From positions 146,317-210,316 of the forward strand of contig JAFVHU010000152.1 of the NCBI GenBank assembly GCA_017474385.1: DNA of 64,000 nucleotides. Reading direction: 5' to 3'. Of this stretch, positions 1-64,000 are shown piece by piece. The first letter of the stretch is position 1, and every line of letters starts with the position of its first letter. Made by a program: the position numbers and the translations under genes. The DNA comes from Afipia sp. Lineage in GTDB: Bacteria > Pseudomonadota > Alphaproteobacteria > Rhizobiales > Xanthobacteraceae. A model generated the notes under the pieces. The model did no database searches. It was not told where the DNA came from and was given only the letters and a program-made list of their open reading frames with translations.

Positions 1-382
1 CACCATACACGAACAAACCAATGATGATCGACGGCGCGCTCAGCAGGATGTCGTTGATGAAGCGGATCACCGACGTCAGGCGATCGTGCTTGCCGTACTC
101 GGCGAGATAGGTGCCGGCGAACAATCCGATCGGCGCGCCGATGCCAACACCGAGCACCGTCATGATGATCGAGCCGACGATGGCGTTCAGCAATCCGCCG
201 TCGGTGGATCCGGGCGGCGGCGTGCTCTCGGTGAAGACACCGAGATGCAGACCTGCAAAGCCGTTGTAGAACAGTGTGAACAGGATCAGCGCGAGCCAGG
301 TCACGCCGAAAACAGCTGCGCCAAGGCACAGGAACCGGATAACGATGTCCCAGCGGCGGCGAGAGGTATAGATCGGGTTCAT
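1..382 (-). CDS. pstA: PstA phosphate ABC transporter permease (partial, cut by window edge)
   Basis: Inner-membrane permease of the high-affinity phosphate importer PstSCAB. Only the first ~127 residues are inside the window. They begin [12 protein letters not shown], followed by a first membrane span ([16 protein letters not shown]) and then the permease core with [14 protein letters not shown] and an [15 protein letters not shown] stretch typical of PstA. The ATG lies 4 bp after the pstC stop, so the two genes are co-transcribed and probably translationally coupled. The rest of the gene, and the expected pstB and phoU, would be to the left of the window. Family assignment rests on the permease motifs and the pstS-pstC context. 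Confidence 0.9.
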
Positions 383-386
383 GACT

Positions 387-1406
387 TTAGTTCCCCGCCT
401 TCTTTTCAAGACGCATCAGCATCAGCCGCGCCGCGGCCAGCACGAAGAACGTCAGCACGAAGAGCAACAGGCCGAGCAGAATAAGACCCGACTGATGCAG
501 ACCGTCGCTTTCGGCAAATTCGCTGGCGATGGCCGCTGAAATTGTCGTGCCCGGAGCAAAGACCGATGAGGATATCCGGAACGAGTTTCCGATGATGAAG
601 GTCACCGCCATCGTCTCGCCGAGCGCGCGGCCAAGTGCCAGCATGATGCCGCCGATCACGCCGACCTTGGTGTAGGGAATGACGACGTTGCGGACGACTT
701 CCCATGTGGTGCAACCGACGCCGTAGGCCGCCTCCTTCAGAACGGGCGGCACCGTCTTGAACACGTCGACGGAAATCGCGGTGATGAAGGGAAGCACCAT
801 GATCGCCAGAATTAGCGCGGCATTGAAGAGGCTGAGATAGGACGGCGGGCCCGCGAAAATCGTACCGAGGACAGGCACACCGTCAAACATCCGGATCATG
901 AAGGGCTGGAATGAGTTCGCCAGGAACGGGCCAAGTACGAAGAAACCCCACATGCCGTAAATGATCGACGGAATGCCTGCGAGCAGTTCGACGGCAATAC
1001 CGATCGGACGGCGCAGCCACTGCGGGCAAAGCTCGGTTAAGAAGATCGCGATGCCGATACCGACAGGGATCGCAATAGCCATTGCGATAAGGGATGTGAC
1101 GAGCGTGCCGTAGATCGGGCCAAGCGCGCCCAGAACCGGAGGATCCGCGGACGGCGCCCAGCGCTGCGTCCAGAGGAATGCAAATCCGTATTCTTTCATC
1201 GCCGGCCAAGCGCCCGCGATCAGGGAAAGAATGATACCGCCAAGAATAAGAAGTACAGCAAGAGCACAGGCCCGGGTGGTCCAATAGAAGGCCTTGTCGC
1301 CGAGCTTGAATGCGCTCAATGCCTTTGCGCGATCGTAAGGCCCGGCTGCTGCTTCCATCGAAGTGCTCTGAACGGCCATGTCTGCCACGCTAGTCCCCTG
1401 TCCCAT
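387..1406 (-). CDS. pstC: PstC phosphate ABC transporter permease
   Basis: Inner-membrane permease partner of PstA in phosphate import. It has 339 residues, a normal length for PstC. Six or so hydrophobic segments are visible, the first near residues 48-68 ([18 protein letters not shown]). The conserved cytoplasmic loop reads [16 protein letters not shown], followed by a [10 protein letters not shown] segment, both characteristic of PstC. The start used gives [10 protein letters not shown]; a second ATG nine codons downstream is also possible. The gene follows pstS after 92 bp containing a strong hairpin, and is 4 bp ahead of pstA, giving the usual pst operon order. Confidence 0.95.
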
Positions 1407-1464
1407 TCACATCATGCGTCTGCCGGCCGCACACTTCGTTGCGCCAGCGGTCGTCCAAGAAAAC

Positions 1465-1488
1465 GGAGGAGAGGTTGACCTCTCCTCC
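1465..1488 (-). terminator. Intercistronic hairpin between pstS and pstC
   Basis: A perfect 10-bp inverted repeat (GGAGGAGAGG / CCTCTCCTCC, 4-nt loop) starts 11 bp after the pstS stop. On the minus strand it is followed by a short T-rich run (CGTTTTCTTGG). It can act as a partial terminator or as an mRNA stabiliser. That is a common way to make more binding protein than permease from one pst transcript. The stem is seen directly; the attenuation role is inference. Confidence 0.7.
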
Positions 1489-1498
1489 GAAACACTCG

Positions 1499-2512
1499 TT
1501 AGCTCTTGATGTCAACCGACCAGGTCTTTTCGATCAGCTTGACCACCGGCTCAGGCATCGGGATGTAGTCGAGCTCTTCAGCCATCTTGTCGCCCTTCTC
1601 GAACGACCATTTGAAGAACTTGATCGCTTCCGCAGACGCAGCCTTGTCGACCGGAGTCTTGTGCATGAGGATGAAGGTCGCGGCAGTGATCGGCCACGAA
1701 GCTTCGCCCGGCTGGTCGGTCAGGATCACGTAGTAGCCCGGAGCCTTTGCCCAATCGGCATTGGATGCCGCTGCCTGGAACGCACCAACGGTCGGCTGCA
1801 CGGTCTTGCCGGCCTTGTTGATCATCGCGGCATAGGTCAGCTTGTTCTGCTTGGCATAGGCATACTCGACATAACCGCTCTAGTACTTGGTCTGGCCGAC
1901 GTTGCCGGCCACGCCTTCGTTGCCCTTGGCGCCGACGCCGGTGGGCCACTCAACAGCGGTTCCCTGACCAACCTTGGCCTTCCACTCGGTGCTGGCCTTC
2001 GACAGGTAGTCGGTGAAGTTGAAGGTCGTTCCCGAACCATCCGAACGGCGCACCACGGTGATGGCGTCGGTCGGCAGGGTGAGCTTCGGGTTCAGCTTGG
2101 CGATCGCGGGGTCGTTCCACTTGGTGACCTTGCCGAGATAGATATCGCCCAGCAGTTCGCCGGAGAGCACCAGCTCGCCCGACTTGATGCCTTCGAGGTT
2201 CACGACAGGCACGATCGCGCCCATCACCATCGGCCACTGAATAAGACCATCCTTCTCGAGCTGTTCGGCCTTGAGGGGCGCGTCGGTCGCGCCGAAAGTC
2301 ACGGTCTTGGCCTGAATCTGCTTGATGCCGGCGCCCGAACCGATCGACTGGTAGTTCAGACCGTTGCCGGTCTCTTTCTTGTAAGCGTCAGCCCACTTCG
2401 AATAGACGGGGAACGGGAACGTCGCACCCGCGCCGGTGATGTCGGCAGCAAAGGCCGAGGTCGATGCGGCAACAAGGCCGGCAGCGACGATCGCTTTTTT
2501 AATGAAATTCAC
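1499..2512 (-). pseudogene. pstS: PstS phosphate-binding protein interrupted by an in-frame amber stop
   Basis: Periplasmic phosphate-binding protein, 337 codons if read through. I chose the GTG at 2512 because GGAGAG lies 4 bp upstream and the protein then starts with a clean signal peptide ([12 protein letters not shown]...STSAFA) before [17 protein letters not shown]. Phosphate-binding elements GAGATFP, IGSGAG and RSDGSGTT are intact. After residue 210 (GQTKY) a TAG codon at 1880-1882 stops the frame, yet the same frame continues directly with SGYVEYAYAKQNKLTYAAM and runs homologously to the natural C-terminus. There is no frameshift: one codon is bad. It is either a true nonsense mutation, a sequencing error, or a readthrough site. 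If real, the product would lack about 125 C-terminal residues and should not bind phosphate. Confidence 0.85.
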
Positions 2513-2918
2513 TGGGTCTCTCCATCGTGTGAGCGAAGCGCCTGACCATTCGAGATCGTTATCGCGCTTCGAGGCCGCCTTCTTAGAAGGCTGAGCCTGC
2601 ACTTTTTATGAAATCCACATGACAGCGGTGTGACATCATTTAGCGCTGGGTAATACACGATCAAGATATTGATTTGTCGAATGAAATTCAAAAAAATACC
2701 TGTTGTGGGATGACGATGAGCGCTTAATATTTAGCGGCTTGCCTCTGGAAGCCGCCGAGTGTGACAGCGCCTGGCTGCGGCTGGCAGCCCTGTACCTGCC
2801 GCGCCAATCTCCGCACAACAATGAAAGGTCCGATGTCCTGCCCACATGTGCCGGCAAGGGAACCGTCCTGCCGGCCCACGGGCCGTCGCGACCCCCCGAG
2901 CTACCCGGACACAGGCCT
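2513..2918. other. Intergenic region, pstS leader and cytochrome c 3' side
   Basis: About 400 bp without a convincing gene. It holds the pstS Shine-Dalgarno and Pho box on the left. On the right is a small GC hairpin (CGGCCC / GGGCCG at 2872-2885) near the end of the cytochrome c gene. Open frames here have no recognisable family and no ribosome binding site. Confidence 0.5.
2619..2636 (-). promoter_or_regulatory. Pho box upstream of pstS
   Basis: On the minus strand the sequence is ATGTCAC-ACCG-CTGTCAT: two 7-mers in an 11-bp repeat matching the PhoB box (CTGTCAT-N4-CTGTCAT). The second repeat is perfect and the first keeps TGTCA. It lies 107 bp upstream of the pstS GTG. A -10-like CATAAA follows about 10 bp downstream, as expected when PhoB replaces the -35 element. 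Phosphate-starvation control is inferred from this match. Confidence 0.8.
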
Positions 2919-3341
2919 TTATTTCACGCTCGCCTGCCTGACACCGGGTGGAACGGCCTCTGCTTTCTTACCCTTGGAATCGAACTGCTTGAGATAGGCG
3001 ACGACATCGTCAATCTGCTTTGGATCTTTCAGGCCCGGAAAAATCATCTTGGTGCCGGGGATCTTGGCTTTCGGATCCTTGATGTAGTCGCGGAAGGTCG
3101 CTTCATCCCAAGTGAGGCCGGAGTTCTTGTTCGCCGGGGAGTAGTTGAAACCCTCAATCGTCCCGGCCTTGCGCCCGAACAATCCGTTTAGCACCGGACC
3201 GACCGCGTTCTTCGCACTCTCACCGGTCTGGTGACACGCCCTGCACTGAGCAAAAACCTTCTCCCCTGCGGCGGCATCCTGGGCGGTGGCAGGAACAGTC
3301 GAGAGAAGCCCCGCTCCGACGACGAGAACGAAAATGCGCAT
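2919..3341 (-). CDS. Class I c-type cytochrome (cytochrome c2 / c550-like)
   Basis: Small periplasmic electron carrier, 140 residues. It has a Sec signal peptide (MRIFVLVVGAGLLSTVPATA), one haem attachment site CRACH at residues 34-38, and a distal Met ligand in PGTKMIFPGLKDPKQ, followed by the C-terminal helix DDVVAYLKQF. This is the standard cytochrome c2 fold. A GGAG precedes the ATG by 7 bp. It sits on the same strand as the aa3 oxidase operon about 500 bp upstream, so it could supply electrons to that oxidase, but the GYD gene and two palindromic repeats lie between them. The partner is inferred from position only. Confidence 0.9.
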   Translation of the reverse strand: MRIFVLVVGAGLLSTVPATAQDAAAGEKVFAQCRACHQTGESAKNAVGPVLNGLFGRKAGTIEGFNYSPANKNSGLTWDEATFRDYIKDPKAKIPGTKMIFPGLKDPKQIDDVVAYLKQFDSKGKKAEAVPPGVRQASVK

Positions 3342-3413
3342 GCGACCACTCCATGTCCGACAAACAGAACGGCTGAGAAAACCAAAATCTGAAACGAGCG
3401 CGCTGTTGGCAGG

Positions 3414-3707
3414 TTAGCCCAGCGAATTGATGATTTCCCGGTAAGCTGCTTCGGGGAACGCCTTCAACGTCCGCGTCCTGATATTCCCCATCATTCCAAG
3501 CTGCAGATTGAAGCGCGCAGCAACCGCATCGTCTGGGGCTTCGTAAACCGCGACGATGTCATAGTCGCCCATGGTCAGGAAAAACAATTTAAAATCACCA
3601 TCCATATCCTTGAGAGCTTTCTTCGCCGCATCCAAGCGACGTGGCGATTCCGTCACGTTTTGGATGCCTTTTTCGGTCCAGTTTGCCAGCATGATATACG
3701 TTGTCAT
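3414..3707 (-). CDS. GYD-domain protein
   Basis: Cytosolic protein of 97 residues of the GYD family (small ferredoxin-like-fold domain of unknown role). The name motif is present as MGDYDIVAVYEAPDDAVAARF, preceded by YIMLANWTEKGIQNV. I chose the ATG at 3707 because a clear GGAGGA stands 6 bp upstream and the protein then starts at the conserved MTTYIMLANWT; a longer reading would add 27 residues lacking family character. It stands between the cytochrome c gene and the oxidase operon, separated from the latter by tandem palindromic repeats, so it is probably transcribed separately from the oxidase. No function is known to me. Confidence 0.85.
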   Translation of the reverse strand: MTTYIMLANWTEKGIQNVTESPRRLDAAKKALKDMDGDFKLFFLTMGDYDIVAVYEAPDDAVAARFNLQLGMMGNIRTRTLKAFPEAAYREIINSLG

Positions 3708-3737
3708 GGCAGTCCTCCGTGCGTACGAGGCCCCCCA

Positions 3738-3785
3738 GCGCATGATCCGCCGAAGTGTGAGCGGTTTGGCGATAAGATCATGCGC
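3738..3785. repeat. Palindromic intergenic repeat (Rhizobiales type), copy 1
   Basis: Outer arms GCGCATGATC and GATCATGCGC form a perfect 10-bp inverted repeat around a core containing GAAGTG and GGTTTGGCGATAA. The shape and arm sequence match the short palindromic elements scattered between genes in Bradyrhizobium and relatives. It sits just upstream of the GYD gene. Confidence 0.65.
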
Positions 3786-3800
3786 CAAACTAATAATTTA

Positions 3801-3848
3801 GAGCGCGATCGGGCGCAAAACCGGTCTCCACTTTTGCTGATCGCGCTC
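3801..3848. repeat. Palindromic intergenic repeat (Rhizobiales type), copy 2
   Basis: Perfect 10-bp arms GAGCGCGATC and GATCGCGCTC enclose GGGCGCAAAACCGG and CCACTTTTG. It is 15 bp from copy 1 and of the same general design (AACCGGT core, CACTTTT). It lies at the 3' end of the cox operon (4 bp after the COX IV stop) and could fold as a terminator or mRNA-stabilising stem on the minus-strand transcript. Confidence 0.65.
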
Positions 3849-3851
3849 GTT

Positions 3852-4232
3852 CTAGGCTCCTGATTTGAAGAACAAGACCCGGGTCAACAGCGTGTAGTCC
3901 GACTCCAGAACCATGATGGCCACGAACACCAGCAGCACCAGCGGCGGCAGCAGGATGGCATAACTCAGCGCCAGACGCTCCCAGGCCATATGCATGAAGA
4001 CGGCAACGATCAAACCTGCCTTCAGAATCATGAACAGCAGGATCAGCGACCAACGGAGATATCCGTGAACGCCGAAGTAATCGACGAGATACGAACAGGC
4101 GCTCAGGACAAACAGCCATGCCCAGACCACAAGATACAGCTTGATCGGATGCTGCTGTCCTTCGGCATGCGCCGCAGCCGGCGCTGCGGCAGGTGCCGCA
4201 TGAGAAACTCCGTTCATCGTGACTTCAGCCAT
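3852..4232 (-). CDS. Cytochrome c oxidase subunit IV (bacterial COX4 family)
   Basis: Small integral membrane subunit of 126 residues. An alanine/histidine-rich N-terminus is followed by three membrane spans (KLYLVVWAWLFVLSACSYLVDY, LRWSLILLFMILKAGLIVAVFMHM, LSYAILLPPLVLLVFVAIMVLE). The ILKAGLIVAVFMHMAWE stretch is the hallmark of the prokaryotic COX IV / CyoD-like family. Last gene of the oxidase operon, 8 bp after the upstream subunit III gene. It probably stabilises the complex. Confidence 0.85.
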   Translation of the reverse strand: MAEVTMNGVSHAAPAAAPAAAHAEGQQHPIKLYLVVWAWLFVLSACSYLVDYFGVHGYLRWSLILLFMILKAGLIVAVFMHMAWERLALSYAILLPPLVLLVFVAIMVLESDYTLLTRVLFFKSGA

Positions 4233-4240
4233 GCGTCACC

Positions 4241-4963
4241 TCACCACAGATAGAAGAAGGCAAAGATGAAAACCCACACCAGATCGACGAAATGCCAATA
4301 GAGCCCGGTGATTTCGACGATTTCGTAATGTCCCTTCCGGCTTGTGAAAAAGCCGCGCCGCTCGGTGTCGAAATCCCCGCGCCAGACTTTTCGCGCGATG
4401 ATGATCAGGAAGATCACGCCGATGGTGACGTGCGTTCCGTGGAAACCCGTAATCATGAAGAAGGATGAGCCGAACTGCGCCGCGCCCCACGGATTTTCCC
4501 ATGGCCGAACGCCCTCCATGATTAGCTTGGTCCACTCAAAAGCCTGCATGCCGACGAATGTCGCGCCGAATGCAGCCGTCACCAGCATCAGGATCGCGGT
4601 CTTGCGGCGATCGCGGCGATAACCGTAGTTGACGGCCATGGCCATGGTCCCGCTGCTGCTGATCAGCACGAAGGTCATGATGGCGATCAGGATCAGCGGC
4701 ATATGGTGTCCGGCAATTTCGAGCGCGAACACTTCACTGGGGTTCGGCCAAGGCACCGTCGTCGACATGCGCGCCGTCATGTAAGACAGCAGGAAGCAGC
4801 CGAAAATGAAGGTGTCGCTGAGGAGGAAGATCCACATCATGGCCTTGCCCCACGAGACATTCTTGAACGCCCGCTGATCTGACGACCAGTCGTCCGTAAT
4901 GCCTCGCCAGCCCTTGGCTCGCGTGTGGGATTGTCCGGCGTTTGTCAGCACAGTCTCTGCCAT
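4241..4963 (-). CDS. coxP: Cytochrome c oxidase subunit III (second copy in operon)
   Basis: Membrane subunit III of the haem-copper oxidase, 240 residues. Start at 4963 gives MAETVLTNAGQSH; a longer frame exists upstream but overlaps the preceding gene. Typical elements are WIFLLSDTFIFGCFLLSYM (helix with the SD motif), FEWTKLIMEG, GFHGTHVTIGVIF and the C-terminal VEITGLYWHFVDLVWVFIFAFFYLW. These are well conserved in subunit III, so this copy looks canonical. It follows another subunit-III-family gene by 14 bp. Symbol given by analogy with the Bradyrhizobium coxMNOP layout, from memory. Confidence 0.88.
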   Translation of the reverse strand: MAETVLTNAGQSHTRAKGWRGITDDWSSDQRAFKNVSWGKAMMWIFLLSDTFIFGCFLLSYMTARMSTTVPWPNPSEVFALEIAGHHMPLILIAIMTFVLISSSGTMAMAVNYGYRRDRRKTAILMLVTAAFGATFVGMQAFEWTKLIMEGVRPWENPWGAAQFGSSFFMITGFHGTHVTIGVIFLIIIARKVWRGDFDTERRGFFTSRKGHYEIVEITGLYWHFVDLVWVFIFAFFYLW

Positions 4964-4977
4964 CCGTCCCAATCTCC

Positions 4978-5682
4978 CTAGGTCAGCAACTGGCGGCAGA
5001 TGGCGGCGAAATCGTCCGCCCAGCCCGTCAGCAACGCAAGCAGGATCAGCCAAACCAGAAGCAGGAAGTGCCAGTACATGGTGCACAGTTCGACGCTCAG
5101 CCGCAGCCGCGGGACCTCGACGCCGCGCCACGCCTTGACGATGGTCCTGCTCAGCGCCGCGAGGCCGCCCAGCACATGCAGCCCATGAACCGCAGTGATG
5201 AGATAGAAAAAGGCATTGGCCGGGTTGGCCGCGAGAAAATAGCCGGCGGCGTTGAGCTGCTGCCATGCCAGCAACTGGCCAATCACGAAAACGACAGCCG
5301 AGACGCCGCCTGCGAGCAGGCCAATCAGCACATTATCGCTATCGTTCCGGCGCACCGCGATCTGCGCCCACTGCAACGCCGCGCTGCTCACGATCAAAAC
5401 GCCGGTGTTGAACCACAGCAGCTTCGGCACGGGCAGCGCGCGCCAGTCGATCAGTTCCATGCGCATCGAGTAGGCGCTGATGAAAAGCGCAAACAACGAG
5501 CCGACGACAGCGAGAAACACACCCAATCCAATTTTCGCCGGCGGCAGCAACGAAGCACCCCCGCCGGGGAAATCGCCGAGCGATCCTTCCTCCAGCCAGG
5601 GTTTTGCTGCCAGCCGTTGCTGCGACAGCCACCATCCCGCAATGGCCGCCAGTCCAGCCATGAACAGGACGATCGCGGTCAT
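4978..5682 (-). CDS. coxO: Cytochrome c oxidase subunit III-like protein (divergent first copy)
   Basis: Haem-copper oxidase subunit III family, 234 residues. It differs from its downstream neighbour: it starts with a single span (MTAIVLFMAGLAAIAGWWL) and a proline/glycine-rich linker before five core helices. The family core is recognisable in SAYSMRMELIDWR, FFYLITAVHGLHVLGGLAAL and the C-terminal VELCTMYWHFLLLVWLILLALLTGW. Its ATG overlaps the stop of the subunit I gene by 4 bp (ATGA), so expression is coupled. Two different subunit III genes in one operon is the arrangement recalled for Bradyrhizobium coxMNOP. Confidence 0.85.
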   Translation of the reverse strand: MTAIVLFMAGLAAIAGWWLSQQRLAAKPWLEEGSLGDFPGGGASLLPPAKIGLGVFLAVVGSLFALFISAYSMRMELIDWRALPVPKLLWFNTGVLIVSSAALQWAQIAVRRNDSDNVLIGLLAGGVSAVVFVIGQLLAWQQLNAAGYFLAANPANAFFYLITAVHGLHVLGGLAALSRTIVKAWRGVEVPRLRLSVELCTMYWHFLLLVWLILLALLTGWADDFAAICRQLLT

Positions 5683-7454
5683 GCGTGAGCTCCGTGCCCT
5701 GTCAATCTGGACGGAGGCTCATTCTGCGGGATGAAATCCTGTGCGGCGCCGGGCACGCTGTAATCGTAAGCCCAGCGATAGACGACAGGGAGTTCCTTGC
5801 CCCAGTTGCCATGCGCCGGCGGAGTTTCAGGCGTTTGCCACTCCAGCGTGGTCGCTCTCCAGGGATTGCCGCCAGCCTCTTTTCCTTTGCGCAGGCTCCA
5901 GAACAGATTGAACACGAACACCAGTTGAGCGAAGCCGACTATCAAGGCCGCCACGCTCATGAACGCGTTCAGGTCGTGCGCAGATGCCGGGACGAAGGCC
6001 GTTTCGCCGATGTCGTGATAGCGGCGCGGCATGCCCAGCAGGCCGAGATAGTGCATGGGGAAGAAAATCGCGTAAGCTCCGAGGAACGTGACCCAGAAGT
6101 GAAACTTGCCCATGCCATCATTGAGCATCCGTCCGGTGACTTTCGGATACCAATGATAGATCGCGCCAAACACGACCATGATCGGCGCCACGCCCATCAC
6201 CATGTGAAAATGGGCGACGACGAACATCGTGTCGGATAGCGGAACGTCCACGACAACATTGCCAAGGAACAGCCCGGTCAGCCCGCCGTTGACGAAGGTG
6301 ATGATGAACGCGAGTGCGAACAGCATCGGCACGGTCAGGTGGATATCGCCACGCCAAAGGGTCAGAACCCAGTTGTAGACCTTGATGGCTGTGGGAATAG
6401 CGATGATCAGCGTCGTCGTCGCGAAGAAGAACCCAAACTTCGGATTCATGCCGCTGACATACATGTGGTGCGCCCACACCACGAAGCTCAGCGCGCCAAT
6501 TCCGACGATCGCCCATACCATCATACGATAGCCGAAGATGTTCTTTCGCGCATGCGTGCTGATGAGATCAGAGACGATGCCGAACGCCGGCAGCGCCACG
6601 ATGTAGACCTCGGGATGGCCGAAGAACCAGAACAGATGCTGGAACAACAGCGGGCTGCCGCCACCGTACTTCGTTTGCTGGCCCATCTCCACGAGTATGG
6701 GCATGAAGAAACTGGTCCCGAGAAGCCGGTCGAGAAGCATCATCACTGAGGCGACGAACAAGGCCGGGAACGCGAGCAGCGCCATGACGGTCGCGGTGAA
6801 AATGCCCCACACCGTCAGCGGCATCCGCATCAGCGTCATGCCGCGCGTGCGGGCCTGCAGCACCGTCACCACATAATTCAGGCCGCCCATGGTGAAGCCG
6901 ATGATGAACAGGATCAGCGACAGCAGCATCATGATGATGCCCGCCTCCTGCCCTGGCGTGCCGGAGAGAACTGCCTGCGGCGGATAAAGCGTCCATCCGG
7001 CGCCGGTCGGCCCACCCGGCACGAAGAAGGTCGCCACCAGCACCAGCACGGCAAGCAGGTAGATCCAGTAGCTCAGCATGTTCGCGTACGGGAACACCAT
7101 GTCGCGCGCGCCGACCATCAGCGGGATGAGATAGTTTCCGAAACCTCCGAGAAACAGCGCGGTGAGAAGATAGATCACCATGATCATGCCGTGCATGGTG
7201 ATGAACTGGAGATACTGACTCGAATCGATAAACGAGAACGTGCCGGGGAATCCCAGTTGCAGCCGCATCAGCCATGAGAGCACCAGCGCGACCATTCCGA
7301 TCGCCATCGCCGTGAGCGAATACTGGATCGCGATGACCTTGGCATCCTGGGAGAAGACGTATTTCGTCCACCAGCTATGCGGATGATAGAGATCGACCTC
7401 TCCCACCTCAGCCGGCGGGATACGTGCAATGACGTCAGACGGGACATCAACCAT
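5679..7454 (-). CDS. coxN: Cytochrome c oxidase subunit I (aa3/A1-type)
   Basis: Catalytic subunit carrying low-spin haem a and the haem a3-CuB centre, 591 residues. The ATG at 7454 was chosen because AGGAGG lies 9 bp upstream. Ligands are visible: His in TMHGMIM (haem a), the CuB/Tyr motif FFGHPEVYIVALP with the crosslinking Tyr and the proton-channel Glu, the CuB pair WAHHMYVSGM, and HFHMVMG (haem a3 and haem a). The D-channel entry Asp is present in GARDMVFPYANMLSYW. It is therefore a complete, proton-pumping A1-type subunit. It reduces O2 to water using electrons from cytochrome c via subunit II, encoded 76 bp upstream. Confidence 0.95.
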   Translation of the reverse strand: MVDVPSDVIARIPPAEVGEVDLYHPHSWWTKYVFSQDAKVIAIQYSLTAMAIGMVALVLSWLMRLQLGFPGTFSFIDSSQYLQFITMHGMIMVIYLLTALFLGGFGNYLIPLMVGARDMVFPYANMLSYWIYLLAVLVLVATFFVPGGPTGAGWTLYPPQAVLSGTPGQEAGIIMMLLSLILFIIGFTMGGLNYVVTVLQARTRGMTLMRMPLTVWGIFTATVMALLAFPALFVASVMMLLDRLLGTSFFMPILVEMGQQTKYGGGSPLLFQHLFWFFGHPEVYIVALPAFGIVSDLISTHARKNIFGYRMMVWAIVGIGALSFVVWAHHMYVSGMNPKFGFFFATTTLIIAIPTAIKVYNWVLTLWRGDIHLTVPMLFALAFIITFVNGGLTGLFLGNVVVDVPLSDTMFVVAHFHMVMGVAPIMVVFGAIYHWYPKVTGRMLNDGMGKFHFWVTFLGAYAIFFPMHYLGLLGMPRRYHDIGETAFVPASAHDLNAFMSVAALIVGFAQLVFVFNLFWSLRKGKEAGGNPWRATTLEWQTPETPPAHGNWGKELPVVYRWAYDYSVPGAAQDFIPQNEPPSRLTGHGAHA

Positions 7455-7530
7455 CGAGAATGTCCTCCTTGGTCTTCCTATTGAGCGAAGAGTTTGCCCC
7501 ACGATGGGCAGCGCCTCTTCGTCGGTATTT

Positions 7531-8364
7531 TCATTCGCCGCTTGTCTTGTAAGTCGCTTTCATAATGTTGTGCTGACCGGACAGTTCCGCGAACGTCTGC
7601 TGCTGCTCCAGCCACGCGCGATAGTCTTTCTCTTCCTGAACGATGACCTTGCCTCGCATCTGCGAGTGCGCAAGACCGCAAAGCTCCGCGCAGAGAACCT
7701 CGAAGGTTCCTATGCGCGTAGGCGTAAACCAGAAATATGTGACGGAGCCCGGCACCATATCCATCTTGGCGCGAAACTCAGGTACATAGAAATTGTGCAG
7801 AACATCGATCGATCTCAGCAGCACTTTGACCGGCTTGCCGATCGGCAGGTGCAGGTCGCCATTTTCGATCACGATGTCGTCCTGTCCGGCGGAATCCTTG
7901 GGATTCAAACCCAGAGGATTTTCGGCGCTGACGTTGCGGGCGTCGGTCGTACCGAGCCGGCCATCCTTTCCCGGGAGACGGTAGCTCCACCGCCACTGCT
8001 GGCCCATGACCTCGATTTCTGTGGCGTTAGCCGGCACGGTGACAAACTGGTGCCAGACAACCAGACCGGGCGCGAGCATGGCGCCGACACCGATCGCGGT
8101 CCCTATGGTGAGCCACCATTCGAGCTTCTTGTTTTCAGGCTCGTAGGCCGCCCGCCTTCCCTCCTTGTGATGAAAGCGGAAGACGCAATAGGCCATGAAT
8201 GCCACGACCGCGAAGAACACCGCTCCGGTGATCCAGAACGTCATCGTGATCGTGTCGTCGATGTAGCTCCAGTTTGAAGCAATCGGCGTCCACCACCACG
8301 GACTCCAGAGGTGGAACAGCACGGAAGCGACCGCGACCAAAAGCAGTATGAGTGCTACAGCCAT
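7531..8364 (-). CDS. coxM: Cytochrome c oxidase subunit II with CuA site
   Basis: Electron-entry subunit, 277 residues. I favour the ATG at 8364 (MAVALILLLVAVASVLFHLWSPWW); a TTG twelve codons earlier is possible. Two N-terminal membrane helices anchor a periplasmic cupredoxin domain. The CuA ligands are complete: His in DVLHNFYVPEF and the Cys/Glu/Cys/His/Met set in CAELCGLAHSQMRG. The aromatic patch for electron transfer appears as QQWRWSYR. First gene of the oxidase operon (II-I-III-III-IV). No haem c domain is fused, so it takes electrons from a separate cytochrome c. Confidence 0.93.
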   Translation of the reverse strand: MAVALILLLVAVASVLFHLWSPWWWTPIASNWSYIDDTITMTFWITGAVFFAVVAFMAYCVFRFHHKEGRRAAYEPENKKLEWWLTIGTAIGVGAMLAPGLVVWHQFVTVPANATEIEVMGQQWRWSYRLPGKDGRLGTTDARNVSAENPLGLNPKDSAGQDDIVIENGDLHLPIGKPVKVLLRSIDVLHNFYVPEFRAKMDMVPGSVTYFWFTPTRIGTFEVLCAELCGLAHSQMRGKVIVQEEKDYRAWLEQQQTFAELSGQHNIMKATYKTSGE

Positions 8365-8960
8365 CCCTTGTTCATCCTTGCCTCTCGAGGCTACGGACAA
8401 GACTTAAAGGGCACGGCTTATGTCGACATGGATGGCGCGACTCAAGATAGCCATCGCAATGCTGGCCGCCTTGCCCCCTTAACCGGTCGCAACATCGAAT
8501 CCGACGTAAGCAATTCAAGAGCAGCGCAAACCGGTCGGGTTCAATTCAGCGAAGATGTTGCGATCGCTGGTGTCATTGAACTATGGGCATTACCACTACA
8601 AGATGTTCCTCGGCAGGCTTGATTGTCAATAGACCGGGTTATGCGAATGGCTGATGCTTGTTGAGCGATATGCCATCGCGCGCGATGCCGCACTGCAATC
8701 TGGAACACCAAGCACGCGCAGCATCGTCCGCGCTTTCCGGGCAGAGATTTTGCGAATGCACAAGAGAACGAACAGCACGTGCTATTCTTCTCTGATTGCG
8801 CTATATTCGTTCCACAGGTCGCGACCCGCTTTTGCCCGGCAAAGCTCCTTCGTGAACTTGGCCGTCTTATCTGGTCGCCATTTCTGCGCACGAAGGCGAT
8901 TGAACGTCGCTTAAAAAGACGCCCAATCTCGCCGGTGCGAACGCATGGGAGATTGTGACC
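8365..8960. other. Intergenic region between cox operon and DUF2189 gene (divergent)
   Basis: About 600 bp between divergent genes, so it must hold both promoters. I see a TTGACA on the minus strand at 8624-8629 without a good -10, and an inverted pair CGCAACATC / GATGTTGCG about 60 bp apart near 8487 and 8552. No convincing coding frame or RNA gene was found. Confidence 0.4.
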
Positions 8961-9872
8961 ATGGCTACACCGTATTCCGACAACATTCCGCAGGTCGTAC
9001 CAGACGCGTCTTATAGCGCCGCCGTTCCTGTCGTTCGCAACATCGGGACCTCCGATCTGCGTGAGGCCTTGCGGCTGGGCTGGGAGGACTTCAAGGCGAT
9101 TCCAAGCCACGCGATTATCCTGTGCGTCATCTATCCGGTGCTCGGACTTGTGATTGCGAGAACGGTGCTGGGCCATTCGGTATTGCCGCTCCTGTTTCCG
9201 CTGGCGGCGGGCTTCGCATTGATTGGTCCTTTTGCGGCACTTGGTCTCTATGAACTCAGCCGCCGCCGCGAGCGCGGGGAAGAGCCTTCTGCGTGGGACG
9301 CTTTTGCCGTGCTGAGATCGCCGTCCTTCGGAGCCATGCTCGGACTTGGTGTGATCCTGCTTATTCTTTTCGTTGTCTGGGTCACCACCGCGGATTCCAT
9401 TTACGTTGCCATCTTCGGCAATACCCCTGCTGCAAGCATTCCCGATTTCGCTTCACGCATTTTCACGACCAAGGAGGGGCTGCAACTGATGATCGTGGGG
9501 TGCAGTGTTGGCTTCCTGTTCGCTGTCATCGCCTTGTGCATCAGTGTCGTGGCGTTTCCGCTGATGCTCGACCGGCATGCGAATACGATCGATGCAATCC
9601 GGACTTCGCTGCGGGTTGTGGCGAAGAATCCCGTTGCCATGGCGACATGGGGTCTGATTGTTGCCGCGCTGCTGGTGATCGGTTCGATTCCGCTGTTCCT
9701 CGGTCTCGCCGTCGTTCTGCCAGTACTCGGTCATGCCACCTGGCATCTCTATCGCAAGGTGCTGGAGCCGGATCCGAATCCCTATCAGGAACCACCCCAC
9801 CCGCCGAAAGGACGGCGCTATGCGGCAGACTTTCCGGCCTCTCTGTTCCCGTGGGGGCGCGACAAGCCGTAG
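8961..9872 (+). CDS. DUF2189 family integral membrane protein
   Basis: 303-residue inner-membrane protein of the uncharacterised DUF2189 family. The conserved N-terminal part reads LREALRLGWEDFKAIPSHA, followed by six hydrophobic segments, among them ILCVIYPVLGLVIART, FPLAAGFALIGPFAALGLYELSRRRERGE and VAFPLMLDRHANTIDAIRTS. The C-terminus GHATWHLYRKVLEP is typical of the family. Start at 8961 (ATG) is favoured over a GTG two codons earlier because GGGAG is 9 bp away. It is transcribed away from the oxidase operon. Function unknown. Confidence 0.85.
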   Translation: MATPYSDNIPQVVPDASYSAAVPVVRNIGTSDLREALRLGWEDFKAIPSHAIILCVIYPVLGLVIARTVLGHSVLPLLFPLAAGFALIGPFAALGLYELSRRRERGEEPSAWDAFAVLRSPSFGAMLGLGVILLILFVVWVTTADSIYVAIFGNTPAASIPDFASRIFTTKEGLQLMIVGCSVGFLFAVIALCISVVAFPLMLDRHANTIDAIRTSLRVVAKNPVAMATWGLIVAALLVIGSIPLFLGLAVVLPVLGHATWHLYRKVLEPDPNPYQEPPHPPKGRRYAADFPASLFPWGRDKP

Positions 9873-9935
9873 AACTAACGTCCGAAGCGAATCCGCTGCG
9901 ACGCCCATGGTCGGCAGCGGAAACGCTTGGGACCG

Positions 9936-11639
9936 CTACACGCCGAGTGCTCGCCCATCGCTCCGCGGATCGTGCGCTCCCGTGATGCTTCCGTCGGCAT
10001 TGATACGAATTGCGCCGGGATGTCCCGCAAGCGGGCTTTGAGCCGGAATCGGACTCATTTCGTGGCCGCGTTCCGCGAGTTTCTTGAACACCTCTTCGCC
10101 CGCGTCCTTCTCCAGTTTCAGGCTGTCGCGTGAATCGGAGAATGTCTTCCCGAGCAGGAAGCGAGGCCGCGAAAGCGCCGTGAGCGGATCCATGTTGTAG
10201 TCGATGAGCCTTGTGAGCACGGCCGCGAGCGTTTGCGGCTGGCCGTCGGCACCCTGCGTTCCATATAGAAGATGAGGCCGTCCCTGCTTGAGATACATGC
10301 CCGGATTAAGCGTGTGGAACGGGCGCTTGCCAGGCTTGAGACAGTTGGGACTCGCGGGATCGAGATTGAATGAGGCACCGCGGTTGTGCCACAGGATGCC
10401 GGTATCGCCCGCGATCATGCCGCTGCCCCAGTCGAAATAGACGGTCTGAAGCATGCTGACGCAGTTGCCGTTCTGGTCGGTCGCGGCGATGTAAACCGTG
10501 TCGCCTTTCTTGAACACGTGCGGCCAGGGCAGCGCCTTTTCCATACTGATGGCTTTGGCGTGTGCGTCGAGGCTATCTTTTGAAAGCAGCCGATTGACGG
10601 GAACGTCGGTGAATTCAGGATCGGCAATATACCGATTGCGGTCGATGAAGGCATACTTCACGGCTTCGACCATCAGATGATAATGATCCGCGCTGCCTTC
10701 CGGATATTTTGCAAGGTCGAAGCGATCGAGGATGCCCATGATCTCAAGGGTGGTGATGCCTTGCGTTGGCGGGCGAAGCCCGATCAGTTCGCCATCGCGG
10801 TAGCCGACACGCAGGGGCGCCTCGTCGCGGGCACGGCAGCGGGCGAGATCTTCCGCCGTCAACGGCGACCCAATTTTCTTCAGCCCGGCAGCGATGCGTT
10901 CCGCGAGCTTGCCTTCGTAGAAATCACGCCCGCCATTCGCCGCCAGCATTTCAAGCGACCCGGCAAGCTCCGGCTGCATCAGCGTCTCGCCGATTTCCGG
11001 CATCCGCCCGGTGGGCATAAAGATACGCTGAACATCCGGCCAGTCTTTTAGATTCTTCGTTTCGAATTCCTGCCAAAATCGCTGCGAAGGCGTAACCGGA
11101 AATCCCTTGCGGGCATACTCAATCGAGCGTTCGAACAGCGAAGCCCAGCTCAGCTTGCCGCCCCAGGACTTGCGGCTGAAATCGAAAGCCTGATCCCAGG
11201 TATCCACAGTAGCGGCAGCGGTCAGCGCCGATCCTGGCCCCCGTACCGGAACGCTGCCGCTGTAGTTCGGGGGATTGGCGGCCGCCTGACCGACGCCTGA
11301 TAACGTCCGCACGTTACCCTTGCGATCGCTCATGATCATAAAGGCGTCGCCGCCAAGTCCGGTGAAGTGCGGATAGGTCACGCAGAGCGTGGCGCCGATG
11401 GCGATAGCCGCCTCGATGGCGTTGCCTCCCTTTCGCAACACCTCCAGGCCCGCCTGAGTGGCGAGTTCGTGCGGACTCGTGACCATGCCTTTGGTCGATT
11501 GTGCCAGAGCACCGGTATTGGATAACGCGTGAACCGGACCCGGCATCGCAGCCGCGACGGCGGCAAAGGCCGATGTAACAAGCAACTCACGCCGTGAGAT
11601 ATTCCCGCTGCGTCGATCGAAGAGCCCAACGTTGGTCAT
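9936..11639 (-). CDS. Gamma-glutamyltransferase-family Ntn hydrolase with Tat signal
   Basis: 567-residue member of the gamma-glutamyltransferase (GGT) superfamily, which self-cleaves to expose an N-terminal Thr nucleophile. It starts with a twin-arginine signal (ISRRELLVTSAFAAV...GPVHA), so export folded to the periplasm is likely. The family core TKGMVTSPHELATQAGLEVLRKGGNAIEA is followed by YPHFTGLGGDAFM. The predicted processing Thr is in FKKGDTVYIAATDQNGN, near residue 380. It ends a minus-strand gene series after the carbamate kinase, 123 bp downstream of it. Substrate is uncertain: an oxamate or ureide amide is possible from context, but a periplasmic location argues against it being the oxamate hydrolase. 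Confidence 0.82.
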   Translation of the reverse strand: MTNVGLFDRRSGNISRRELLVTSAFAAVAAAMPGPVHALSNTGALAQSTKGMVTSPHELATQAGLEVLRKGGNAIEAAIAIGATLCVTYPHFTGLGGDAFMIMSDRKGNVRTLSGVGQAAANPPNYSGSVPVRGPGSALTAAATVDTWDQAFDFSRKSWGGKLSWASLFERSIEYARKGFPVTPSQRFWQEFETKNLKDWPDVQRIFMPTGRMPEIGETLMQPELAGSLEMLAANGGRDFYEGKLAERIAAGLKKIGSPLTAEDLARCRARDEAPLRVGYRDGELIGLRPPTQGITTLEIMGILDRFDLAKYPEGSADHYHLMVEAVKYAFIDRNRYIADPEFTDVPVNRLLSKDSLDAHAKAISMEKALPWPHVFKKGDTVYIAATDQNGNCVSMLQTVYFDWGSGMIAGDTGILWHNRGASFNLDPASPNCLKPGKRPFHTLNPGMYLKQGRPHLLYGTQGADGQPQTLAAVLTRLIDYNMDPLTALSRPRFLLGKTFSDSRDSLKLEKDAGEEVFKKLAERGHEMSPIPAQSPLAGHPGAIRINADGSITGAHDPRSDGRALGV

Positions 11640-11762
11640 GATGTTCCTTTCCCTTTATCGCCGACACGCAAGATCGTCTGCGCGATCATTAAATCCGCGT
11701 GCGAGCGATGCTTGCTTAATCTCCTGGTTGACTGCGCTTATTTCCCGTGGCGCGAAACCGCG

Positions 11763-12728
11763 TCACGCATTCCGTACGATGTGTGTTCCGGTCTCGCCGC
11801 GAAGCGCGGGCATCGCATGATCGAGATGACTGATGATCGCGCGCTTGCCGCCGCCTTCGATAAAGCGGATCGCCGCATCGATCTTCGGTCCCATGCTTCC
11901 GGGCGGAAAATGTCCCTCCCGGTGATAGGCCTTGATTTCGTCGAGCGTCACCTCCGCAAGCTCCTTCTGGTTGGGCTTGCCGAAATTGATCGCGACACGC
12001 GGCACCGCCGTCAGGATCAGCAGCTCGTCGATATCGAGCACGTTGGCGATGTGTGCTGACGTCAGATCCTTGTCGATGACCGCAGGTACACCGGTGCGCA
12101 CGCCCTTCGCATCGCGGATCACCGGCATGCCGCCCCCGCCGCCGGCAATGACGATGGTCCCGCGCTTGACCAGTGCATCGACCAGCGAGATATCGCAGAC
12201 ATGCTTTGGTTTCGGCGACGGCACGACATGACGCCAACCGCGGCCTGAATCCTCGCGCATCGCCCAGTTGAGTTCCTTGCTGATGTTCTTGGCTTCCTCT
12301 TCCGTGAAGAAGGGCCCGACAAACTTGGTCGGGTTGCGGAAGGCAGGATCGTCGGCATCGACTTCCACCTGGGTCAGAAGACTCGCGACGTGCCGTTGAT
12401 TGCCCTGCTCCCGCAACGCGTTCTCGATCGCCTGCATCAGGAGATAGCCGATCCCGCCTTGGCTGTGGGCCACGCAGATGTCCATCGACATCGGCGGAAT
12501 GCGGCTCATGGTCAGCATCTGGCGCATCATGATCTTGCCGACGACGGGACCATTGCCGTGTGTGATCACCAGTTCATTATCGATCTGGGCCAGCGGCAAC
12601 AGCGCTTCCGCAGTCTGCTGAGCGACCGATTTTTGTTCTTCGGAGGTACCGCTGATGTCTTCCGGATGAACCGCGTTGCCGCCGATCGCAATCACGAGGC
12701 GACGCGGAACTTCATTAAGTGTTCGCAT
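11763..12728 (-). CDS. arcC: Carbamate kinase
   Basis: Cytosolic enzyme converting carbamoyl phosphate and ADP to ATP plus carbamate (then CO2 and ammonia), 321 residues. Conserved motifs are RRLVIAIGGNAV, ITHGNGPVVG, AHSQGGIGYL, VIAGGGGGMPV, the KDLTSAHIANVLDIDELLILTAV segment and the C-terminal GPKIDAAIRFIEGGGKRAIISH. Its ATG lies inside the end of fdrA (14-bp overlap), so it is translationally coupled to the carbamoyltransferase. That context means it should harvest the carbamoyl phosphate made from a ureide, like E. coli AllK. Confidence 0.95.
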   Translation of the reverse strand: MRTLNEVPRRLVIAIGGNAVHPEDISGTSEEQKSVAQQTAEALLPLAQIDNELVITHGNGPVVGKIMMRQMLTMSRIPPMSMDICVAHSQGGIGYLLMQAIENALREQGNQRHVASLLTQVEVDADDPAFRNPTKFVGPFFTEEEAKNISKELNWAMREDSGRGWRHVVPSPKPKHVCDISLVDALVKRGTIVIAGGGGGMPVIRDAKGVRTGVPAVIDKDLTSAHIANVLDIDELLILTAVPRVAINFGKPNQKELAEVTLDEIKAYHREGHFPPGSMGPKIDAAIRFIEGGGKRAIISHLDHAMPALRGETGTHIVRNA

Positions 12729-14247
12729 AACGGTTTACCTTCATGTCAGTGGTCGCGAGAGCAAGCACGAGTTCGCAGGCCTGCGCATTCGACGGCGCGA
12801 CCATAACGCCGGCCTCTTCCAGACGCCGGACCTGTGCGGAGCGCACCTGCCGATCGAGTTCAGTGCCGGTCACCGAAGCGACAATGATCGGCGCATTGTC
12901 AGCGCGATCTGCCACGATCTCCGCCAGGTGTGCGGCGGGATCGGCATGCGCGCCGTAGCCGATCACGAGATCGACGAGAATGACCGCAACCTCGGGATCG
13001 ACCAGTGCCGCGCGCAAGGCGTCGTCACGCACCGACGGATCGATCATGGGATGTGGCCGGCCCTGGGTATATTCGTCGGCTCCAAGATCGATGATCCGAT
13101 CCAGGCCCGCGCTCTCCGGCGCATCGAGATAGGGAACGTTGGGAATCGCCGCGTTCGACGTCACCTGGCGTCCGCCTGCTCCAAGGATCACCTGCGCCTC
13201 GGCACAGAGCGTTCCTCCGGCAAACAGACCCTCGATCCGGCGCTCACCTCTGCGCCGGGGCAGGCGCGTGGCCAGCTTCGTGACGTTGAAGTTGCCGCCG
13301 ATGGTCCGGCCTCCGAGCGCGAGTTCGGCAGCATCCTTGAGCGTACGCGCGAAATTCGCATTCGGCGGAAGCTCAGCAGAAGCTGCGCCGATGAAGCACA
13401 CCGTGTAGGGCTTCGGACTTCTGGCGATGCGTGCGATCACAACCTTCGCAACATCCGGATGCGGCGGCTTGGAAATCAGCACCACGCGATCCGTCTCCGG
13501 ATCGGCATCCAGCGCGTCCATCGCCATCAACGTCGTAATGCCGCCGATTTCCTTTTTCAGGTCACGGCCGCCCACGCCGATCGCATGCGAGATGCCTTCG
13601 CCTGCTTCGGAGATCAGACACGAGACTTCCTGCGTCCCAGTTCCGGACGCGCCGATGATTCCGATCTTGCCGCGCTTCAACTTGTTGGCGAATGCCAGAG
13701 GCGCACCGCCGATGACGGCCGTGCCGCAGTCCGGCCCCATCATCAGCAGACCCAACTCGCGCGCATGCTGCTTCAGCGACAGTTCGTCTGTGATCGAGAC
13801 GTTGTCGCTGAACATCAGCACGTGAAGTCCGCGGTTAAGCGCCTTGCGCGCTTCCGCCGCGGCGAATTCGCCGGGAACGGATATCAGGGCCAGATTGGCG
13901 TCCGGCGTGGCCTTGACCGCTGCACCAATGCTGCGCGGCCGCCATGCAACCTCTCCCGAACTCTGGGTCTTCGGTTTGTCGAGCGCCTTGAGTGCATCGC
14001 CAAGCGCGTCCCGTGCGGCCTGTTCGCTCTCCGCCTTGACCGCAAGGATAAGATCGTTGCCTTGCGCAGCAACATCCCCGTCAAGAAGCCCTGCGTTGCG
14101 CATGATGGCGACGTTGGACGGCGTTCCCATCATCAGCGCGGCTTCGAGAATGCCGGGTGCCGACGCGATCTCACGCGACAGCCGCATCAGCGCGACGGAA
14201 TCCAGATAGAAACCTTTTCGAATCTCATTCAGAACGAACGCGCTCAT
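12715..14247 (-). CDS. fdrA: FdrA / AllF subunit of oxalurate (oxamate) carbamoyltransferase, without its C-terminal module
   Basis: 510-residue SucD-like protein of the FdrA family. In E. coli, FdrA (AllF) with AllG and AllH phosphorolyses oxalurate to oxamate and carbamoyl phosphate. The N-terminus FYLDSVALMRLSREIA...ALMMGTPSN and the core PDANLALISVPGEFAAAEARKAL, MFSDNVSITDELSLK, GPDCGTAVIGG and GIIGASGTGTQEV match FdrA closely, as does the second half (IDLGADEYTQGRPHPMIDPSVR). It is about 45 residues shorter than the E. coli protein. The missing C-terminal part is encoded separately at 15505-15693. ATGA overlap with allG upstream and a 14-bp overlap with arcC downstream show tight coupling. 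Confidence 0.9.
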   Translation of the reverse strand: MSAFVLNEIRKGFYLDSVALMRLSREIASAPGILEAALMMGTPSNVAIMRNAGLLDGDVAAQGNDLILAVKAESEQAARDALGDALKALDKPKTQSSGEVAWRPRSIGAAVKATPDANLALISVPGEFAAAEARKALNRGLHVLMFSDNVSITDELSLKQHARELGLLMMGPDCGTAVIGGAPLAFANKLKRGKIGIIGASGTGTQEVSCLISEAGEGISHAIGVGGRDLKKEIGGITTLMAMDALDADPETDRVVLISKPPHPDVAKVVIARIARSPKPYTVCFIGAASAELPPNANFARTLKDAAELALGGRTIGGNFNVTKLATRLPRRRGERRIEGLFAGGTLCAEAQVILGAGGRQVTSNAAIPNVPYLDAPESAGLDRIIDLGADEYTQGRPHPMIDPSVRDDALRAALVDPEVAVILVDLVIGYGAHADPAAHLAEIVADRADNAPIIVASVTGTELDRQVRSAQVRRLEEAGVMVAPSNAQACELVLALATTDMKVNRYANT

Positions 14248-15494
14248 GATACCCCCAGATCTTTCGCAATGGCACGGACGGCTTGCTGGAAGCAGGCCAT
14301 CGGCGCCTTCACCACGCCGGCACCCACCTGCCCGATCCCGGGCTCACGATGCGCGATCCCGGTATTGATGACGGGCGCCAGTCCGGTTTCGACCACCAGC
14401 CGCACATCGATTCCCGTCGGAACGCCGGCGAAGTCGAGTGCTGCGATCGTCCATTCAGGATTCTGGCCCGCGGTGATTTCACCCATCGCCCGGGTAAAAT
14501 TTCCCGCTGACGACGGCGCGCCCGCGCCGATGAATCCGGCGACTGCGGGCGACGCAGCCATGGCGAAACCACCAAGGCCGATAGTCTCAACAATGGCGGA
14601 GTCACCCATGTCGGGGTTGGCGTCCTTTTCGGAATAGCCCGCGAAATAAAGCCCCTCCGGCATTTCGACCGGCGCGGTGAACCACTGGTCGCCGAGACCG
14701 CTGACCCGCACGCCGAAGTCGGTGCCGTTGCGGCACATGGCGGTGACGATGGTCGAACCGCGAATGCCCTTCGCCGGATCGGTCATCGCTTTGCCCATCG
14801 CCATCGCGATGTTGAGAAAGAACTGATCGTTCTGCGCAATGAAGGCGATGCAATCGGCGAGAACTTCGTTGTCGGTCGAGGTTCGCGCCAGCGACGGCCC
14901 CACCTCTCTCAGAAAAACGCTTGAGCAGGCAAGATTGCGCTGATGCATCTCGTCGCCCATCGAGAGACCGCGCGCGATGATCGACTTGAGCTCGATGCCG
15001 CCGCGCGCCCGGATCGCCTTGGCGAGGACCGGTCCAAACACGTCACGCAGCCAGGCCAGACGCGCCAGCACGCTCGCGTCATTCCCGCCGAAACGCATCA
15101 CCTTCCCGAGCCCCTCGTTGATCGCGCAATAGGCGCGGTTCGAGAACCGGGTGTTCTCGACGACGAAGAGCGGCATCGAGACAGTCGTCATGCCGGTCAT
15201 CGGACCGACTGCGCCGAAATGATGGTTCGGATGAAATTCGATACCGCCGCTCGCGGCCAATTCGGTGGCGGCATCGAGATCCGGCGCCCAGCCTTCAAAG
15301 ACGATCGCGCCGGCGACCGCGCCGCGCATCGGACCGCACATCTTGTCCCAGGTGATCGGTGGCCCGGCGTGGAGGACCATCCGGTCCTTCAATCCCTTCA
15401 ACACCTCACGCGCCGGAACGATGTCGATCAGCTTCGGCTCGCCTTCCAGAATGCGCGCCAGCGCCTGCTTGTTTGCTTCCTCGATCAATTTCAT
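14244..15494 (-). CDS. allG: AllG (YlbE, DUF1116) subunit of oxalurate carbamoyltransferase
   Basis: 416-residue DUF1116 protein, the same length as E. coli YlbE/AllG. The ATG at 15494 has GAGGAGG 5 bp upstream. Diagnostic segments are LLHAGPP-like MVLHAGPPITWDKMCGPMRGA, ATELAASGGIEFHPNHHFGAVGPM, VVENTRFSNRAYCAINEGLGKVMRFG, RGLSMGDEMHQRN and the C-terminal VETGLAPVINTGIAHREPGIGQVGAG. In the known complex it works with FdrA and AllH to split oxalurate with phosphate. It lies between the split FdrA module gene (10 bp upstream) and fdrA (4-bp overlap). Confidence 0.9.
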   Translation of the reverse strand: MKLIEEANKQALARILEGEPKLIDIVPAREVLKGLKDRMVLHAGPPITWDKMCGPMRGAVAGAIVFEGWAPDLDAATELAASGGIEFHPNHHFGAVGPMTGMTTVSMPLFVVENTRFSNRAYCAINEGLGKVMRFGGNDASVLARLAWLRDVFGPVLAKAIRARGGIELKSIIARGLSMGDEMHQRNLACSSVFLREVGPSLARTSTDNEVLADCIAFIAQNDQFFLNIAMAMGKAMTDPAKGIRGSTIVTAMCRNGTDFGVRVSGLGDQWFTAPVEMPEGLYFAGYSEKDANPDMGDSAIVETIGLGGFAMAASPAVAGFIGAGAPSSAGNFTRAMGEITAGQNPEWTIAALDFAGVPTGIDVRLVVETGLAPVINTGIAHREPGIGQVGAGVVKAPMACFQQAVRAIAKDLGVS

Positions 15495-15504
15495 GAACGC
15501 CTCC

Positions 15505-15693
15505 TCATACACCGAGCTTCGCAAGCAGCGCAGCCATCGCAGGATCACCACCAGCCGGCGGCGACCAGTCGACATGGACGACCTCGATGTCGCAGTCGCG
15601 CAGATCCTTCACGAAGCCTTCAAGTCCGACGTTCACGACTTTCACGTCGCTCGTCAGCAGGGCCTGGTACGGCATATTTTTCTCGATTGCCAC
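15505..15693 (-). CDS. Free-standing C-terminal module of FdrA
   Basis: Small protein of about 62 residues. Its sequence (LLTSDVKVVNVGLEGF...EVVHVDWSPPAGGDPAMAALL) lines up with the last ~50 residues of E. coli FdrA (VAVINIGLRSF...PVVHYQWSPVAGGNKKLARLL, from memory), a part that the fdrA gene here lacks. So the FdrA polypeptide is split into two genes with allG between them. Start choice: an ATG at 15702 touches GGAGGA with no spacing, so the in-frame GTG at 15693 (9 bp spacing) is more likely. First gene of the operon; its promoter carries the shared palindrome. Confidence 0.8.
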   Translation of the reverse strand: MAIEKNMPYQALLTSDVKVVNVGLEGFVKDLRDCDIEVVHVDWSPPAGGDPAMAALLAKLGV

Positions 15694-15727
15694 GAACGTC
15701 ATTCCTCCACTTTTTATCGACGCTTCG

Positions 15728-15757
15728 AGATTAGTAAGAAAATTCTTACTTTGTCAA
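15728..15757 (-). promoter_or_regulatory. Promoter with palindromic operator, allFGK operon
   Basis: On the minus strand TTGACA (15752-15757) and TAATCT (15728-15733) are separated by 18 bp. The spacer contains the palindrome AGTAAGAA-AA-TTCTTACT (15733-15750), perfect 8-bp arms. The same core recurs upstream of the 15947-17539 hydrolase and allH. The position between -35 and -10 fits repression. The candidate repressor is the TetR protein at 18890-19639. Confidence 0.7.
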
Positions 15758-15946
15758 TTGCCGATGCAGACCCGCCGAATGGATACGATGAAAAATCATG
15801 ACGTGAATGAAAGACCGCAGCAGCGAATGCGCGGCACGCCGCTTGCCGCGGCTGATAAGTGCTGAACAGAATCAAGACACCCCGCGATCGGCGAATGAGG
15901 CTAGGTCTCAGCCACCAATCCGCGACGTCACGCTGCAAAGTCCCAG

Positions 15947-17539
15947 CTATCGCGCAGCGACCACGCCATCGCTGCGAGGATCGCTTGCGCCTTCGAGCAA
16001 TCCGTCCGGATGCCAGACGATTGCGCCCGCGTGTCCCATGAATTCCTCGAACGGCCCAACAACCTGTACATCGTGCCCGAGACGGCGCATGGCCTCGATC
16101 GTTCCGGGATCGAATCGGGATTCGATTTTGAGGTTGTTGTTTTCCTCACCCCACGTCCGGCCCAACAGCCAGCGCGGAGCAGTGACCGTCGACTGGAGGT
16201 CTTGGCCATGCAGCGCATAACGCGAGAAAATTGCAGCCTGCGTTTGAGGTTGCCCTTCACCGCCCATCGTGCCGTAGGACATCAGGCGGCCGTCGCTCAA
16301 CTCCGCCATGGCAGGCTGGATGGTATGAAATGGAAGTCGCGACGGTTTCAGCGAGTTTGCATCGCCCTCGGCAAGGCTGAAGCTTGTTCCGCGATTTTGC
16401 CAGGTCACGCCGGTTTGCGGAAGAACGACACCCGAACCGAACTCCCAATAGATGCTCTGAATGAAGCTGACGTTGAGACCGCTGCGATCGGTTGCGGCGA
16501 GCCAAACCGTGTCGCCATGCTTTGACGGGTCTGGCCACGGCGCAGCACGCTCGGTCGCAACAGTTTTGTCGAGAGCAGCAAGCGATTCCCCCGTCAGGAA
16601 GTCGGCCGCAGCGCGCTCCATGTAGTCGGGATCCGTCACATGCCGATTGCGGACACGGAATGCGGCTTTGGTGCACTCAACCAGCCGGTGAAGATGATCG
16701 ATGCCATCTGCCTCGTTGGCAATGCGCCGCGCGTAAAGTCCGAGGATCAAGAGCGACGCAAGACCCTGCGTCGGTGGCGGCATATTGAAGACCTTGTTGC
16801 CAGCCACATCGAGAGACAACGGGGTTACCAGTGTGGCCTGATGACGCTCAAGGTCGGCCAGACGAAGCGGGCTGCCGGCCTTTTCAAGATCCGCAGCAAT
16901 CGATCGGGCGAGATCACCGCGATAGAAATCCGACAGGCCTGCTTGCGACAAGCGCGCGAGGGTATCGGCGACGCGAGGCTGCCGCAGCTTTGAACCGACA
17001 GCGAGCGGAGCGCCGTTCGGCAAATAAACATCGGCGAAGCCCGGAACATCCTGCAACTCCGGATGCTTCTTCTTTATGTTTTCGTGGAGTGTTTGCGGAA
17101 CCGGCACCCCTTCCCATGCATAGCGGATCGCGTCCTGCAGAAGACGCGACATCGGCAACCGGCCGCCATGCTGCCGGCGGCTGAGATTTTGCGCCTTCTC
17201 CCAGCCGTCGACGGTGCCTGCAACAGTCAGCGCCGCCAGCGGACCGCGCCCGGGAATGGCCGCGCACCCGCGCTCCCGATACCAGTTGCGATCGGCAGCC
17301 ATCGCGGAGCGTCCGCATGCCTGAATTCCGATCGGCGCCGATCCCGGCTTGCCGATAAGCCAGAAACTATCACCGCCGAGACCGTTCATGTGCGGATAGA
17401 CGACGGCGATTGCCGCAGCCGAGGCAATCATTGCTTCAATCGCATTGCCGCCGTCGGACAGAACGGAAAGACCAGCCTGGGCCGCGAGGTGATGCGGCGC
17501 CGTAACCATGCCTCGGTAGCTTCTCTTCGTCTGCAACAT
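15947..17539 (-). CDS. Gamma-glutamyltransferase-family amidohydrolase, HpxW-like oxamate amidohydrolase candidate
   Basis: 530-residue GGT-superfamily Ntn hydrolase without a signal peptide, hence cytosolic. The core SYRGMVTAPHHLAAQAGLSVLSDGGNAIEA and YPHMNGLGGDSFWLIG are family-typical. The predicted autoprocessing Thr is in KHGDTVWLAATDRSG. Klebsiella HpxW, a cytosolic GGT relative, hydrolyses oxamate to oxalate and ammonia. Here the gene sits among the genes that would make oxamate from oxalurate (allF, allG, allH) and carbamate kinase, so the same reaction is inferred. It is distinct from the exported paralogue at 9936-11639. Its promoter has the same palindrome as the allH promoter. Substrate not proven. 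Confidence 0.78.
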   Translation of the reverse strand: MLQTKRSYRGMVTAPHHLAAQAGLSVLSDGGNAIEAMIASAAAIAVVYPHMNGLGGDSFWLIGKPGSAPIGIQACGRSAMAADRNWYRERGCAAIPGRGPLAALTVAGTVDGWEKAQNLSRRQHGGRLPMSRLLQDAIRYAWEGVPVPQTLHENIKKKHPELQDVPGFADVYLPNGAPLAVGSKLRQPRVADTLARLSQAGLSDFYRGDLARSIAADLEKAGSPLRLADLERHQATLVTPLSLDVAGNKVFNMPPPTQGLASLLILGLYARRIANEADGIDHLHRLVECTKAAFRVRNRHVTDPDYMERAAADFLTGESLAALDKTVATERAAPWPDPSKHGDTVWLAATDRSGLNVSFIQSIYWEFGSGVVLPQTGVTWQNRGTSFSLAEGDANSLKPSRLPFHTIQPAMAELSDGRLMSYGTMGGEGQPQTQAAIFSRYALHGQDLQSTVTAPRWLLGRTWGEENNNLKIESRFDPGTIEAMRRLGHDVQVVGPFEEFMGHAGAIVWHPDGLLEGASDPRSDGVVAAR

Positions 17540-17558
17540 CAGAACGCTCCGCAGAAAA

Positions 17559-17592
17559 ATAAGTAATAATATTTTTACTTATATATCGTCAA
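17559..17592 (-). promoter_or_regulatory. Promoter with palindromic operator, HpxW-like gene
   Basis: Minus strand: TTGACG at 17587-17592, 17-bp spacer, TTATTA at 17564-17569. The overlapping palindrome at 17559-17582 has arms ATAAGTAA and TTACTTAT and differs from the allH copy by one base over 24. It lies 20-43 bp upstream of the start codon. Confidence 0.7.
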
Positions 17593-17684
17593 GGGCCTTT
17601 TGGAGTGAGCGAACCCGCCCCCCAGATGCGCGAACGCTTCATGCGGCATCAAAAGGCATCGACTGTGAACCCGCAGAGAAAGAA

Positions 17685-17710
17685 CTGCTCCGGGGGTGCG
17701 CCCGGAGCAG
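17685..17710 (-). terminator. Terminator after allH
   Basis: Perfect 10-bp stem CTGCTCCGGG / CCCGGAGCAG with a 6-nt loop, 37 bp beyond the allH stop. On the minus strand it is followed by TTCTTTCTC. It separates allH from the HpxW-like gene, which has its own promoter. Confidence 0.7.
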
Positions 17711-17746
17711 CCAAGTTGGGAGAAAGTCTGTTGGAATGTGGTGGTG

Positions 17747-18718
17747 TTAAATGCTGCGGAGAACTCGATGCCGCTCTTCATCACAGGCGAAATAGCGATC
17801 GACCGCCCGCATCGCGATCAGGGCACCGGCAAAGCCGTCCCTGCCCGAACTGTGACCGATCGCCGATACGGCAACCAAAGCCTGATTCACGCGATTTACG
17901 TCGCCCCTTATCGTGACCTGAATTGCAGCATGCATTGCGGCGGCCCCGTAGCCCAGCGCAGCTGTTCGCAGATGTATCCCGCTGATGTCGTTGGTGCGAT
18001 CAAGGTGATTGCGGCAGGCACTCCACAGCAACTCCCGCACATTCGGCAAATCGAGTTCCGCCAGCGCAATGAGCGCGCCTCCGAGTAAGTCGTCACCGGA
18101 CGGCGTCAAGCCCGGCCCCAGACCAATCAGTGTTACAAGTTCTGCGCTGTCCGCCGGCGACGGAGCGCGTCCACTGAGTGCGTCAGTGATGACGCGATCA
18201 AGAGCATCAATTCCCGTCGCGGCGGCAGCAACAAGTGGCGAGGGCTTCACAGGGCGCTGCGCGCAACCCACTGCCGCCAATCCCTCCTCCGCCGCACCCA
18301 CATGAAAAGATTCATCAACGGCGCCGAGCCCAAGCCGCAACCCTGCATGCGTCCAGCTTGCTGGCGGTTCCGGCCTCCAAATGAACGCATCGCCCAACGT
18401 CGCGAACGGCCTGCTATCGATACGGAGAGCTGAACCGGTCACCGCGACTCCGCCACCTATCGCTGGCCAGCGAAGCGGCCGCCGCTCGCACAAGACATGC
18501 AGCGGACCAGAGCCAAGATGTGGGAGACCAACACAGATCCACTGGCCGCCAAGCACGGCATAAAACGAACTCTCGAAAACAGCGACAACCTGCCCCTCGC
18601 TCTCGCTCAGAAGAGTCTTCTCGGCGAGCAGACCAAGCTCGAAAACGGCCAGCAACGGCCGGACTCCGGCTCGCCCCGACCGTGACACCGAAGTTTCTAT
18701 TCGATCCGCTATTGCCAT
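17747..18718 (-). CDS. allH: AllH (YlbF, DUF2877) subunit of oxalurate carbamoyltransferase
   Basis: 323-residue DUF2877 protein. The family signature LIGLGPGLTPSGDDLLGGALIAL is present near residues 208-232, followed by HLRTAALGYGAAAMHAAI and the Asn/His-rich C-terminal part. E. coli AllH (YlbF) is the third subunit of the FdrA-AllG-AllH oxalurate carbamoyltransferase. It is transcribed alone: the promoter palindrome lies 40 bp upstream and a terminator follows. The gene is 3 kb from allG/fdrA but under the same predicted operator, which ties the complex together. Confidence 0.88.
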   Translation of the reverse strand: MAIADRIETSVSRSGRAGVRPLLAVFELGLLAEKTLLSESEGQVVAVFESSFYAVLGGQWICVGLPHLGSGPLHVLCERRPLRWPAIGGGVAVTGSALRIDSRPFATLGDAFIWRPEPPASWTHAGLRLGLGAVDESFHVGAAEEGLAAVGCAQRPVKPSPLVAAAATGIDALDRVITDALSGRAPSPADSAELVTLIGLGPGLTPSGDDLLGGALIALAELDLPNVRELLWSACRNHLDRTNDISGIHLRTAALGYGAAAMHAAIQVTIRGDVNRVNQALVAVSAIGHSSGRDGFAGALIAMRAVDRYFACDEERHRVLRSI

Positions 18719-18756
18719 ATCCGACTCTCAGGCGACCCGCGCCTCGAAAAGCAGAT

Positions 18757-18787
18757 AAGTAATAATATTCTTACTTATTGATGTCAA
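18757..18787 (-). promoter_or_regulatory. Promoter with palindromic operator, allH
   Basis: Minus strand: TTGACA at 18782-18787, 17-bp spacer, TATTAC at 18759-18764. The palindrome AAGTAATAATATTCTTACTT covers 18757-18776 and extends to arms ATAAGTAA/TTACTTAT. Same design as the sites at 15733 and 17561. Confidence 0.7.
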
Positions 18788-18889
18788 ATGGCAAAGCGCG
18801 CCGCGTGCGGACGCCCGATAGCATCAAAGGCATGATCGGGAATGGAATCGCTGACGCACGCCCCGCGGAAGCGTGCCAATAAGACGAGG

Positions 18890-19639
18890 TTAAACGAGGT
18901 TGGACGCTTTTCCCTGCACGGGCGAAAGTTTCGGTGAAGGCACCTTCTTCCCGTCCTTGCGCGACGCATCGGGAACCGTCAGCCACGCCATGATGACATC
19001 GTGCGCGTGCCTGCGGCGGTCTTCAAGCCAGTTCGGATCGCCCAGATCCTTGTCGAACATCAGCGACAGCGTGTGCCGGTTCGACACATGGAAATAACTG
19101 AACGCCGTAATCGTCACGTAGAGCTGGATCGGGTCCACCCCGCCGCGGAAAATTGCGGCCGCCACGCCGCGCCGCAGAATGTTCTCGATGTTGGATACAA
19201 GCGGCATCGTCAGCGCGGCGATCTTGCGGGATTTGCGAAGATATTTTCCGCGCTGCAGATTCTCCGTGTTGATCATCGCGATGTAATCTTGGTGATTCTG
19301 GAAGAACGTGAACGTAAAATCGACCAGTTCACGCAGAGCCCCCGCGGGATCGAGGCTGTCGAGATTAAGCTGCTGCTCGGCGGCACGGATATCCGTATAG
19401 ACGTGTTCCAGAGCAGCCAGATACAGCCCGTCCTTGTCGCCGAAGTAATGATACAGCAGGCGCATGTTGGCCTTCGCGCGATGCGCAATCGCGTCGACGC
19501 GCGCCCCGCCAAGTCCGTTCCGACAGAACTCATAAGTCGCAGCTTGCAGAATCGATTCCTTGGTGAGGGCGGAATCCCGTTTGCGCTTGCCGCCGGCGGC
19601 TTTCTTACGTGCGGGCTTCTTTGCTGACGTCTCATTCAT
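18890..19639 (-). CDS. TetR-family transcriptional regulator
   Basis: 249-residue one-component repressor. A basic Lys/Arg-rich N-terminal tail (KKPARKKAAGGKRKR) precedes the HTH: LTKESILQAATYEFCRNGLGGARVDAIAHRAKANMRLLYHYFGDKDGLY at about residues 24-73, a textbook TetR DNA-binding domain. The C-terminal ligand domain is all-helical and contains TETDxI-like features (FTFFQNHQDYIAMINTENLQRGKYL) similar to NicS-type regulators. Encoded inside the ureide island between allH and the deaminase gene. It is the only regulator of the island, so it is the natural candidate for the shared AGTAA...TTACT palindrome. No copy of that palindrome is visible before its own start. Confidence 0.9.
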   Translation of the reverse strand: MNETSAKKPARKKAAGGKRKRDSALTKESILQAATYEFCRNGLGGARVDAIAHRAKANMRLLYHYFGDKDGLYLAALEHVYTDIRAAEQQLNLDSLDPAGALRELVDFTFTFFQNHQDYIAMINTENLQRGKYLRKSRKIAALTMPLVSNIENILRRGVAAAIFRGGVDPIQLYVTITAFSYFHVSNRHTLSLMFDKDLGDPNWLEDRRRHAHDVIMAWLTVPDASRKDGKKVPSPKLSPVQGKASNLV

Positions 19640-19835
19640 TCGTGCACCTGGTCAACACCATTGAAAGCATTTGGTGACTTTAACATAGTTGCCGTTACCG
19701 GCGGGGTCATTCGACCTCTGAAACTGCATTCTGCAGGCAATACTGGTCCTAGCTACCACATCGCCGCGACAGCAATCAAATGACGAGATCGGCCGTCCGC
19801 ACCGGATGGGCGGCCTATTGGCCGGTGCACTTGCT

Positions 19836-21041
19836 TCAACGCGCATCGGAGATCGTCGCGCCGTTGCGGGCGACCAGCCGGCCGGCTTTATAGACGTCGC
19901 GGGGTTTGGGCCGCGCGATAACCGCCTCCTGAACATGCTGCGCATCGATTACGAGAAAATCCGCAGGTCCGCCTTCCGCAAGACCATACCCCTCAATATT
20001 GAGGGCTCGCGCCGCCTGTGACGTCACCATGTCGAATGCAAGCGTGAGTTCCGCGTCGGTATTGAAGCCCGAGCAATATCCCACGATCATCGCCCGTTCG
20101 AGCAGATCGCCGTCGCCATAAGGCCACCAGGAATCGCGAATGTTGTCGTTGCCCGCGAAAACATTCACGCCGGCTTCGTGAAGCAACAGGACCGGCGGAA
20201 AGGCATGGGCGCCGGGGGCATTCGTCAGAATCGAAACCCCCGCCTCCGCGAGCTGATTTGCCGTCCGCTGCGCGACATCACGTGGAACCTGACCCAGCGC
20301 ATAGGCGTGACTGATCGTCACCCTGCCGCCAAGCCCGACCGCCTTCGTGCGCCGCGCGATCTCCTCGATTTCGAACACACCGAGCAGATCGCCGTCGTGC
20401 AGATGGATGTCGATGCCGACGCCATGACGCTCCGCGACGTCGAAGATAGCATCGAGATGTCCCGCGATATCCCCGTCGTAGCCAGCCGGATCGAGACCTC
20501 CGACAAGATCGGCCCCGTTGCGGACGGCCTCGTTGAGCAATTCGCGCGTGCCGGGCGCGGTCACGATGCCGCTTTGCGGAAAGGCGACAATCTGGATCGA
20601 CACCTTGTTCCGATGTGCGTCACGCGCCGCCGCCACCTGTTCAAGGTTACGCAATCCGATCTGTGGATCGATATCGACGTGGCTGCGCATGTGGGTCGTT
20701 CCTTGCGAAACGCACAGTTCGATCAGGCCGGCGGCGCGTACGGGAATCGGCTTCGCCTTGGCAAGTGCCTGTTTCTCAAACTCGACCCGTTCGCGGACGT
20801 TGAAGCCTGCGGTGCACAGCCGATGCGGCTTCCATTCGTCGCCGATGAAACCCTTGTCGAGATGGATATGGCCGTCCACCAGACCCGGCAGCACGAGGCG
20901 ATGTTTGAGATCGGAACTTTCACGTGCCGCAATGCGCAGACCGGCTGCGATAGCGGAAATGCGCCCGTTCTTCACGGCGATATCGACCGTTCGCCCATCG
21001 GACAGTCGTGCATTTTGAAACAGCGTGTCGATATCGGTCAA
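19836..21041 (-). CDS. Cytosine-deaminase-like amidohydrolase
   Basis: 401-residue metal-dependent hydrolase of the amidohydrolase superfamily, CodA/AtzC branch. Metal and catalytic residues are visible: HIHLDKGF (two His), HMRSHVDIDPQ, GIDIHLHDGD (His), TISHAYALG (His), and the Asp in FAGNDNIRDSWWPYGDGDLLERA. Members deaminate or hydrolyse cyclic C=N or C-NH groups in pyrimidine, triazine or creatinine-like rings. The start is probably a TTG (GGGGA 6 bp upstream). It lies 63 bp after the deacetylase-fold gene and is probably in one operon with it. The substrate is inferred only to be a cyclic nitrogen compound feeding the oxalurate enzymes. Confidence 0.85.
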   Translation of the reverse strand: MTDIDTLFQNARLSDGRTVDIAVKNGRISAIAAGLRIAARESSDLKHRLVLPGLVDGHIHLDKGFIGDEWKPHRLCTAGFNVRERVEFEKQALAKAKPIPVRAAGLIELCVSQGTTHMRSHVDIDPQIGLRNLEQVAAARDAHRNKVSIQIVAFPQSGIVTAPGTRELLNEAVRNGADLVGGLDPAGYDGDIAGHLDAIFDVAERHGVGIDIHLHDGDLLGVFEIEEIARRTKAVGLGGRVTISHAYALGQVPRDVAQRTANQLAEAGVSILTNAPGAHAFPPVLLLHEAGVNVFAGNDNIRDSWWPYGDGDLLERAMIVGYCSGFNTDAELTLAFDMVTSQAARALNIEGYGLAEGGPADFLVIDAQHVQEAVIARPKPRDVYKAGRLVARNGATISDAR

Positions 21042-21104
21042 TTGAAGTCCCCAAATCTGTAAGCAAGCGAATGCGTCGTCAGTCGGCCGCGCGACAGCGC
21101 TGTG

Positions 21105-22100
21105 TCATGACTGGATGATTCCTTCCGGGAGTGTCCGACAATAATCGGCGATACCTCCAGCCGTGGTGATCCAGATGTCGCTGCGCTTCGCGACGATGGT
21201 TTGCAGCGCACGCCGCAGCGGCCGCAGACGATGCGGCTGGCCCACCAGATAAGGATGCAGCGCGATGCCCATCACGAGCGATTGCTTCGTCGATTGCTCC
21301 AGCATTTCCTCGAAGTTGTCGACGATCATTTGTGCAAACTGCTCGCCCGAATCCTTCCGGCCGACGATGGAAGGAATGTCGTTCAACTCCTGCGGATACG
21401 GCACCGATAGAATTTTCCCGCCATTGCGGGTTGAAAACCAGATCGGCTGATCGTCCATGCACCAGTCGAGCAGATAGCCGTAACCGGCCTCGGCCAACAA
21501 ATCCGGCGTGAGGTGGGATTGCGAAATCCACGGTCCGAGCCAACCTGCCGGCTGGCGCCCCTCAGCGTCAGAGATCACCGCAGTGCACTCGGCGATCAGT
21601 TGCCGCTCTTCCGCTTCGAGCAATATTCCCTGCCGCTCGGAATTTGTCCGCCCATGACCGACCACCTCGGATCCGCGCTTCCGAAAAGCATCCATCACTT
21701 CCGGGCAGTAGTGGTAGATGCTGCTGTTCGCGAGCACTGACACGGGCAGCGACAACTCGTCGAAAAGATCGATCAGCCGCCAGACACCAACCCGATTGCC
21801 GTAGTCGCGCCAGGCATAATTCAGAACATCCGGATGCGGCCCTCCGGGACACAGCTCGGCTCCCAGCCCGTCGCCGAATGTAAAATGCTCAAGATTCAGG
21901 CCGATATAGACCGCGAGGCGCTTGCCGTCCGGCCAGTTGAAATCGGGCCGGTTGACGATCGCGCTGTAGCCATATCGCCCGTGCGAAGGAACCTCGAAGA
22001 CCTTGCCGGCGCGCGAACGCAATTGATTTTTCGGACTGCTCGAAGCATCGGCAACTGCCCCAGATATGGGCACATTCTGCTCCTCAGTCGGCTTGGACAT
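21105..22100 (-). CDS. Polysaccharide-deacetylase-fold hydrolase, PuuE-like
   Basis: 331 residues of the NodB/CE4 fold, in the subgroup that includes the cofactor-independent allantoinase PuuE. Segments DVLNYAWRDYGNRVGVWRLIDLFDEL, SEVVGHGRTNSERQ and GWLGPWISQSHLTPDLLAEAGYGYLLDW are typical of PuuE relatives, which open hydantoin-type rings. The ATG at 22100 has GGAG 9 bp upstream. Divergent from the ABC transporter genes, sharing a control region with a degenerate copy of the island palindrome. Role inferred: hydrolysis of a cyclic amide taken up by the transporter. Confidence 0.82.
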   Translation of the reverse strand: MSKPTEEQNVPISGAVADASSSPKNQLRSRAGKVFEVPSHGRYGYSAIVNRPDFNWPDGKRLAVYIGLNLEHFTFGDGLGAELCPGGPHPDVLNYAWRDYGNRVGVWRLIDLFDELSLPVSVLANSSIYHYCPEVMDAFRKRGSEVVGHGRTNSERQGILLEAEERQLIAECTAVISDAEGRQPAGWLGPWISQSHLTPDLLAEAGYGYLLDWCMDDQPIWFSTRNGGKILSVPYPQELNDIPSIVGRKDSGEQFAQMIVDNFEEMLEQSTKQSLVMGIALHPYLVGQPHRLRPLRRALQTIVAKRSDIWITTAGGIADYCRTLPEGIIQS

Positions 22101-22144
22101 TTTTGAAAACTCCTTCAAAGTGATTATGGCCGCTTGACATTCCG

Positions 22145-22177
22145 ACTATAGTTGAAGAAAGTTTTTACTTCCGTCAA
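22145..22177 (-). promoter_or_regulatory. Putative promoter and degenerate palindrome between hydrolase and ABC transporter
   Basis: Minus strand TTGACG at 22172-22177, followed by GAAGTAAAAACTTTCTTC. The right half matches the island operator (AAxAAnnTTnTTACT read on the plus strand at 22155-22169); the other arm is weaker. A TATAGT on the minus strand at 22145-22150 is 21 bp from the -35, so the exact -10 is unsure. It lies between divergent genes and could control both. Confidence 0.5.
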
Positions 22178-22261
22178 GTTCGCGAAACGATGAGCGGCGG
22201 AAATGCTGGCGAGTTTGTTCTCGATACGGAGAGCGACCGCCTTATCGGGAGGAATAACAGA

Positions 22262-23470
22262 ATGCGCTACAATTCGACATCATCGAACCGTGCCTTTTCT
22301 CGTCCTTCGTTCCTGCAAGGCGTGATGGGCGCGGCCTTCGCGGCAACACTGGCCGTTTCACCGGCTCACGCCGCCGACCCTATCAAGATTGGTCTCGTCA
22401 CTGCCCTTTCCGGTCAATCGGCACGCGCTGGGGAAGCTCTGACTCGCGGAGCCACCATCGCCATCGAAGAGATCAACGCCAAGGGCGGCGTTCTCGGCCG
22501 GCCACTTGAACTCGTGCGCCGCGATGACGAAAGCAATCCGGCGAAAGGACTCATCGCCGCACGCGAGTTGATCCAGCGTGAGAAGGTTTCAGCCCTGCTC
22601 GGCGGCCTCGACACGCCGGTTGCTCTCGCGATCGTGCCGTTCGTCAACAACGCCAAGATGCCATTCGTCGTGCCATGGGCTGCTGGCACCAACATCACGC
22701 AGAACGGCGCCGCCGACAACTATGTGTTCCGTGTCTCCGCGATGGATGATGAAGTCGACAAGGCCATCGTCCAGTTCGCCCGCAAGACCTACGACACCAA
22801 AAAGCCCGGCCTGATCCTGGTCAACAATCCGTGGGGCGAGTCGAACGAGCATGGCCTCAAGGCAGCCATGAAAGCATCTGGCACTGAGCCCGCCGGCATC
22901 GAGAAGTTCGAAGGCAACGACGTCGATGTCGTGCCGCAGCTTTCGCGCTTGAAGCAGGCAGGCGCCGATACGTTGTTCCTGGTCGGTAACGTCGGCCCCG
23001 CTTCGCAGGTGGTGAAGTCGCTCGACCGGATGGGATGGGCTCCGCCGATCGTCTCGCATTGGGGTCCCGCCGGCGGGCGCTTCACCGAACTTGCAGGCCC
23101 GAATGCCAAGAACGTGATTTTCGTTCAGACCTACAGCTTCTTCGGCGACCTCTCGCCCGTCGGCAAGAAAGTCATCGCGGCACTGCAGGCGAAGTATCCG
23201 GACATCAAGGGTCCGGCTGACATCACACCCGCCGTCGGCGTTGCCAACGCCTACGACTCGGTCCTCGTCATTGCGAAAGCAATCGAGAAGGCCGGCAAGG
23301 CAGAGCCGGTCGCAATTCGCGACGGCCTCTATGCAATCGACCGTGTCGACGGCCTGATCAAGACCTATGACAAGCCGTTCACGAAGACGAAGCACGATGC
23401 GCTCACGGAGAACGACTACATCTGGACGCGCTTCGAGGACAACCACATCCTGCCGTTCGTGAAGAAGTAA
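22262..23470 (+). CDS. ABC transporter substrate-binding protein, Leu/Ile/Val family
   Basis: Periplasmic binding protein of about 402 residues. The ATG at 22262 has GGAGG 9 bp upstream and gives an Arg-containing N-region and signal ending SPAHAADP. The type I fold is evident: IKIGLVTALSGQSARAGEALTRGATIAIEEINAKGGVLGRPLELVRRDDES. Although the family is named for branched amino acids, members bind many small amides and acids. Divergent from the PuuE-like hydrolase and followed by livH and the fused livMGF gene; it probably imports the cyclic nitrogen compound degraded by the island. Confidence 0.9.
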   Translation: MRYNSTSSNRAFSRPSFLQGVMGAAFAATLAVSPAHAADPIKIGLVTALSGQSARAGEALTRGATIAIEEINAKGGVLGRPLELVRRDDESNPAKGLIAARELIQREKVSALLGGLDTPVALAIVPFVNNAKMPFVVPWAAGTNITQNGAADNYVFRVSAMDDEVDKAIVQFARKTYDTKKPGLILVNNPWGESNEHGLKAAMKASGTEPAGIEKFEGNDVDVVPQLSRLKQAGADTLFLVGNVGPASQVVKSLDRMGWAPPIVSHWGPAGGRFTELAGPNAKNVIFVQTYSFFGDLSPVGKKVIAALQAKYPDIKGPADITPAVGVANAYDSVLVIAKAIEKAGKAEPVAIRDGLYAIDRVDGLIKTYDKPFTKTKHDALTENDYIWTRFEDNHILPFVKK

Positions 23471-23506
23471 ACCGGCTCGTTAGCCGACAACCAAGGCGGT
23501 CAGCAC

Positions 23507-24382
23507 ATGTCACTTCTTCCTGCGATCATCACAGGACTGGCGCTCGGCAGCATGTACGGGCTGCTCGCGCTTGGCTTTCACGTTACTTACGCCGTATCCG
23601 GCACGGTGAACTTCTCCCAGGGCAGCTCGATGACCCTGGGAGCCGTTGCCGGATACTTTTTCCTGGTTCTGTGGGGCTGGCCGGGTGCTCTCGGCATTCC
23701 GGCTGTCCTCGCGATCTGCGCCCTGTATGGCCTCATCATCGAACGCTATGCCGTGCGTCCGTTCGTGCAGCGCGGATCGGACAACTGGCTGATGGCGACC
23801 GTCGCCGTCGGCATCATCGTCGATAACCTGATGCTGTTTGTGTTCGGCAAGGAGCCCCGCGGCTTTCCCTCGATACTCGCGGTGAAGCCTATCCAGATCG
23901 TCGAAGGAGCGGGCGTCTATCCGCTTCAGCTTCTGATCCCGGTCATCGGCCTCCTGCTGGCAACGGCGCTTCATCTTTTCACCCGCCGGACGCGCCACGG
24001 CGTCGCCATGCTCGCCGTCGTGCAAAATCCGGGAGCAGCGCGCCTGATGGGCATCGATGTCGGCCGCGCCATCGCTGCAAGCTACGCGGCGTCAGCGGTT
24101 CTCGCCGGGATCGCCGCGCTCTTGATCGCACCGCTGTTCAACGTCTCTTCAGAAATGGGCACGCTGTTCGGCATCAAGGCATTTGCCGCCGCGATCATCG
24201 GAGGCCTCGGCAGCGCATGGGGCGTGATGCTGGCCGGACTTTGTCTCGGTCTCATCGAGGTGTTCGCCACCAGCTATCTCGGCTCGGTTTACACACAGAT
24301 CATCACATTCGCTTCCGTCATCGTGATTCTCGTCGTTCTGCCTCACGGGCTGCTCGGCCGCGCTGGAGTGAAAAAGGTATGA
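23507..24382 (+). CDS. LivH-type ABC transporter permease
   Basis: 291-residue inner-membrane permease of the branched-chain amino acid transporter class. Starts MSLLPAIITGLALGSMYGLLALGFHVTYAVSGTVNFSQGSSMTLGA, the usual LivH N-terminus, and contains RRTRHGVAMLAVVQNPGAARLMGIDV and GLGSAWGVMLAGLCLGLIE. 36 bp after the binding-protein gene, with a 4-bp ATGA overlap into the fused downstream gene. Confidence 0.92.
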   Translation: MSLLPAIITGLALGSMYGLLALGFHVTYAVSGTVNFSQGSSMTLGAVAGYFFLVLWGWPGALGIPAVLAICALYGLIIERYAVRPFVQRGSDNWLMATVAVGIIVDNLMLFVFGKEPRGFPSILAVKPIQIVEGAGVYPLQLLIPVIGLLLATALHLFTRRTRHGVAMLAVVQNPGAARLMGIDVGRAIAASYAASAVLAGIAALLIAPLFNVSSEMGTLFGIKAFAAAIIGGLGSAWGVMLAGLCLGLIEVFATSYLGSVYTQIITFASVIVILVVLPHGLLGRAGVKKV

Positions 24383-26925
24383 CTTCCCGCACGTCTCTTC
24401 TCATCGGCGTCGCCGCACTTGCGATCGCCCTTAGCTATACCGCGGTCGCCGACAGCTACGCGGTGTTTCTCATCGCTACGATCTCACTGACCGCGATAGC
24501 CTGCATCGGCCTGAATGTCCTGCTCGGACTGGCGGGCCAGATCTCGCTGGGACACATCGGCTTCATGGCAATCGGCGCCTACACGACGGTGCTTCTGATG
24601 GAAAAGGCCGGCTGGCCTTATCTGGCAGCTACAGGCGCGGGTATCGTCCTCGTCAGCATCATCGGTGGTCTTCTTGCCATGCCGGCGCTGCGCGTCCGGG
24701 GCCCGTACCTGGCCATGGTCACGATTGCGTTCGGTTTCATCGTCGAACACGGCACCATCGAATGGCGCGATCTCACCGGCGGCGGCAACGGCCTCGTCTT
24801 GACCGTTCCGCCGAGCATTTTCGGCATGCCCTTGTCGGAACGCGGCCTCGCCATCGCCAGCGTCGCCTTGATGTTTGCCGGCGTCATCCTGTTCGACCGG
24901 CTGAAGCGCAGCGGCTGGGGCTATGCCATGCGTGCCGCTCGCGACTCCGAAGTTGCAACACGCTCGGTCGGCATCGACCTCGTCCGCGTGCGCACCATGG
25001 CTTTTGTCATTTCCGCGGCAGCCATGGCGCTGGCAGGATCATTGTTCGCTCCGCTTCAGGGCTATATCAGCCCTAGCTCGTTCCCTTTCCTGCAATCGAT
25101 CTTGTTGCTGTTCGGCGTCATGATCGGCGGAGCTGGATCGGCTCTCGGCCCGGTCATCGGTGCAGTGCTTGTCGTACTGCTGCCCGAACTTCTATCGGAT
25201 CTGGCGGAATACCGTCTGCTCGCGTTTGGGCTTTTGCTGTTCGCCGTTCTACGTGTTGCTCCGAACGGGGTTGCGGGCCTGGTCGGACAACTCGTTGCAA
25301 GGTTCATTCCGGCGTCGCAGCGACAATCCCGTGCGGAAGGTGTGGCCATGATCGGCGACCCCGGTGCCGGGCTTCGTGTGGAAAACAAAAACGCTCCCCC
25401 GCTCAACGTGACGGATCTGTCGATCGCGTTCGGCGGTGTCCGCGCGGTGCAGAACGTGTCGTTTACCGCTCAGCCCGGTCACGTCACGAGCGTGATCGGT
25501 CCCAACGGCGCTGGCAAGACGAGCGCGCTCAACCTGCTTTGCGGGTTCTATCGGCCAACTACGGGTACGGTGAAACTCGGTGATCGTGACCTGACCGGCC
25601 TGCCCTCGCACACCCTCGCCCGCGCCGGCGTGGCGCGGACATTTCAGACCACGCAGCTGTTCGGTTCGCTCACCATCATCGAGAACACGCTGCTCGCCGA
25701 AACCGCCGGCAAGCTCGGCGGCATCGTCTCACCGCTGCGCAATCCGGACACGGAGCGTTTCGCGCGATCGCTGCTGCGGTTCGCAGGTGTCGATGGCGAC
25801 CTCGACCGGCCGGCGGAATCACTGCCGCATGGCGAGAAGCGTCTGGTCGAAATCGCGCGCGCATTGGCGTTGCGGCCGAAAGTTCTGCTTCTTGACGAGC
25901 CTGCCGCCGGCCTGTCGAAAGGCGACAAGCACCGCCTGACCACGCTGCTGCGCCGCATCGCAGATCTCGGTGTCGCCGTGATCATTGTCGAGCACGATAT
26001 GCCGATGATCATGTCGTTGAGCGATCACATCGTGGTGCTCGATGGCGGCAAACGCATCGCCATCGGCGAGCCCGCGGCCATCCGGAACGATCCTCTGGTC
26101 CGGAAAGCCTATCTCGGCGATGCCACGGCGAGCGAGCAGCACCACCGTCCCGCACGTCAGACCGGGCAAGAGACTGTGCTGGATATCAAGAAGCTCGATG
26201 CGTTCTACGGCCTGTCGCAGGCGCTCGAAAACATCAACGTGGTTGTCGGCAACGGCGAAGCCATCGCGGTGCTTGGTGCAAACGGCGCCGGCAAAACCAC
26301 ACTGATGCGCTCGATCGCGGGACTGGAGCCGCCGCGTGCAACCGGCGAGATTTCGCTCTCCGGCAAACGTATCGACAATCTGCCTGCGCATGCACGAGCC
26401 CGTATCGGTGTTGTGCTGGTGCCGGAAGGACGGCAGGTATTCCCGGAACTCACCGTCCGGCAGAACCTGCAGCTTGGAGCCTATGCCCGCACAGGTATTG
26501 ATCTCGATGCCGAAGTCGAAGCCATGCTGACCCGCTTCCCACGCCTGAACCAGCGCATCGATCACCGCGCCGGTCTTCTCTCCGGTGGTGAACAGCAAAT
26601 GCTGGCCGTCGCCCGCGGCCTGCTGACGTCCCCGAAGGTGCTGATGCTGGATGAACCCTCGCTCGGTCTCGCGCCGCTTGTGGTCGATGAGCTCTTTGCG
26701 TCGTTCGAACGCCTCCGCGTTGAAGGCATGACGCTGATTGTCGTCGACCAGATGGCCGGACAGGCTCTTGCGCTGGCTGACAGGGCCTATCTCCTGGAGA
26801 CGGGCGCCGTTGTGAAAAGCGGCACGGCGGAAACCATCGCAGAGGACCCCTCGCTGGAAGCTGCCTATCTGGGAGGGGAGGCTAAGACCAGCGGCGCTGA
26901 TCAAAGGATCGTGGTCGGGGCTTGA
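24379..26925 (+). CDS. LivM-LivG-LivF fusion: permease plus two ATPases in one polypeptide
   Basis: 848-residue protein uniting three subunits of a Leu-type ABC importer. Residues 1-310 are a LivM permease (GLNVLLGLAGQISLGHIGFMAIGAY, GWGYAMRAARDSEVATRSVGID). Residues ~340-580 are a LivG ATPase with Walker A GPNGAGKTS (374-382), signature LPHGEKR (482-488) and Walker B LLLDEPAAGL. Residues ~600-835 are a LivF ATPase with Walker A GANGAGKTT (633-641), signature LSGGEQQ (734-740) and LMLDEPSLGL. Linkers are short and polar (residues 308-340 and 580-598), and there is no stop between the parts. LivM-LivG fusions are familiar in this family; all three in one chain is unusual. With LivH it would give a complete importer. 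Confidence 0.93.
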   Translation: MTSRTSLLIGVAALAIALSYTAVADSYAVFLIATISLTAIACIGLNVLLGLAGQISLGHIGFMAIGAYTTVLLMEKAGWPYLAATGAGIVLVSIIGGLLAMPALRVRGPYLAMVTIAFGFIVEHGTIEWRDLTGGGNGLVLTVPPSIFGMPLSERGLAIASVALMFAGVILFDRLKRSGWGYAMRAARDSEVATRSVGIDLVRVRTMAFVISAAAMALAGSLFAPLQGYISPSSFPFLQSILLLFGVMIGGAGSALGPVIGAVLVVLLPELLSDLAEYRLLAFGLLLFAVLRVAPNGVAGLVGQLVARFIPASQRQSRAEGVAMIGDPGAGLRVENKNAPPLNVTDLSIAFGGVRAVQNVSFTAQPGHVTSVIGPNGAGKTSALNLLCGFYRPTTGTVKLGDRDLTGLPSHTLARAGVARTFQTTQLFGSLTIIENTLLAETAGKLGGIVSPLRNPDTERFARSLLRFAGVDGDLDRPAESLPHGEKRLVEIARALALRPKVLLLDEPAAGLSKGDKHRLTTLLRRIADLGVAVIIVEHDMPMIMSLSDHIVVLDGGKRIAIGEPAAIRNDPLVRKAYLGDATASEQHHRPARQTGQETVLDIKKLDAFYGLSQALENINVVVGNGEAIAVLGANGAGKTTLMRSIAGLEPPRATGEISLSGKRIDNLPAHARARIGVVLVPEGRQVFPELTVRQNLQLGAYARTGIDLDAEVEAMLTRFPRLNQRIDHRAGLLSGGEQQMLAVARGLLTSPKVLMLDEPSLGLAPLVVDELFASFERLRVEGMTLIVVDQMAGQALALADRAYLLETGAVVKSGTAETIAEDPSLEAAYLGGEAKTSGADQRIVVGA

Positions 26926-26989
26926 TGATCGGCGAAGCTGGTGCGCCCAATAAAGTGCACCAGCTTCCGCCACCTTCAAGCGAAGCTGG

Positions 26990-28507
26990 TCAACATATGC
27001 GGTCGGAGAAATCCACCATGAACCGCGACAGGGCGCTCACCGTCCGCGCGACGGCCTGGATATCCCCAGCCGGGGCGCCGCGAAAGCCTTCGAAAAGTCG
27101 CGCGACTTTTGTCGAAGCAATCGCCTCCTGCGCTGATTTTTCATCGATCGGCGCCAGACGAATTGCGACATCCTTATAGAGTTCGACCTGAACTCCCCCC
27201 GCGCCCACGACAATCAACGGGCCAAAATCCGCATCCACACGCGCTCCGACGAATATTTCACCGAGCGAGGAGATTTTACTTTGAACAAGAAAGCCGAGAA
27301 AACGATGATCTGGATTTCTGGCGACCGACTGAACCATTGTTTCAGCAGCGCGCCGCACGTCCGCCCCTGAGGCAAGCCCCACCTTCACTGGCCCCGCATC
27401 GGACTTGTGAACCATGTTTTCGACCAGCCCCTTCACAACGACGGGAAAGCCGATTTCTTCCGCCGCGGAAACCGCTTCCTCCACGGACGTGCAGAACGTT
27501 TCGCGAGGACCGGCTACGCCGTAACTTTTGAGAACGTCGCGCGCCTCATGCTCGGCTGCCATCCGATGCGACGGGACATTATCAAGGCCAAGTCGCGCCG
27601 GCGACGCTTCCTCGGTCGAAGCTGCCGTCGATGACTGGGCCGATCCGACAGACCACTTCATATAATGTGAGATCGCCGAGAGGCCGACACGCGTGCCGCG
27701 AAGGTATGGAATTTTTGCCGCGTCGGCGACGTCCTGCGGCGCGGGATGGGGCTGATCCGAGACATTCGACAACGCAACCAGCGGCTTCTTCGCTAACGCC
27801 GCGCCGCTTGCGACCGCCTCAAGCAACTTCGAATAGCGGGTGGCTTGCTGGATACCAAGCTTGTTCGGCGCGTCCTGGATCAGCACCATCATCCCGACAT
27901 CCGGCTGGGACGCAATCGCCTCCGCGCAACCTTGAGCAACCTTGGGGTCATAGAGACCTGCCCAGGTCAGATCCAACGGATTCGAAAGATGCGCGAACGG
28001 CGGGAGCAATTGCTTGACTGTCGGCTTTGCTGAGCTCAACGGAGCGAATGTCACGCCGAGATCTTCGGCCGCATCGAGCACAAGAGCGATTTCGCCGCCA
28101 GAGAGCGACAGACCGCCAAGCTGGCGCTGCGCCGGACAAATGGGCATCTTCGATGCGAGCAACGCGGTTTCGACCAGTTCATCCAGCGAATGAACCTGGA
28201 TCGCGCCGGTCGCCAACAACGCTGCATCGCAGGCCTCGTCGCTTCCGGCGATAGCGCCGGTATGAGCCATCACCGCAGCCTTTCCGGATTGCGAGCGGCC
28301 GCTCTTGAGGACGATCACCGGCTTGTCGGCTGCACGCGCACGGCGAAGCGCCTGCATGAATGCAGCGGGTTTCTTGATCTGTTCCGCGAACACCAGAATT
28401 GTATTGACGCTCGGATCATCCACGACGGCATCGATGTAGTCCGACGCCGATGTGACGGCCTCGTTGCCCGTTGTGATGAGGTAACTGTAGCCAATTCCCG
28501 CGCCGAA
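26990..28507 (-). pseudogene. NDP-forming acyl-CoA synthetase, 5' truncated
   Basis: About 505 codons of an acetyl-CoA synthetase (ADP-forming)-type protein that normally has near 700 residues. The remaining frame opens directly after a stop codon with FGAGIGYSYLITTGNEAVTSASDYIDAVVDDPSVNTI. That is an internal stretch following the lost N-terminal CoA-binding domain (~200 residues). The middle ligase domain (KPVIVLKSGRSQSGKAAVMAHTGAIAGSD) and the C-terminal ATP-grasp domain (FPVVVKGLVENMVHKSDAGPVKVGL) are intact to the natural end. The 5' side abuts an adenylate kinase fragment, so this is a deletion or insertion junction. It is probably not expressed. Confidence 0.8.
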
Positions 28508-28828
<321 letters not shown>

Positions 28829-29107
28829 TCAGGCGATCGCAAATTGCGTGGCGGGAGCCGGCCGCAGCACGAAGGTGAGCATCGCCCCGGCGGCAAGCCA
28901 CAACGCAGTCACGAGAACCATGCTCGCCACCGGCGCACCCGTCGCGGTGTTAATCGAAGCGACGATCGACGGCGTGACGAACGGCCCCAGGTTGCCCATC
29001 CGTTTCATCGGCGCACTATCTATGACCTCCCGCTGGCCTTCATCTTCGATGGCGGCGGTCACCAGCGCGATCCTGCCGCGAACCGAGAAAAGTTCTTCGA
29101 TTCTCAT
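28829..29107 (-). pseudogene. Chimeric relic of a short-chain dehydrogenase and an MFS transporter
   Basis: An open frame of 92 residues made of three pieces. Residues 1-18 (MRIEELFSVRGRIALVTA) are the start of a short-chain dehydrogenase, with a GGGAGGGG ribosome site. Residues ~19-40 (EGQREVIDSAPMKRMGN) look like the C-terminal region of the same family with the ~190 residues between deleted. Residues 41-92 (LGPFVTPSIVASINTATGAPVASMVLVTALW...) look like the last membrane span of a major facilitator transporter. The pieces are in frame by chance. Together with the neighbours it marks a decayed region. Confidence 0.6.
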
Positions 29108-29333
29108 TGGCCCCTCCCAATTACCGAACGCTTGACGCGTTTTCATAAAATGGCGACGGCGGCGCACAACGCCGCGAAGCCAATGCTTCCGCGGATCGTT
29201 GCCGAACCTGATGAGAACCGGCACCTGCTCCTGACGCCAGCATATGCAAGGTGCGCGGTTCGGGGGAAGGTTCCGTCAGACCATCTAGCGGGTTACTTGC
29301 GGACAGACGACCGCGGCGGGACAGCGATGACGT

Positions 29334-30335
29334 CTAGGATTTACGCCGGGTCGGCGTGTGAGCAGGTCTTTGGTTACCGGAGAACCAGCTCTTGGACTTT
29401 ACGAACTCGCTCTCAAGAAACCGTCTGACCTCCCGAGTCAGTTTTCTGAGATCGCTTTCAGGGCGGCGAAGCAACCACACGTTCAAAAAAGCTGTCTCAT
29501 TCGGGAGCACGCGTACAAGCCGTTCGGCTTGCGCAAATGGCACAGCGAGAAGTGCAAGGCCGAGGCCCTCCGCGGCTGCGGCGAAGTGACTTGCAACCGG
29601 CAAGATGCGCAGGGCATTTCGCACCTCCGTCGCGGCAAAGAACTGCGTGGCCAATTGCATTTGGCCGGCGCGCTCGCTTCGAAAGCCGGCAAAATCCTCT
29701 GTGAGCCCGATAATGTCGTGGTCCTTGAGTTGAGCCAGGGACCGCGGTGCAGGATGCGCCGCCAGGTATTCCTCCGACGCGAATATACCGAACGCAACGG
29801 TTGCTACCCGCTTTCCGATCAGTTCGCTCTCGCCGGGGTCACCCATTCTGATGACGAAATCGAGATCGCTCGTCGCCAGGGGTTGCTGATGCATCGTCGA
29901 TGTGATTTCGAGACGCAGACGGCTGTTCAGGCCGCGGAGCTGTTTGACGCGCGGCAGAAGCCAGTGCTTTGTCATTCCTTCCGTCGCGGATATCTTGACG
30001 ACGGACGATCTTTGGCCGACCCGCGAACGCAGCTCGCGATTGAACAAGTCAAACGCCGACAGAATATCTCCGGCGGAGCGCCGAAGATCTTCGCCTTCCG
30101 GCGTGAGCTTTACTCCCGATGAGGCCCGGAAGAACAACGGAGCTCCAACGTACCGTTCGAGCTCTTTCAACCGCCGGCTCAGCGTCGGCTGGCTCATCCC
30201 AAGTTCGTTGGCGGCGCGATTGACGCTCCCCGTTCGGGCCACGACCAGGAATAGACGGTACAGGTCCCAGTTTGCTTCGGTCACATCTGCATTCCGCGCT
30301 GCCTGGGAAGGGATGGTAATCGGACGGGCATGCAA
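29334..30335 (-). CDS. LysR-family transcriptional regulator
   Basis: About 333 residues (TTG start) or 316 (GTG at 30284). N-terminal winged HTH: WDLYRLFLVVARTGSVNRAANELGMSQPTLSRRLKELERYVGAPLFFRASSGVKLTPEG. The effector domain follows (VVKISATEGMTKHWLLPRVKQLRGLNSRLRLEI, SDLDFVIRMGDPGE). It begins 2 bp after the stop of the acyl-CoA ligase, so the two are probably co-transcribed. It is the only regulator in the acyl-CoA cluster and a candidate for the shared CTATTCA-NNN-ATGAAT site found upstream of the ligase/MaoC pair and of the hydratase operon. Confidence 0.9.
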   Translation of the reverse strand: MHARPITIPSQAARNADVTEANWDLYRLFLVVARTGSVNRAANELGMSQPTLSRRLKELERYVGAPLFFRASSGVKLTPEGEDLRRSAGDILSAFDLFNRELRSRVGQRSSVVKISATEGMTKHWLLPRVKQLRGLNSRLRLEITSTMHQQPLATSDLDFVIRMGDPGESELIGKRVATVAFGIFASEEYLAAHPAPRSLAQLKDHDIIGLTEDFAGFRSERAGQMQLATQFFAATEVRNALRILPVASHFAAAAEGLGLALLAVPFAQAERLVRVLPNETAFLNVWLLRRPESDLRKLTREVRRFLESEFVKSKSWFSGNQRPAHTPTRRKS

Positions 30336-30337
30336 GA

Positions 30338-31912
30338 TTAGTTTACACGTCTGTCCCGCCCCTGCCAGTACCGTTCACGAAGCTTGCGCTTCAATATCTT
30401 TCCTGAGGGATTTCTCGGCATCTCCGACAAGAACTCGATCGACTTCGGAATCTTGTAACCCGCCAGGCGCTCACGCGCGTATCGCAGAATACTGTCTGCG
30501 TCCGGAGTAGCATTCTGCATCGGGACCACAAGCGCCTTGACGGCCTCGCCCCACCGCTCATCCGGCACCCCGATGACCGCGATATCGGCAATATCGGGAT
30601 GGCCGAACAACACGCTCTCGATTTCCGCGGGATAGATGTTCTCTCCGCCAGAGACGATCATGTCCTTGATGCGATCGTGGATATAAAGATACCCGTTTTC
30701 GTCGAGATACCCGGCATCGCCGGTATGGAGCCATTCCCCCTTGAGGGTCTTGGCGGTGTCGTCCTGACGATTCCAGTATCCAATCATGTTCTTTGTTGTC
30801 CGGCAGACGACCTCTCCCACCTCGCGCGGGGGCAACGGCGTCCCCAAAGCATCCACAATTCGCAATTCAACACCGTCGATGGGCCGGCCGCACGATTTCA
30901 TGACTTCGCTGTCGATACGGGAATGGTCTTCCGGCAAAAGCGCGGTCAGGACTCCCGTCGTTTCTGTAAGGCCGTAGACCTGGACGAATTCAGTTCGCTT
31001 GAACACGCGAAGCGCGCTTTTCAACAGATCGATGGGAATCGGCGAAGCGCCGTAGATCACGCGCTTTAGCGAGTACGTATCGACCTGATCGACATTCTTT
31101 TCCGACAGCAGGGCCAATATCATCGCGGGCACAAAGAACGACGCCGTGACACGGTCACGTTGAATGGATTCCAAGACCTGAGACGGAACAAACTCGCGGA
31201 GGACGATAATCTTCATTCCGGCGAGCAACCCCAAGATGCCTGTCCCGGCGCCCGCGATATGAAACAGCGGCATTGTAATCAGCAGCGTGTCGTCGCGCGT
31301 CCAGTGACCCCAAAAGTCAAACACGTTAGGCGACGTCAGGGAAAAATTTCGGTGGGTGAGTTGAACTCCCTTGGGATGACCGGTCGTCCCGCTGGTGTAC
31401 ATCTGAATGGAGACATCATCAGGCTGCGAAATGACGCCGGTATCACGCGAACTCTGCGCGTCGCGCCATGCCGTGTAAGATGCATCAAGAACAATCACCT
31501 TTCGGATCGTGACGAGTTGATCGCGAATCTTGGCGAGCGTTTCCAGAAACGCTTCACCGATAAACAGAACTTCCGCTCTGGCATCATTGATCACAAACGT
31601 GATCTCCGGCGCGGCAAGCCGCGCATTGATCGGCACGAGCACCATATTCGCCTTGGCGGCCCCCAAGAAAACCGAAAAGAATGTGTCGCTGTTCTTGTCG
31701 AGAATCGCAATGCGGCCCTCCGGTTTGACGCCCGCAGCGATCAGGCCATTTGCAACCTGGTTTGAAGCAGCGTCGAGACCACCGTAGGTGGTCTCCCTGC
31801 CTTCAAAATTCAGGGCGACCGCATCCGGGGTCAGAGCTGCATGATATCGCGGAATGTCGGCGAGTGTCTCGATTGGCGCAACAGTGCGAGCCAAGGCTAT
31901 CGAATTGGTCAT
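30338..31912 (-). CDS. AMP-forming acyl-CoA ligase (fatty-acyl-CoA synthetase family)
   Basis: 524 residues of the ANL superfamily, activating a carboxylic acid with ATP and CoA. Motifs: the P-loop IQMYTSGTTGHPKGVQLTHRN, VYGLTETTGVL, the core GEWLHTGDAGYLDENGYLYIHDRIKDMIVSGGENIYPAEIE, and the C-terminal catalytic Lys in PRNPSGKILKRKLRERY. The start at 31912 (MTNSIALART) was preferred; a GGGGG run lies about 10 bp upstream and earlier ATG/TTG codons exist. Divergent from the MaoC hydratase. The substrate acid cannot be told from sequence. Confidence 0.9.
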   Translation of the reverse strand: MTNSIALARTVAPIETLADIPRYHAALTPDAVALNFEGRETTYGGLDAASNQVANGLIAAGVKPEGRIAILDKNSDTFFSVFLGAAKANMVLVPINARLAAPEITFVINDARAEVLFIGEAFLETLAKIRDQLVTIRKVIVLDASYTAWRDAQSSRDTGVISQPDDVSIQMYTSGTTGHPKGVQLTHRNFSLTSPNVFDFWGHWTRDDTLLITMPLFHIAGAGTGILGLLAGMKIIVLREFVPSQVLESIQRDRVTASFFVPAMILALLSEKNVDQVDTYSLKRVIYGASPIPIDLLKSALRVFKRTEFVQVYGLTETTGVLTALLPEDHSRIDSEVMKSCGRPIDGVELRIVDALGTPLPPREVGEVVCRTTKNMIGYWNRQDDTAKTLKGEWLHTGDAGYLDENGYLYIHDRIKDMIVSGGENIYPAEIESVLFGHPDIADIAVIGVPDERWGEAVKALVVPMQNATPDADSILRYARERLAGYKIPKSIEFLSEMPRNPSGKILKRKLRERYWQGRDRRVN

Positions 31913-32010
31913 GAGCGATGTTTCCCCCTTGGGCTTCATTGGATCCAAGCCCTTGGGAAGGCAGGCTGAACGCGCCAGGCCTCAAGAGGTAGGGAGAATT
32001 TGGCGACTGG

Positions 32011-32026
32011 CTATTCAGCCATGAAT
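32011..32026. promoter_or_regulatory. Shared palindrome, ligase/MaoC divergent promoter
   Basis: CTATTCA-GCC-ATGAAT, with ATTCA and TGAAT as inverted arms. The same string with a different 3-bp centre occurs at 34541-34556 upstream of the enoyl-CoA hydratase gene, and a half-site CTATTCATTCC follows at 32037. T-N11-A spacing as in LysR boxes can be drawn. The regulator is not proven. Confidence 0.5.
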
Positions 32027-32136
32027 GACGAAATCGCTATTCATTCCTGTCGATGGGCTCAAAATATCCGCCATGGCGATCATTCCAGCAGCAACGACAA
32101 TGACGATCGTAATCACAAAGAAAGGTTCTGATTATT

Positions 32137-32595
32137 ATGACGGAGATCACGCTCGCCAACGTAAAGGACTTCGTTGGGCAGAGCCTTGGAGCATCGGACT
32201 GGATCGATGTTCATCAACCCAGAATCGATCAATTCGCTGAATGCATTGGCGATCGGCAGTGGATCCATGTCGATATTGAACGCGCCAGGCGCGAGAGTCC
32301 GTTCGGCGGCACGATCGCCCACGGATATCTCAGTCTCTCGCTGGTCGCCGCGCTGGCAATGAAGCTGGGGCTTGCCCCCACAGATGCCTCTGCGGTTATC
32401 AACTATGGGCTGGATAAAGTGAGGTTCATTACGCCGGTAAAGGCAGGCGAGCGAGTTCGCCTGCAATTGGCTCTGGTCGGCATCGAACCGAAAGAGAACG
32501 GGAAATTTCTGATTAAGAGCAAAGCGACGCTGGAGATCGAAAACAATCAGTCGCCGACTCTGGTGGCGGAGAGTCTCGCCCTCATCATACCGTAG
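32137..32595 (+). CDS. MaoC-family (R)-specific enoyl-CoA hydratase-like protein
   Basis: 152 residues, single hot-dog domain. The hydratase motif is intact: FAECIGDRQWIHVDIERARRESPFGGTIAHGYLSLSL, with the catalytic Asp (GDRQWIHVD) and His (AHGY). This form hydrates trans-2-enoyl-CoA to the (R)-3-hydroxyacyl-CoA. Divergent from the acyl-CoA ligase and convergent with the SDR gene; all are plausible steps of one acid-degradation route. Confidence 0.9.
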   Translation: MTEITLANVKDFVGQSLGASDWIDVHQPRIDQFAECIGDRQWIHVDIERARRESPFGGTIAHGYLSLSLVAALAMKLGLAPTDASAVINYGLDKVRFITPVKAGERVRLQLALVGIEPKENGKFLIKSKATLEIENNQSPTLVAESLALIIP

Positions 32596-32631
32596 CCACT
32601 CATGTGACTACGCGGTCTGCATACTGGAAAT

Positions 32632-32656
32632 CCGGCCCGTTTCCGGGCCGGGTTTC
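32632..32656. terminator. Bidirectional terminator between MaoC and SDR genes
   Basis: Perfect 8-bp stem CCGGCCCG / CGGGCCGG with TTTC loop, followed on the plus strand by GTTTCT. It sits 36 bp after the MaoC stop and 7-12 bp from the convergent SDR stop, so it can serve both transcripts. Confidence 0.7.
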
Positions 32657-32662
32657 TACAGG

Positions 32663-33454
32663 TCAGGACGACGACAGCACGGCCGTTAGACCGCCATCGA
32701 TAGCTAGGATCTGACCGGTGATGTGTTTGCCGGCATCGCTGGCGAACAGCAGCGCGGCACCCTTGAGATCGTCATCGTCGCCAAGGCGGCGAAGCGGCAC
32801 ACCTTCGGTCAACTTGTCGACCCCAACTGATGCGATCACTCCCTTCGTCATTTTCGACGGGAAGAATCCGGGCGCAAGCGCGTTGGCCGTGATGCCATGG
32901 CGCCCCCAACTGCCCGCAAGGGCGCGGGTGAAGTTCACGACCGCACCTTTGCTGGTGTTGTAGGCGATCGTTTGCATCTCACCGCTGCTGCCGAACAGGC
33001 CGGCAACCGATGCAAGATTGATGATCCGCCCATACTTGTTAGGGATCATCGATTTCTTGCCGATCTGCTGGCTGAGCACGAACAACGCGCGGATATTGAG
33101 GTTCATAAGCTTGTCCCATGCTTCGATGGGATGATCTTCCGTCAGCGCCCCCCAGGTCGCACCGGCGTTGTTCACAAGAATGTCGACCTTGCCGAGCTTG
33201 GCAATCGCTCCGTCCGCAAGCCGCTTGATATCTTCGTCCTTGGAATTATCGGCCGCGATCCAGTCCGCCTCAATGCCGAGCTTGGCGAGATGCTTCTGAG
33301 CCTCTTCCAGATCGCCGGCCTTGCGCGACGACAGGACGATTTTTGCCCCCTGCTCGCCGAGCGCTTCGGCGATCTGAAGTCCCAGCCCGCGCGAGCCTCC
33401 TGTGATGAGTGCGGTTTTGCCGGTCAGATCGAATGCCTTCTTGATGCTTCCCAT
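32663..33454 (-). CDS. Short-chain dehydrogenase/reductase
   Basis: 263-residue NAD(P)-dependent oxidoreductase of the classical SDR type. Cofactor motif TGGSRGLGLQIAEAL, then LVNNAGATWG, the active site Ser (NLASVAGLFGSSGEMQTIAYNTSKGAVVNF with Tyr-x3-Lys as YNTSK), and the C-terminal GQILAIDGGLTAVL. Second gene of a minus-strand pair, 50 bp after the enoyl-CoA hydratase. It probably oxidises a 3-hydroxyacyl-CoA or related alcohol in the same pathway. Confidence 0.9.
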   Translation of the reverse strand: MGSIKKAFDLTGKTALITGGSRGLGLQIAEALGEQGAKIVLSSRKAGDLEEAQKHLAKLGIEADWIAADNSKDEDIKRLADGAIAKLGKVDILVNNAGATWGALTEDHPIEAWDKLMNLNIRALFVLSQQIGKKSMIPNKYGRIINLASVAGLFGSSGEMQTIAYNTSKGAVVNFTRALAGSWGRHGITANALAPGFFPSKMTKGVIASVGVDKLTEGVPLRRLGDDDDLKGAALLFASDAGKHITGQILAIDGGLTAVLSSS

Positions 33455-33504
33455 GTCGCTTGTCGTCCCTCTGGTTGATTGAATGGCTGTCGTTTCGGAT
33501 GCGG

Positions 33505-34302
33505 CTATTTTCCGCGGAACACCGCCGCGCGGCGTTCGACGAAGGATTGAATGCCCTCCTTGAAGTCCTGGCTGTTGAACACGCGATCCCTGATCTGCGG
33601 AATGTAATCGATCGCAGCCCGCTCGCCGCTCTCGATGAACTTCAAGGCGGCTTCTTTCGTGACCTGAATGCCGATCGGCGCATTCTTGGCAATGGTCTGC
33701 GCAATCTCCATCGCGCGCTGGATCTGCTGGCCGGGGCTCACCACCTCCTGGACCAGACCGATCTTGTAGGCCCGCTCGGCCGAGAACTCATCGCAAAGGA
33801 AGAGATGATACATCGCGTCGCCCCAGCCGGCGCGCGTCAGAAAACGGAAATGCGCGCCGCCCAGCGGGGCGATGCCGCGTTTCGATTCCATCTGGCAGAA
33901 ACGGCTATCGCTGGCTGCGATGACGATGTCACCGGCAAGCATCATTTCGATGCCGATGGTGAAGCAGATACCTTGAACCGCCGTGACGACCGGTTTTCGG
34001 CAGCGCTTCTGAAGCGCGAAAGTATCGACGTTTCCTTCTTTCAGCTTAAGCGCGTCCTTATCCGCCGTCGGTCCGAAGAACTTCGGCATATCGAGACCGG
34101 CGGTGAAGTCGCTTCCCTCCGCGCAGACCACGCCGACCCAATAGTCGTCGGTATTGTGCAGGAGAGTCAGGGCGTCGGACATCTGGTGCATCATCTGCGG
34201 GCTGAAGGAATTTTTCTTGGCCGCATTGTCGATGATGATCTTCAGCACATGACCGTGTACTTCGGTCCGAACCTGCCCCACAGCAGCCTTTGTCTCACTC
34301 AC
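33505..34302 (-). CDS. Enoyl-CoA hydratase/isomerase (crotonase family)
   Basis: 265 residues. The GTG at 34302 was chosen because GGAGGA is 6 bp upstream and the family sequence starts right after (VSETKAAVGQVRTEVHGHVLKIIIDN); a longer frame to 34491 has no such support. The crotonase oxyanion elements are VCAEGSDFTAGLDMPKFF and KPVVTAVQGICFTIGIEMMLAGDIVIAASDSRFCQMESKRGIAPLGGA. The second catalytic Glu position reads as Ile-Ala-Pro after KRG, so whether it hydrates, isomerises or does something else is open. Leads the two-gene operon with the SDR. Confidence 0.88.
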   Translation of the reverse strand: MSETKAAVGQVRTEVHGHVLKIIIDNAAKKNSFSPQMMHQMSDALTLLHNTDDYWVGVVCAEGSDFTAGLDMPKFFGPTADKDALKLKEGNVDTFALQKRCRKPVVTAVQGICFTIGIEMMLAGDIVIAASDSRFCQMESKRGIAPLGGAHFRFLTRAGWGDAMYHLFLCDEFSAERAYKIGLVQEVVSPGQQIQRAMEIAQTIAKNAPIGIQVTKEAALKFIESGERAAIDYIPQIRDRVFNSQDFKEGIQSFVERRAAVFRGK

Positions 34303-34540
34303 GTTGTTTCCTCCAGAGTTTTCTTGAATCGAGTTGCCTGACATTAAAATCGACGATCCGCCATGACGCCGATGCGCAGTTGCGGATAAAGCCGGAATGG
34401 CGAGAATGAAACCGGATGGTTTTCCGAATCCATCCAGGCTTCCTGCAATACCCGTTGCCATCCGATCAGGGCGTCGGGCGCGCTTGGCCATGATCAGAGC
34501 GCCGATGCCGCATCCACGCTACCAAATTTGTGGATGATCG

Positions 34541-34556
34541 CTATTCATCAATGAAT
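34541..34556. promoter_or_regulatory. Shared palindrome upstream of enoyl-CoA hydratase operon
   Basis: CTATTCA-TCA-ATGAAT, inner palindrome ATTCAT-CA-ATGAAT. Same spacing as the site at 32011-32026, and also preceded by ATCG as the half-site at 32037 is. It lies 239 bp upstream of the hydratase GTG and 45 bp left of the binding-protein relic. Confidence 0.5.
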
Positions 34557-34600
34557 TGGCGGAAGCACCCATGTCGCGCCTCACGGTTGAATAGCGCCGG

Positions 34601-35152
34601 TTCAAGATTTTTTCCGGCGCCGACGTGATGTTTACCTTCGGCACGCCGAAATTTGTGGCGCAAAGCATCAAGAAGATCGCCGAGCTGGGCTGGAAGCCCA
34701 TGCACTTCATACCCAACGTTGCCTCGTCCGTCGGAACGGTCATCGTGCCCGCAGGCGTTGAGAATGCACAAGGCGTGCTGTCAGGAACCTTCATCAAGGA
34801 CGCGTCGGATCCGCAGTGGGATAACGACAAGGGCATGAAGGCCTACACATCGTTTCTCGCGAAGTATATGCCGGACGCCAACAAGGCCGACAGCCTTATG
34901 ATCCATGGCTACATGGGCGCCCAGTTGATGGTTCAGGTGCTCAAGCAGAGCGGCGACAATCTCACCCGCGAGAACATCATGAAGCAGGCTGCAAGCATCA
35001 AGAACTTCGAGTCCGACGTTCTGATTCCCGGCATCCTGGCCAATACCGGCGAGAAGGACTTTTCACCGCTCGAAGACATGCAGATGATGCGGTTCAAGGG
35101 CAGCCGGTGGGAGCCCTTTGGTGTCGTCATCAAGGGCCGCAGCGACGGCTAG
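34601..35152 (+). pseudogene. Leu/Ile/Val-type binding protein, 5' truncated relic
   Basis: C-terminal ~180 residues of a type I periplasmic binding protein. The recognisable part starts FKIFSGADVMFTFGTPKFVAQSIKKIAELGWKPMHFIPNVASSVGTV and ends with SPLEDMQMMRFKGSRWEPFGVVI, the usual C-terminus. An in-frame TAG stands 11 codons before the first possible start, and no signal peptide or first lobe exists. It could not be exported or bind ligand. A relic of a transporter once next to the acyl-CoA genes. Confidence 0.8.
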
Positions 35153-35169
35153 CCGCAGGTACATTGCTC

Positions 35170-35185
35170 TGTGACTTGGTTCACA
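35170..35185. promoter_or_regulatory. CRP-type operator TGTGA-N6-TCACA
   Basis: Exact match to the CRP consensus half-sites with CTTGGT as the centre. It lies 52 bp upstream of a small membrane-protein gene and near a CRP-like regulator gene (35566-36285) and an adenylyl cyclase gene. A weak -10 (ACTAAT near 35205) would put the site near position -40, a normal activation distance. Confidence 0.65.
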
Positions 35186-35213
35186 TACCGCGGCCGGGAT
35201 TAGGACTAATGAA

Positions 35214-35233
35214 TGCCTCCTTCAAAGGAGGCA
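35214..35233 (+). promoter_or_regulatory. Hairpin sequestering the Shine-Dalgarno sequence
   Basis: TGCCTCCTT and AAGGAGGCA form a perfect 9-bp stem. The right arm is the ribosome binding site AAGGAGG of the ATG at 35237. Translation would need the stem to be opened. The pairing is seen directly; a regulatory role is inference. Confidence 0.55.
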
Positions 35234-35236
35234 GTC

Positions 35237-35491
35237 ATGCAAACCCCGATCGGACAATTTACCCAATCCGGGTTGGGCAGCCGACGAAACTGGACGCTGT
35301 GCTGGAGATGGTCTGTTTCGATCCTGGCAGTGGAGTTTGCGCTCGTCATGGCCTTGATCGGGTTCGCTGTAAGCTCCCGGCCGGCCTCGCCGGTGAAGTC
35401 ATCCTCGCAGGTCGAACAGGCGCAGCCAAACCCGGCCCACAACCGCAGAGCATGTCCGCTGGTCAACGTCCAAAAAACACGAAGTCTTTAG
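35237..35491 (+). CDS. Small single-span membrane protein, unknown function
   Basis: 84 residues with one hydrophobic segment (SVSILAVEFALVMALIGFAV, residues ~33-52) and basic, Pro/Gln-rich ends. I recognise no family. Support for being a gene: a strong AAGGAGG 5 bp before the ATG, the CRP-type operator at a sensible distance, and no overlap with other genes. A second ATG eight codons earlier would lie inside the hairpin arm. No neighbour in the same operon: the next gene is on the other strand. Confidence 0.55.
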   Translation: MQTPIGQFTQSGLGSRRNWTLCWRWSVSILAVEFALVMALIGFAVSSRPASPVKSSSQVEQAQPNPAHNRRACPLVNVQKTRSL

Positions 35492-35565
35492 CGGCTAATC
35501 GGCTGATCGATTCGGCATCATCGGGCGACGCCAGCGTGTCTCTGACCAGAGAATCATGAGCGCGA

Positions 35566-36285
35566 TTAATCCTGCGAGCGCTCCGCCATCCCCTTCAACG
35601 AATCCACATCGATGACGGTGATCGATCCGCGTTGAAGACGGACTAGCTTCCGGTCAGCCCACTCCTGCAGTTGCTTGTTGACGCTCTCGCGCGACAGGCC
35701 AAGCATCTCGCCAATTTCCTGCTGCGTAATGGTGATTTTGTTATCCAGTGCGGCGCCCGGTCGATCGATCAGACGGATGAGTGCCTTGGCAAGCTTGCCC
35801 GACAGGTCAGGAAATATAACCTGCTCCACATGATCGCTGATCCAACGCAATCGGACGCAAAGCAGTTCTATCAGTTTTGTTGCCAGCACCGGTTGGCTGG
35901 CCAACAAAGATAAAAAGTCCCTTCGATCAATGACAAACAGCTCGCTGTCCGAATTTGCGATGGCGTCGGCGGTTCTGGCGAGGCCATCGAGAACCGCGAT
36001 CTCACCGAACATCTCTCCCGCGTCGACCATATTGAAAATGGCGCCTCGGCCATCGGCGGATGAGACGCCGATCTTCACCGTGCCGCTGATAATGAAGAAC
36101 AGGCTTTGGCCCGGATCCCCTTTCGCGAAAATCGTTGCGCCGCGTTTATAGGTTCTCTTTTTCGCGTAGTGGCACAACTGATCTAACGCATCAGCTCCGA
36201 GATCGCGAAACAGAGGATGATTGCGCAAGACATTCGTCTTGTCGCCAGCAGATCGGGCTAAGGTCGGCTTGTCGTCCTGGAGCAT
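35566..36285 (-). CDS. Crp/Fnr-family regulator, CRP-like
   Basis: 239 residues. N-terminal cyclic-nucleotide-binding domain: TIFAKGDPGQSLFFIISGTVKIGVSSADGRGAIFNMVDAGEMFGEIAVLDGLARTADAIANSDSEL. The phosphate-binding-cassette region FGEIAVLDGLARTADA resembles CRP (FGELGLFEEGQERSAWV) in the FGE-IA start and Arg position. No Cys cluster for an Fe-S centre is present. The C-terminal HTH reads TQQEIGEMLGLSRESVNKQLQEW, whose SRE-V core matches the CRP recognition helix (SRETVGR). That fits the TGTGA half-sites found in this window. It stands back to back with the adenylyl cyclase gene, which supports cAMP as effector. Confidence 0.88.
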   Translation of the reverse strand: MLQDDKPTLARSAGDKTNVLRNHPLFRDLGADALDQLCHYAKKRTYKRGATIFAKGDPGQSLFFIISGTVKIGVSSADGRGAIFNMVDAGEMFGEIAVLDGLARTADAIANSDSELFVIDRRDFLSLLASQPVLATKLIELLCVRLRWISDHVEQVIFPDLSGKLAKALIRLIDRPGAALDNKITITQQEIGEMLGLSRESVNKQLQEWADRKLVRLQRGSITVIDVDSLKGMAERSQD

Positions 36286-36567
36286 CGATATATGGCCCGA
36301 TTGCGAAATAGCTAAACTTGTTCATGTTCGGCGATCCTCACGATACGCCGGGAACAAAACAATACAAACTTCTTGAAATTTCAATGAAATGCAGCTTTGG
36401 GGCGGCGGAGCCCATAATGCATCTGCGGCATCCCTTTGGCTTGCAGCCATTTTTTAGGCGTCTGACCTCGCCCCGGAGGCGAGTCCGTCTTGCTATTGCC
36501 AAAGGAACCCTTAAACCTAGCCGGGGCTAGAAACTGCGGGGCTGCCATAAGCATAAGGTAGCGTGGC

Positions 36568-39500
36568 TTGGTCGGCAGCATAGATCATCGCTGTAGCTAC
36601 TGCGGTTTCCTTTTGGAACCGACAGCCAGATTTTGCGGTGGCTGTGGGCGCCCAAAGGCCCGCTCCACCGAGACGGCGTCGCAGGCGCTTTCCTTTCTGC
36701 AATCGAACATCCCCGCTGACCTTGCCGAGCGCATTTTGCGTTCCGGCGGCGCAATGCTCGGCGAGCGCAAACACGTCACGGTCGTTTTTGCGGATGTCCG
36801 CGATTCGACAGCCCTGATCGATCAACTCGATCCGGAGGAAGTGCTCCAGGTTCTTGGTCCTGTCCTCAAAAGTCTGATGGATGCAGTCCATCATCACGAT
36901 GGCTTCGTGAACCAGACCCTCGGCGACGGGATTATGGCGCTGTTCGGAGCCCCTATCGCGCGGGAGGATCATGCGGTCCAGGCGTGCAGCGCAGCGCTTG
37001 CGATGCGAACCGCCGTCGGCGAACTCAACCAAAGGACCGGACGGGATATTGCCATCCGCATCGGCATGAATTCCGGCGAGGTCGTGATCCATTCGATCGG
37101 CAACAATCTCGCGATGAACTACGACGCCGTCGGCAAGAGCGTCCATCTGGCCGCACGAATGGAGGAACTCGCCGCACCAGGCAAGATCCTGCTGACCGCA
37201 GCAACACATGATCTTGCGAAAGGGTTTGTGACGGTCGAGCCACGGGGATTTGTGGAGGTGAAAGGCGTCTCGGAAGCGATTGAAGTTTTCGAGTTAACGG
37301 CAATACGGATGAGAACGCGATGGCAGGTCCGGTCCGCGCGAGGCCTCAGCGTCCTCGTTGACCGCCAGAACGAACTGCGCAGCCTGCGAAGCGCCCTCGA
37401 GCGCGCCGCAGCAGGAAATGGACAGTCGCTGAGCATTGTCGGCGCAGCAGGGCTGGGAAAATCCCGGCTGATACACGATTTCATCCGGAATCTCTCCGAC
37501 GAATGGACCGTGCTTGAGACCGCCTGCCCCTCGCAACGAACGAGTTCGAGCTACTACCCCATCGGCATCCTGATCAGAGCCATGTTCGGGGTTGGCGTTG
37601 ATGACAATCCCGAGACTGTCATTGCCCGCGTCAAGGAAGGGATCGACCGGCTGGACAGCAATCTGTCGGTTTTCTTGCCGCCAATTCTCTCGCTGCTGGA
37701 TCTTAACGCTGAGGACCAGGAGTGGAAAAAGCTGGAGCCATCGGAGCGACGGCTTAAAACCATGGAAGCCGTCAGATCGCTGGTTTTCCACTACGCTCAG
37801 TCAAATCCCTCGGTGATCCTGGTCGAGGACCTTCACTGGGCCGATGCCGAGACGAAGCTCATCCTGCAAAATCTGGCCGGCGCGCTGGAAGGCACGCGGA
37901 CCGTTCTCATCGGAACGCAACGTCCCGAGGGCGGGCCACTGGATCCCGGCACAATTGGTATCGATTTGTCGCCGCTTGATGATGCGACGTCGCACCAGTT
38001 GATGGACTGGCTCATGGGCGACGACAGCAGCCTCATTCCGTTAAAGCGGAAAATGTTGGCGCAGTCGCAAGGCAATCCCTTATTTATGGAAGAACTGGTC
38101 CAGACCCTCAAGGAAACGGGGTATCTTAAGGGACAGCCGGGAAACTATCTCGCCGCTAAACGAACCGGCCGGGTTGAAATTCCGCAAACCATTCATTCAG
38201 TGCTTGCGGCGCGCATCGATCTCCTCGATGGATTTCCAAAGTCCCTGCTTCAGACGTCGGCCGTTATCGGCACGGAGATTTCTGTCGCCCTGCTCTCGGA
38301 AATGCTGGACGTGACTCCTGCGGAAATTTCCGGCGAGCTTCGAACGTTGGAAGCTGCCGATTTTCTCCGGAAAATCAGAAGCACCACATCGGCCGACTAT
38401 TCCTTCAAGCATGAGCTCACGCGTGAAGTTGTCTACGGCACCATGCTGCTCGGCCTTCGGCGCTCGCTTCATGCCAAAGCCGTCGACATTATCGAGTCGC
38501 GCTTTCCCGATCGCCTTGACGAGTACATTGATCGGCTCGCCGACCACGCGTTCAAGGCAGAACTATGGGAAAAGGCCGTCCCCTACCAGTTGCGCAGTTG
38601 TCGGCGCGCCGTAAAGCGCGGAGCCAATCAGGACGCAATCAACATCTTCGAGCGTGGCCTGGAAACCCTGTCACATCTGCCAGCCTCTCCCGCCAAGATC
38701 AAAACCGAGATTGATTTCCGCCTGACGCTGGTGATTGCGCTCGAACCGCTCGGCAAACATCGCCGGATAGCGGAGGTCCTGCGCGAAGCAAGTCGTCTGG
38801 CCGACGCTTCCGGAGACCCTCTACGCACAGCCGCGGTCAATTGTCAGCTTGCTGTGGCGCTTTGGAGGCTTGGAGAGCATGCTCCCGCGATGGCCGCGGC
38901 CGAAACCGCAAGCCGCATCGCGGATAAAATCGGCGATCCATCTCTCCAGTTCGCAGCACTCCTCATTGTGGGCATCGTCCACCACGAGCTCGGCAATTTC
39001 GCAACCTCGATCGATATGCACGAAAAGTGCATTGCGATTGAAACACCGGAGCTTGACCAGAAGCGAGCCGGCTGGGCTGCCTATCCCAGCGTTCTTTTGC
39101 GAACCTTCATGGCAGATTCGCTGACCGAACTCGGCGAACTCGACCGCGCGGAAACGGTGGCTGAGGACGCCAGCAGACGCGCTGAAATTCTGGATCACGC
39201 TTACTCGCGCGCGAATATCAATCATGTGCTTGGTCGTCTGCGGACCGCCCAGGGGCGGCATGCCGAAGCGCTCCCTCTTTTGCGCGAAAGCTGGCAGACC
39301 TGTCTGGATCTCGAAATGGTCCAGATGTATCCCGTCTTCGCAGCCCGCATGGGTGAAGCCCATCTCGCGACCGGCGACGTCGAGACTGCCCTCGACATCC
39401 TGTCGGTGCCTGAGCGGCTCGACGTACCGCTGGCGGAGCATTCGTTCGGTTGGCGCTATCTTTTCCTTGCTCAAGGCAGGGCCCTGCTCGCGGCTGGCCG

Positions 39501-39768
39501 TCTTGCCGAAGCGCATGCGGCAGGTGAGCGTGCGCTGGCGCTCGCCGAACAGCGCGGGGAGCCGCCACAGCAGGCCTATGCGACGCATTTGCTCGGTGAA
39601 GTCGCGCGTGCCAGTAACCCGGAGGATCACGTCGCAGCCAATGCCTATTTCAAACTCGCATTGGGGTTTGCAGAGAAGTGCGGCATGCAGGCTCTGGTGG
39701 CAGCCTGTCGTCGCGCGACGGAGAACTCCGAAAATCGAAACAGAGAGCCCAGCGTCGCGGGCAGATAA
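36568..39768 (+). CDS. Class III adenylyl cyclase with zinc ribbon, STAND-like ATPase and TPR domains
   Basis: 1066-residue cytosolic protein. Residues 9-26 form a zinc ribbon (CSYCG...CGGCG). The cyclase domain (~65-245) has both metal Asp residues (D76 in VFADVRDS, D120 in LGDGIMALFG). The transition-state Asn of NxxxR is a His (H193, SVHLAARM), with R197 kept. Then comes an AAA16-type ATPase with Walker A GAAGLGKSRL (291-300) and Walker B VILVEDLHWAD, and about 450 residues of TPR-like helices. This family is common in Bradyrhizobium. The frame opens after a TAG and the first usable start is TTG at 36568 with AAGG 8 bp upstream. Divergent from the CRP-like regulator gene, suggesting a cAMP circuit. 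Cyclase activity is inferred. Confidence 0.9.
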   Translation: MVGSIDHRCSYCGFLLEPTARFCGGCGRPKARSTETASQALSFLQSNIPADLAERILRSGGAMLGERKHVTVVFADVRDSTALIDQLDPEEVLQVLGPVLKSLMDAVHHHDGFVNQTLGDGIMALFGAPIAREDHAVQACSAALAMRTAVGELNQRTGRDIAIRIGMNSGEVVIHSIGNNLAMNYDAVGKSVHLAARMEELAAPGKILLTAATHDLAKGFVTVEPRGFVEVKGVSEAIEVFELTAIRMRTRWQVRSARGLSVLVDRQNELRSLRSALERAAAGNGQSLSIVGAAGLGKSRLIHDFIRNLSDEWTVLETACPSQRTSSSYYPIGILIRAMFGVGVDDNPETVIARVKEGIDRLDSNLSVFLPPILSLLDLNAEDQEWKKLEPSERRLKTMEAVRSLVFHYAQSNPSVILVEDLHWADAETKLILQNLAGALEGTRTVLIGTQRPEGGPLDPGTIGIDLSPLDDATSHQLMDWLMGDDSSLIPLKRKMLAQSQGNPLFMEELVQTLKETGYLKGQPGNYLAAKRTGRVEIPQTIHSVLAARIDLLDGFPKSLLQTSAVIGTEISVALLSEMLDVTPAEISGELRTLEAADFLRKIRSTTSADYSFKHELTREVVYGTMLLGLRRSLHAKAVDIIESRFPDRLDEYIDRLADHAFKAELWEKAVPYQLRSCRRAVKRGANQDAINIFERGLETLSHLPASPAKIKTEIDFRLTLVIALEPLGKHRRIAEVLREASRLADASGDPLRTAAVNCQLAVALWRLGEHAPAMAAAETASRIADKIGDPSLQFAALLIVGIVHHELGNFATSIDMHEKCIAIETPELDQKRAGWAAYPSVLLRTFMADSLTELGELDRAETVAEDASRRAEILDHAYSRANINHVLGRLRTAQGRHAEALPLLRESWQTCLDLEMVQMYPVFAARMGEAHLATGDVETALDILSVPERLDVPLAEHSFGWRYLFLAQGRALLAAGRLAEAHAAGERALALAEQRGEPPQQAYATHLLGEVARASNPEDHVAANAYFKLALGFAEKCGMQALVAACRRATENSENRNREPSVAGR

Positions 39769-39795
39769 ATTTCGCTAACGACCAGCCAATCGGCC

Positions 39796-41271
39796 TTACC
39801 TTGCCAGCGCACGAACGGCTTCAATCCCGGGCAGAAAGAAATAGGCGCCACCGCGCACCCGGACAAACGGACGCGGCCTGTCGATATGGTGGTTCGTTGG
39901 CCGGTCCTGAATAGTGGCTACATCTCCAGCGCAACTGAAATGTCCGAGCGGGTCTGTCCCGGAATAAAGACCGCCGAAATGTGTGTTGTTCAGCCAGGAG
40001 TGCTGGATCATCTCGAATTGCCCGGCGATGTCCGCGTTGAGAGCGATGAATGAAATTCCTCGCGTCGCTTGCTTACCGCCTGCATTTTCCTTCGCGGTGT
40101 CGAACCTTTCTCCATAAGGCCTGCCGCGCCTGATAATGCGATGCATTTTTGAAAGACGCAGAGCTGTGTCGGCATCCGGCCCGACAGTATCTCGCGGATT
40201 CGCGCGGCGGATGTGAGCACCGATCGGGCAAGCCATCCCGAAACGGTCCTCGAAATAATAGAGAAAGTCGTTGCGCGGAGCCGCGCCAGGCGGCCGTTCT
40301 ATCGGAACCAGAGGATCGCCTTGGCGCGTTCGCCCGACAAGCTGCGACGCAATCTTTTCCTGCGCGGGCTCATCGGCGCGACCATAGACACGCTCAGCCG
40401 TCTTCGCAACAAATTCATTGAAGGCAGGTACATCCTGTTCCAGTTGCCGGAACACGAGGTATGTCCCATTGCGCCGGATGTCTTGTGGCTCTGCGCTCCC
40501 ATCATTCCGCTCAGGATAGACATCCGAGATGCTGGTACGACGCTCGTTCTTGTAACCGAGCACAAACTCACCGGGCTTGACGAGAAGAATCCGCTTTTCA
40601 TCCGAGGTCAGTTTCTTGTTGTGATCGGCATCGCTACTGCGCTTCCTGCCGTTTCCGTTTGCCTTGGGCGACCCCTCAATCAAAGGCTGAGAAATTCCGT
40701 CGGTAAATCCAAAGTGCTCTTTGCGATCGTCATAGATCCGGCCGTCGACAATAAGCGGTTCGCCGTTCTGCCGCACTGCTGGCGTAGCCGCTCCGGCCAT
40801 TGCGTCGATTTCGGCAGCGATGAACGAGAGCAGCTTCGTTTTGTCGGGAGCGTAAAGTAGCAGCATTCCGTCAATGTCGCGGCTCTCTTTCCAGCCACCC
40901 CACTCCCAGACCTCGGGCGAGCTTTCACCAACATCTCCGAGAACATTCGATCGGCGCGGAAACTTCGTTTCCGCTGTCGGCTTCGGGGCCATTCCTTCGA
41001 GAAATTCGAGAGAGAAACTGTTCAGCACTCCATCGCTGACGCGGAGATACTGCAGGCCATGCGCCGTAAGTGCCAGATTGATCGCATGTTGATCGCTGTG
41101 GGCCGTCGCGCACGTCAGCCGATCGGACAACCGCCTCAGCCACTTCCTTGCGGCGTCGACCTCGCCGGGTACGAAGTGCCAGAAGACGTAAGCGGAAAAT
41201 GGCAATTTCGGATATCCGCTCAGCACCAGCCTCTGAACGTCATCCCATTCAACCTTTTCCATGGCATTCAT
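39796..41271 (-). CDS. DyP-type haem peroxidase
   Basis: 491 residues, a long-form dye-decolourising peroxidase. The family motif is GFTDGISQP (GxxDG with the distal Asp), the proximal haem His is in ACPIGAHIRRANPRDT, and the distal Arg is in HRIIRRGRPYG. The end NNTHFGGLYSGTDPLGHF...VRVRGGAYFFLPGIEAVRAL is typical. No signal peptide, so it acts in the cytosol or at the membrane's inner face. It oxidises a substrate with H2O2. Third gene of an operon with a P450 and a large membrane protein, 5 bp after the latter. The pairing of two different haem oxygen-chemistry enzymes is the unusual part. Confidence 0.92.
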   Translation of the reverse strand: MNAMEKVEWDDVQRLVLSGYPKLPFSAYVFWHFVPGEVDAARKWLRRLSDRLTCATAHSDQHAINLALTAHGLQYLRVSDGVLNSFSLEFLEGMAPKPTAETKFPRRSNVLGDVGESSPEVWEWGGWKESRDIDGMLLLYAPDKTKLLSFIAAEIDAMAGAATPAVRQNGEPLIVDGRIYDDRKEHFGFTDGISQPLIEGSPKANGNGRKRSSDADHNKKLTSDEKRILLVKPGEFVLGYKNERRTSISDVYPERNDGSAEPQDIRRNGTYLVFRQLEQDVPAFNEFVAKTAERVYGRADEPAQEKIASQLVGRTRQGDPLVPIERPPGAAPRNDFLYYFEDRFGMACPIGAHIRRANPRDTVGPDADTALRLSKMHRIIRRGRPYGERFDTAKENAGGKQATRGISFIALNADIAGQFEMIQHSWLNNTHFGGLYSGTDPLGHFSCAGDVATIQDRPTNHHIDRPRPFVRVRGGAYFFLPGIEAVRALAR

Positions 41272-41276
41272 CCATA

Positions 41277-43331
41277 TCAGAGGCTTCGAAATATCGTGTC
41301 GATCTCGCCATAGTTCCGCGGCTTGAACAGCGACTGTCTCAGCTCGGTACTGGCGTTGATATTGATGACGCTGAGCGTGGGATATGCGCCGTACCAGACG
41401 ATCGTCTCAACCTGGCTTTGGCGCACGTAGGCCTTGAAAGGCTGTTCGGCCTGCGCGCCTTTCCAGAAAAGGAATTTCGACGCAGGAAATCCGTAGGATT
41501 TTCCATCGGCCGTAACGAACGTGTTCGACCAGATGGCATTCAGGCCCTTCACAGCCGCCAGATCGATGAACTCGTTGAGATAGCTTTCCCAGGCGCCGCC
41601 ATAGTTATCGAGGAACAGGAGCCGCTTCCCGCCATCGATCATCACCCACCGCGCCGACAGGATCGTCGGTATGCCGCCAAGTTGTCCGCGATTGAACCAG
41701 AAGCGAGACAGCAGGTTGATGACGAACAGCGCGAGGCGCAACAGCCAGCAGCGAATGAAGCCTGGCTTCACGGTCGTTATGCTGGCCAGATGGTTCTGAT
41801 ACCTGTTGATGCCGCCTTCTTCGCGGGCATACTTCCTGGCATTCTCGCGGGCATGCGCGATGAGTTCGGCAGGCTCCGAGAAATTGCGTTTGTCCCTGAT
41901 CTCAAGCGTTCGTATGATCGCGAATATGAGAAGCCCGAGGGCATAAAAAGTCAAAACTCCAATGAGCCCGTAAGCCACAGTGACAAGAACGGCAAAAACG
42001 AATGACCGCGCGACCATCGCGATCTGCTCGCTGACGGCAAACGGGATATGACGCGCAACGAGCAGAACGCCAATGGCCGTCACGATGACCATCGCGAACC
42101 TGACAAGATCAAGCGCCAACCGGCGGACATTCTCGCGAGCTGTGCCGTATGGCCGAAGCTGGACAGCAAGCTTCAGGGACGTTGCCAAATGACTCAGAAC
42201 CGCCAGAACCAAGCCGACAACGAAGAGCCGCCAAGCGATCGAAACTCCCGTTAAGACCCATGCCCAGAAGCCGGATTGAGTTGCTTCAGCGCCTGCCGAT
42301 CGAGCCGCAGTCATTCCAGAAATGATAGCCAGCACGACGGAACCAACAAGAAACACGATCAGCACGTATCTGACGATAACCGCGATCTGCAGTGGAAACC
42401 GGTTGATGAAGAGCTGGTCGTGAGGATTCTTCGTCCATCCGGTCAGGAAGAGTTCAAAGACGCGGACGATCAGCCAGACCCCGGTCAAGGCAACAAGGAT
42501 GTGAAGGATCGCAGGCTCGATCGTGATGTGGCTGGCAACCCAGGGAAACCAGAAAACCATAAAGTTGCTGATGCTGGCTCCGATGTGGCTCACATGCTCG
42601 AAGGCCCGAACGATATGTCCGTAGAGCACATACGGCCCCAACCCGAACAGCGCGCCCACGGCTATGCCGGTAACGCAGACCACGACGAACGCCGCGAAAG
42701 CAGCCGCAGCGACAATCCCTGAACGTTGCCGTATCTCCCACGGTGTTGGCGCAACTTGCTCGGCCCAGCGATTATTATCCAGGCCGCGGATCACATGCCG
42801 GCGCACCTCGTCAAGAAATCCGGCCGATCGCGCCGGAACAGCGGCGCCCGGCTGGCATCGTTTTGAAAGGAACGTGAGAATATCGCGGCGGAGAAGGCTT
42901 TCGCCCTGAATTTGCGCAACGGAACGCCCCGGACTGCCGCTGAAAAAGGTGTTCGCGCCGACGTCATGGTTCGCAAGGTACTCTTCGATCAGTTGAGGCG
43001 CGGCTGGCACGGAAAACGGATAGTCCGTGCAATGTCGATAGACCTCATGCATGCCCTCTGATGCAATTTCCAGCAACTCATCCAGAAAATCTTCTCTCGA
43101 TCCGTCGAAGGTCGCCTCGAACACGAGGCTCGGAGCAAATTCGCCGTCTGCATCGAGGATGACAAAGCTGCAAAAATGCAGGCTTGCGATCTTGTCGAAC
43201 CGGAACAAAGGCTGGCATTCAATGAGATCGCCGGCGAGACGCGGCTCAGCCTTGTCGCGCAGATACTTCCGGCACGCGTCCACACGGCCCGGTTCGAGCG
43301 GCGTGATGATGGTCGTGTAGTTCGGGTTCAC
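41277..43331 (-). CDS. Large polytopic membrane protein of unknown function between P450 and DyP peroxidase
   Basis: 684 residues; I do not recognise a named family. An N-terminal soluble part (~1-200) has PSLVFEATFDGSREDFLDELLEIA. A central membrane block (~205-495) holds about seven to eight spans, including VAAAAFAAFVVVCVTGIAVG, IAVIVRYVLIVFLVGSVVLA and VFAVLVTVAYGLIGVLTFYAL. A C-terminal soluble part (~540-684) contains RLLFLDNYGGAWESYLNEFIDLA. The N- and C-terminal stretches resemble each other (hydrophobic strand, Asn/Asp-Gly, then an acidic helix), suggesting a repeated ferredoxin-like fold as found in DyP relatives. ATGA overlap with the P450 gene and 5 bp to the peroxidase show strict co-expression. 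It may anchor or feed both enzymes. Confidence 0.8.
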   Translation of the reverse strand: MNPNYTTIITPLEPGRVDACRKYLRDKAEPRLAGDLIECQPLFRFDKIASLHFCSFVILDADGEFAPSLVFEATFDGSREDFLDELLEIASEGMHEVYRHCTDYPFSVPAAPQLIEEYLANHDVGANTFFSGSPGRSVAQIQGESLLRRDILTFLSKRCQPGAAVPARSAGFLDEVRRHVIRGLDNNRWAEQVAPTPWEIRQRSGIVAAAAFAAFVVVCVTGIAVGALFGLGPYVLYGHIVRAFEHVSHIGASISNFMVFWFPWVASHITIEPAILHILVALTGVWLIVRVFELFLTGWTKNPHDQLFINRFPLQIAVIVRYVLIVFLVGSVVLAIISGMTAARSAGAEATQSGFWAWVLTGVSIAWRLFVVGLVLAVLSHLATSLKLAVQLRPYGTARENVRRLALDLVRFAMVIVTAIGVLLVARHIPFAVSEQIAMVARSFVFAVLVTVAYGLIGVLTFYALGLLIFAIIRTLEIRDKRNFSEPAELIAHARENARKYAREEGGINRYQNHLASITTVKPGFIRCWLLRLALFVINLLSRFWFNRGQLGGIPTILSARWVMIDGGKRLLFLDNYGGAWESYLNEFIDLAAVKGLNAIWSNTFVTADGKSYGFPASKFLFWKGAQAEQPFKAYVRQSQVETIVWYGAYPTLSVININASTELRQSLFKPRNYGEIDTIFRSL

Positions 43332-44812
43332 CGTTCCCGAGTCCCGATGGTTTGCTTGTTGAATGTAAGTACAAATGAATATGGCGCCGGCCCTTCATAA
43401 CGGATCTGTCCCTCGGCCCCGGATGCGCGCGCGAGACCGGGAAGACGCAGCAATGCCCGCACCATTTCCATCAGAGCGTTCTCGGCAACGTATCGTCCGA
43501 AGCAGCGACGCTCCCCGTCGCCAAAATGAATGTAGCTCTCAAGCGGACGCTGCGGATCGAAGCGCCACGGCTGTGGAAATGCGTCCGGGTCAAACATGGC
43601 GGCCAGCGGTGCGGCCAGAACACGCGCGCCTGCCAGCACGATGCGCACGCGCCCGGTTCCGTTGGCGATAATTGTTTCGCGCGGACAGTCGCGGACCAGC
43701 AAAGGGAGCATCGGCCGAAACCGAAGAGCCTCATAGATATAGTGTGTCAGCGCGTTGCGCGATCTTGCCACACGCTCCGCCACAGAGCGCCGTTCGATTT
43801 CCGATGCGCTGCTGGTGAGACGTCGTTCATGGGCTTCCGCATCATCGAGCGCTGCGGCAAGCAGTTGCGCTTCTTTCAAGGCATCCGGCCGCGCCACGAG
43901 CTGATCGACCATCTGCGACGTCCCGCGGACGACCGTCGCCAGGCCGGTCGCAACCAGGCCAGTCAGGTATCGTCGTATCCAGTCTTCATCAAACCACTTT
44001 GGCGTGCCACCAGCGTGCAGCAGCGCAGTCAGGCGCGTCAGCAAGTTGTCGGGAAGCTCGTTTTGGTGCGATGCGCCGATTGCTGACTTTACAACTGCAA
44101 TCTGCTCCAGCAGTTGTTGGGTCAGGGCAACCATATCGTCACGCGAGTCGATCCAGGGCTTTGAGCCGACCGGAGGATTGACCATAATGATGCCGGCCAG
44201 GTTACGCGTGGCGCGCGCCATGCGGCGCTTGTCATTCTTCAACGGAGCGACGCCGAAATAGTCGGCGGCGATCCGAATGACGGCAGGCTCCGCAAGCTCG
44301 GCAACCATGTCGATCCGGCCGTTGGCGGCAGCGGCTATCCGCTCGCGGCATTCATCAGCGACAGCTTTCCTGATTATCTGCGGGTCAGCCTCGCGCTTGA
44401 CTACACTCTGGAGAAGCCCCCGCTCGCGCGCGTGCTGCTCGCTCCAGTCAACCGTCATCAGGAATGCCCCCCACGGCATCCCCGGCTCGATCACCTCGCC
44501 GAGCGTGAAATCATCGAAGCGTCCGAGAACCTCGCGGACATCGCTCATCTTGGTGAGAACGACGAGCTTGCCGAAGATCGAGATCGGGCGCACGCGGCGA
44601 AGCACCGTGAAGGCAAGTTTGAGAAACCAGAGATGGCAAAAGATGTAGGAACTGAATCGGTAGCTCGCCATCTGCCTGGCCAGCGAGATCTTCTGCCAAA
44701 GCCGGGTCAGAGCGCCACCGTCCGTCGCCTGCCACTGTCGGCGCGGAGGCGCGGCGGCCGTGGCGCCGCGAGGTGGACCTTCGATCATTGAATCAGGAAC
44801 GTTCGTGCTCAT
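43328..44812 (-). CDS. Cytochrome P450
   Basis: 494-residue soluble-type P450. The haem-thiolate loop is FGDGERRCFGRYVAENALMEM (Cys ligand in GERRCFG) and the K-helix ExxR is EALRFRP. The I-helix region LTGLVATGLATVVRGTSQMVDQL lacks the usual acidic-Thr (D/E-T) pair: the alignable stretch reads ATGLATVVRG. Oxygen activation may therefore be unconventional, or peroxide-driven, as known for some P450s lacking this pair. It is the first gene of the P450-membrane protein-DyP operon. There is no ferredoxin or reductase partner nearby, which also fits a non-standard electron source. Substrate unknown. Confidence 0.9.
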   Translation of the reverse strand: MSTNVPDSMIEGPPRGATAAAPPRRQWQATDGGALTRLWQKISLARQMASYRFSSYIFCHLWFLKLAFTVLRRVRPISIFGKLVVLTKMSDVREVLGRFDDFTLGEVIEPGMPWGAFLMTVDWSEQHARERGLLQSVVKREADPQIIRKAVADECRERIAAAANGRIDMVAELAEPAVIRIAADYFGVAPLKNDKRRMARATRNLAGIIMVNPPVGSKPWIDSRDDMVALTQQLLEQIAVVKSAIGASHQNELPDNLLTRLTALLHAGGTPKWFDEDWIRRYLTGLVATGLATVVRGTSQMVDQLVARPDALKEAQLLAAALDDAEAHERRLTSSASEIERRSVAERVARSRNALTHYIYEALRFRPMLPLLVRDCPRETIIANGTGRVRIVLAGARVLAAPLAAMFDPDAFPQPWRFDPQRPLESYIHFGDGERRCFGRYVAENALMEMVRALLRLPGLARASGAEGQIRYEGPAPYSFVLTFNKQTIGTRER

Positions 44813-45117
44813 GACGACATCCCGCAGTTATCGCTGGCAACGCACGCGCTAAAAATCTGGATCGGCAATGGATTGGTATGCGCGGCAGATCGCAAGATAT
44901 CATCTCCACGAACGGACGGCCAATACTTCGAGGTTCACAAGCGGGAAGCAGGCGGCAGAGTTTTCGGAGAGCAAAGACCTTAGCGAACGCTCTGCAAATC
45001 TTTAATGACACCAACAGTTTGGGTGGGCGCACGGGCTCCGCTCCCTAATGCTGCAGGGCGCTGGATAGCTCGATCGCCTCCCGCTTTTGAAAATAGCTGA
45101 TCGGGATGGCTTTCGAA

Positions 45118-45133
45118 TGTGAACTCATTCACA
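45118..45133. promoter_or_regulatory. CRP-type operator TGTGA-N6-TCACA
   Basis: Exact consensus half-sites with centre ACTCAT; one more flanking base pair (A/T) is symmetric. It is centred 61 bp from a second, weaker site at 45179. It lies 306 bp upstream of the P450 gene and about 100 bp left of the pobA relic, so its original target is uncertain. Confidence 0.6.
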
Positions 45134-45178
45134 TCCCGCGCAGTTTCTGTTGCGGTGAGGCTATGGAATCCTGCGGTC

Positions 45179-45194
45179 TGTGGGTGAGATCACA
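45179..45194. promoter_or_regulatory. Second CRP-like operator (one mismatch)
   Basis: TGTGG-GTGAGA-TCACA. It has one mismatch to the palindromic consensus and is spaced 61 bp centre to centre from the perfect site at 45118, close to six helical turns, so the two would lie on about the same face of the DNA. Confidence 0.45.
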
Positions 45195-45216
45195 GACAAA
45201 CTTCTCCCTTTGCTGA

Positions 45217-46009
<793 letters not shown>

Positions 46010-46011
46010 TC

Positions 46012-46276
46012 GAAATGACGCGGCCCAGCTCCCTCGCTCCCTCAACGACCTCGATTTCTCGGCAGTCAATCTTAACTATGCCCTCAATGCCGGACTCGAT
46101 CCGAAGAAGGCGCTCCTTCTTGAGGGTGCGGATACCAACTGGAATCTGGTATTTGCGGTGCGCGCCAAGAACAAGGACACCCCCCCCTCAAGCGGTTCGT
46201 CGAACTCTATCGCTCCCCTGCGGTCAAGGACTCCACAGAAAAGAAATTCAACGGAACGATCACGACCGCGTGGTAA
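46012..46276 (+). pseudogene. MetQ/NlpA-type binding protein C-terminal relic
   Basis: Begins directly after the pobA stop with DAAQLPRSLNDLDFSAVNLNYALNAGLDPKKALLLEGADTNWNLVFAVRAKNKDT, the C-terminal third of a NlpA/MetQ protein. A run of eight C at about 46183 shifts the frame; beyond it LKRFVELYRSPAVKDSTEKKFNGTITTAW completes the family C-terminus in another frame. No start, signal peptide or N-terminal domain remains. It is a third metQ-like copy beside the two intact ones, on the opposite strand. Confidence 0.82.
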
Positions 46277-46299
46277 AGCCGCTAATTCCAAAATCGAAA

Positions 46300-46326
46300 G
46301 GCTGGCAATCACTGCCGGCCTTTTTT
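46300..46326 (+). terminator. Rho-independent terminator
   Basis: Stem GGCTGGCA / TGCCGGCC (one G-T pair), 5-nt loop, then TTTTTT. It follows the metQ relic by 24 bp and lies 27 bp from the end of the convergent metQ gene. A textbook intrinsic terminator retained by the relic. Confidence 0.85.
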
Positions 46327-46352
46327 GTTTCTCAATGTTCGAGAGGCAGGCT

Positions 46353-47153
46353 TCACCAAGCTGGGAGCACCGCTCCCTTGAACTTCGCAAGGACGAAATC
46401 GCGTACCTCCGGCGTCTGATAGCTGTCGACCAGATCGTTGACCCATGGCTTGTCCTTGTCTGCGGCGCGCACCGCAATCAGGTTCGCATATGGACCTTTG
46501 GGATCTTCGCGCAGGATCGCATCCTTCACCGGGTCGAGTCCCGCCTGCGTGGCATAGTTGGTATTGACAGCCGCGGCATCGACATCGTCGAGCGTACGCG
46601 GCGTTTGTGCCGCATCGATCTCAACGATCTTCAGCTTCTTTGTGTTCTCGACAATATCGACAATCGTCGGTTTGAAACCTACACCGTCCCTCAGTTTGAG
46701 CGCGCCCTTGTCACGCAGCAGCAGAAGGACGCGGCCGCCGTTGGTCGGATCGTTCGGGATCGACAACGTGGCGCCTTGCGGAATGGCATCCCAGCTCTTG
46801 TGCTTCTTGGAGTAAATCCCGATCGGGAAGTTTACCGTATAGCCAACGGGCTCGATCTTGTAGCCCCGATCGGCCTTCTGATTGTCTAGATAGGGCTTAT
46901 GTTGGAACGAATTGGCCTGCAACTCGCCCGACTCCAGAGCTGCATTCGGCACGACATAATCGGAGAATTCGACGATATGGATGTCGAGCCCCTTCTTCGC
47001 GGCAATTGGCTTGACCGCCTCGAGGATCTGCGCGTGCGGCCCCGGCGTCACCCCAACCTTGATGACTTGCGGCTGTTGCGCCACAGTGAGATTTGGCGAA
47101 CCGGCCACGAGTGTGCCGATTGCCAGCAACCGGACAAAATGTCTGCGCTTCAT
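46353..47153 (-). CDS. MetQ/NlpA-family substrate-binding protein (copy 1)
   Basis: 266-residue periplasmic binding protein. The ATG at 47153 has AAGGA 8 bp upstream. The signal region is MKRRHFVRLLAIGTLVAGSPNLTVAQQ; there is no lipobox Cys, so it is soluble rather than a lipoprotein. The Arg pair and following hydrophobic stretch leave Tat export possible. Family motifs: IKVGVTPGPHAQILE, EFSDYVVPNAALESGELQANSFQHKPYL, and IPNDPTNGGRVLLLL. Third intact gene of the metN-metI-metQ-metQ operon, 28 bp after copy 2. Methionine or a related sulfur compound is the family ligand; two differing copies suggest different ligands. Confidence 0.88.
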   Translation of the reverse strand: MKRRHFVRLLAIGTLVAGSPNLTVAQQPQVIKVGVTPGPHAQILEAVKPIAAKKGLDIHIVEFSDYVVPNAALESGELQANSFQHKPYLDNQKADRGYKIEPVGYTVNFPIGIYSKKHKSWDAIPQGATLSIPNDPTNGGRVLLLLRDKGALKLRDGVGFKPTIVDIVENTKKLKIVEIDAAQTPRTLDDVDAAAVNTNYATQAGLDPVKDAILREDPKGPYANLIAVRAADKDKPWVNDLVDSYQTPEVRDFVLAKFKGAVLPAW

Positions 47154-47181
47154 CAATTCAATCCTTTGAGCGAAGAGCCGC

Positions 47182-47958
47182 TCACCATGTTGCGATATAG
47201 GTGCCTTTGAAGCGGGTATCGAGGAACTGTTTGACCGGCTCGGAGTGATAAGCGCCGATCAGCTGCTTGACCCACGGCTTGTCTTTGTCTTCTTCACGCA
47301 CCGCGAGAATGTTGATCCACGGGCCTTCGAGGCTTTCGCGCGCGATGGCATCCTTCGCCGGATTGAGCCCAGCCTGAACGGCATAGTTGTTGTTGATCGA
47401 AGCCAGATCGACATCCTGCAACGAGCGCGGCAGCTGTGCCGCATCAAGCTCAACAAACTTCAGCTTCTTCGGATTCTCTACAATGTCGGCGACCGTCGCG
47501 GTCACGCCGACGCCCGGCCTCAGCTTGATCAGCCCCTGCTCCGCCAGGATCAGGAGCCCGCGCGCGCCATTGGACGGATCGTTGGCAATCGCCACGCGTG
47601 CAACTTCGGGAAGATCCGCGAGCGTCTTGTACTTGATCGAATAGACCCCCTGCGGCGACGCGATGGTGTTCGCGACCTTCACAATCTTCCAGTTCGTCTT
47701 TGATATCTGGTTCTTGAGGTAAGGCTCGTGCTGGAAGGAATTCGCCTCGATATCCTTCTGCGCCAGAGCCTGGTTCGGCACCACATAGTCCGTGAACTCA
47801 ACGACCTTGATGTCCAGCCCACGCTCGGCGGCAACCTTGCGCACGACATCGAGCACCTCGGCATGCGGCCCGGCGGTGACACCGACCCTGATGGTTTCGG
47901 CCTGGGCCGCGCCGATCAGCGCGGCAAGAGCAAAGACAGACGCCGTAAGCGTGCGCAT
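47182..47958 (-). CDS. MetQ/NlpA-family substrate-binding protein (copy 2)
   Basis: 258 residues. The ATG at 47958 has GGGAG 9 bp upstream and yields a clean signal MRTLTASVFALAALIGAAQAE. Core motifs IRVGVTAGPHAEVLDVVRKVAAERGLDIKVVEFTDYVVPNQALAQKDIEANSFQHEPYL are close to E. coli MetQ. It follows metI by 23 bp. More similar than copy 1 to the relic at 46012 in the AAQLPRSL...NPAKDAIA segment. Confidence 0.9.
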   Translation of the reverse strand: MRTLTASVFALAALIGAAQAETIRVGVTAGPHAEVLDVVRKVAAERGLDIKVVEFTDYVVPNQALAQKDIEANSFQHEPYLKNQISKTNWKIVKVANTIASPQGVYSIKYKTLADLPEVARVAIANDPSNGARGLLILAEQGLIKLRPGVGVTATVADIVENPKKLKFVELDAAQLPRSLQDVDLASINNNYAVQAGLNPAKDAIARESLEGPWINILAVREEDKDKPWVKQLIGAYHSEPVKQFLDTRFKGTYIATW

Positions 47959-47981
47959 GGAAAACAACTCCCTATAATGAT

Positions 47982-48647
47982 TCATGAACGTTGCGAGCGC
48001 TTGTCCAGGCGCCGGGCGATGGTGTCACCGATGGTCTGCACGCTTTGAACGAGCGCAATCAGCACCAAAACAACAGTCAGCATCACCTCGGGCATGAATC
48101 GCTGGTAACCGTAACGAATTCCAAGATCGCCAAGACCGCCACCGCCGACCGCTCCGACCATGGCCGAATAGCCGATCAGACTGACCGCGGTAAGCGTCAA
48201 TGCAAGCGTCACTCCCGGCATTGCCTCCGGCAGCAGAACTTTACGCACGATCTGCAACGGGCTCGCACCGAAGGCCCGCGCGGCCTCGATCAGTCCTTGA
48301 TCCACCTCGCGAATGGCCGCTTCGATAACACGAGCGATGAACGGCGTCGCCGCGATCGTCAGCGGCACGGTGGCCGCGGCGGTGCCGATCGACGTTCCGG
48401 CGATCAACCGGGTCAACGGAACAATGGCGACGACCAGGATGATGAATGGCGTCGAGCGCGTCGCATTGACGATGAGGCCCACGACACGGTTGACCGTTGG
48501 CGCCGGAAACAACTCATTAGCGCGACTGGTCGCAAGGAAGACTCCGAGCGGCAGACCGATCAGCGTTCCGAAGCAGCCGGCCAACGCCACCATCATGAGT
48601 GTATCGAGCGTCGCCCAGGCAATCATTTGCAGAAGTTCAGGAGACAT
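47982..48647 (-). CDS. metI: MetI-type ABC transporter permease
   Basis: 221-residue inner-membrane permease. Start at 48647 ([23 protein letters not shown]) overlaps the metN stop by 11 bp. The five spans and the coupling loop [26 protein letters not shown] are typical of MetI, as is [20 protein letters not shown]. Works with MetN and one of the two MetQ proteins. Confidence 0.92.
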
Positions 48648-49761
48648 AGCCGAGGTGCTCCACCGCGTTTCCGCTTGATTTGAGTTGAGCAACGATCTTG
48701 CTCACAAGATCGGGCGATGATGGTACCGAAACGATAAGCGTCCCGAACGGATGGTCCGCGATCGTCTCGACCTGCCCGTAAAGGATGTTCACGTCGACAT
48801 CGAAGGTCCGCGAGATCTGCGACAGCAGCGGCCCGCTCGCGTCGGCGCCCTTGAAGGAGACATGAAGCACAGCCTGATCGCCTGGCTGGCACGCTGCCTT
48901 GAGCCGGGCGAGCAGCCATTCCGGCGCCTGACTTCCAGTGACCGAACCGACGAACCGTTTCGTCACCTCATGCTGAGGCGACGCGAAAATGTCGAACGTC
49001 GTCCCTTCCTCGACAATCTTGCCGTGCTCCAGCACCGCCACGCGATCAGCAAGGGCTTTCACCACCGCCATTTCGTGGGTGATGAAAAGGATGGTCAGAC
49101 GAAGCTCGATATTGATCCGGTTCAGCAGCGCGAGGATTTGATCGGTCGTCTCCGGATCGAGCGCGGATGTCGCCTCGTCCGACAGCAGGACCTTGGGATT
49201 GGTCGCGAGAGCGCGGGCAATGCCGACCCGCTGCTTCTGTCCGCCAGACAGTTCGGCGGGATAACGGTCGCGTTTGTCAACCAGGCCGACCATGTCGAGC
49301 AAAGGTTCGACTCTTTTGACAATCTCGCTTTTCGACACACCAGCGATTTCAAGTGGCAGCGCAATATTCTCAAAAGCCGTTCGCGACGACAGCAAATTGA
49401 AATGTTGGAAGATCATGCCGATCGAACGTCGGGCTTGCCGCAGAGACGGCTCATCGAGCGCCGTAATTTCGGTGCCGTTGACATGCACCGAACCTTGAGT
49501 TGGATGTTCAAGACCGTTGATCAGACGGATCAGTGACGATTTTCCAGCGCCGCTGCGCCCAATGACGCCAAGGATGGCTCCCTCTGGAACCTTCAGATTA
49601 ATGTCGTCGAGTGCAACGACTTCGCAAGTACCTTTTCGCGCCGGATAGACTTTGCGAATGTCCTCAAGACGTATGCCGGATGATGCCGACGTGAGGTTCG
49701 CAAGCAATGGCGTTCCACTCTGCTGCAACCAAGGCGCGTTCATATGAGGCGTCGATTCCAT
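48637..49761 (-). CDS. metN: MetN-type ABC transporter ATPase with C-terminal NIL domain
   Basis: About 374 residues. ATPase motifs: Walker [10 protein letters not shown], signature [15 protein letters not shown], Walker [15 protein letters not shown]-loop ITHEM. The segment [46 protein letters not shown] near the C-terminus is the NIL (ACT-like) domain by which methionine inhibits transport in E. coli MetNI. The start is uncertain (49761 or 49743; both lack a strong ribosome site). First gene of the operon. I see no SAM riboswitch in the 236 bp upstream. Confidence 0.9.
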
Positions 49762-49997
49762 GATGTTGAATAGCGAGCTGCGCGCTGGCAGCCTCTTTCG
49801 ACTATCAGAAAATCGATGCACCGCAATGCACCTATGCGACAAAGCAATACGTCGGTTACAGAATCTTGCGCGCTGAAAGATTTTTTCAAATTTCCGCCAA
49901 TGTACAGCGCGCGCGTCCTACGCTCTACTGCATGATCCGCCCGCAAAAATTCATGCATCCGAAAGAATAGCGAGACACCGTCTAACCAAGCAGCGAT

Positions 49998-50840
49998 TTA
50001 CCTCGCCATCACACCCAGCGGACTCAATCGCGGCAGCGGTGTCGCATCACGGGGAATTCTCAGAAGCTCAAGAAAATGACGCTTCAGACGCGCAAATTCG
50101 GGCTCCGTCACCAGTTCGGGGTGCCGAGGCCGCGCGAACGGCATGCGAATGTCCTCGATCACCCTGCCCGGGCGCGCACTCATCATGATGACCCTGTCGG
50201 CCAGAAACAGTGCCTCGTCGATATCATGAGTCACAAAGAGTGTTGTTGTCGGAATCTTAGTCCAGATATCGAGCAAGACGTCGTGCATCTTTGCCCGCGT
50301 CAGAGCATCCAGCGCGCTGAATGGTTCGTCCATGAGGAGCACGTGAGGATGATTGATCAGAACACGCGCGATTTCCACGCGCTGCTGCATCCCGCCGGAC
50401 AACTGCGACGGATAGAAGTTCTCGAAGCCAGACAGCCCGACCAAGGCTAGCATCTCGTCAGCCGATCGCTCCCGCTCAAGCTTTCCGATTCCCCGCATCT
50501 TCGGGCCGAAAGCGACATTTGCCCGAACTTTCTTCCAGGGAAACAGCGTGTGTTGCTGAAACACCATGCCGCGATGAGGGCTGGGAGCTGCAACCGGCTC
50601 TCCATCGACGGTCAGCTTCCCCTTGCTGATCGACAGATGACCAGCCAGCGCACCAAGAAGGGTCGACTTGCCGCACCCTGACGGCCCGAGAATGCAAACG
50701 AGCTCCCCCGGCGTCACGGAGAAATCCAGCCCGTGCACGGCCTCGAAGGCGTCAGCGCCACTTCCAAGCGAGATGGATACCTGGTCGATCTCGATCCGGC
50801 CGAAAATCAGCGTCCGATTACCAGCTCGTGACACGCTCAT
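49998..50840 (-). CDS. ABC transporter ATPase, nitrate/sulfonate/taurine type
   Basis: 280 residues. The ATG at 50840 overlaps the permease stop (ATGA). Walker A GPSGCGKST, signature LSGGMQQRVEIARVL, Walker B LLMDEPFSALDALT, H-loop VTHDIDEAL, and the C-terminal FLADRVIMMSARPGRV characteristic of TauB/SsuB/NrtD. Last gene of the binding protein-permease-ATPase operon. Confidence 0.92.
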   Translation of the reverse strand: MSVSRAGNRTLIFGRIEIDQVSISLGSGADAFEAVHGLDFSVTPGELVCILGPSGCGKSTLLGALAGHLSISKGKLTVDGEPVAAPSPHRGMVFQQHTLFPWKKVRANVAFGPKMRGIGKLERERSADEMLALVGLSGFENFYPSQLSGGMQQRVEIARVLINHPHVLLMDEPFSALDALTRAKMHDVLLDIWTKIPTTTLFVTHDIDEALFLADRVIMMSARPGRVIEDIRMPFARPRHPELVTEPEFARLKRHFLELLRIPRDATPLPRLSPLGVMAR

Positions 50841-51640
50841 CGCGCGATTGCCGGTTGCCGCCAAGGCATCAGGATTTGCCCGGAGGTCGTCAAAAGCCAG
50901 CTGCTGCCCATGCCGAACAGCCCGATGACCAGCATGCCAACGATAATGTCGGCGTAGTTTTGCAACGTGTAGGCTTCCCATGTGTAGTAGCCGATACCGA
51001 ACTGGCCGGAGATCATCTCAGCCGTCACGAGACAGAACCACGACGTGCCCATGCCGATAGCAAGGCCCGTTACGATGCTCGGCGCGGCGCCCGGCAGAAC
51101 GATCTCGCGCAAGATGGCCCAGCGCGTGCCGCCGAGACTGCGCGCCGACGCCACAAGGCGGCGATCGACATTCGCCACGCCGTGAACCGTGTTGAGGATG
51201 ATCGGAAACAACGCTCCGATAAAGGTGATGAAAATCATGGACAGCTCGGACGACGGAAACATCAGAATGGAGAGCGGTATCCATGCTACGGCCGGAATCG
51301 GGCGCAACAGCTCCAGCGGCGGCAGCAGAACATCGCTCGCGAAACGCGACCGTCCGATCGCAAAACCGAACAGAACTCCCAGCAACGCTGCTGCGCCGTA
51401 TCCCGCGAACACACGCCAGAGGCTGCTGCCGACATGCGACAGCAGCTTCGGCGAACGGAGCAACGTGAATATCGACTGCACCACCTCGGTCGGCGGTGGC
51501 ACGTTGCGAAACGTGATGACGCCGAGGTTGAGCCGCAGCGATGACGCCAGTTGCCAGAGCGCGATGCAGGCAACGATGGACCCGAAACGTATCAGCAGGC
51601 GTGTCGTTTGTAACCGGCCCTCACCTGACTTGACCGTCAT
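50837..51640 (-). CDS. ABC transporter permease, nitrate/sulfonate/taurine type
   Basis: 267 residues, six spans. Typical segments are LRPIPAVAWIPLSILMF, LFPIILNTVHGVANVDRRLVASARSLG (coupling helix) and VLPGAAPSIVTGLAIGMGTSWFCLVTAEMI. Follows the binding-protein gene by 3 bp and overlaps the ATPase gene by 4 bp. Confidence 0.92.
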   Translation of the reverse strand: MTVKSGEGRLQTTRLLIRFGSIVACIALWQLASSLRLNLGVITFRNVPPPTEVVQSIFTLLRSPKLLSHVGSSLWRVFAGYGAAALLGVLFGFAIGRSRFASDVLLPPLELLRPIPAVAWIPLSILMFPSSELSMIFITFIGALFPIILNTVHGVANVDRRLVASARSLGGTRWAILREIVLPGAAPSIVTGLAIGMGTSWFCLVTAEMISGQFGIGYYTWEAYTLQNYADIIVGMLVIGLFGMGSSWLLTTSGQILMPWRQPAIAR

Positions 51641-51643
51641 GGA

Positions 51644-53056
51644 TCAACGGCTCGCTACGAGGGTTTCCCTCGCGCCGGCATAATCCACGACCTGACCGCC
51701 TTTGCCCTTTGCCCAGTTTTCAGCTGCACCTTTCGACAGGAAAGCGTTGAGCTCACCGCCCGATGCCCGCACGAACCACGCCTGTTGGGCGAACAGCTTG
51801 ATGCCGCTTTCACGATCCTGCGCATAGACGACACGAGCCGTCTTGCCCTCCTTCTCGATCGCGGCCAGCGACTGGAGCGCATTCTCGGGCGAGGAATAAT
51901 GACGGACAAGCGGCTCACCTTTTACCCATATCTGGGCAACGCGCGTCACATCGGTGATGTCCGCGCCAGTCGCCGCGTCCTTGGCCTTGAGCGGAAGTTG
52001 CGCATAGTTTTTCAACTCAGCATCGTAATCGCGCCTAGCCTGTGTCAGTGCGGTGCGGATATACTTGTCGGTTACAAACTGGTTGATATCGAGATCACTG
52101 TCCGCCCGCTTGAGAAACTTGAGAGTTTCAATCGAGGTCTGCACAGCCTGACGGTATTCCGGCTTCCAGGTCACGCCGCGAGTCTGAAGACCAAGCGGGC
52201 CGTGGAACAGATAGTTGACCTCCGGCTCAATACCCGTCACCTGCGAAATCAATTCGCTGTACTTCTCCGGCTCGGCAGCAATCAGGCTGTCGGCCTCGAG
52301 GGCGGCGCGAAGATAAGCGACCACAATTTCCGGATACTTCTCGGCGTACTCGGCATCGACCAACCCGCCATGGAAGGTCGGGGCGTTGGCCTGCGAGCCA
52401 TCGAAGATCTTCCGGGCAAAGCCGCGCCAGGGAAACAGCTCCGCGAAAGGCACGAAATCGGCATGCGCCTCAATCTTGTTGGCCTGAAGCGCCGGTCCGG
52501 CCACCTCCGGCGCCTGCGTAATGATGTTGACGTCGGTTTCCGGATTCCAGCCCTGCGCCTTGATCGCCCTTAGCAACATACCGTGAGATGTTGATGCAAA
52601 CGGCACCGAGATTGTCTTGCCCTTCAATTCCGCGATCGACTGAACCGGCGAACCGACAGGGACGACGATGCCGTTACCGCTTCCCTTCGTACTTCCTGAC
52701 AGGGTGGAGATGAAAAGGCTGCGGCGGCCGGCTTTCTGGAACGCCACGCCGTTCAGCGAGCCGGGGAAGTCAGCCATCGCGCCAAAATCGAGCTTGCCCG
52801 CCACCATCTCGTTGGTGAGCGGTGCACCGCTGGTAAAATTCTTCCACTGGATGTCATAGGTCACATCCTTGTATTTCCCGTCGCGCGGAAGGTGCTTTTC
52901 AAGAAGCTTCAGTTCGCGAATGAGCAATCCGCCGGTTGCGCAGTTGATCGTCGTGTCCTGCGTACCAACTGCAACGCGGATGGTCTCTGCGTTGGCAGTT
53001 CCAGCAAATCCGACGGCTATTGCAACAACAACACTCGCGAAGCTGAAACGATTCAT
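51644..53056 (-). CDS. NMT1/TauA-type binding protein with an extra C-terminal domain (NosL-like)
   Basis: 470 residues, longer than the ~330 usual for this family. Signal peptide MNRFSFASVVVAIAVGFAGTANA. The binding domain covers ~24-365 (GKLDFGAMADFPGSLNG, SVPFASTSHGMLLRAIKAQGWNPETDVNII, AHADFVPFAELFPW). From about residue 365 an additional domain follows: PLVRHYSSPENALQSLAAIEK...WFVRASGGELNAFLSKGAAENWAKGKGGQVVDY. Its ending resembles NosL, a copper-binding lipoprotein family (pattern G-ELNAF, then a helix and GG-V). If correct, the protein might handle a metal or metal-bound ligand. That part is inference from pattern only. First gene of the operon, divergent from a Crp/Fnr-type regulator. 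Confidence 0.85.
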   Translation of the reverse strand: MNRFSFASVVVAIAVGFAGTANAETIRVAVGTQDTTINCATGGLLIRELKLLEKHLPRDGKYKDVTYDIQWKNFTSGAPLTNEMVAGKLDFGAMADFPGSLNGVAFQKAGRRSLFISTLSGSTKGSGNGIVVPVGSPVQSIAELKGKTISVPFASTSHGMLLRAIKAQGWNPETDVNIITQAPEVAGPALQANKIEAHADFVPFAELFPWRGFARKIFDGSQANAPTFHGGLVDAEYAEKYPEIVVAYLRAALEADSLIAAEPEKYSELISQVTGIEPEVNYLFHGPLGLQTRGVTWKPEYRQAVQTSIETLKFLKRADSDLDINQFVTDKYIRTALTQARRDYDAELKNYAQLPLKAKDAATGADITDVTRVAQIWVKGEPLVRHYSSPENALQSLAAIEKEGKTARVVYAQDRESGIKLFAQQAWFVRASGGELNAFLSKGAAENWAKGKGGQVVDYAGARETLVASR

Positions 53057-53595
53057 TTTCCTGCCCTTGCATGTATGTTCGGCCGCACGCAGTCGCCGAA
53101 CGATGAATGTCCATTAAATTCTGGATCATCCTCACAACACGCAGAAGCAATTACTTGCGAAGCATATGGGTCTATGCGGGATGATGTCAGGACCGCTTCA
53201 TATCCAAAAATGCGCCGAGAATTTTTTGCCGCGCCTTCTCCTCGCACAGTTCAATCATTCCAGCTCGCCTGCGCTTCACGCATCAGCCTTTCCAACCGCA
53301 ATTAAAATGAATCAAAAGAGTAGACTTTGGTTTCGCAACGCCCTTAGCTCGCGGTCTGCTGCGTCGCATCACCGCAAAAGAACGAGCCATGACAACGCTG
53401 AAAGCGATCCAAAGAACGGGAAAGATTCGCCACCTCGGAACGGCCGAGGCAACGCTTCGCGTCGAATGGCCGCAGCAACGCCAGCATGCATCGACAACTG
53501 GTACGGCGCAGCCACTTCGCGTCGTCTCTCCTCAGGTACGGGTTGCTGATAATTCACTTTCGCTTCCTCATGCGAATGACACGTCTGCCCTGTTC
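53057..53595. other. Divergent intergenic region, binding protein / Crp-type regulator
   Basis: About 540 bp between divergent starts. An open frame joins the regulator in frame from 53389, but it has no ribosome site and no family similarity in that part. I see no clear operator palindrome of the CRP or FNR type here. Confidence 0.4.
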
Positions 53596-54288
53596 ATGAG
53601 CGAGACGATCGATGAGCTGAATATCGGGGCTCATTTTCTGGATCGGCTATCAGACGACGAGAGGACGCGCCTTCGCGAACTCGGCCGCCGGATCGTGGTT
53701 CGGCAAGGCGATACTGTCTTCAATCAAGGCGAGCACCACGAGGGCATTTTCATCATCGAGCGTGGACAGGTCCGGGTTTACTACACCGCACCCTCTGGCC
53801 GCGAAATAACGCTTGCCTACTGGACGCCCGGACACTTTATTGGCGGGCCCGAAGTATCTGGCGGCGGCACGCATATGTGGTCTGGTGTCGCCATCGATGA
53901 CTGCGAGATCATGCTGTTACCGAGCGCCGCCCTTCAGAAGTTGCTGTCGCAGATTCCGAACTTTGCCATGGCGCTGATCGACGGTCTTGTAGCCAAGGGA
54001 AAATGCTATTCATCCATGGCGCAGATGCTCGGCACGCGTTCTGTCATCGAGCGTCTGGCGCAGTATCTGCTAAACCTGTCGGAACTCTATGGCTCACCCG
54101 ACGGCGACGCGGTCATTGTCAACCGCAAGGTGACGCACGACCAGATTGCCGCGATGGTGGGCTCAACGCGGCAGTGGGTGACGATGATGCTCAAGCGATT
54201 CCAAGCCAAGCGAATCGTATCGATCGAGGGAGGCATCATCAGAATCGAGCGCATCGACCTCCTTGAACAGATTCTGTTCAAGGAATAG
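53596..54288 (+). CDS. Crp/Fnr-family transcriptional regulator
   Basis: 230 residues from the ATG at 53596 (MSETIDELNIGAHFLDRLSDDERTRL). Upstream frame could add 69 residues of unlikely composition. The sensor domain is GDTVFNQGEHHEGIFIIERGQVRVYYTAPSGREITLAYWTPGHFIGGPEV. It lacks the FGE-x-R cAMP motif of CRP and has no N-terminal Cys cluster, so the effector is unknown. HTH: VTHDQIAAMVGSTRQWVTMMLKRFQ, with a STRQWVT helix different from the CRP-like protein at 35566. Divergent from the taurine-type ABC operon and convergent with the HEAT-protein operon; it may control either. Confidence 0.88.
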   Translation: MSETIDELNIGAHFLDRLSDDERTRLRELGRRIVVRQGDTVFNQGEHHEGIFIIERGQVRVYYTAPSGREITLAYWTPGHFIGGPEVSGGGTHMWSGVAIDDCEIMLLPSAALQKLLSQIPNFAMALIDGLVAKGKCYSSMAQMLGTRSVIERLAQYLLNLSELYGSPDGDAVIVNRKVTHDQIAAMVGSTRQWVTMMLKRFQAKRIVSIEGGIIRIERIDLLEQILFKE

Positions 54289-54306
54289 CGCGCCGCATAT
54301 CCGAGG

Positions 54307-55269
54307 CTACGCGCCCCTCAATTGGCCAAGCGCCCAGATAATCGTCTTGCGCACATCCGGATCGGGATCAGACACCCTCTGCGTAAGAGCATCCCGTGCG
54401 CGTGGATCAGCGATGTCACCCAGCGCAGCAGCCGCCTCCTTGCGCAGAGACGGCAGTTCGTCGTCAAGAACAGCGACGATGTCAGGCACAGCGTCGCCTG
54501 CCTTCAATTTTCCCAGAGATTGCAGCGCTTTCTGCCGAACCTGCCAATAGGCATCGTGCAGAGCCGCCCGCAATGACAGCGATGAAGATGCCTGTCCGAT
54601 CCGCGCAATGCTCTCCGCCGCCGCGGCACGCACTTGCCATTCAGTATCAGCGAGCGCGTCCACAGCGGCCTGCGCCGCGGCGCTGTTTCGCGCGAAAGCC
54701 AGCGCATTGATTGCCGCAAGGCGCACGTCCGCATTTTCATCCCGCGCTGCACGGATCAGCGAAGGTAAAGTTTCAACCAGCTTCAGATAGCCAATCACGC
54801 CGACAGCCTGCACGCGAACGGCTGGATCAGAATCGCTGAGCGCTGTCACCGCCGGCCCCAAAGCTTCCGGTATGCGGAGGGCTTTCAACGACCGAAAGAT
54901 AGCAGCGCGCACAAAAGCCGAGGCATGCGCTACCAGCGGCAACAGTGCTTCGCCGGCCGCCGGTTCACGAATCTCCACAAGGCTGTCAGCTGCGGCGGCT
55001 GCGACATCCAGATCAGCATCGACAACGCCCTTTACCAAGGCATGAGCGACGATTAATCCGTCGAACTCGCCGAGTGCCCGAACGGCCTGAAACCTGACTT
55101 CGGGCTCCATATCCGCAACGGCAGATGCCAGGTACTCAACGGCTTCGGGACTCGCTGTTTCGGCGATGTCGATCACGGCCAGACGGCGCACGGACGCATC
55201 CGCACTCGCGAGGCCGCGGGCAATATCCTCGATATCGCCGAACGATTCGAAAGGTTCGAACGCAGACAT
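54307..55269 (-). CDS. HEAT-repeat protein
   Basis: 320 residues made almost entirely of HEAT/PBS-lyase-type repeats of ~31 residues: for example ASVRRLAVIDIAETASPEAVEYLASAV, PEVRFQAVRALGEF, PAVRVQAVGVIGYLKLVETLPSLI, ADVRLAAINALAFAR, WQVRAAAAESIARIG, WQVRQKALQSLGKL and PDVRKTIIWALGQL. Such solenoids serve as protein-binding scaffolds or, in CpcE relatives, chromophore lyase chaperones. Last gene of the nine-gene operon, 1 bp after the ferredoxin gene, so it probably assembles or docks the flavoprotein-ferredoxin pair. Confidence 0.9.
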   Translation of the reverse strand: MSAFEPFESFGDIEDIARGLASADASVRRLAVIDIAETASPEAVEYLASAVADMEPEVRFQAVRALGEFDGLIVAHALVKGVVDADLDVAAAAADSLVEIREPAAGEALLPLVAHASAFVRAAIFRSLKALRIPEALGPAVTALSDSDPAVRVQAVGVIGYLKLVETLPSLIRAARDENADVRLAAINALAFARNSAAAQAAVDALADTEWQVRAAAAESIARIGQASSSLSLRAALHDAYWQVRQKALQSLGKLKAGDAVPDIVAVLDDELPSLRKEAAAALGDIADPRARDALTQRVSDPDPDVRKTIIWALGQLRGA

Positions 55270-55270
55270 G

Positions 55271-55504
55271 TCAGCGAAGCAGGTATGGAATGTTGACCGT
55301 CACCGCGCCCGTCGGACAGTCGGTCTCACACGGCATGCAATACCAGCATTCGTCGTACTTCATGTAGGCCTTGCCGGTCAGGTCACTGATACGCAGTACA
55401 TCGAGCGGGCAAACGTCGACACAGACGGTACAGCCCTTGTCGGCGATACATTTGGCATCGTCCACGACAACCGGGACGGTCGTTGGTGCGAGGGCAAGAG
55501 GCAT
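55271..55504 (-). CDS. 2[4Fe-4S] ferredoxin-like subunit (AprB-like)
   Basis: 77 residues with two cluster motifs: C-IADKG-CTVCVDVCPLDV and CWYCMPCETDCPTGAVTV. The longer insert in the first cluster and the CWYCMPCETDCP second motif resemble AprB, the iron-sulfur subunit of adenylylsulfate reductase, without AprB's C-terminal tail. 12 bp after the flavoprotein gene. It would carry electrons to or from that FAD subunit. Confidence 0.9.
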   Translation of the reverse strand: MPLALAPTTVPVVVDDAKCIADKGCTVCVDVCPLDVLRISDLTGKAYMKYDECWYCMPCETDCPTGAVTVNIPYLLR

Positions 55505-55516
55505 GGAGACTCCGGG

Positions 55517-57253
55517 TCAGGCGTGTTGAAGAATACGTTGGCGATCGTATGCCGATCGCTCGGCCTCCTCGATCGGCACGATGTATGGCGCGACGGCGCG
55601 CTTCTCCGCCGTCATGCGGCCGTTCTGCTTGCTCAGGATGCTGTGGCAAAACCACTCGTCGTCGTTCTTCTCGGGATAGTCCACCCGTTGATGATAGAGA
55701 CCCCAGCGGCTTTCGGTCCGAAACAGGGAAGCGAAGGCAGCCATGTCCGCACAGTCCAGAATGGAGGACACTTCAAGCGCACGCATCAATTCGTGTGAGT
55801 CTCGCGCCACCATTCCGTTCTCCAGATCGTCGCGCACCTCAGCGAATCGCGCCTGGCCGATTTGCATCTTCGCCGTCACCTTTGGTGGCTGCAGGTAATC
55901 GTTCACAAGACGCCGCGCTTTATACTCAAGCTGGTTCGGCGGAATGCCATCGTCGCGCCGCGTCGGCGCCAGCACACGCGCCTGTTCGCGGACGACGTCG
56001 TCCCGCTCGTAGTCCGGCAGATCGACGTCCGCAGCGAAGTCGATTGCGTGCTCACCCGCCACGGCGCCATTGGTGAACGCGCCGAGCATGTAATTGTGCG
56101 GCACGCTGGCCATGTCGCCGGCTGCGTAGAGACCCTTTACCGTAGTTCGTGCAAATTCATCGACGAACACACCGGACGCGCTGTGACCGGAGCACAATCC
56201 GATCTCGGAGATGTGCATTTCGATCATGCGTTCGCGATAGTTCGTTCTCCGGTTCTCGTGGAATCGCCCGCGCGACGGCCGCTCGACTTTGTGCAGCACC
56301 GCCTCGATCTGACCCACCGTATCGCTGTGCAGGTGATTGAGCTTTAAAAACACCGGCCCCTTGCCTGATTGCAGTTCGTTATAAAACTCCTGCATCATCT
56401 GGCCCGACCAGTAGTCGCATTCGATGAACCGATTGCCTTCGCTGTTAGCCGTGTAGGCTCCGAATGGACCCGCGACATAAGCGCAGGCCGGCCCGTTATA
56501 GTCCTTGATCAGCGGGTTGATCTGGTAGCACTCGATGTTGGCGAGGCCCGCGCCTGCATGATAGGCCATGGCATATCCGTCACCGGAATTCGTCGCGTTC
56601 TCATAGGTGCCCCAGAGATAACCGGACTGCGGCAAACCGAGACGCCCCGCCGCTCCCGTGCAGAGAATGACCGCCTTCGCTCTCAGCACAAGAAACTCGG
56701 CAGAACGGGTATTCACTGCGATCGCTCCCGCAATCCGCCCATCTTTCGCCGTGAGCAGCCGCGTCGCCATATAGCGATTGGAGATCAGCACCTGCTCTCG
56801 CCGAAGCTGACGATAGAGCGCCTTCTTGACGGTATCTCCATTCGGCATCGGCAATACGTAGGAGCCGAGATGGTGTACTTTTTTGACGTCGAAATCGCCG
56901 TTCTCGTTTTTCTGGAATTTGATCCCGAATTTATCGAGCTCCTGAATGACATCAAAGCAACGCGACGCGTATTTGTAGACCGCCGCCTGATCGCATATGC
57001 CGTCATTCGCAATCGTAATTTCCTTGGTATATTGCTCCGGCGTCGCATATCCGGGCACAACCGCGTTGTTCAGCCCGTCCATGCCCATGGCAATGGCGCC
57101 AGAACGCTTCACGTTGGCTTTCTCGAGAAGGATCACACGCGCCTTGGGATTACGCCGCTTCGCCTTGTAGGCGGCCATCGGACCGGCAGTGCCGCCACCG
57201 ATCACCAGCACGTCGCATTCGACTTCGGACAGGCCGTTCTTGATTTCGTCCAT
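55517..57253 (-). CDS. FAD-dependent oxidoreductase, fumarate reductase/AprA family
   Basis: 578 residues from the ATG at 57253 (MDEIKNGLSEVECDVLVIGGGTAGPMAAYKA). FAD-binding GGGTAG is near residues 19-24. Further family segments are KRSGAIAMGMDGLNNAVVPG, HLGSYVLPMPNGDTVKKALYRQLRR, ILCTGAAGRLGLPQSGYLWGTYENATNSGDGYAMAYHAGAGLANIECYQINPLI and GLYAAGDMASVPHNYMLGAFTNGAVAGEHA. The ATGDGYAMAYRAGA-like and NPL elements recall AprA more than fumarate reductase. Paired with the AprB-like ferredoxin. The real substrate is unknown; no ATP sulfurylase or other sulfur-reduction gene is near. Confidence 0.88.
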   Translation of the reverse strand: MDEIKNGLSEVECDVLVIGGGTAGPMAAYKAKRRNPKARVILLEKANVKRSGAIAMGMDGLNNAVVPGYATPEQYTKEITIANDGICDQAAVYKYASRCFDVIQELDKFGIKFQKNENGDFDVKKVHHLGSYVLPMPNGDTVKKALYRQLRREQVLISNRYMATRLLTAKDGRIAGAIAVNTRSAEFLVLRAKAVILCTGAAGRLGLPQSGYLWGTYENATNSGDGYAMAYHAGAGLANIECYQINPLIKDYNGPACAYVAGPFGAYTANSEGNRFIECDYWSGQMMQEFYNELQSGKGPVFLKLNHLHSDTVGQIEAVLHKVERPSRGRFHENRRTNYRERMIEMHISEIGLCSGHSASGVFVDEFARTTVKGLYAAGDMASVPHNYMLGAFTNGAVAGEHAIDFAADVDLPDYERDDVVREQARVLAPTRRDDGIPPNQLEYKARRLVNDYLQPPKVTAKMQIGQARFAEVRDDLENGMVARDSHELMRALEVSSILDCADMAAFASLFRTESRWGLYHQRVDYPEKNDDEWFCHSILSKQNGRMTAEKRAVAPYIVPIEEAERSAYDRQRILQHA

Positions 57254-57263
57254 CACAGTTCTT

Positions 57264-57557
57264 TCACCCAGCGCGGGGCACCGACAACTCGCGGAGATAT
57301 ACCCACGGATAGATTCCGCGGTCGTGTCCGTCCGAGAAAAACAGCCGCACTGCGTAACTTCCGATCGGCTCAGCAGCAGCGACCCGCAAGCCGGGTTGAA
57401 GATTAAGCTCCAGCCCGTCAGCCTGACGACGGATCTCGCTCGCCGCCCTGCTCGCACGGCGCAACGTGATCGCCTCAAGCCGGCTGATTTCGCCATCCTG
57501 CCATGTGACGGCGAGAACGGTCTGATTGTCGACCAACTCGATTCCGATTGGCTGCAT
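57264..57557 (-). CDS. DUF971 (GBBH-like N-terminal domain) protein
   Basis: 97 residues. Reads MQPIGIELVDNQTVLAVTWQDGEISRLEAITLRRASRAASEI...IGSYAVRLFFSDGHDRGIYPWVYLREL, the DUF971 pattern (W-DG, then Y-I-F-DGH-GIY-W-LR). The domain is the Zn-containing N-terminal part of gamma-butyrobetaine hydroxylase, and as a lone protein it is often linked with Fe-S cluster handling. Between the ABC permease gene (75 bp) and the flavoprotein gene (10 bp). Confidence 0.88.
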   Translation of the reverse strand: MQPIGIELVDNQTVLAVTWQDGEISRLEAITLRRASRAASEIRRQADGLELNLQPGLRVAAAEPIGSYAVRLFFSDGHDRGIYPWVYLRELSVPRAG

Positions 57558-57632
57558 TTCAGTTCCTTTACGAGCTTCGGCAGTCTTGTAATCCGCGGGC
57601 TCGGCTACATGCTCGCAATAAATTGCTTTCCG

Positions 57633-58451
57633 CTATCCCGCTTGCCCGGCTTTCCGCTCATTATCGCCAAAGCGCGCGCGAGACGCTTTTTCGGCCCCGT
57701 ACCAGGGAAGAAGGCGACGAACCGCTCCCTCGAAGAGGAAATCCGCGACGACGCCCATGGTCCCCAGGACAATCAAGCCGACGAACATGTAATCGACACG
57801 GAACACCTGCTGAGACATTTGAATGAGATAACCAACGCCGAACGCTGCGCCTGCCAGTTCGGATGCGACCAGCAGGACCAGCGCAACGGACAAGCTCACG
57901 CGAAGGCCCGCGATGATGAACGGCAGCGCTCCTGGGATGACGACAAACGCAAAATTCCGCCATCCGCTCGCGCCAAGACTCGCTGCTGCGCGCCCCAGTA
58001 ACGGATTGGTATCGCGAACGCCGAGGTAGGTGTTGACCCAGACGGGGAAGAACACGCCCCATGCGATCAGGAAAATCTTGGACAACTCTCCGATACCGAA
58101 CCAAAAAATCGCCAGCGGCACGAAAGCCAGCGCGGGAATCGCGCGAAACATCTGCACCAACGGATTGATGGTGGCATGCAGCCATGGCAACTGCGCCATC
58201 GCGACACCGAGCAGTATCGCTAGGATTGAACCGCTGACGAATCCTATGATCGAGCGGAACAAGCTGGCTCCGAGATGCCGCAGCAATTCGCCAGAAGCAA
58301 GCAATGTCCAGCCCGATTGGAGGATGGTGGTGGGTGCAGGCAACATGATGTCATTAACGAGCCCACTGCGGCTCAATGCTTCCCATGCACCGAAGAAAAC
58401 AAGTGTGCCGATGACGCCAGCGGCGGCGCGCCGATCGAAGTGGATCGCCAT
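57633..58451 (-). CDS. ABC transporter permease, nitrate/sulfonate/taurine type
   Basis: 272 residues, six spans. Typical segments VQMFRAIPALAFVPLAIFWFGIGELSKIFLIAWGVFFPVWVNTYLGVRDTNPLLGRAAASLGASG and IPGALPFIIAGLRVSLSVALVLLVASELAGAAFGVGYLI. 3 bp after the ATPase gene. Confidence 0.92.
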   Translation of the reverse strand: MAIHFDRRAAAGVIGTLVFFGAWEALSRSGLVNDIMLPAPTTILQSGWTLLASGELLRHLGASLFRSIIGFVSGSILAILLGVAMAQLPWLHATINPLVQMFRAIPALAFVPLAIFWFGIGELSKIFLIAWGVFFPVWVNTYLGVRDTNPLLGRAAASLGASGWRNFAFVVIPGALPFIIAGLRVSLSVALVLLVASELAGAAFGVGYLIQMSQQVFRVDYMFVGLIVLGTMGVVADFLFEGAVRRLLPWYGAEKASRARFGDNERKAGQAG

Positions 58452-58454
58452 CTC

Positions 58455-59252
58455 CTACTCCGCAGTATCGAGACCGATGGCGCGGGCCACCCGGTCGTAT
58501 AGTTCGTTGAAGGCCGGCGACGTCCGGCGCCGAGGACGCTCCAGCTCGATCGGGATATCTTCCACGACGCACCCGGGATTCGCCGACATCACAATGAGCC
58601 GGCTGCCAAGGACCAGGGCTTCGGCGATATTGTGGGTGACAAACAGGATGGTCTGTGCACCTTGCTTCTGAATATCGATCAGTTTGGATTGCAGTGCATA
58701 GCGGGTCATGGCGTCGAGCGCGGCAAAAGGTTCGTCCATGAGCAGGAGCGCAGGCTTGGTTGCAAGCGCCCGCGCGATCGCCACCCGCTGCTTCATCCCC
58801 CCGGACAGTTCGAAGGGATATTTCGCGCCAGCGTCAGGCAGGCCCACTTGCCTCAGCAACTCATCGGCGACCTTTCGGCGCTCAGACGCCGCACGGCCTT
58901 CCATGCGTAGTCCAAATTCTACGTTTGCCTGCGCCGTCAGCCACGGAAACAGTGAGTAATCCTGGAAGACAACACCCCGCTCTGAACTCGGTCCTGCAAT
59001 GCGGTGGTCGTTGACAAGGACTTCACCGTGGGACGGTGCAACAAATCCCGCAAGAATATTGAGAAGCGTAGTCTTGCCGCATCCGCTGGGGCCAAGGACA
59101 CAGACAAACTCACCAGGCGCGATGGTGAGGGATACATTCCTCAATGCCACCGTTCGGCCGCGGCCGGAGTCATAAACATGACCAAGGTCGTTGCATGCAA
59201 TCAGCGGCCGTTGTGCCGCAACCGCAGCAGGGAGGTCGACCCTTAAGTTCAT
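58455..59252 (-). CDS. ABC transporter ATPase, nitrate/sulfonate/taurine type
   Basis: 265 residues. Walker A GPSGCGKTT, signature LSGGMKQRVAIARAL, Walker B LLMDEPFAALDAMT, H-loop VTHNIAEAL. Encoded 24 bp after the binding protein gene and 3 bp before the permease. Confidence 0.92.
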   Translation of the reverse strand: MNLRVDLPAAVAAQRPLIACNDLGHVYDSGRGRTVALRNVSLTIAPGEFVCVLGPSGCGKTTLLNILAGFVAPSHGEVLVNDHRIAGPSSERGVVFQDYSLFPWLTAQANVEFGLRMEGRAASERRKVADELLRQVGLPDAGAKYPFELSGGMKQRVAIARALATKPALLLMDEPFAALDAMTRYALQSKLIDIQKQGAQTILFVTHNIAEALVLGSRLIVMSANPGCVVEDIPIELERPRRRTSPAFNELYDRVARAIGLDTAE

Positions 59253-59276
59253 GCGATGACTCCAGCCGGGGCGTGG

Positions 59277-60245
59277 CTACTTCTTGCGTGCTTGATCGAG
59301 CAGACCTGTGACAACGACGGCGTTGAAGTCGGGTATCTTGATGTCCGAGCGCACCAGTTTGTTGTCGATCGCCCACTTCGCTTGTGCTTCAAATTCGGCA
59401 ACAAGTTCCTTTTTGCCGCTTTTCAGATCAAAATCGGTGCGTGGCAGAAAATTCCGCACGATCTCGGGGTCGACCTTGATGCGCTCGGCAATCAGGCTGG
59501 CAGCAGCGTTTGGATCCTTCTTGATGATCTCGTCTGCCTCAATCAGCGCCTTGAGAGCCTTCACGAGAAGGTCCGGTTTGCTGTCGATGCTTGATTGCAG
59601 CGTGATGATCGTCGAAAATCCGACATAGAGACCCGGCGAACGGATCGCGTGAAACTTGCCGCCACCCTGCTTGATCGCCAGCGAAATATGCGGCTCCGTC
59701 CAAATGAAGCCATCGATGGCTCCGCTCGAAAGACTCCCGACAAAGTCGCCGGGATTGAGGCTCACCGCCGTGATGTCGGCGAATGTCAGATTCGCTTCCT
59801 TCAGCAGCTTCGAAAGATAGTAGTGCGCGTTGGTACCCTGCGAGTAGCCGATTTTGCGCCCTTTAACATCCTTGATCGTCTTGATGTCCTTTACGGCCAC
59901 GAGATCAAACGATTCCTGACGGTTCAACGTGCCGATGACGCGCACCGGCAGCCCGTTGAGATTCGCGAACAGAACGGGCGTTTCGGCGGCCGTGCCGATC
60001 ACCACACCACCCCCAACCAGTGCGTCCAGGACAAGCCGGCCACTGGGGAAAGTTGTGACCTTGGGTGCAAGTCCCTGTTTTTCCCAACCCTTGGATTGAT
60101 CCGCGACAAAGAACTGCCCCCAACTCACAGCGAGGCCTTCACCAATCGTAATGTCCTGAGCTTGCGCAGACGCTGAGAACGCGCCAGCCAGCGCAGCCAG
60201 CAACATGGCCCCCGGCTTCACAAATCGAGCCGTCCAACGATTCAT
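59277..60245 (-). CDS. NMT1/SsuA-type periplasmic binding protein
   Basis: 322 residues from the ATG at 60245. Signal peptide MNRWTARFVKPGAMLLAALAGAFSASAQA. The family core follows: ITIGEGLAVSWGQFFVADQSKGWEKQGL, FPSGRLVLDALVGGGVVIGTAAETPVLFANLNGLPVRVIG and GRKIGYSQGTNAHYYLSKLLKEANL. Such proteins bind sulfonates, nitrate, thiamine precursors or small amides. Encoded 8 bp after the first amidase-like gene pair, suggesting the imported ligand is an amide or ureide. Confidence 0.9.
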   Translation of the reverse strand: MNRWTARFVKPGAMLLAALAGAFSASAQAQDITIGEGLAVSWGQFFVADQSKGWEKQGLAPKVTTFPSGRLVLDALVGGGVVIGTAAETPVLFANLNGLPVRVIGTLNRQESFDLVAVKDIKTIKDVKGRKIGYSQGTNAHYYLSKLLKEANLTFADITAVSLNPGDFVGSLSSGAIDGFIWTEPHISLAIKQGGGKFHAIRSPGLYVGFSTIITLQSSIDSKPDLLVKALKALIEADEIIKKDPNAAASLIAERIKVDPEIVRNFLPRTDFDLKSGKKELVAEFEAQAKWAIDNKLVRSDIKIPDFNAVVVTGLLDQARKK

Positions 60246-60253
60246 TGCGTTCT

Positions 60254-61696
60254 TCACGTCACCAACTCCGTTCGTGTTTCTGAGTTTTGAGATTTGTCGA
60301 GATATCTGACAACCCGCGCGCCGAGAGGCAGCTCGCTGCTGCGATGAAATTTGTCTGCGAGCCATGCGACATTATTGTCGGCGAAAGCGGGTCCGATAAC
60401 CGTGACGCCCTGCGGCAAGCCGTTCGGCAGAAAGCCGCTCGGAACGGCAACTGCAGACAGATCCGCGAGATTGACGAATGTCGTATAGGTGCCGGTCCGC
60501 GTGTTGAGATTAACAGGATCGGCCTCAAGTTCGGAATTCTTGTAAATGGTCCCCGTGGTGGGAACGACAAGGACATCGATATCGCGCCACAAATCGTTGA
60601 TCTCGCGCTTGAGAAGTTTGAGCCGCTGCTGACCAGCAAAAACGTCCGCGCCTGTTATTCGGGCCCCGCCGAGAAGGATGTCGCGTGTGACTGGCAGAAC
60701 GGAGCTATCACGGCTATCGAGAAATTCCTTCAACGCGCCGTAGCGTTCTGCAAGCCACGGCCCGCGAAACAGCATGTCGTTGATTTCGAGGAACGGCGCG
60801 AAATCGACGTCAACGCGAATTCCCCCGAGATCTTCGAGACGGCGGACGGCGTGATCGAATAGTTTTGCCGCGCCCGCGTCACCGAAGAAATCCAGATGCT
60901 GCGGCCTGGGTACGCCAAACCGAAAGCCGCGTATCGTTTTATCAAGCGGAGCCAATGGCACTGCCCGCGAGAACGGATCGCGCCGGTCGAAATCGCGGAT
61001 CACGTCGAAAGCTGCCTGGGCATCCGGCACTGTGAGCGCGAACACCGAGATCGTCTCGATGGAGCGGCAAGCCGAGACCGTTCCAATCCTGCTGATCAAT
61101 CCGCGCGTCGGCTTCAAGCCGACGACATTATTAAAGGCGGCAGGCACCCGGCCCGACCCGCCGGTATCTGTCCCCAATGCCAGGCTGACGAGGCCCGCCG
61201 CCACCGATACGGCTGCCCCAGAACTCGAGCCGCCCGGAATGTAATCCGCGTTGAAGGCATTGCGCGCAACACCGTAAGGTGATCGCACACCCACAAGACC
61301 GGTAGCGAACTGGTCCATGTTGGTCTTGCCGATAAGAATCGCGCCAGCGGCCAACAGCCGTTCAACAGACGGACTGCTCTCTTCAGCCACATAGGAGAAG
61401 TCCGGGCACGCCGATGTGGTTGGTAAGCCGACCACGTCGATGCAGTCTTTCACGCTGAACGGAACACCCCATAGCGGAAGGCTGGCCCGCACGGCCGGCG
61501 GCAAGCCTTCAAGCTGCCTCGCGCGGGTCAGAGCAGAATCGCGGCCGACGAGGCTGATCCAGACGCCATCGTCGCCGCGCTCAGCGATCCTGTCGAAGAT
61601 CGTTTCAACAACCCCTGATGGCGTAAACGAGCCGTTTTTGTATCCGGCCGTCAGACGCGGAAGATCGAGCTCAATCGTGTGGTGCTCTCCGCTCAT
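60254..61696 (-). CDS. Amidase-signature hydrolase, allophanate hydrolase-like (AtzF N-terminal domain only)
   Basis: 480 residues. The Ser-cisSer-Lys triad is complete: Lys in PFSVKDCIDV, Ser in YIPGGSSSGAAVSVAAG and the nucleophile Ser in LGTDTGGSGRVPAAFNN. LPTTSACPDFSYVAEESSPSVERLLAAGAILIGKTNMDQFATGLVGVRSPYG is very close to AtzF and urea-amidolyase allophanate hydrolases. Those have an extra ~130-residue C-terminal domain that is missing here, so it may be a related amidase rather than a true allophanate hydrolase. ATGA overlap with the upstream amidase. Confidence 0.9.
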   Translation of the reverse strand: MSGEHHTIELDLPRLTAGYKNGSFTPSGVVETIFDRIAERGDDGVWISLVGRDSALTRARQLEGLPPAVRASLPLWGVPFSVKDCIDVVGLPTTSACPDFSYVAEESSPSVERLLAAGAILIGKTNMDQFATGLVGVRSPYGVARNAFNADYIPGGSSSGAAVSVAAGLVSLALGTDTGGSGRVPAAFNNVVGLKPTRGLISRIGTVSACRSIETISVFALTVPDAQAAFDVIRDFDRRDPFSRAVPLAPLDKTIRGFRFGVPRPQHLDFFGDAGAAKLFDHAVRRLEDLGGIRVDVDFAPFLEINDMLFRGPWLAERYGALKEFLDSRDSSVLPVTRDILLGGARITGADVFAGQQRLKLLKREINDLWRDIDVLVVPTTGTIYKNSELEADPVNLNTRTGTYTTFVNLADLSAVAVPSGFLPNGLPQGVTVIGPAFADNNVAWLADKFHRSSELPLGARVVRYLDKSQNSETRTELVT

Positions 61697-63144
61697 GACG
61701 GATCTTTCGGTGGTGCGAACGGGCGTGAAATCTCAAACGCACGCGCCGCGCGCAGTACTGTCGCATCCGCAAACTTCACTCCGACGATCTGCAATCCGAC
61801 AGGTAAACCAGCCTTGGTCAGCCCTGCCGGAACCGACGCTGCCGGCTGCTGCGTCAAATTGAACGGATACGTGAATGGCGAGCGTATTGGCCGTTCCGCC
61901 AGGTCCGCTTGTGACGCATTGATCGCCGATGCCGGATGCGCCGTCGTCGGCGTGATGAGCAGATCCCATTTCTGATGGAACTGGCTGAAGTGGCGCCCAA
62001 GCGCCTCCCGCCGATCGACCGCTTGCAAGTACGTCACGCCATCGATCGCGCGTCCCTGCTCGGCCGCCGCCTGAAGACCTGGCTCCGTTAGCGCACGCCG
62101 GTCAGGCGCAAAACTCGCGAGAAGCTTTGCGGCTCCGGCCTGCCAGAACGTCAGGAAAATCGGAAGCGGATCTTCAATGCCGGGATCGACAAGCTCGACA
62201 ATCGCCCCATGATCCGCAAACACCTTCACAGCATCAGCGACGATCTTCTCGACCTCGGGATCAACCTGCGCGTAGCCAAGCGCGGGGCTGAACGCAATGC
62301 GAAGACCCTTGATGCCTTCGTCGATCCCCCTGCCCCAGGCGATGTCCGCCGGCGGCAAGGCATTCCAGTCCCTCGTATCCGGACGAGCGATAACATCAAG
62401 CAACAAGGCAGCATCGCGCACCGACCGCGTCAGAGGTGTCACATGAAACAGCGTGCCGTTCTGGGAGGGCGGATATACCGGTACCCTGCCGAATGTCTGC
62501 TTGAAACCGAAAGCGCCACTGTGCGCGGCCGGAAGGCGTGTCGAACCGCCGCCGTCTGTCGCGACATGAAGTGGACCGAACCCGAGCGCCGCGGCAGCTC
62601 CCGAACCTCCGCTGCTTCCTCCCGGCGTGTGCGCCACATTCCATGGATTGCGCGTGATCCCCGTCAGCAGACTGTCGCCAACCCCCTTCCAGCCGAACTC
62701 CGATGTCGTCGTCTTTCCGAGCAGAACCGCGCCATGTTCGCGTAGGCGGGCCGTTGCTGGCGAATCTTCACTCCAGTCCTGATTTGGATCCACTGCACGG
62801 CTGCCGCGCAAGGTGGGCCAGCCCTTTGCCAAAACGAGATCCTTCAGCGCAACAGGCACACCGTCCACGAGGCCCAGCGGCTCACCGCGCTGCCATCTCT
62901 TCTCGGAATCAGCCGCGGAAGCGAGCGCCGACTCCGCATCAAGCAATGCGAAAGCATTGATTTGCGGATCAAACCGCTTAGTTCGATCGAGGATCGAACG
63001 CGTAACTTCGAGCGGCGATAATTTTCTTTGTCTGTATAATTCGACAAGCTCAACCGCTGACAGGTACGCTATATCGCCAGATTGATTTCCGGCGTTCGAC
63101 GAACGTGGGCTTGTTGTGGGTCGGTCTACATCCTGTATCGACAT
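61693..63144 (-). CDS. Amidase-signature hydrolase
   Basis: 483 residues. Catalytic triad visible: Lys in PVALKDLVLAKG, Ser in HTPGGSSGGSGAAAALGFG and nucleophile Ser in ATDGGGSTRLPAAHSGAFG. The substrate cannot be inferred from the rest (general acylamidase/indoleacetamide-type length). First gene of the nine-gene operon; an 11-bp inverted repeat lies 9 bp before its ATG. The two amidases would split amide bonds of the imported compound. Confidence 0.9.
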   Translation of the reverse strand: MSIQDVDRPTTSPRSSNAGNQSGDIAYLSAVELVELYRQRKLSPLEVTRSILDRTKRFDPQINAFALLDAESALASAADSEKRWQRGEPLGLVDGVPVALKDLVLAKGWPTLRGSRAVDPNQDWSEDSPATARLREHGAVLLGKTTTSEFGWKGVGDSLLTGITRNPWNVAHTPGGSSGGSGAAAALGFGPLHVATDGGGSTRLPAAHSGAFGFKQTFGRVPVYPPSQNGTLFHVTPLTRSVRDAALLLDVIARPDTRDWNALPPADIAWGRGIDEGIKGLRIAFSPALGYAQVDPEVEKIVADAVKVFADHGAIVELVDPGIEDPLPIFLTFWQAGAAKLLASFAPDRRALTEPGLQAAAEQGRAIDGVTYLQAVDRREALGRHFSQFHQKWDLLITPTTAHPASAINASQADLAERPIRSPFTYPFNLTQQPAASVPAGLTKAGLPVGLQIVGVKFADATVLRAARAFEISRPFAPPKDPS

Positions 63145-63153
63145 TCGGCGTCA

Positions 63154-63181
63154 CCATGATCTTGTTTTCTCAAGATCATGG
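63154..63181. promoter_or_regulatory. Perfect inverted repeat upstream of the amidase operon
   Basis: CCATGATCTTG and CAAGATCATGG flank TTTTCT: a perfect 11-bp inverted repeat, 9 bp upstream of the start codon. It can be a repressor operator or an RNA stem in the leader. No copy of it was seen elsewhere in the window. Confidence 0.55.
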
Positions 63182-63549
63182 CTAAGGCCTGACGTCTGCG
63201 CGACGCAGCAATTAATTGCGAACCTGGTCCGGCAACTCAAAAACGCAAGAGCACAATTGCAGCCGAGCAATAGACGAGAATTGAAATCTCCATAAGGCGA
63301 ACAATTAGAAATAAATCGACCATTGAAGACATCGTTCGATTTGGTGGCCGACCCTGACGGTTACACGCTGTCGCTTGGAGCGGCTCGTGCATGCGGCCCG
63401 CTGACCTCTTGGGTTCGATCCGAAAATGACATCGCATTCCATAATCGCTCATTACGCGAATCCCGGCTGTAGACGCCAGATAGAGAAGTCACTGTTGGCC
63501 CCGATACAGATGTCACTCTCCGCGGTTTGTGCTGGGGAGTATTTGGCCG
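63182..63549. other. Intergenic region to insertion sequence
   Basis: About 370 bp without a convincing gene. The promoter for the amidase operon should be near 63190-63300. The left end of the insertion sequence must fall between about 63430 and 63550, but its terminal repeat cannot be fixed because the right end is outside the window. Confidence 0.4.
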
Positions 63550-64000
63550 ATGACGGTGATTGCGATGAGCCGGACGGAGATCGACCGGATGAGCGTCTTG
63601 CGGGATTTGGCGGCTAATCGGATCAAGGTTGCAGATGCAGCGGTACTAATGGGGCTTGGCCGGCGTCAGGTGTTTCGGCTGGCAAAGGCCTATGGCCAGG
63701 ATGGCCCCGAGGCACTGGTCTCGCGCCGGCGTGGCCGTTCGAGTAACCGCAGCTATCCGGCAACGCTGCGCACCGAAGCGATCGGTATCATCCGTGAGCG
63801 TTATTCTGACTTCGGTCCGACGCTGGCGGCGGAGAAGCTGGCGGAACTGCACGGGATTCATCTTGGCCGCGAGACTCTGCGACAATGGATGATGGTTGCT
63901 GGCCTATGGAAGGACCGTCGCGCACGGCTCAAGCCGGTGCACCAGCCACGGTATCGGCGCGACAGCCTGGGCGAGTTGATCCAGATCGACGGTTCGGAAC
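63550..64000 (+). mobile_element. ISNCY-like transposase, 5' part (runs off the window)
   Basis: 150 residues visible from the ATG at 63550 (MTVIAMSRTEIDRMSVLRDLAANRIKV). An N-terminal HTH (VADAAVLMGLGRRQVFRLAKAYGQDGPEAL) is followed by a second HTH (FGPTLAAEKLAELHGIHLGRETLRQWMMVAGLW) and the start of the DDE catalytic core at GELIQIDGSE, where the first Asp stands. This layout is that of ISNCY/IS481-like transposases; the RRGRSSNRSY linker favours ISNCY. Intact so far. Confidence 0.85.

Follow-up and report, generated by a model that had tools for sequence, protein, structure and literature searches.

Among the nearest described counterparts of the arrangement analyzed here are the fungal dioxygenase–P450 fusions (linoleate diol, epoxy alcohol and allene oxide synthases), in which the dioxygenase precedes the P450 and for which we know of no ABM-like membrane scaffold. 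The rearrangement of fatty-acid hydroperoxides is also a known case of a P450 and a catalase-related enzyme exchanging places (CYP74 versus the coral allene oxide synthase), and in coral a catalase-related protein operates with a fatty-acid oxygenase. For most bacterial DyP-type peroxidases, what they act on in the cell is, to our knowledge, an open question. The P450s of the fungal fusions are described as having no electron-transfer partner and a variable distal I-helix residue, hydroperoxide-isomerizing P450s as needing no electron chain and varying at the distal residue, and the product of a cyanobacterial dioxygenase as passing to a catalase-related lyase (PMC13049297).

The operon described here lies in a 64-kb stretch of DNA (that whole stretch is called the window below) and encodes a P450, a 684-residue membrane protein (MEM) and a DyP-type peroxidase (DyP). 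Some of its relatives resemble the fungal proteins in that a single chain carries both a heme peroxidase-type domain and a P450. They differ in that the peroxidase is a DyP rather than a cyclooxygenase-related oxygenase, so that the cyclooxygenase-superfamily peroxidase domain typical of PpoA is missing, and in that any activity of P450–MEM–DyP is a prediction. The folds and enzyme classes involved are familiar, but the membrane family, the fusion and the regulation look new: a full-text literature search found no description of a P450–DyP unit in titles or abstracts, and likewise none of the membrane family, the P450–MEM–DyP fusion or its regulation, within a scope that leaves most subscription journals and all preprints outside. 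The comparison suggests peroxidase–P450 coupled oxidation assembled from unrelated parts.

Conservation and fusion of the three genes

The three genes run in the same direction on the minus strand: P450 (43328..44812; 494 aa), MEM (41277..43331; GTG start) and DyP (39796..41271; 491 aa). The strict three-gene coupling of the original prediction is borne out by a 4-base overlap of the P450 stop and MEM start and a 5-base gap between MEM and DyP, except that the overlap reads GTGA and not ATGA, the MEM start being GTG. The range first assigned to the operon, 41271–44812, has to be corrected, since it takes in no more than a single base, the first, of DyP, whose body occupies 39796–41271. That two of the products are heme enzymes of different classes is confirmed by Pfam, which finds P450 (PF00067, 51.9 bits, cut-off 22.8) and Dyp_perox_C (PF20628, 31.2 bits, cut-off 20).

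Within the window's phylum, 398 genomes were searched: MEM itself matched in 19 of them, and a profile of its C-terminal domain in 28, the window's own genome included. MEM is uncommon in the samples of Bacteroidota (1 of 296 genomes) and Actinomycetota (4 of 296), centre genomes included. A scan of a genome collection returned 480 confirmed relatives. Only the best 80 of these 480 were retained, as named loci; they indicate Pseudomonadota, Bacteroidota, Actinomycetota, Myxococcota, Gemmatimonadota, Armatimonadota and Planctomycetota, and the selection favors kin of the window. The phylum sample comprises 27 loci, those of its matched genomes minus the window's own, with the weak match L092 kept and L050, a weak match with no MEM domain, left outside. 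The two sets share at least one contig with a triple fusion, and duplicates judged to be the same contigs (L035 = L101 and L036 = L138) were removed only in the 105-locus count given below. The domain profiles derive from the loci that were found earliest and hence are not independent of the sample.

In 26 of the 27 sample loci a DyP gene is found no more than 3 kb from MEM and in the same orientation, and DyP accompanies MEM in all 80 named loci (best 80 of 480). The third partner in the sample is a separate P450 (9 of 27), a P450 within a triple fusion (6) or a catalase-like protein (7); five loci have none, one of these being the weak match L092, which is also without DyP. In the named loci (best 80 of 480) the corresponding numbers are 39 with a separate P450, 19 with a triple fusion, 1 with an opposite-strand P450, 4 with a catalase-like protein and 17 with none. 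P450 is thus the third partner in 15 of 27 sample loci and 59 of 80 named loci. A neighborhood count of this kind was the check proposed originally, and the outcome named as refuting the proposal, MEM homologs lying mostly without P450 or DyP neighbors, did not occur. Seven MEM-like loci (six places in four genomes) come from the actinobacterial sample; each has DyP in its short flanks, with P450 there in only one and a catalase-like protein in one.

Single polypeptides of 1388–1535 residues carry the order P450–MEM–DyP, with the P450 at the N end of MEM and DyP at its C end. All 19 named triple fusions (best 80 of 480) come from Rhizobiales-type genera; a sample fusion of 1527 residues (G380) is kin of the window only at class level, and a Novosphingobium plasmid encodes one of 1443 residues. 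Natural P450–MEM–DyP fusions of roughly 1390–1540 residues are thereby identified, of which two annotated examples are labeled merely 'cytochrome P450' and 'Dyp-type peroxidase domain-containing protein'. WP_011907039.1 of Novosphingobium aromaticivorans DSM 12444 (SARO_RS19865) and WP_276121424.1 of Pararhizobium qamdonense are examples of such natural fusions. Distances between pairs of loci, taken for each of the three proteins, correlate across 54 loci (r 0.936–0.956), a value matched by 0 of 2000 permutations in a comparison that is not corrected for shared ancestry.

We conclude that MEM and DyP, usually with a P450, are one conserved unit, present as adjacent genes or as a single polypeptide, and that MEM and DyP are its core pair, the P450 being replaceable by a catalase-like protein. 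Conservation, fusion and co-inheritance make it near-certain that the arrangement exceeds chance; it is likewise near-certain that P450, MEM and DyP assemble as a unit, and the membrane-anchored unit common to P450 and DyP that had been proposed is strongly supported by the neighbor counts and the triple fusions. The notion that these genes are chance neighbors in one lineage is refuted by cross-phylum conservation and by the single-polypeptide fusions, with nothing found in its favor, and its probability is practically negligible.

Folds and active-site residues of the three proteins

Hydropathy and a structure model agree that MEM is polytopic with soluble domains at each end, as first proposed. 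The model predicts two ABM-like alpha–beta barrel halves, one N-terminal (42936..43331, minus strand; about residues 1–132) and one C-terminal (41277..41804, minus strand; motif region NYGGAWESYLNEF; alignments A2 and A4), split by a transmembrane helical bundle (41886..42728, minus strand; about residues 202–482, from hydropathy peaks and model helices). The modeled halves are ferredoxin-like and packed as a barrel pair, as in two-domain proteins of the SchA/WhiE-ORFI type, and the split of the barrel around the bundle would put both ends of MEM on the same side of the membrane. Sequence identity to WhiE-ORFI and AbxO, ABM/SchA-like proteins of polyketide pathways, is 12–13%, and unlike these MEM has a membrane bundle between its halves. 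Alignments A2 and A4 show the C-terminal half to be the best-conserved part; in the window this domain is 94% identical to that of Afipia birgiae, the nearest named relative. In the N-terminal half His51 (alignment numbering) is invariant in 77 of 77 rows, alignment A4 comprising the window and 76 of the 80 named loci (without L094, L132, L145 and L152).

The window MEM has no match in Pfam or NCBIfam and appears to define a new membrane-protein family accompanying two heme-enzyme classes. We set aside a transporter assignment: the top Foldseek row is MtrD (E 2.5e-3) and AcrB also appears (3.2e-2), both with a TM of about 0.1. Structural matches to MscS and BAR proteins fall mainly on helices. 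The ABM-like split barrel, the MEM–DyP core and the replacement of P450 by a catalase-like protein did not figure in the original prediction.

DyPs carry a signature consisting of the Asp of GxxDG, a proximal His and a distal Arg. The corresponding Asp191, His353 and Arg381 are invariant in 69 of 69 aligned members, Arg381 being read as the distal Arg by motif position, with Arg at the neighboring residue 382 in 47 of the 69. The alignment (A6) contains the window and 68 loci; of the 79 in which the DyP stretch is long, 11 were omitted, mostly near-duplicates, and so was the short L116. These residues and the Pfam score above the curated cut-off place the window protein in the DyP superfamily, and TIGR01413 scores 92.6 bits, just below its cut-off of 100.5. 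Like the DyP structures 8re3 and 8re2, for which we know of no membrane or P450 partner, it has the same three catalytic residues and matches over the full length (E 5.8e-38 for 8re3). Judged by eye, the window DyP has no evident signal peptide; with this, and with the unit carried by Methylomonas and Bacteroidota, lignin degradation is not favored as its role. Testable clues to the physiological substrate of DyP come from its partner enzymes, from the geometry of the fusions and from the regulator.

The window P450 retains the Cys loop (FGDGERRCFG, heme ligand Cys437) and ExxR (EALR), as originally noted; with a profile score above cut-off these place it in the P450 superfamily, and its predicted structure, folded singly, is a normal P450 fold. 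Compared with GGLDTVV, which we take to be the P450cam motif, the I-helix reads TGLATVV (43928–43948, minus strand). The claim that a clear acidic–Thr pair is lacking therefore holds for the acid, replaced by Ala292, but not for the alcohol, as Thr293 is present. In the family alignment (A5, the window and 54 loci), the heme-ligand Cys is found in 55 of 55 P450s, ExxR in 48 and DxxR in 7. The acid–alcohol pair (D/E–T) is intact in 17 of the 55 and altered in 38, with the acid missing in 34 and Thr in 5. A5 excludes L139 and L145, and also L100, L157 and L171, which are short; the P450s of L139 and L157 are weak matches (2e-9 and 5e-7).

With Ala292–Thr293, the window P450 does not have the acid–alcohol pair of a classical O2-activating monooxygenase, nor is there an Asn around residues 276–306 that would supply the amide of the CYP74/PGIS type. 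Some fused members have Asn directly after Thr (for example PTN in L137, L138 and L147), which may or may not correspond to the CYP74 Asn. Asn is described as dispensable in some hydroperoxide isomerases (PMC13049297), so its absence from the window P450 does not exclude isomerase activity.

The statement that no redox partner is nearby stands for 2Fe–2S ferredoxins, the Pfam Fer2 search having found no such domain within the 64-kb window. For three other P450 matches of the same genome (contigs 134, 67 and 72), a Fer2 match lies no more than about 0.6 kb away, and Fer2 matches elsewhere in the genome, listed as 84% complete, number 13. Those 13 matches, the normal P450 fold of the model and the D/E–T pair in 17 of 55 P450s are what an ordinary monooxygenase served by an unlinked ferredoxin would lead one to expect, in which case DyP would take the hydroxylated product or H2O2 from P450 uncoupling and MEM would be a mere anchor. 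We consider this unlikely, because the acid is gone in 34 and Thr in 5 of the 55 P450s and because Fer2 is absent from the window yet adjacent to the three other P450s of the genome. The 'peroxide-based' operation proposed at the outset is plausible, as suggested by the intact peroxidase residues, the absence of Fer2 from the window and the altered acid–alcohol pair in 38 of 55 P450s. A redox-partner-free, tethered P450 would, if true, be useful for biocatalysis.

Catalase-like replacement of the P450 and a proposed hydroperoxide chemistry

The catalase-like protein occurs in 11 loci without P450, on the operon strand in 10 of them, and is about 375–425 residues long where unfused. In the 105-locus count, 72 loci have a P450, 11 a catalase-like protein, 0 both and 22 neither (Fisher value 7.8e-7, which ignores shared ancestry). 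Against the PDB, the family profile matches catalases (2.5e-8), 3e4w (3.8e-8), presumably a mycobacterial catalase-like protein, and the allene oxide synthase–lipoxygenase protein 1u5u (5.2e-7, over 66 positions), which we take to be from coral. R370 and Y374, kept in 9 of 9 aligned rows, fit what we understand to be the catalase RxxxY heme motif. A catalase-like part shares one open frame with MEM in L116, where PF00199 scores 39.8 bits (cut-off 25), and with DyP in L043 (local profiles); taken singly, the catalase-like proteins of L041 and L043 have no Pfam match at E≤0.01. Membership in the catalase superfamily is thus indicated by Pfam for L116 and by the family profile against the PDB.

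The match of this P450 replacement to 1u5u likens the module to the coral and cyanobacterial catalase-related allene oxide synthase and hydroperoxide lyase systems, which differ in that DyP here takes the place of a lipoxygenase or cyclooxygenase-type dioxygenase (none recognized; no such profiles were among those run). Other partners are found at some loci. A GST-like protein lies near the P450 or is joined to it at 12 of 107 loci; every one of the 12 has a P450, and at 7 the two share an open frame. The GST label comes from Pfam on the L125 protein and from phmmer similarity for the rest. A patatin is present at two loci of one genus (Pfam on L051, phmmer similarity for the second) and a RoxA-like cytochrome c at one locus.

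Our preferred reading, for which we see roughly even chances, is a Crp-controlled, membrane-tethered two-heme unit that handles peroxide or hydroperoxide, its P450 working without a ferredoxin chain. In this scheme, (i) a Crp protein with bound cyclic nucleotide would activate the operon, (ii) MEM would anchor both heme enzymes at the inner membrane face, (iii) DyP would consume or generate peroxide and (iv) the P450, or elsewhere the catalase-related protein, would rearrange or use the hydroperoxide with no ferredoxin chain, while the ABM barrel of MEM may bind the intermediate or pass it on. Hydroperoxide chemistry by the module, taken separately, has an even chance at best and perhaps somewhat less, and its strongest pointer is the exchange of P450 and catalase-related protein. 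The fungal fusions, and the coral and cyanobacterial catalase-related enzymes acting on fatty-acid hydroperoxides, suggest by analogy that the substrate is probably lipophilic and may be a hydroperoxide of a fatty acid or an isoprenoid; we suggest a lipid only tentatively. Several observations count against hydroperoxide chemistry: no lipoxygenase is recognized (no such profile was run), lipases are few, 17 of 55 P450s have the D/E–T pair and some loci are without a third partner.

It is rather doubtful that the module is an undescribed bacterial oxylipin-type (lipid-mediator-like) synthase made of parts unrelated to the cyclooxygenase cascade. DyP would then oxygenate or handle a membrane-derived lipid peroxide and the tethered, redox-partner-free P450 would isomerize the product, the catalase-related enzyme being interchangeable with the P450 and a GST sometimes standing alongside; the ABM-like membrane barrel would channel the intermediate and a dedicated cyclase–Crp switch would set production. 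If real, such a synthase would be a bacterial equivalent, reached by convergence, of the pairing of COX with prostacyclin or thromboxane synthase.

The same GST-like, catalase-like and DyP neighbors, with a regulator and a cyclase nearby, would also suit oxidative-stress or xenobiotic detoxification, where P450, GST, DyP and catalase-like protein clear peroxides and electrophiles at the membrane under a stress-responsive cyclase/Crp pathway and make no specific product. However, the one-to-one stoichiometry fixed by fusion and the close co-inheritance suggest substrate hand-over rather than general scavenging, and P450 and catalase-like protein occur together in 0 of 105 loci; we regard detoxification as unlikely.

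The CRP box and its neighboring regulators

A perfect CRP-type palindrome, TGTGA-N6-TCACA, lies at 45118..45133, 321 bp upstream of the P450 start; the window has 2 perfect CRP boxes against 0.03 expected. On the other side of the operon and convergent with it is a gene for a class III nucleotide cyclase with AAA_16 and TPR domains (36568..39768, plus strand; PF00211, 106.9 bits), and a Crp/Fnr-type regulator with cNMP_binding and HTH_Crp_2 domains is encoded at 35566..36285 on the minus strand (PF00027, 87.8 bits). Cyclase, regulator and CRP box, which accompany the operon in many relatives, were absent from the original prediction.

Among 107 loci, phmmer finds Crp-like neighbors in 37 and cyclase-like neighbors (TPR-cyclase query) in 36. 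A cyclase and a Crp/Fnr gene lie nearby in the majority of window-clade and fused-clade members, and in most other lineages the cyclase is absent from the stretch examined. The window clade has the cyclase downstream and convergent; the fused clade has it upstream on the operon strand, and there Crp is convergent. A search of the 400 bp ahead of each first gene for a perfect CRP box gives a match in 7 of the 14 loci of the window clade, the window counted among them; these boxes lie at −68 to −321, that of the window being the one at −321. Boxes are also present in 14 of the 19 loci with a triple fusion and in 0 of the 44 remaining loci, where chance would give about 0 overall, and 13 of the 14 fused-clade boxes are at 45–98 bp upstream. 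From these motifs we infer that a cyclic-nucleotide-loaded Crp protein would switch the operon on.

A cyclase near the operon in two clades, in different arrangements, could also mean that P450 and DyP form a heme-based sensor of O2, NO or peroxide that signals through the neighboring cyclase, catalysis being secondary. The CRP box, however, points to control of the operon and not by it, the cyclase is absent from the examined stretch in most other lineages and the three checked peroxidase residues are invariant in 69 of 69 members, which makes a sensor highly improbable. An assignment to a known anti-phage system was also considered and rejected, as the P450, MEM, DyP, one triple fusion and one catalase-like protein have no PADLOC match at E≤0.001. 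The window cyclase does match the Pycsar cyclase models of PADLOC, which we read as general class III cyclase similarity.

Partner genes in related loci

Among the loci of relatives of the membrane protein (MEM) in other genomes, L125 encodes a natural GST–P450 fusion of ∼697 residues (5165–7258, + strand) directly upstream of MEM and the DyP-type peroxidase, and the same arrangement is present in other Methylomonas loci. In L045, which has no P450, the ORF ahead of MEM and DyP (6058–6873, +) looks, on inspection by eye, similar to a copper protein of the tyrosinase type. In L048, a DyP with one MEM-like domain is followed downstream by a RoxA-like cytochrome c (PF21419; 8384–9778, –), which is possibly another alternative partner.

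Where P450, MEM and DyP form one polypeptide, the position upstream of the fusion gene that the cyclase takes in other fused loci is occupied by a TPR-rich protein in L047 (5453–7114, +) and by an annotated SARP-family regulator in L174 (SARO_RS19860; 2242–3930, +).

Genes beside the operon in the window

Divergent from the P450–MEM–DyP operon lies the remnant of an FAD hydroxylase (44701–46009, +), named pobA-like by eye. Its open frame is the C-terminal part (45377–46006), matching FAD_binding_3 positions 223–349; the more N-terminal parts appear to be in a different frame or absent. The stretch 46356–49842 (–) encodes two neighbouring lipoproteins of the NlpA type together with an ABC transporter ATPase that carries a NIL domain; it resembles a methionine-type uptake operon in which the binding protein is duplicated.

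A second CRP box

Of the two perfect CRP boxes in the window, the second (35170–35185) is downstream of the Crp/Fnr gene, and CRP boxes at roughly similar positions are also found in L094, L095, L097 and L098.
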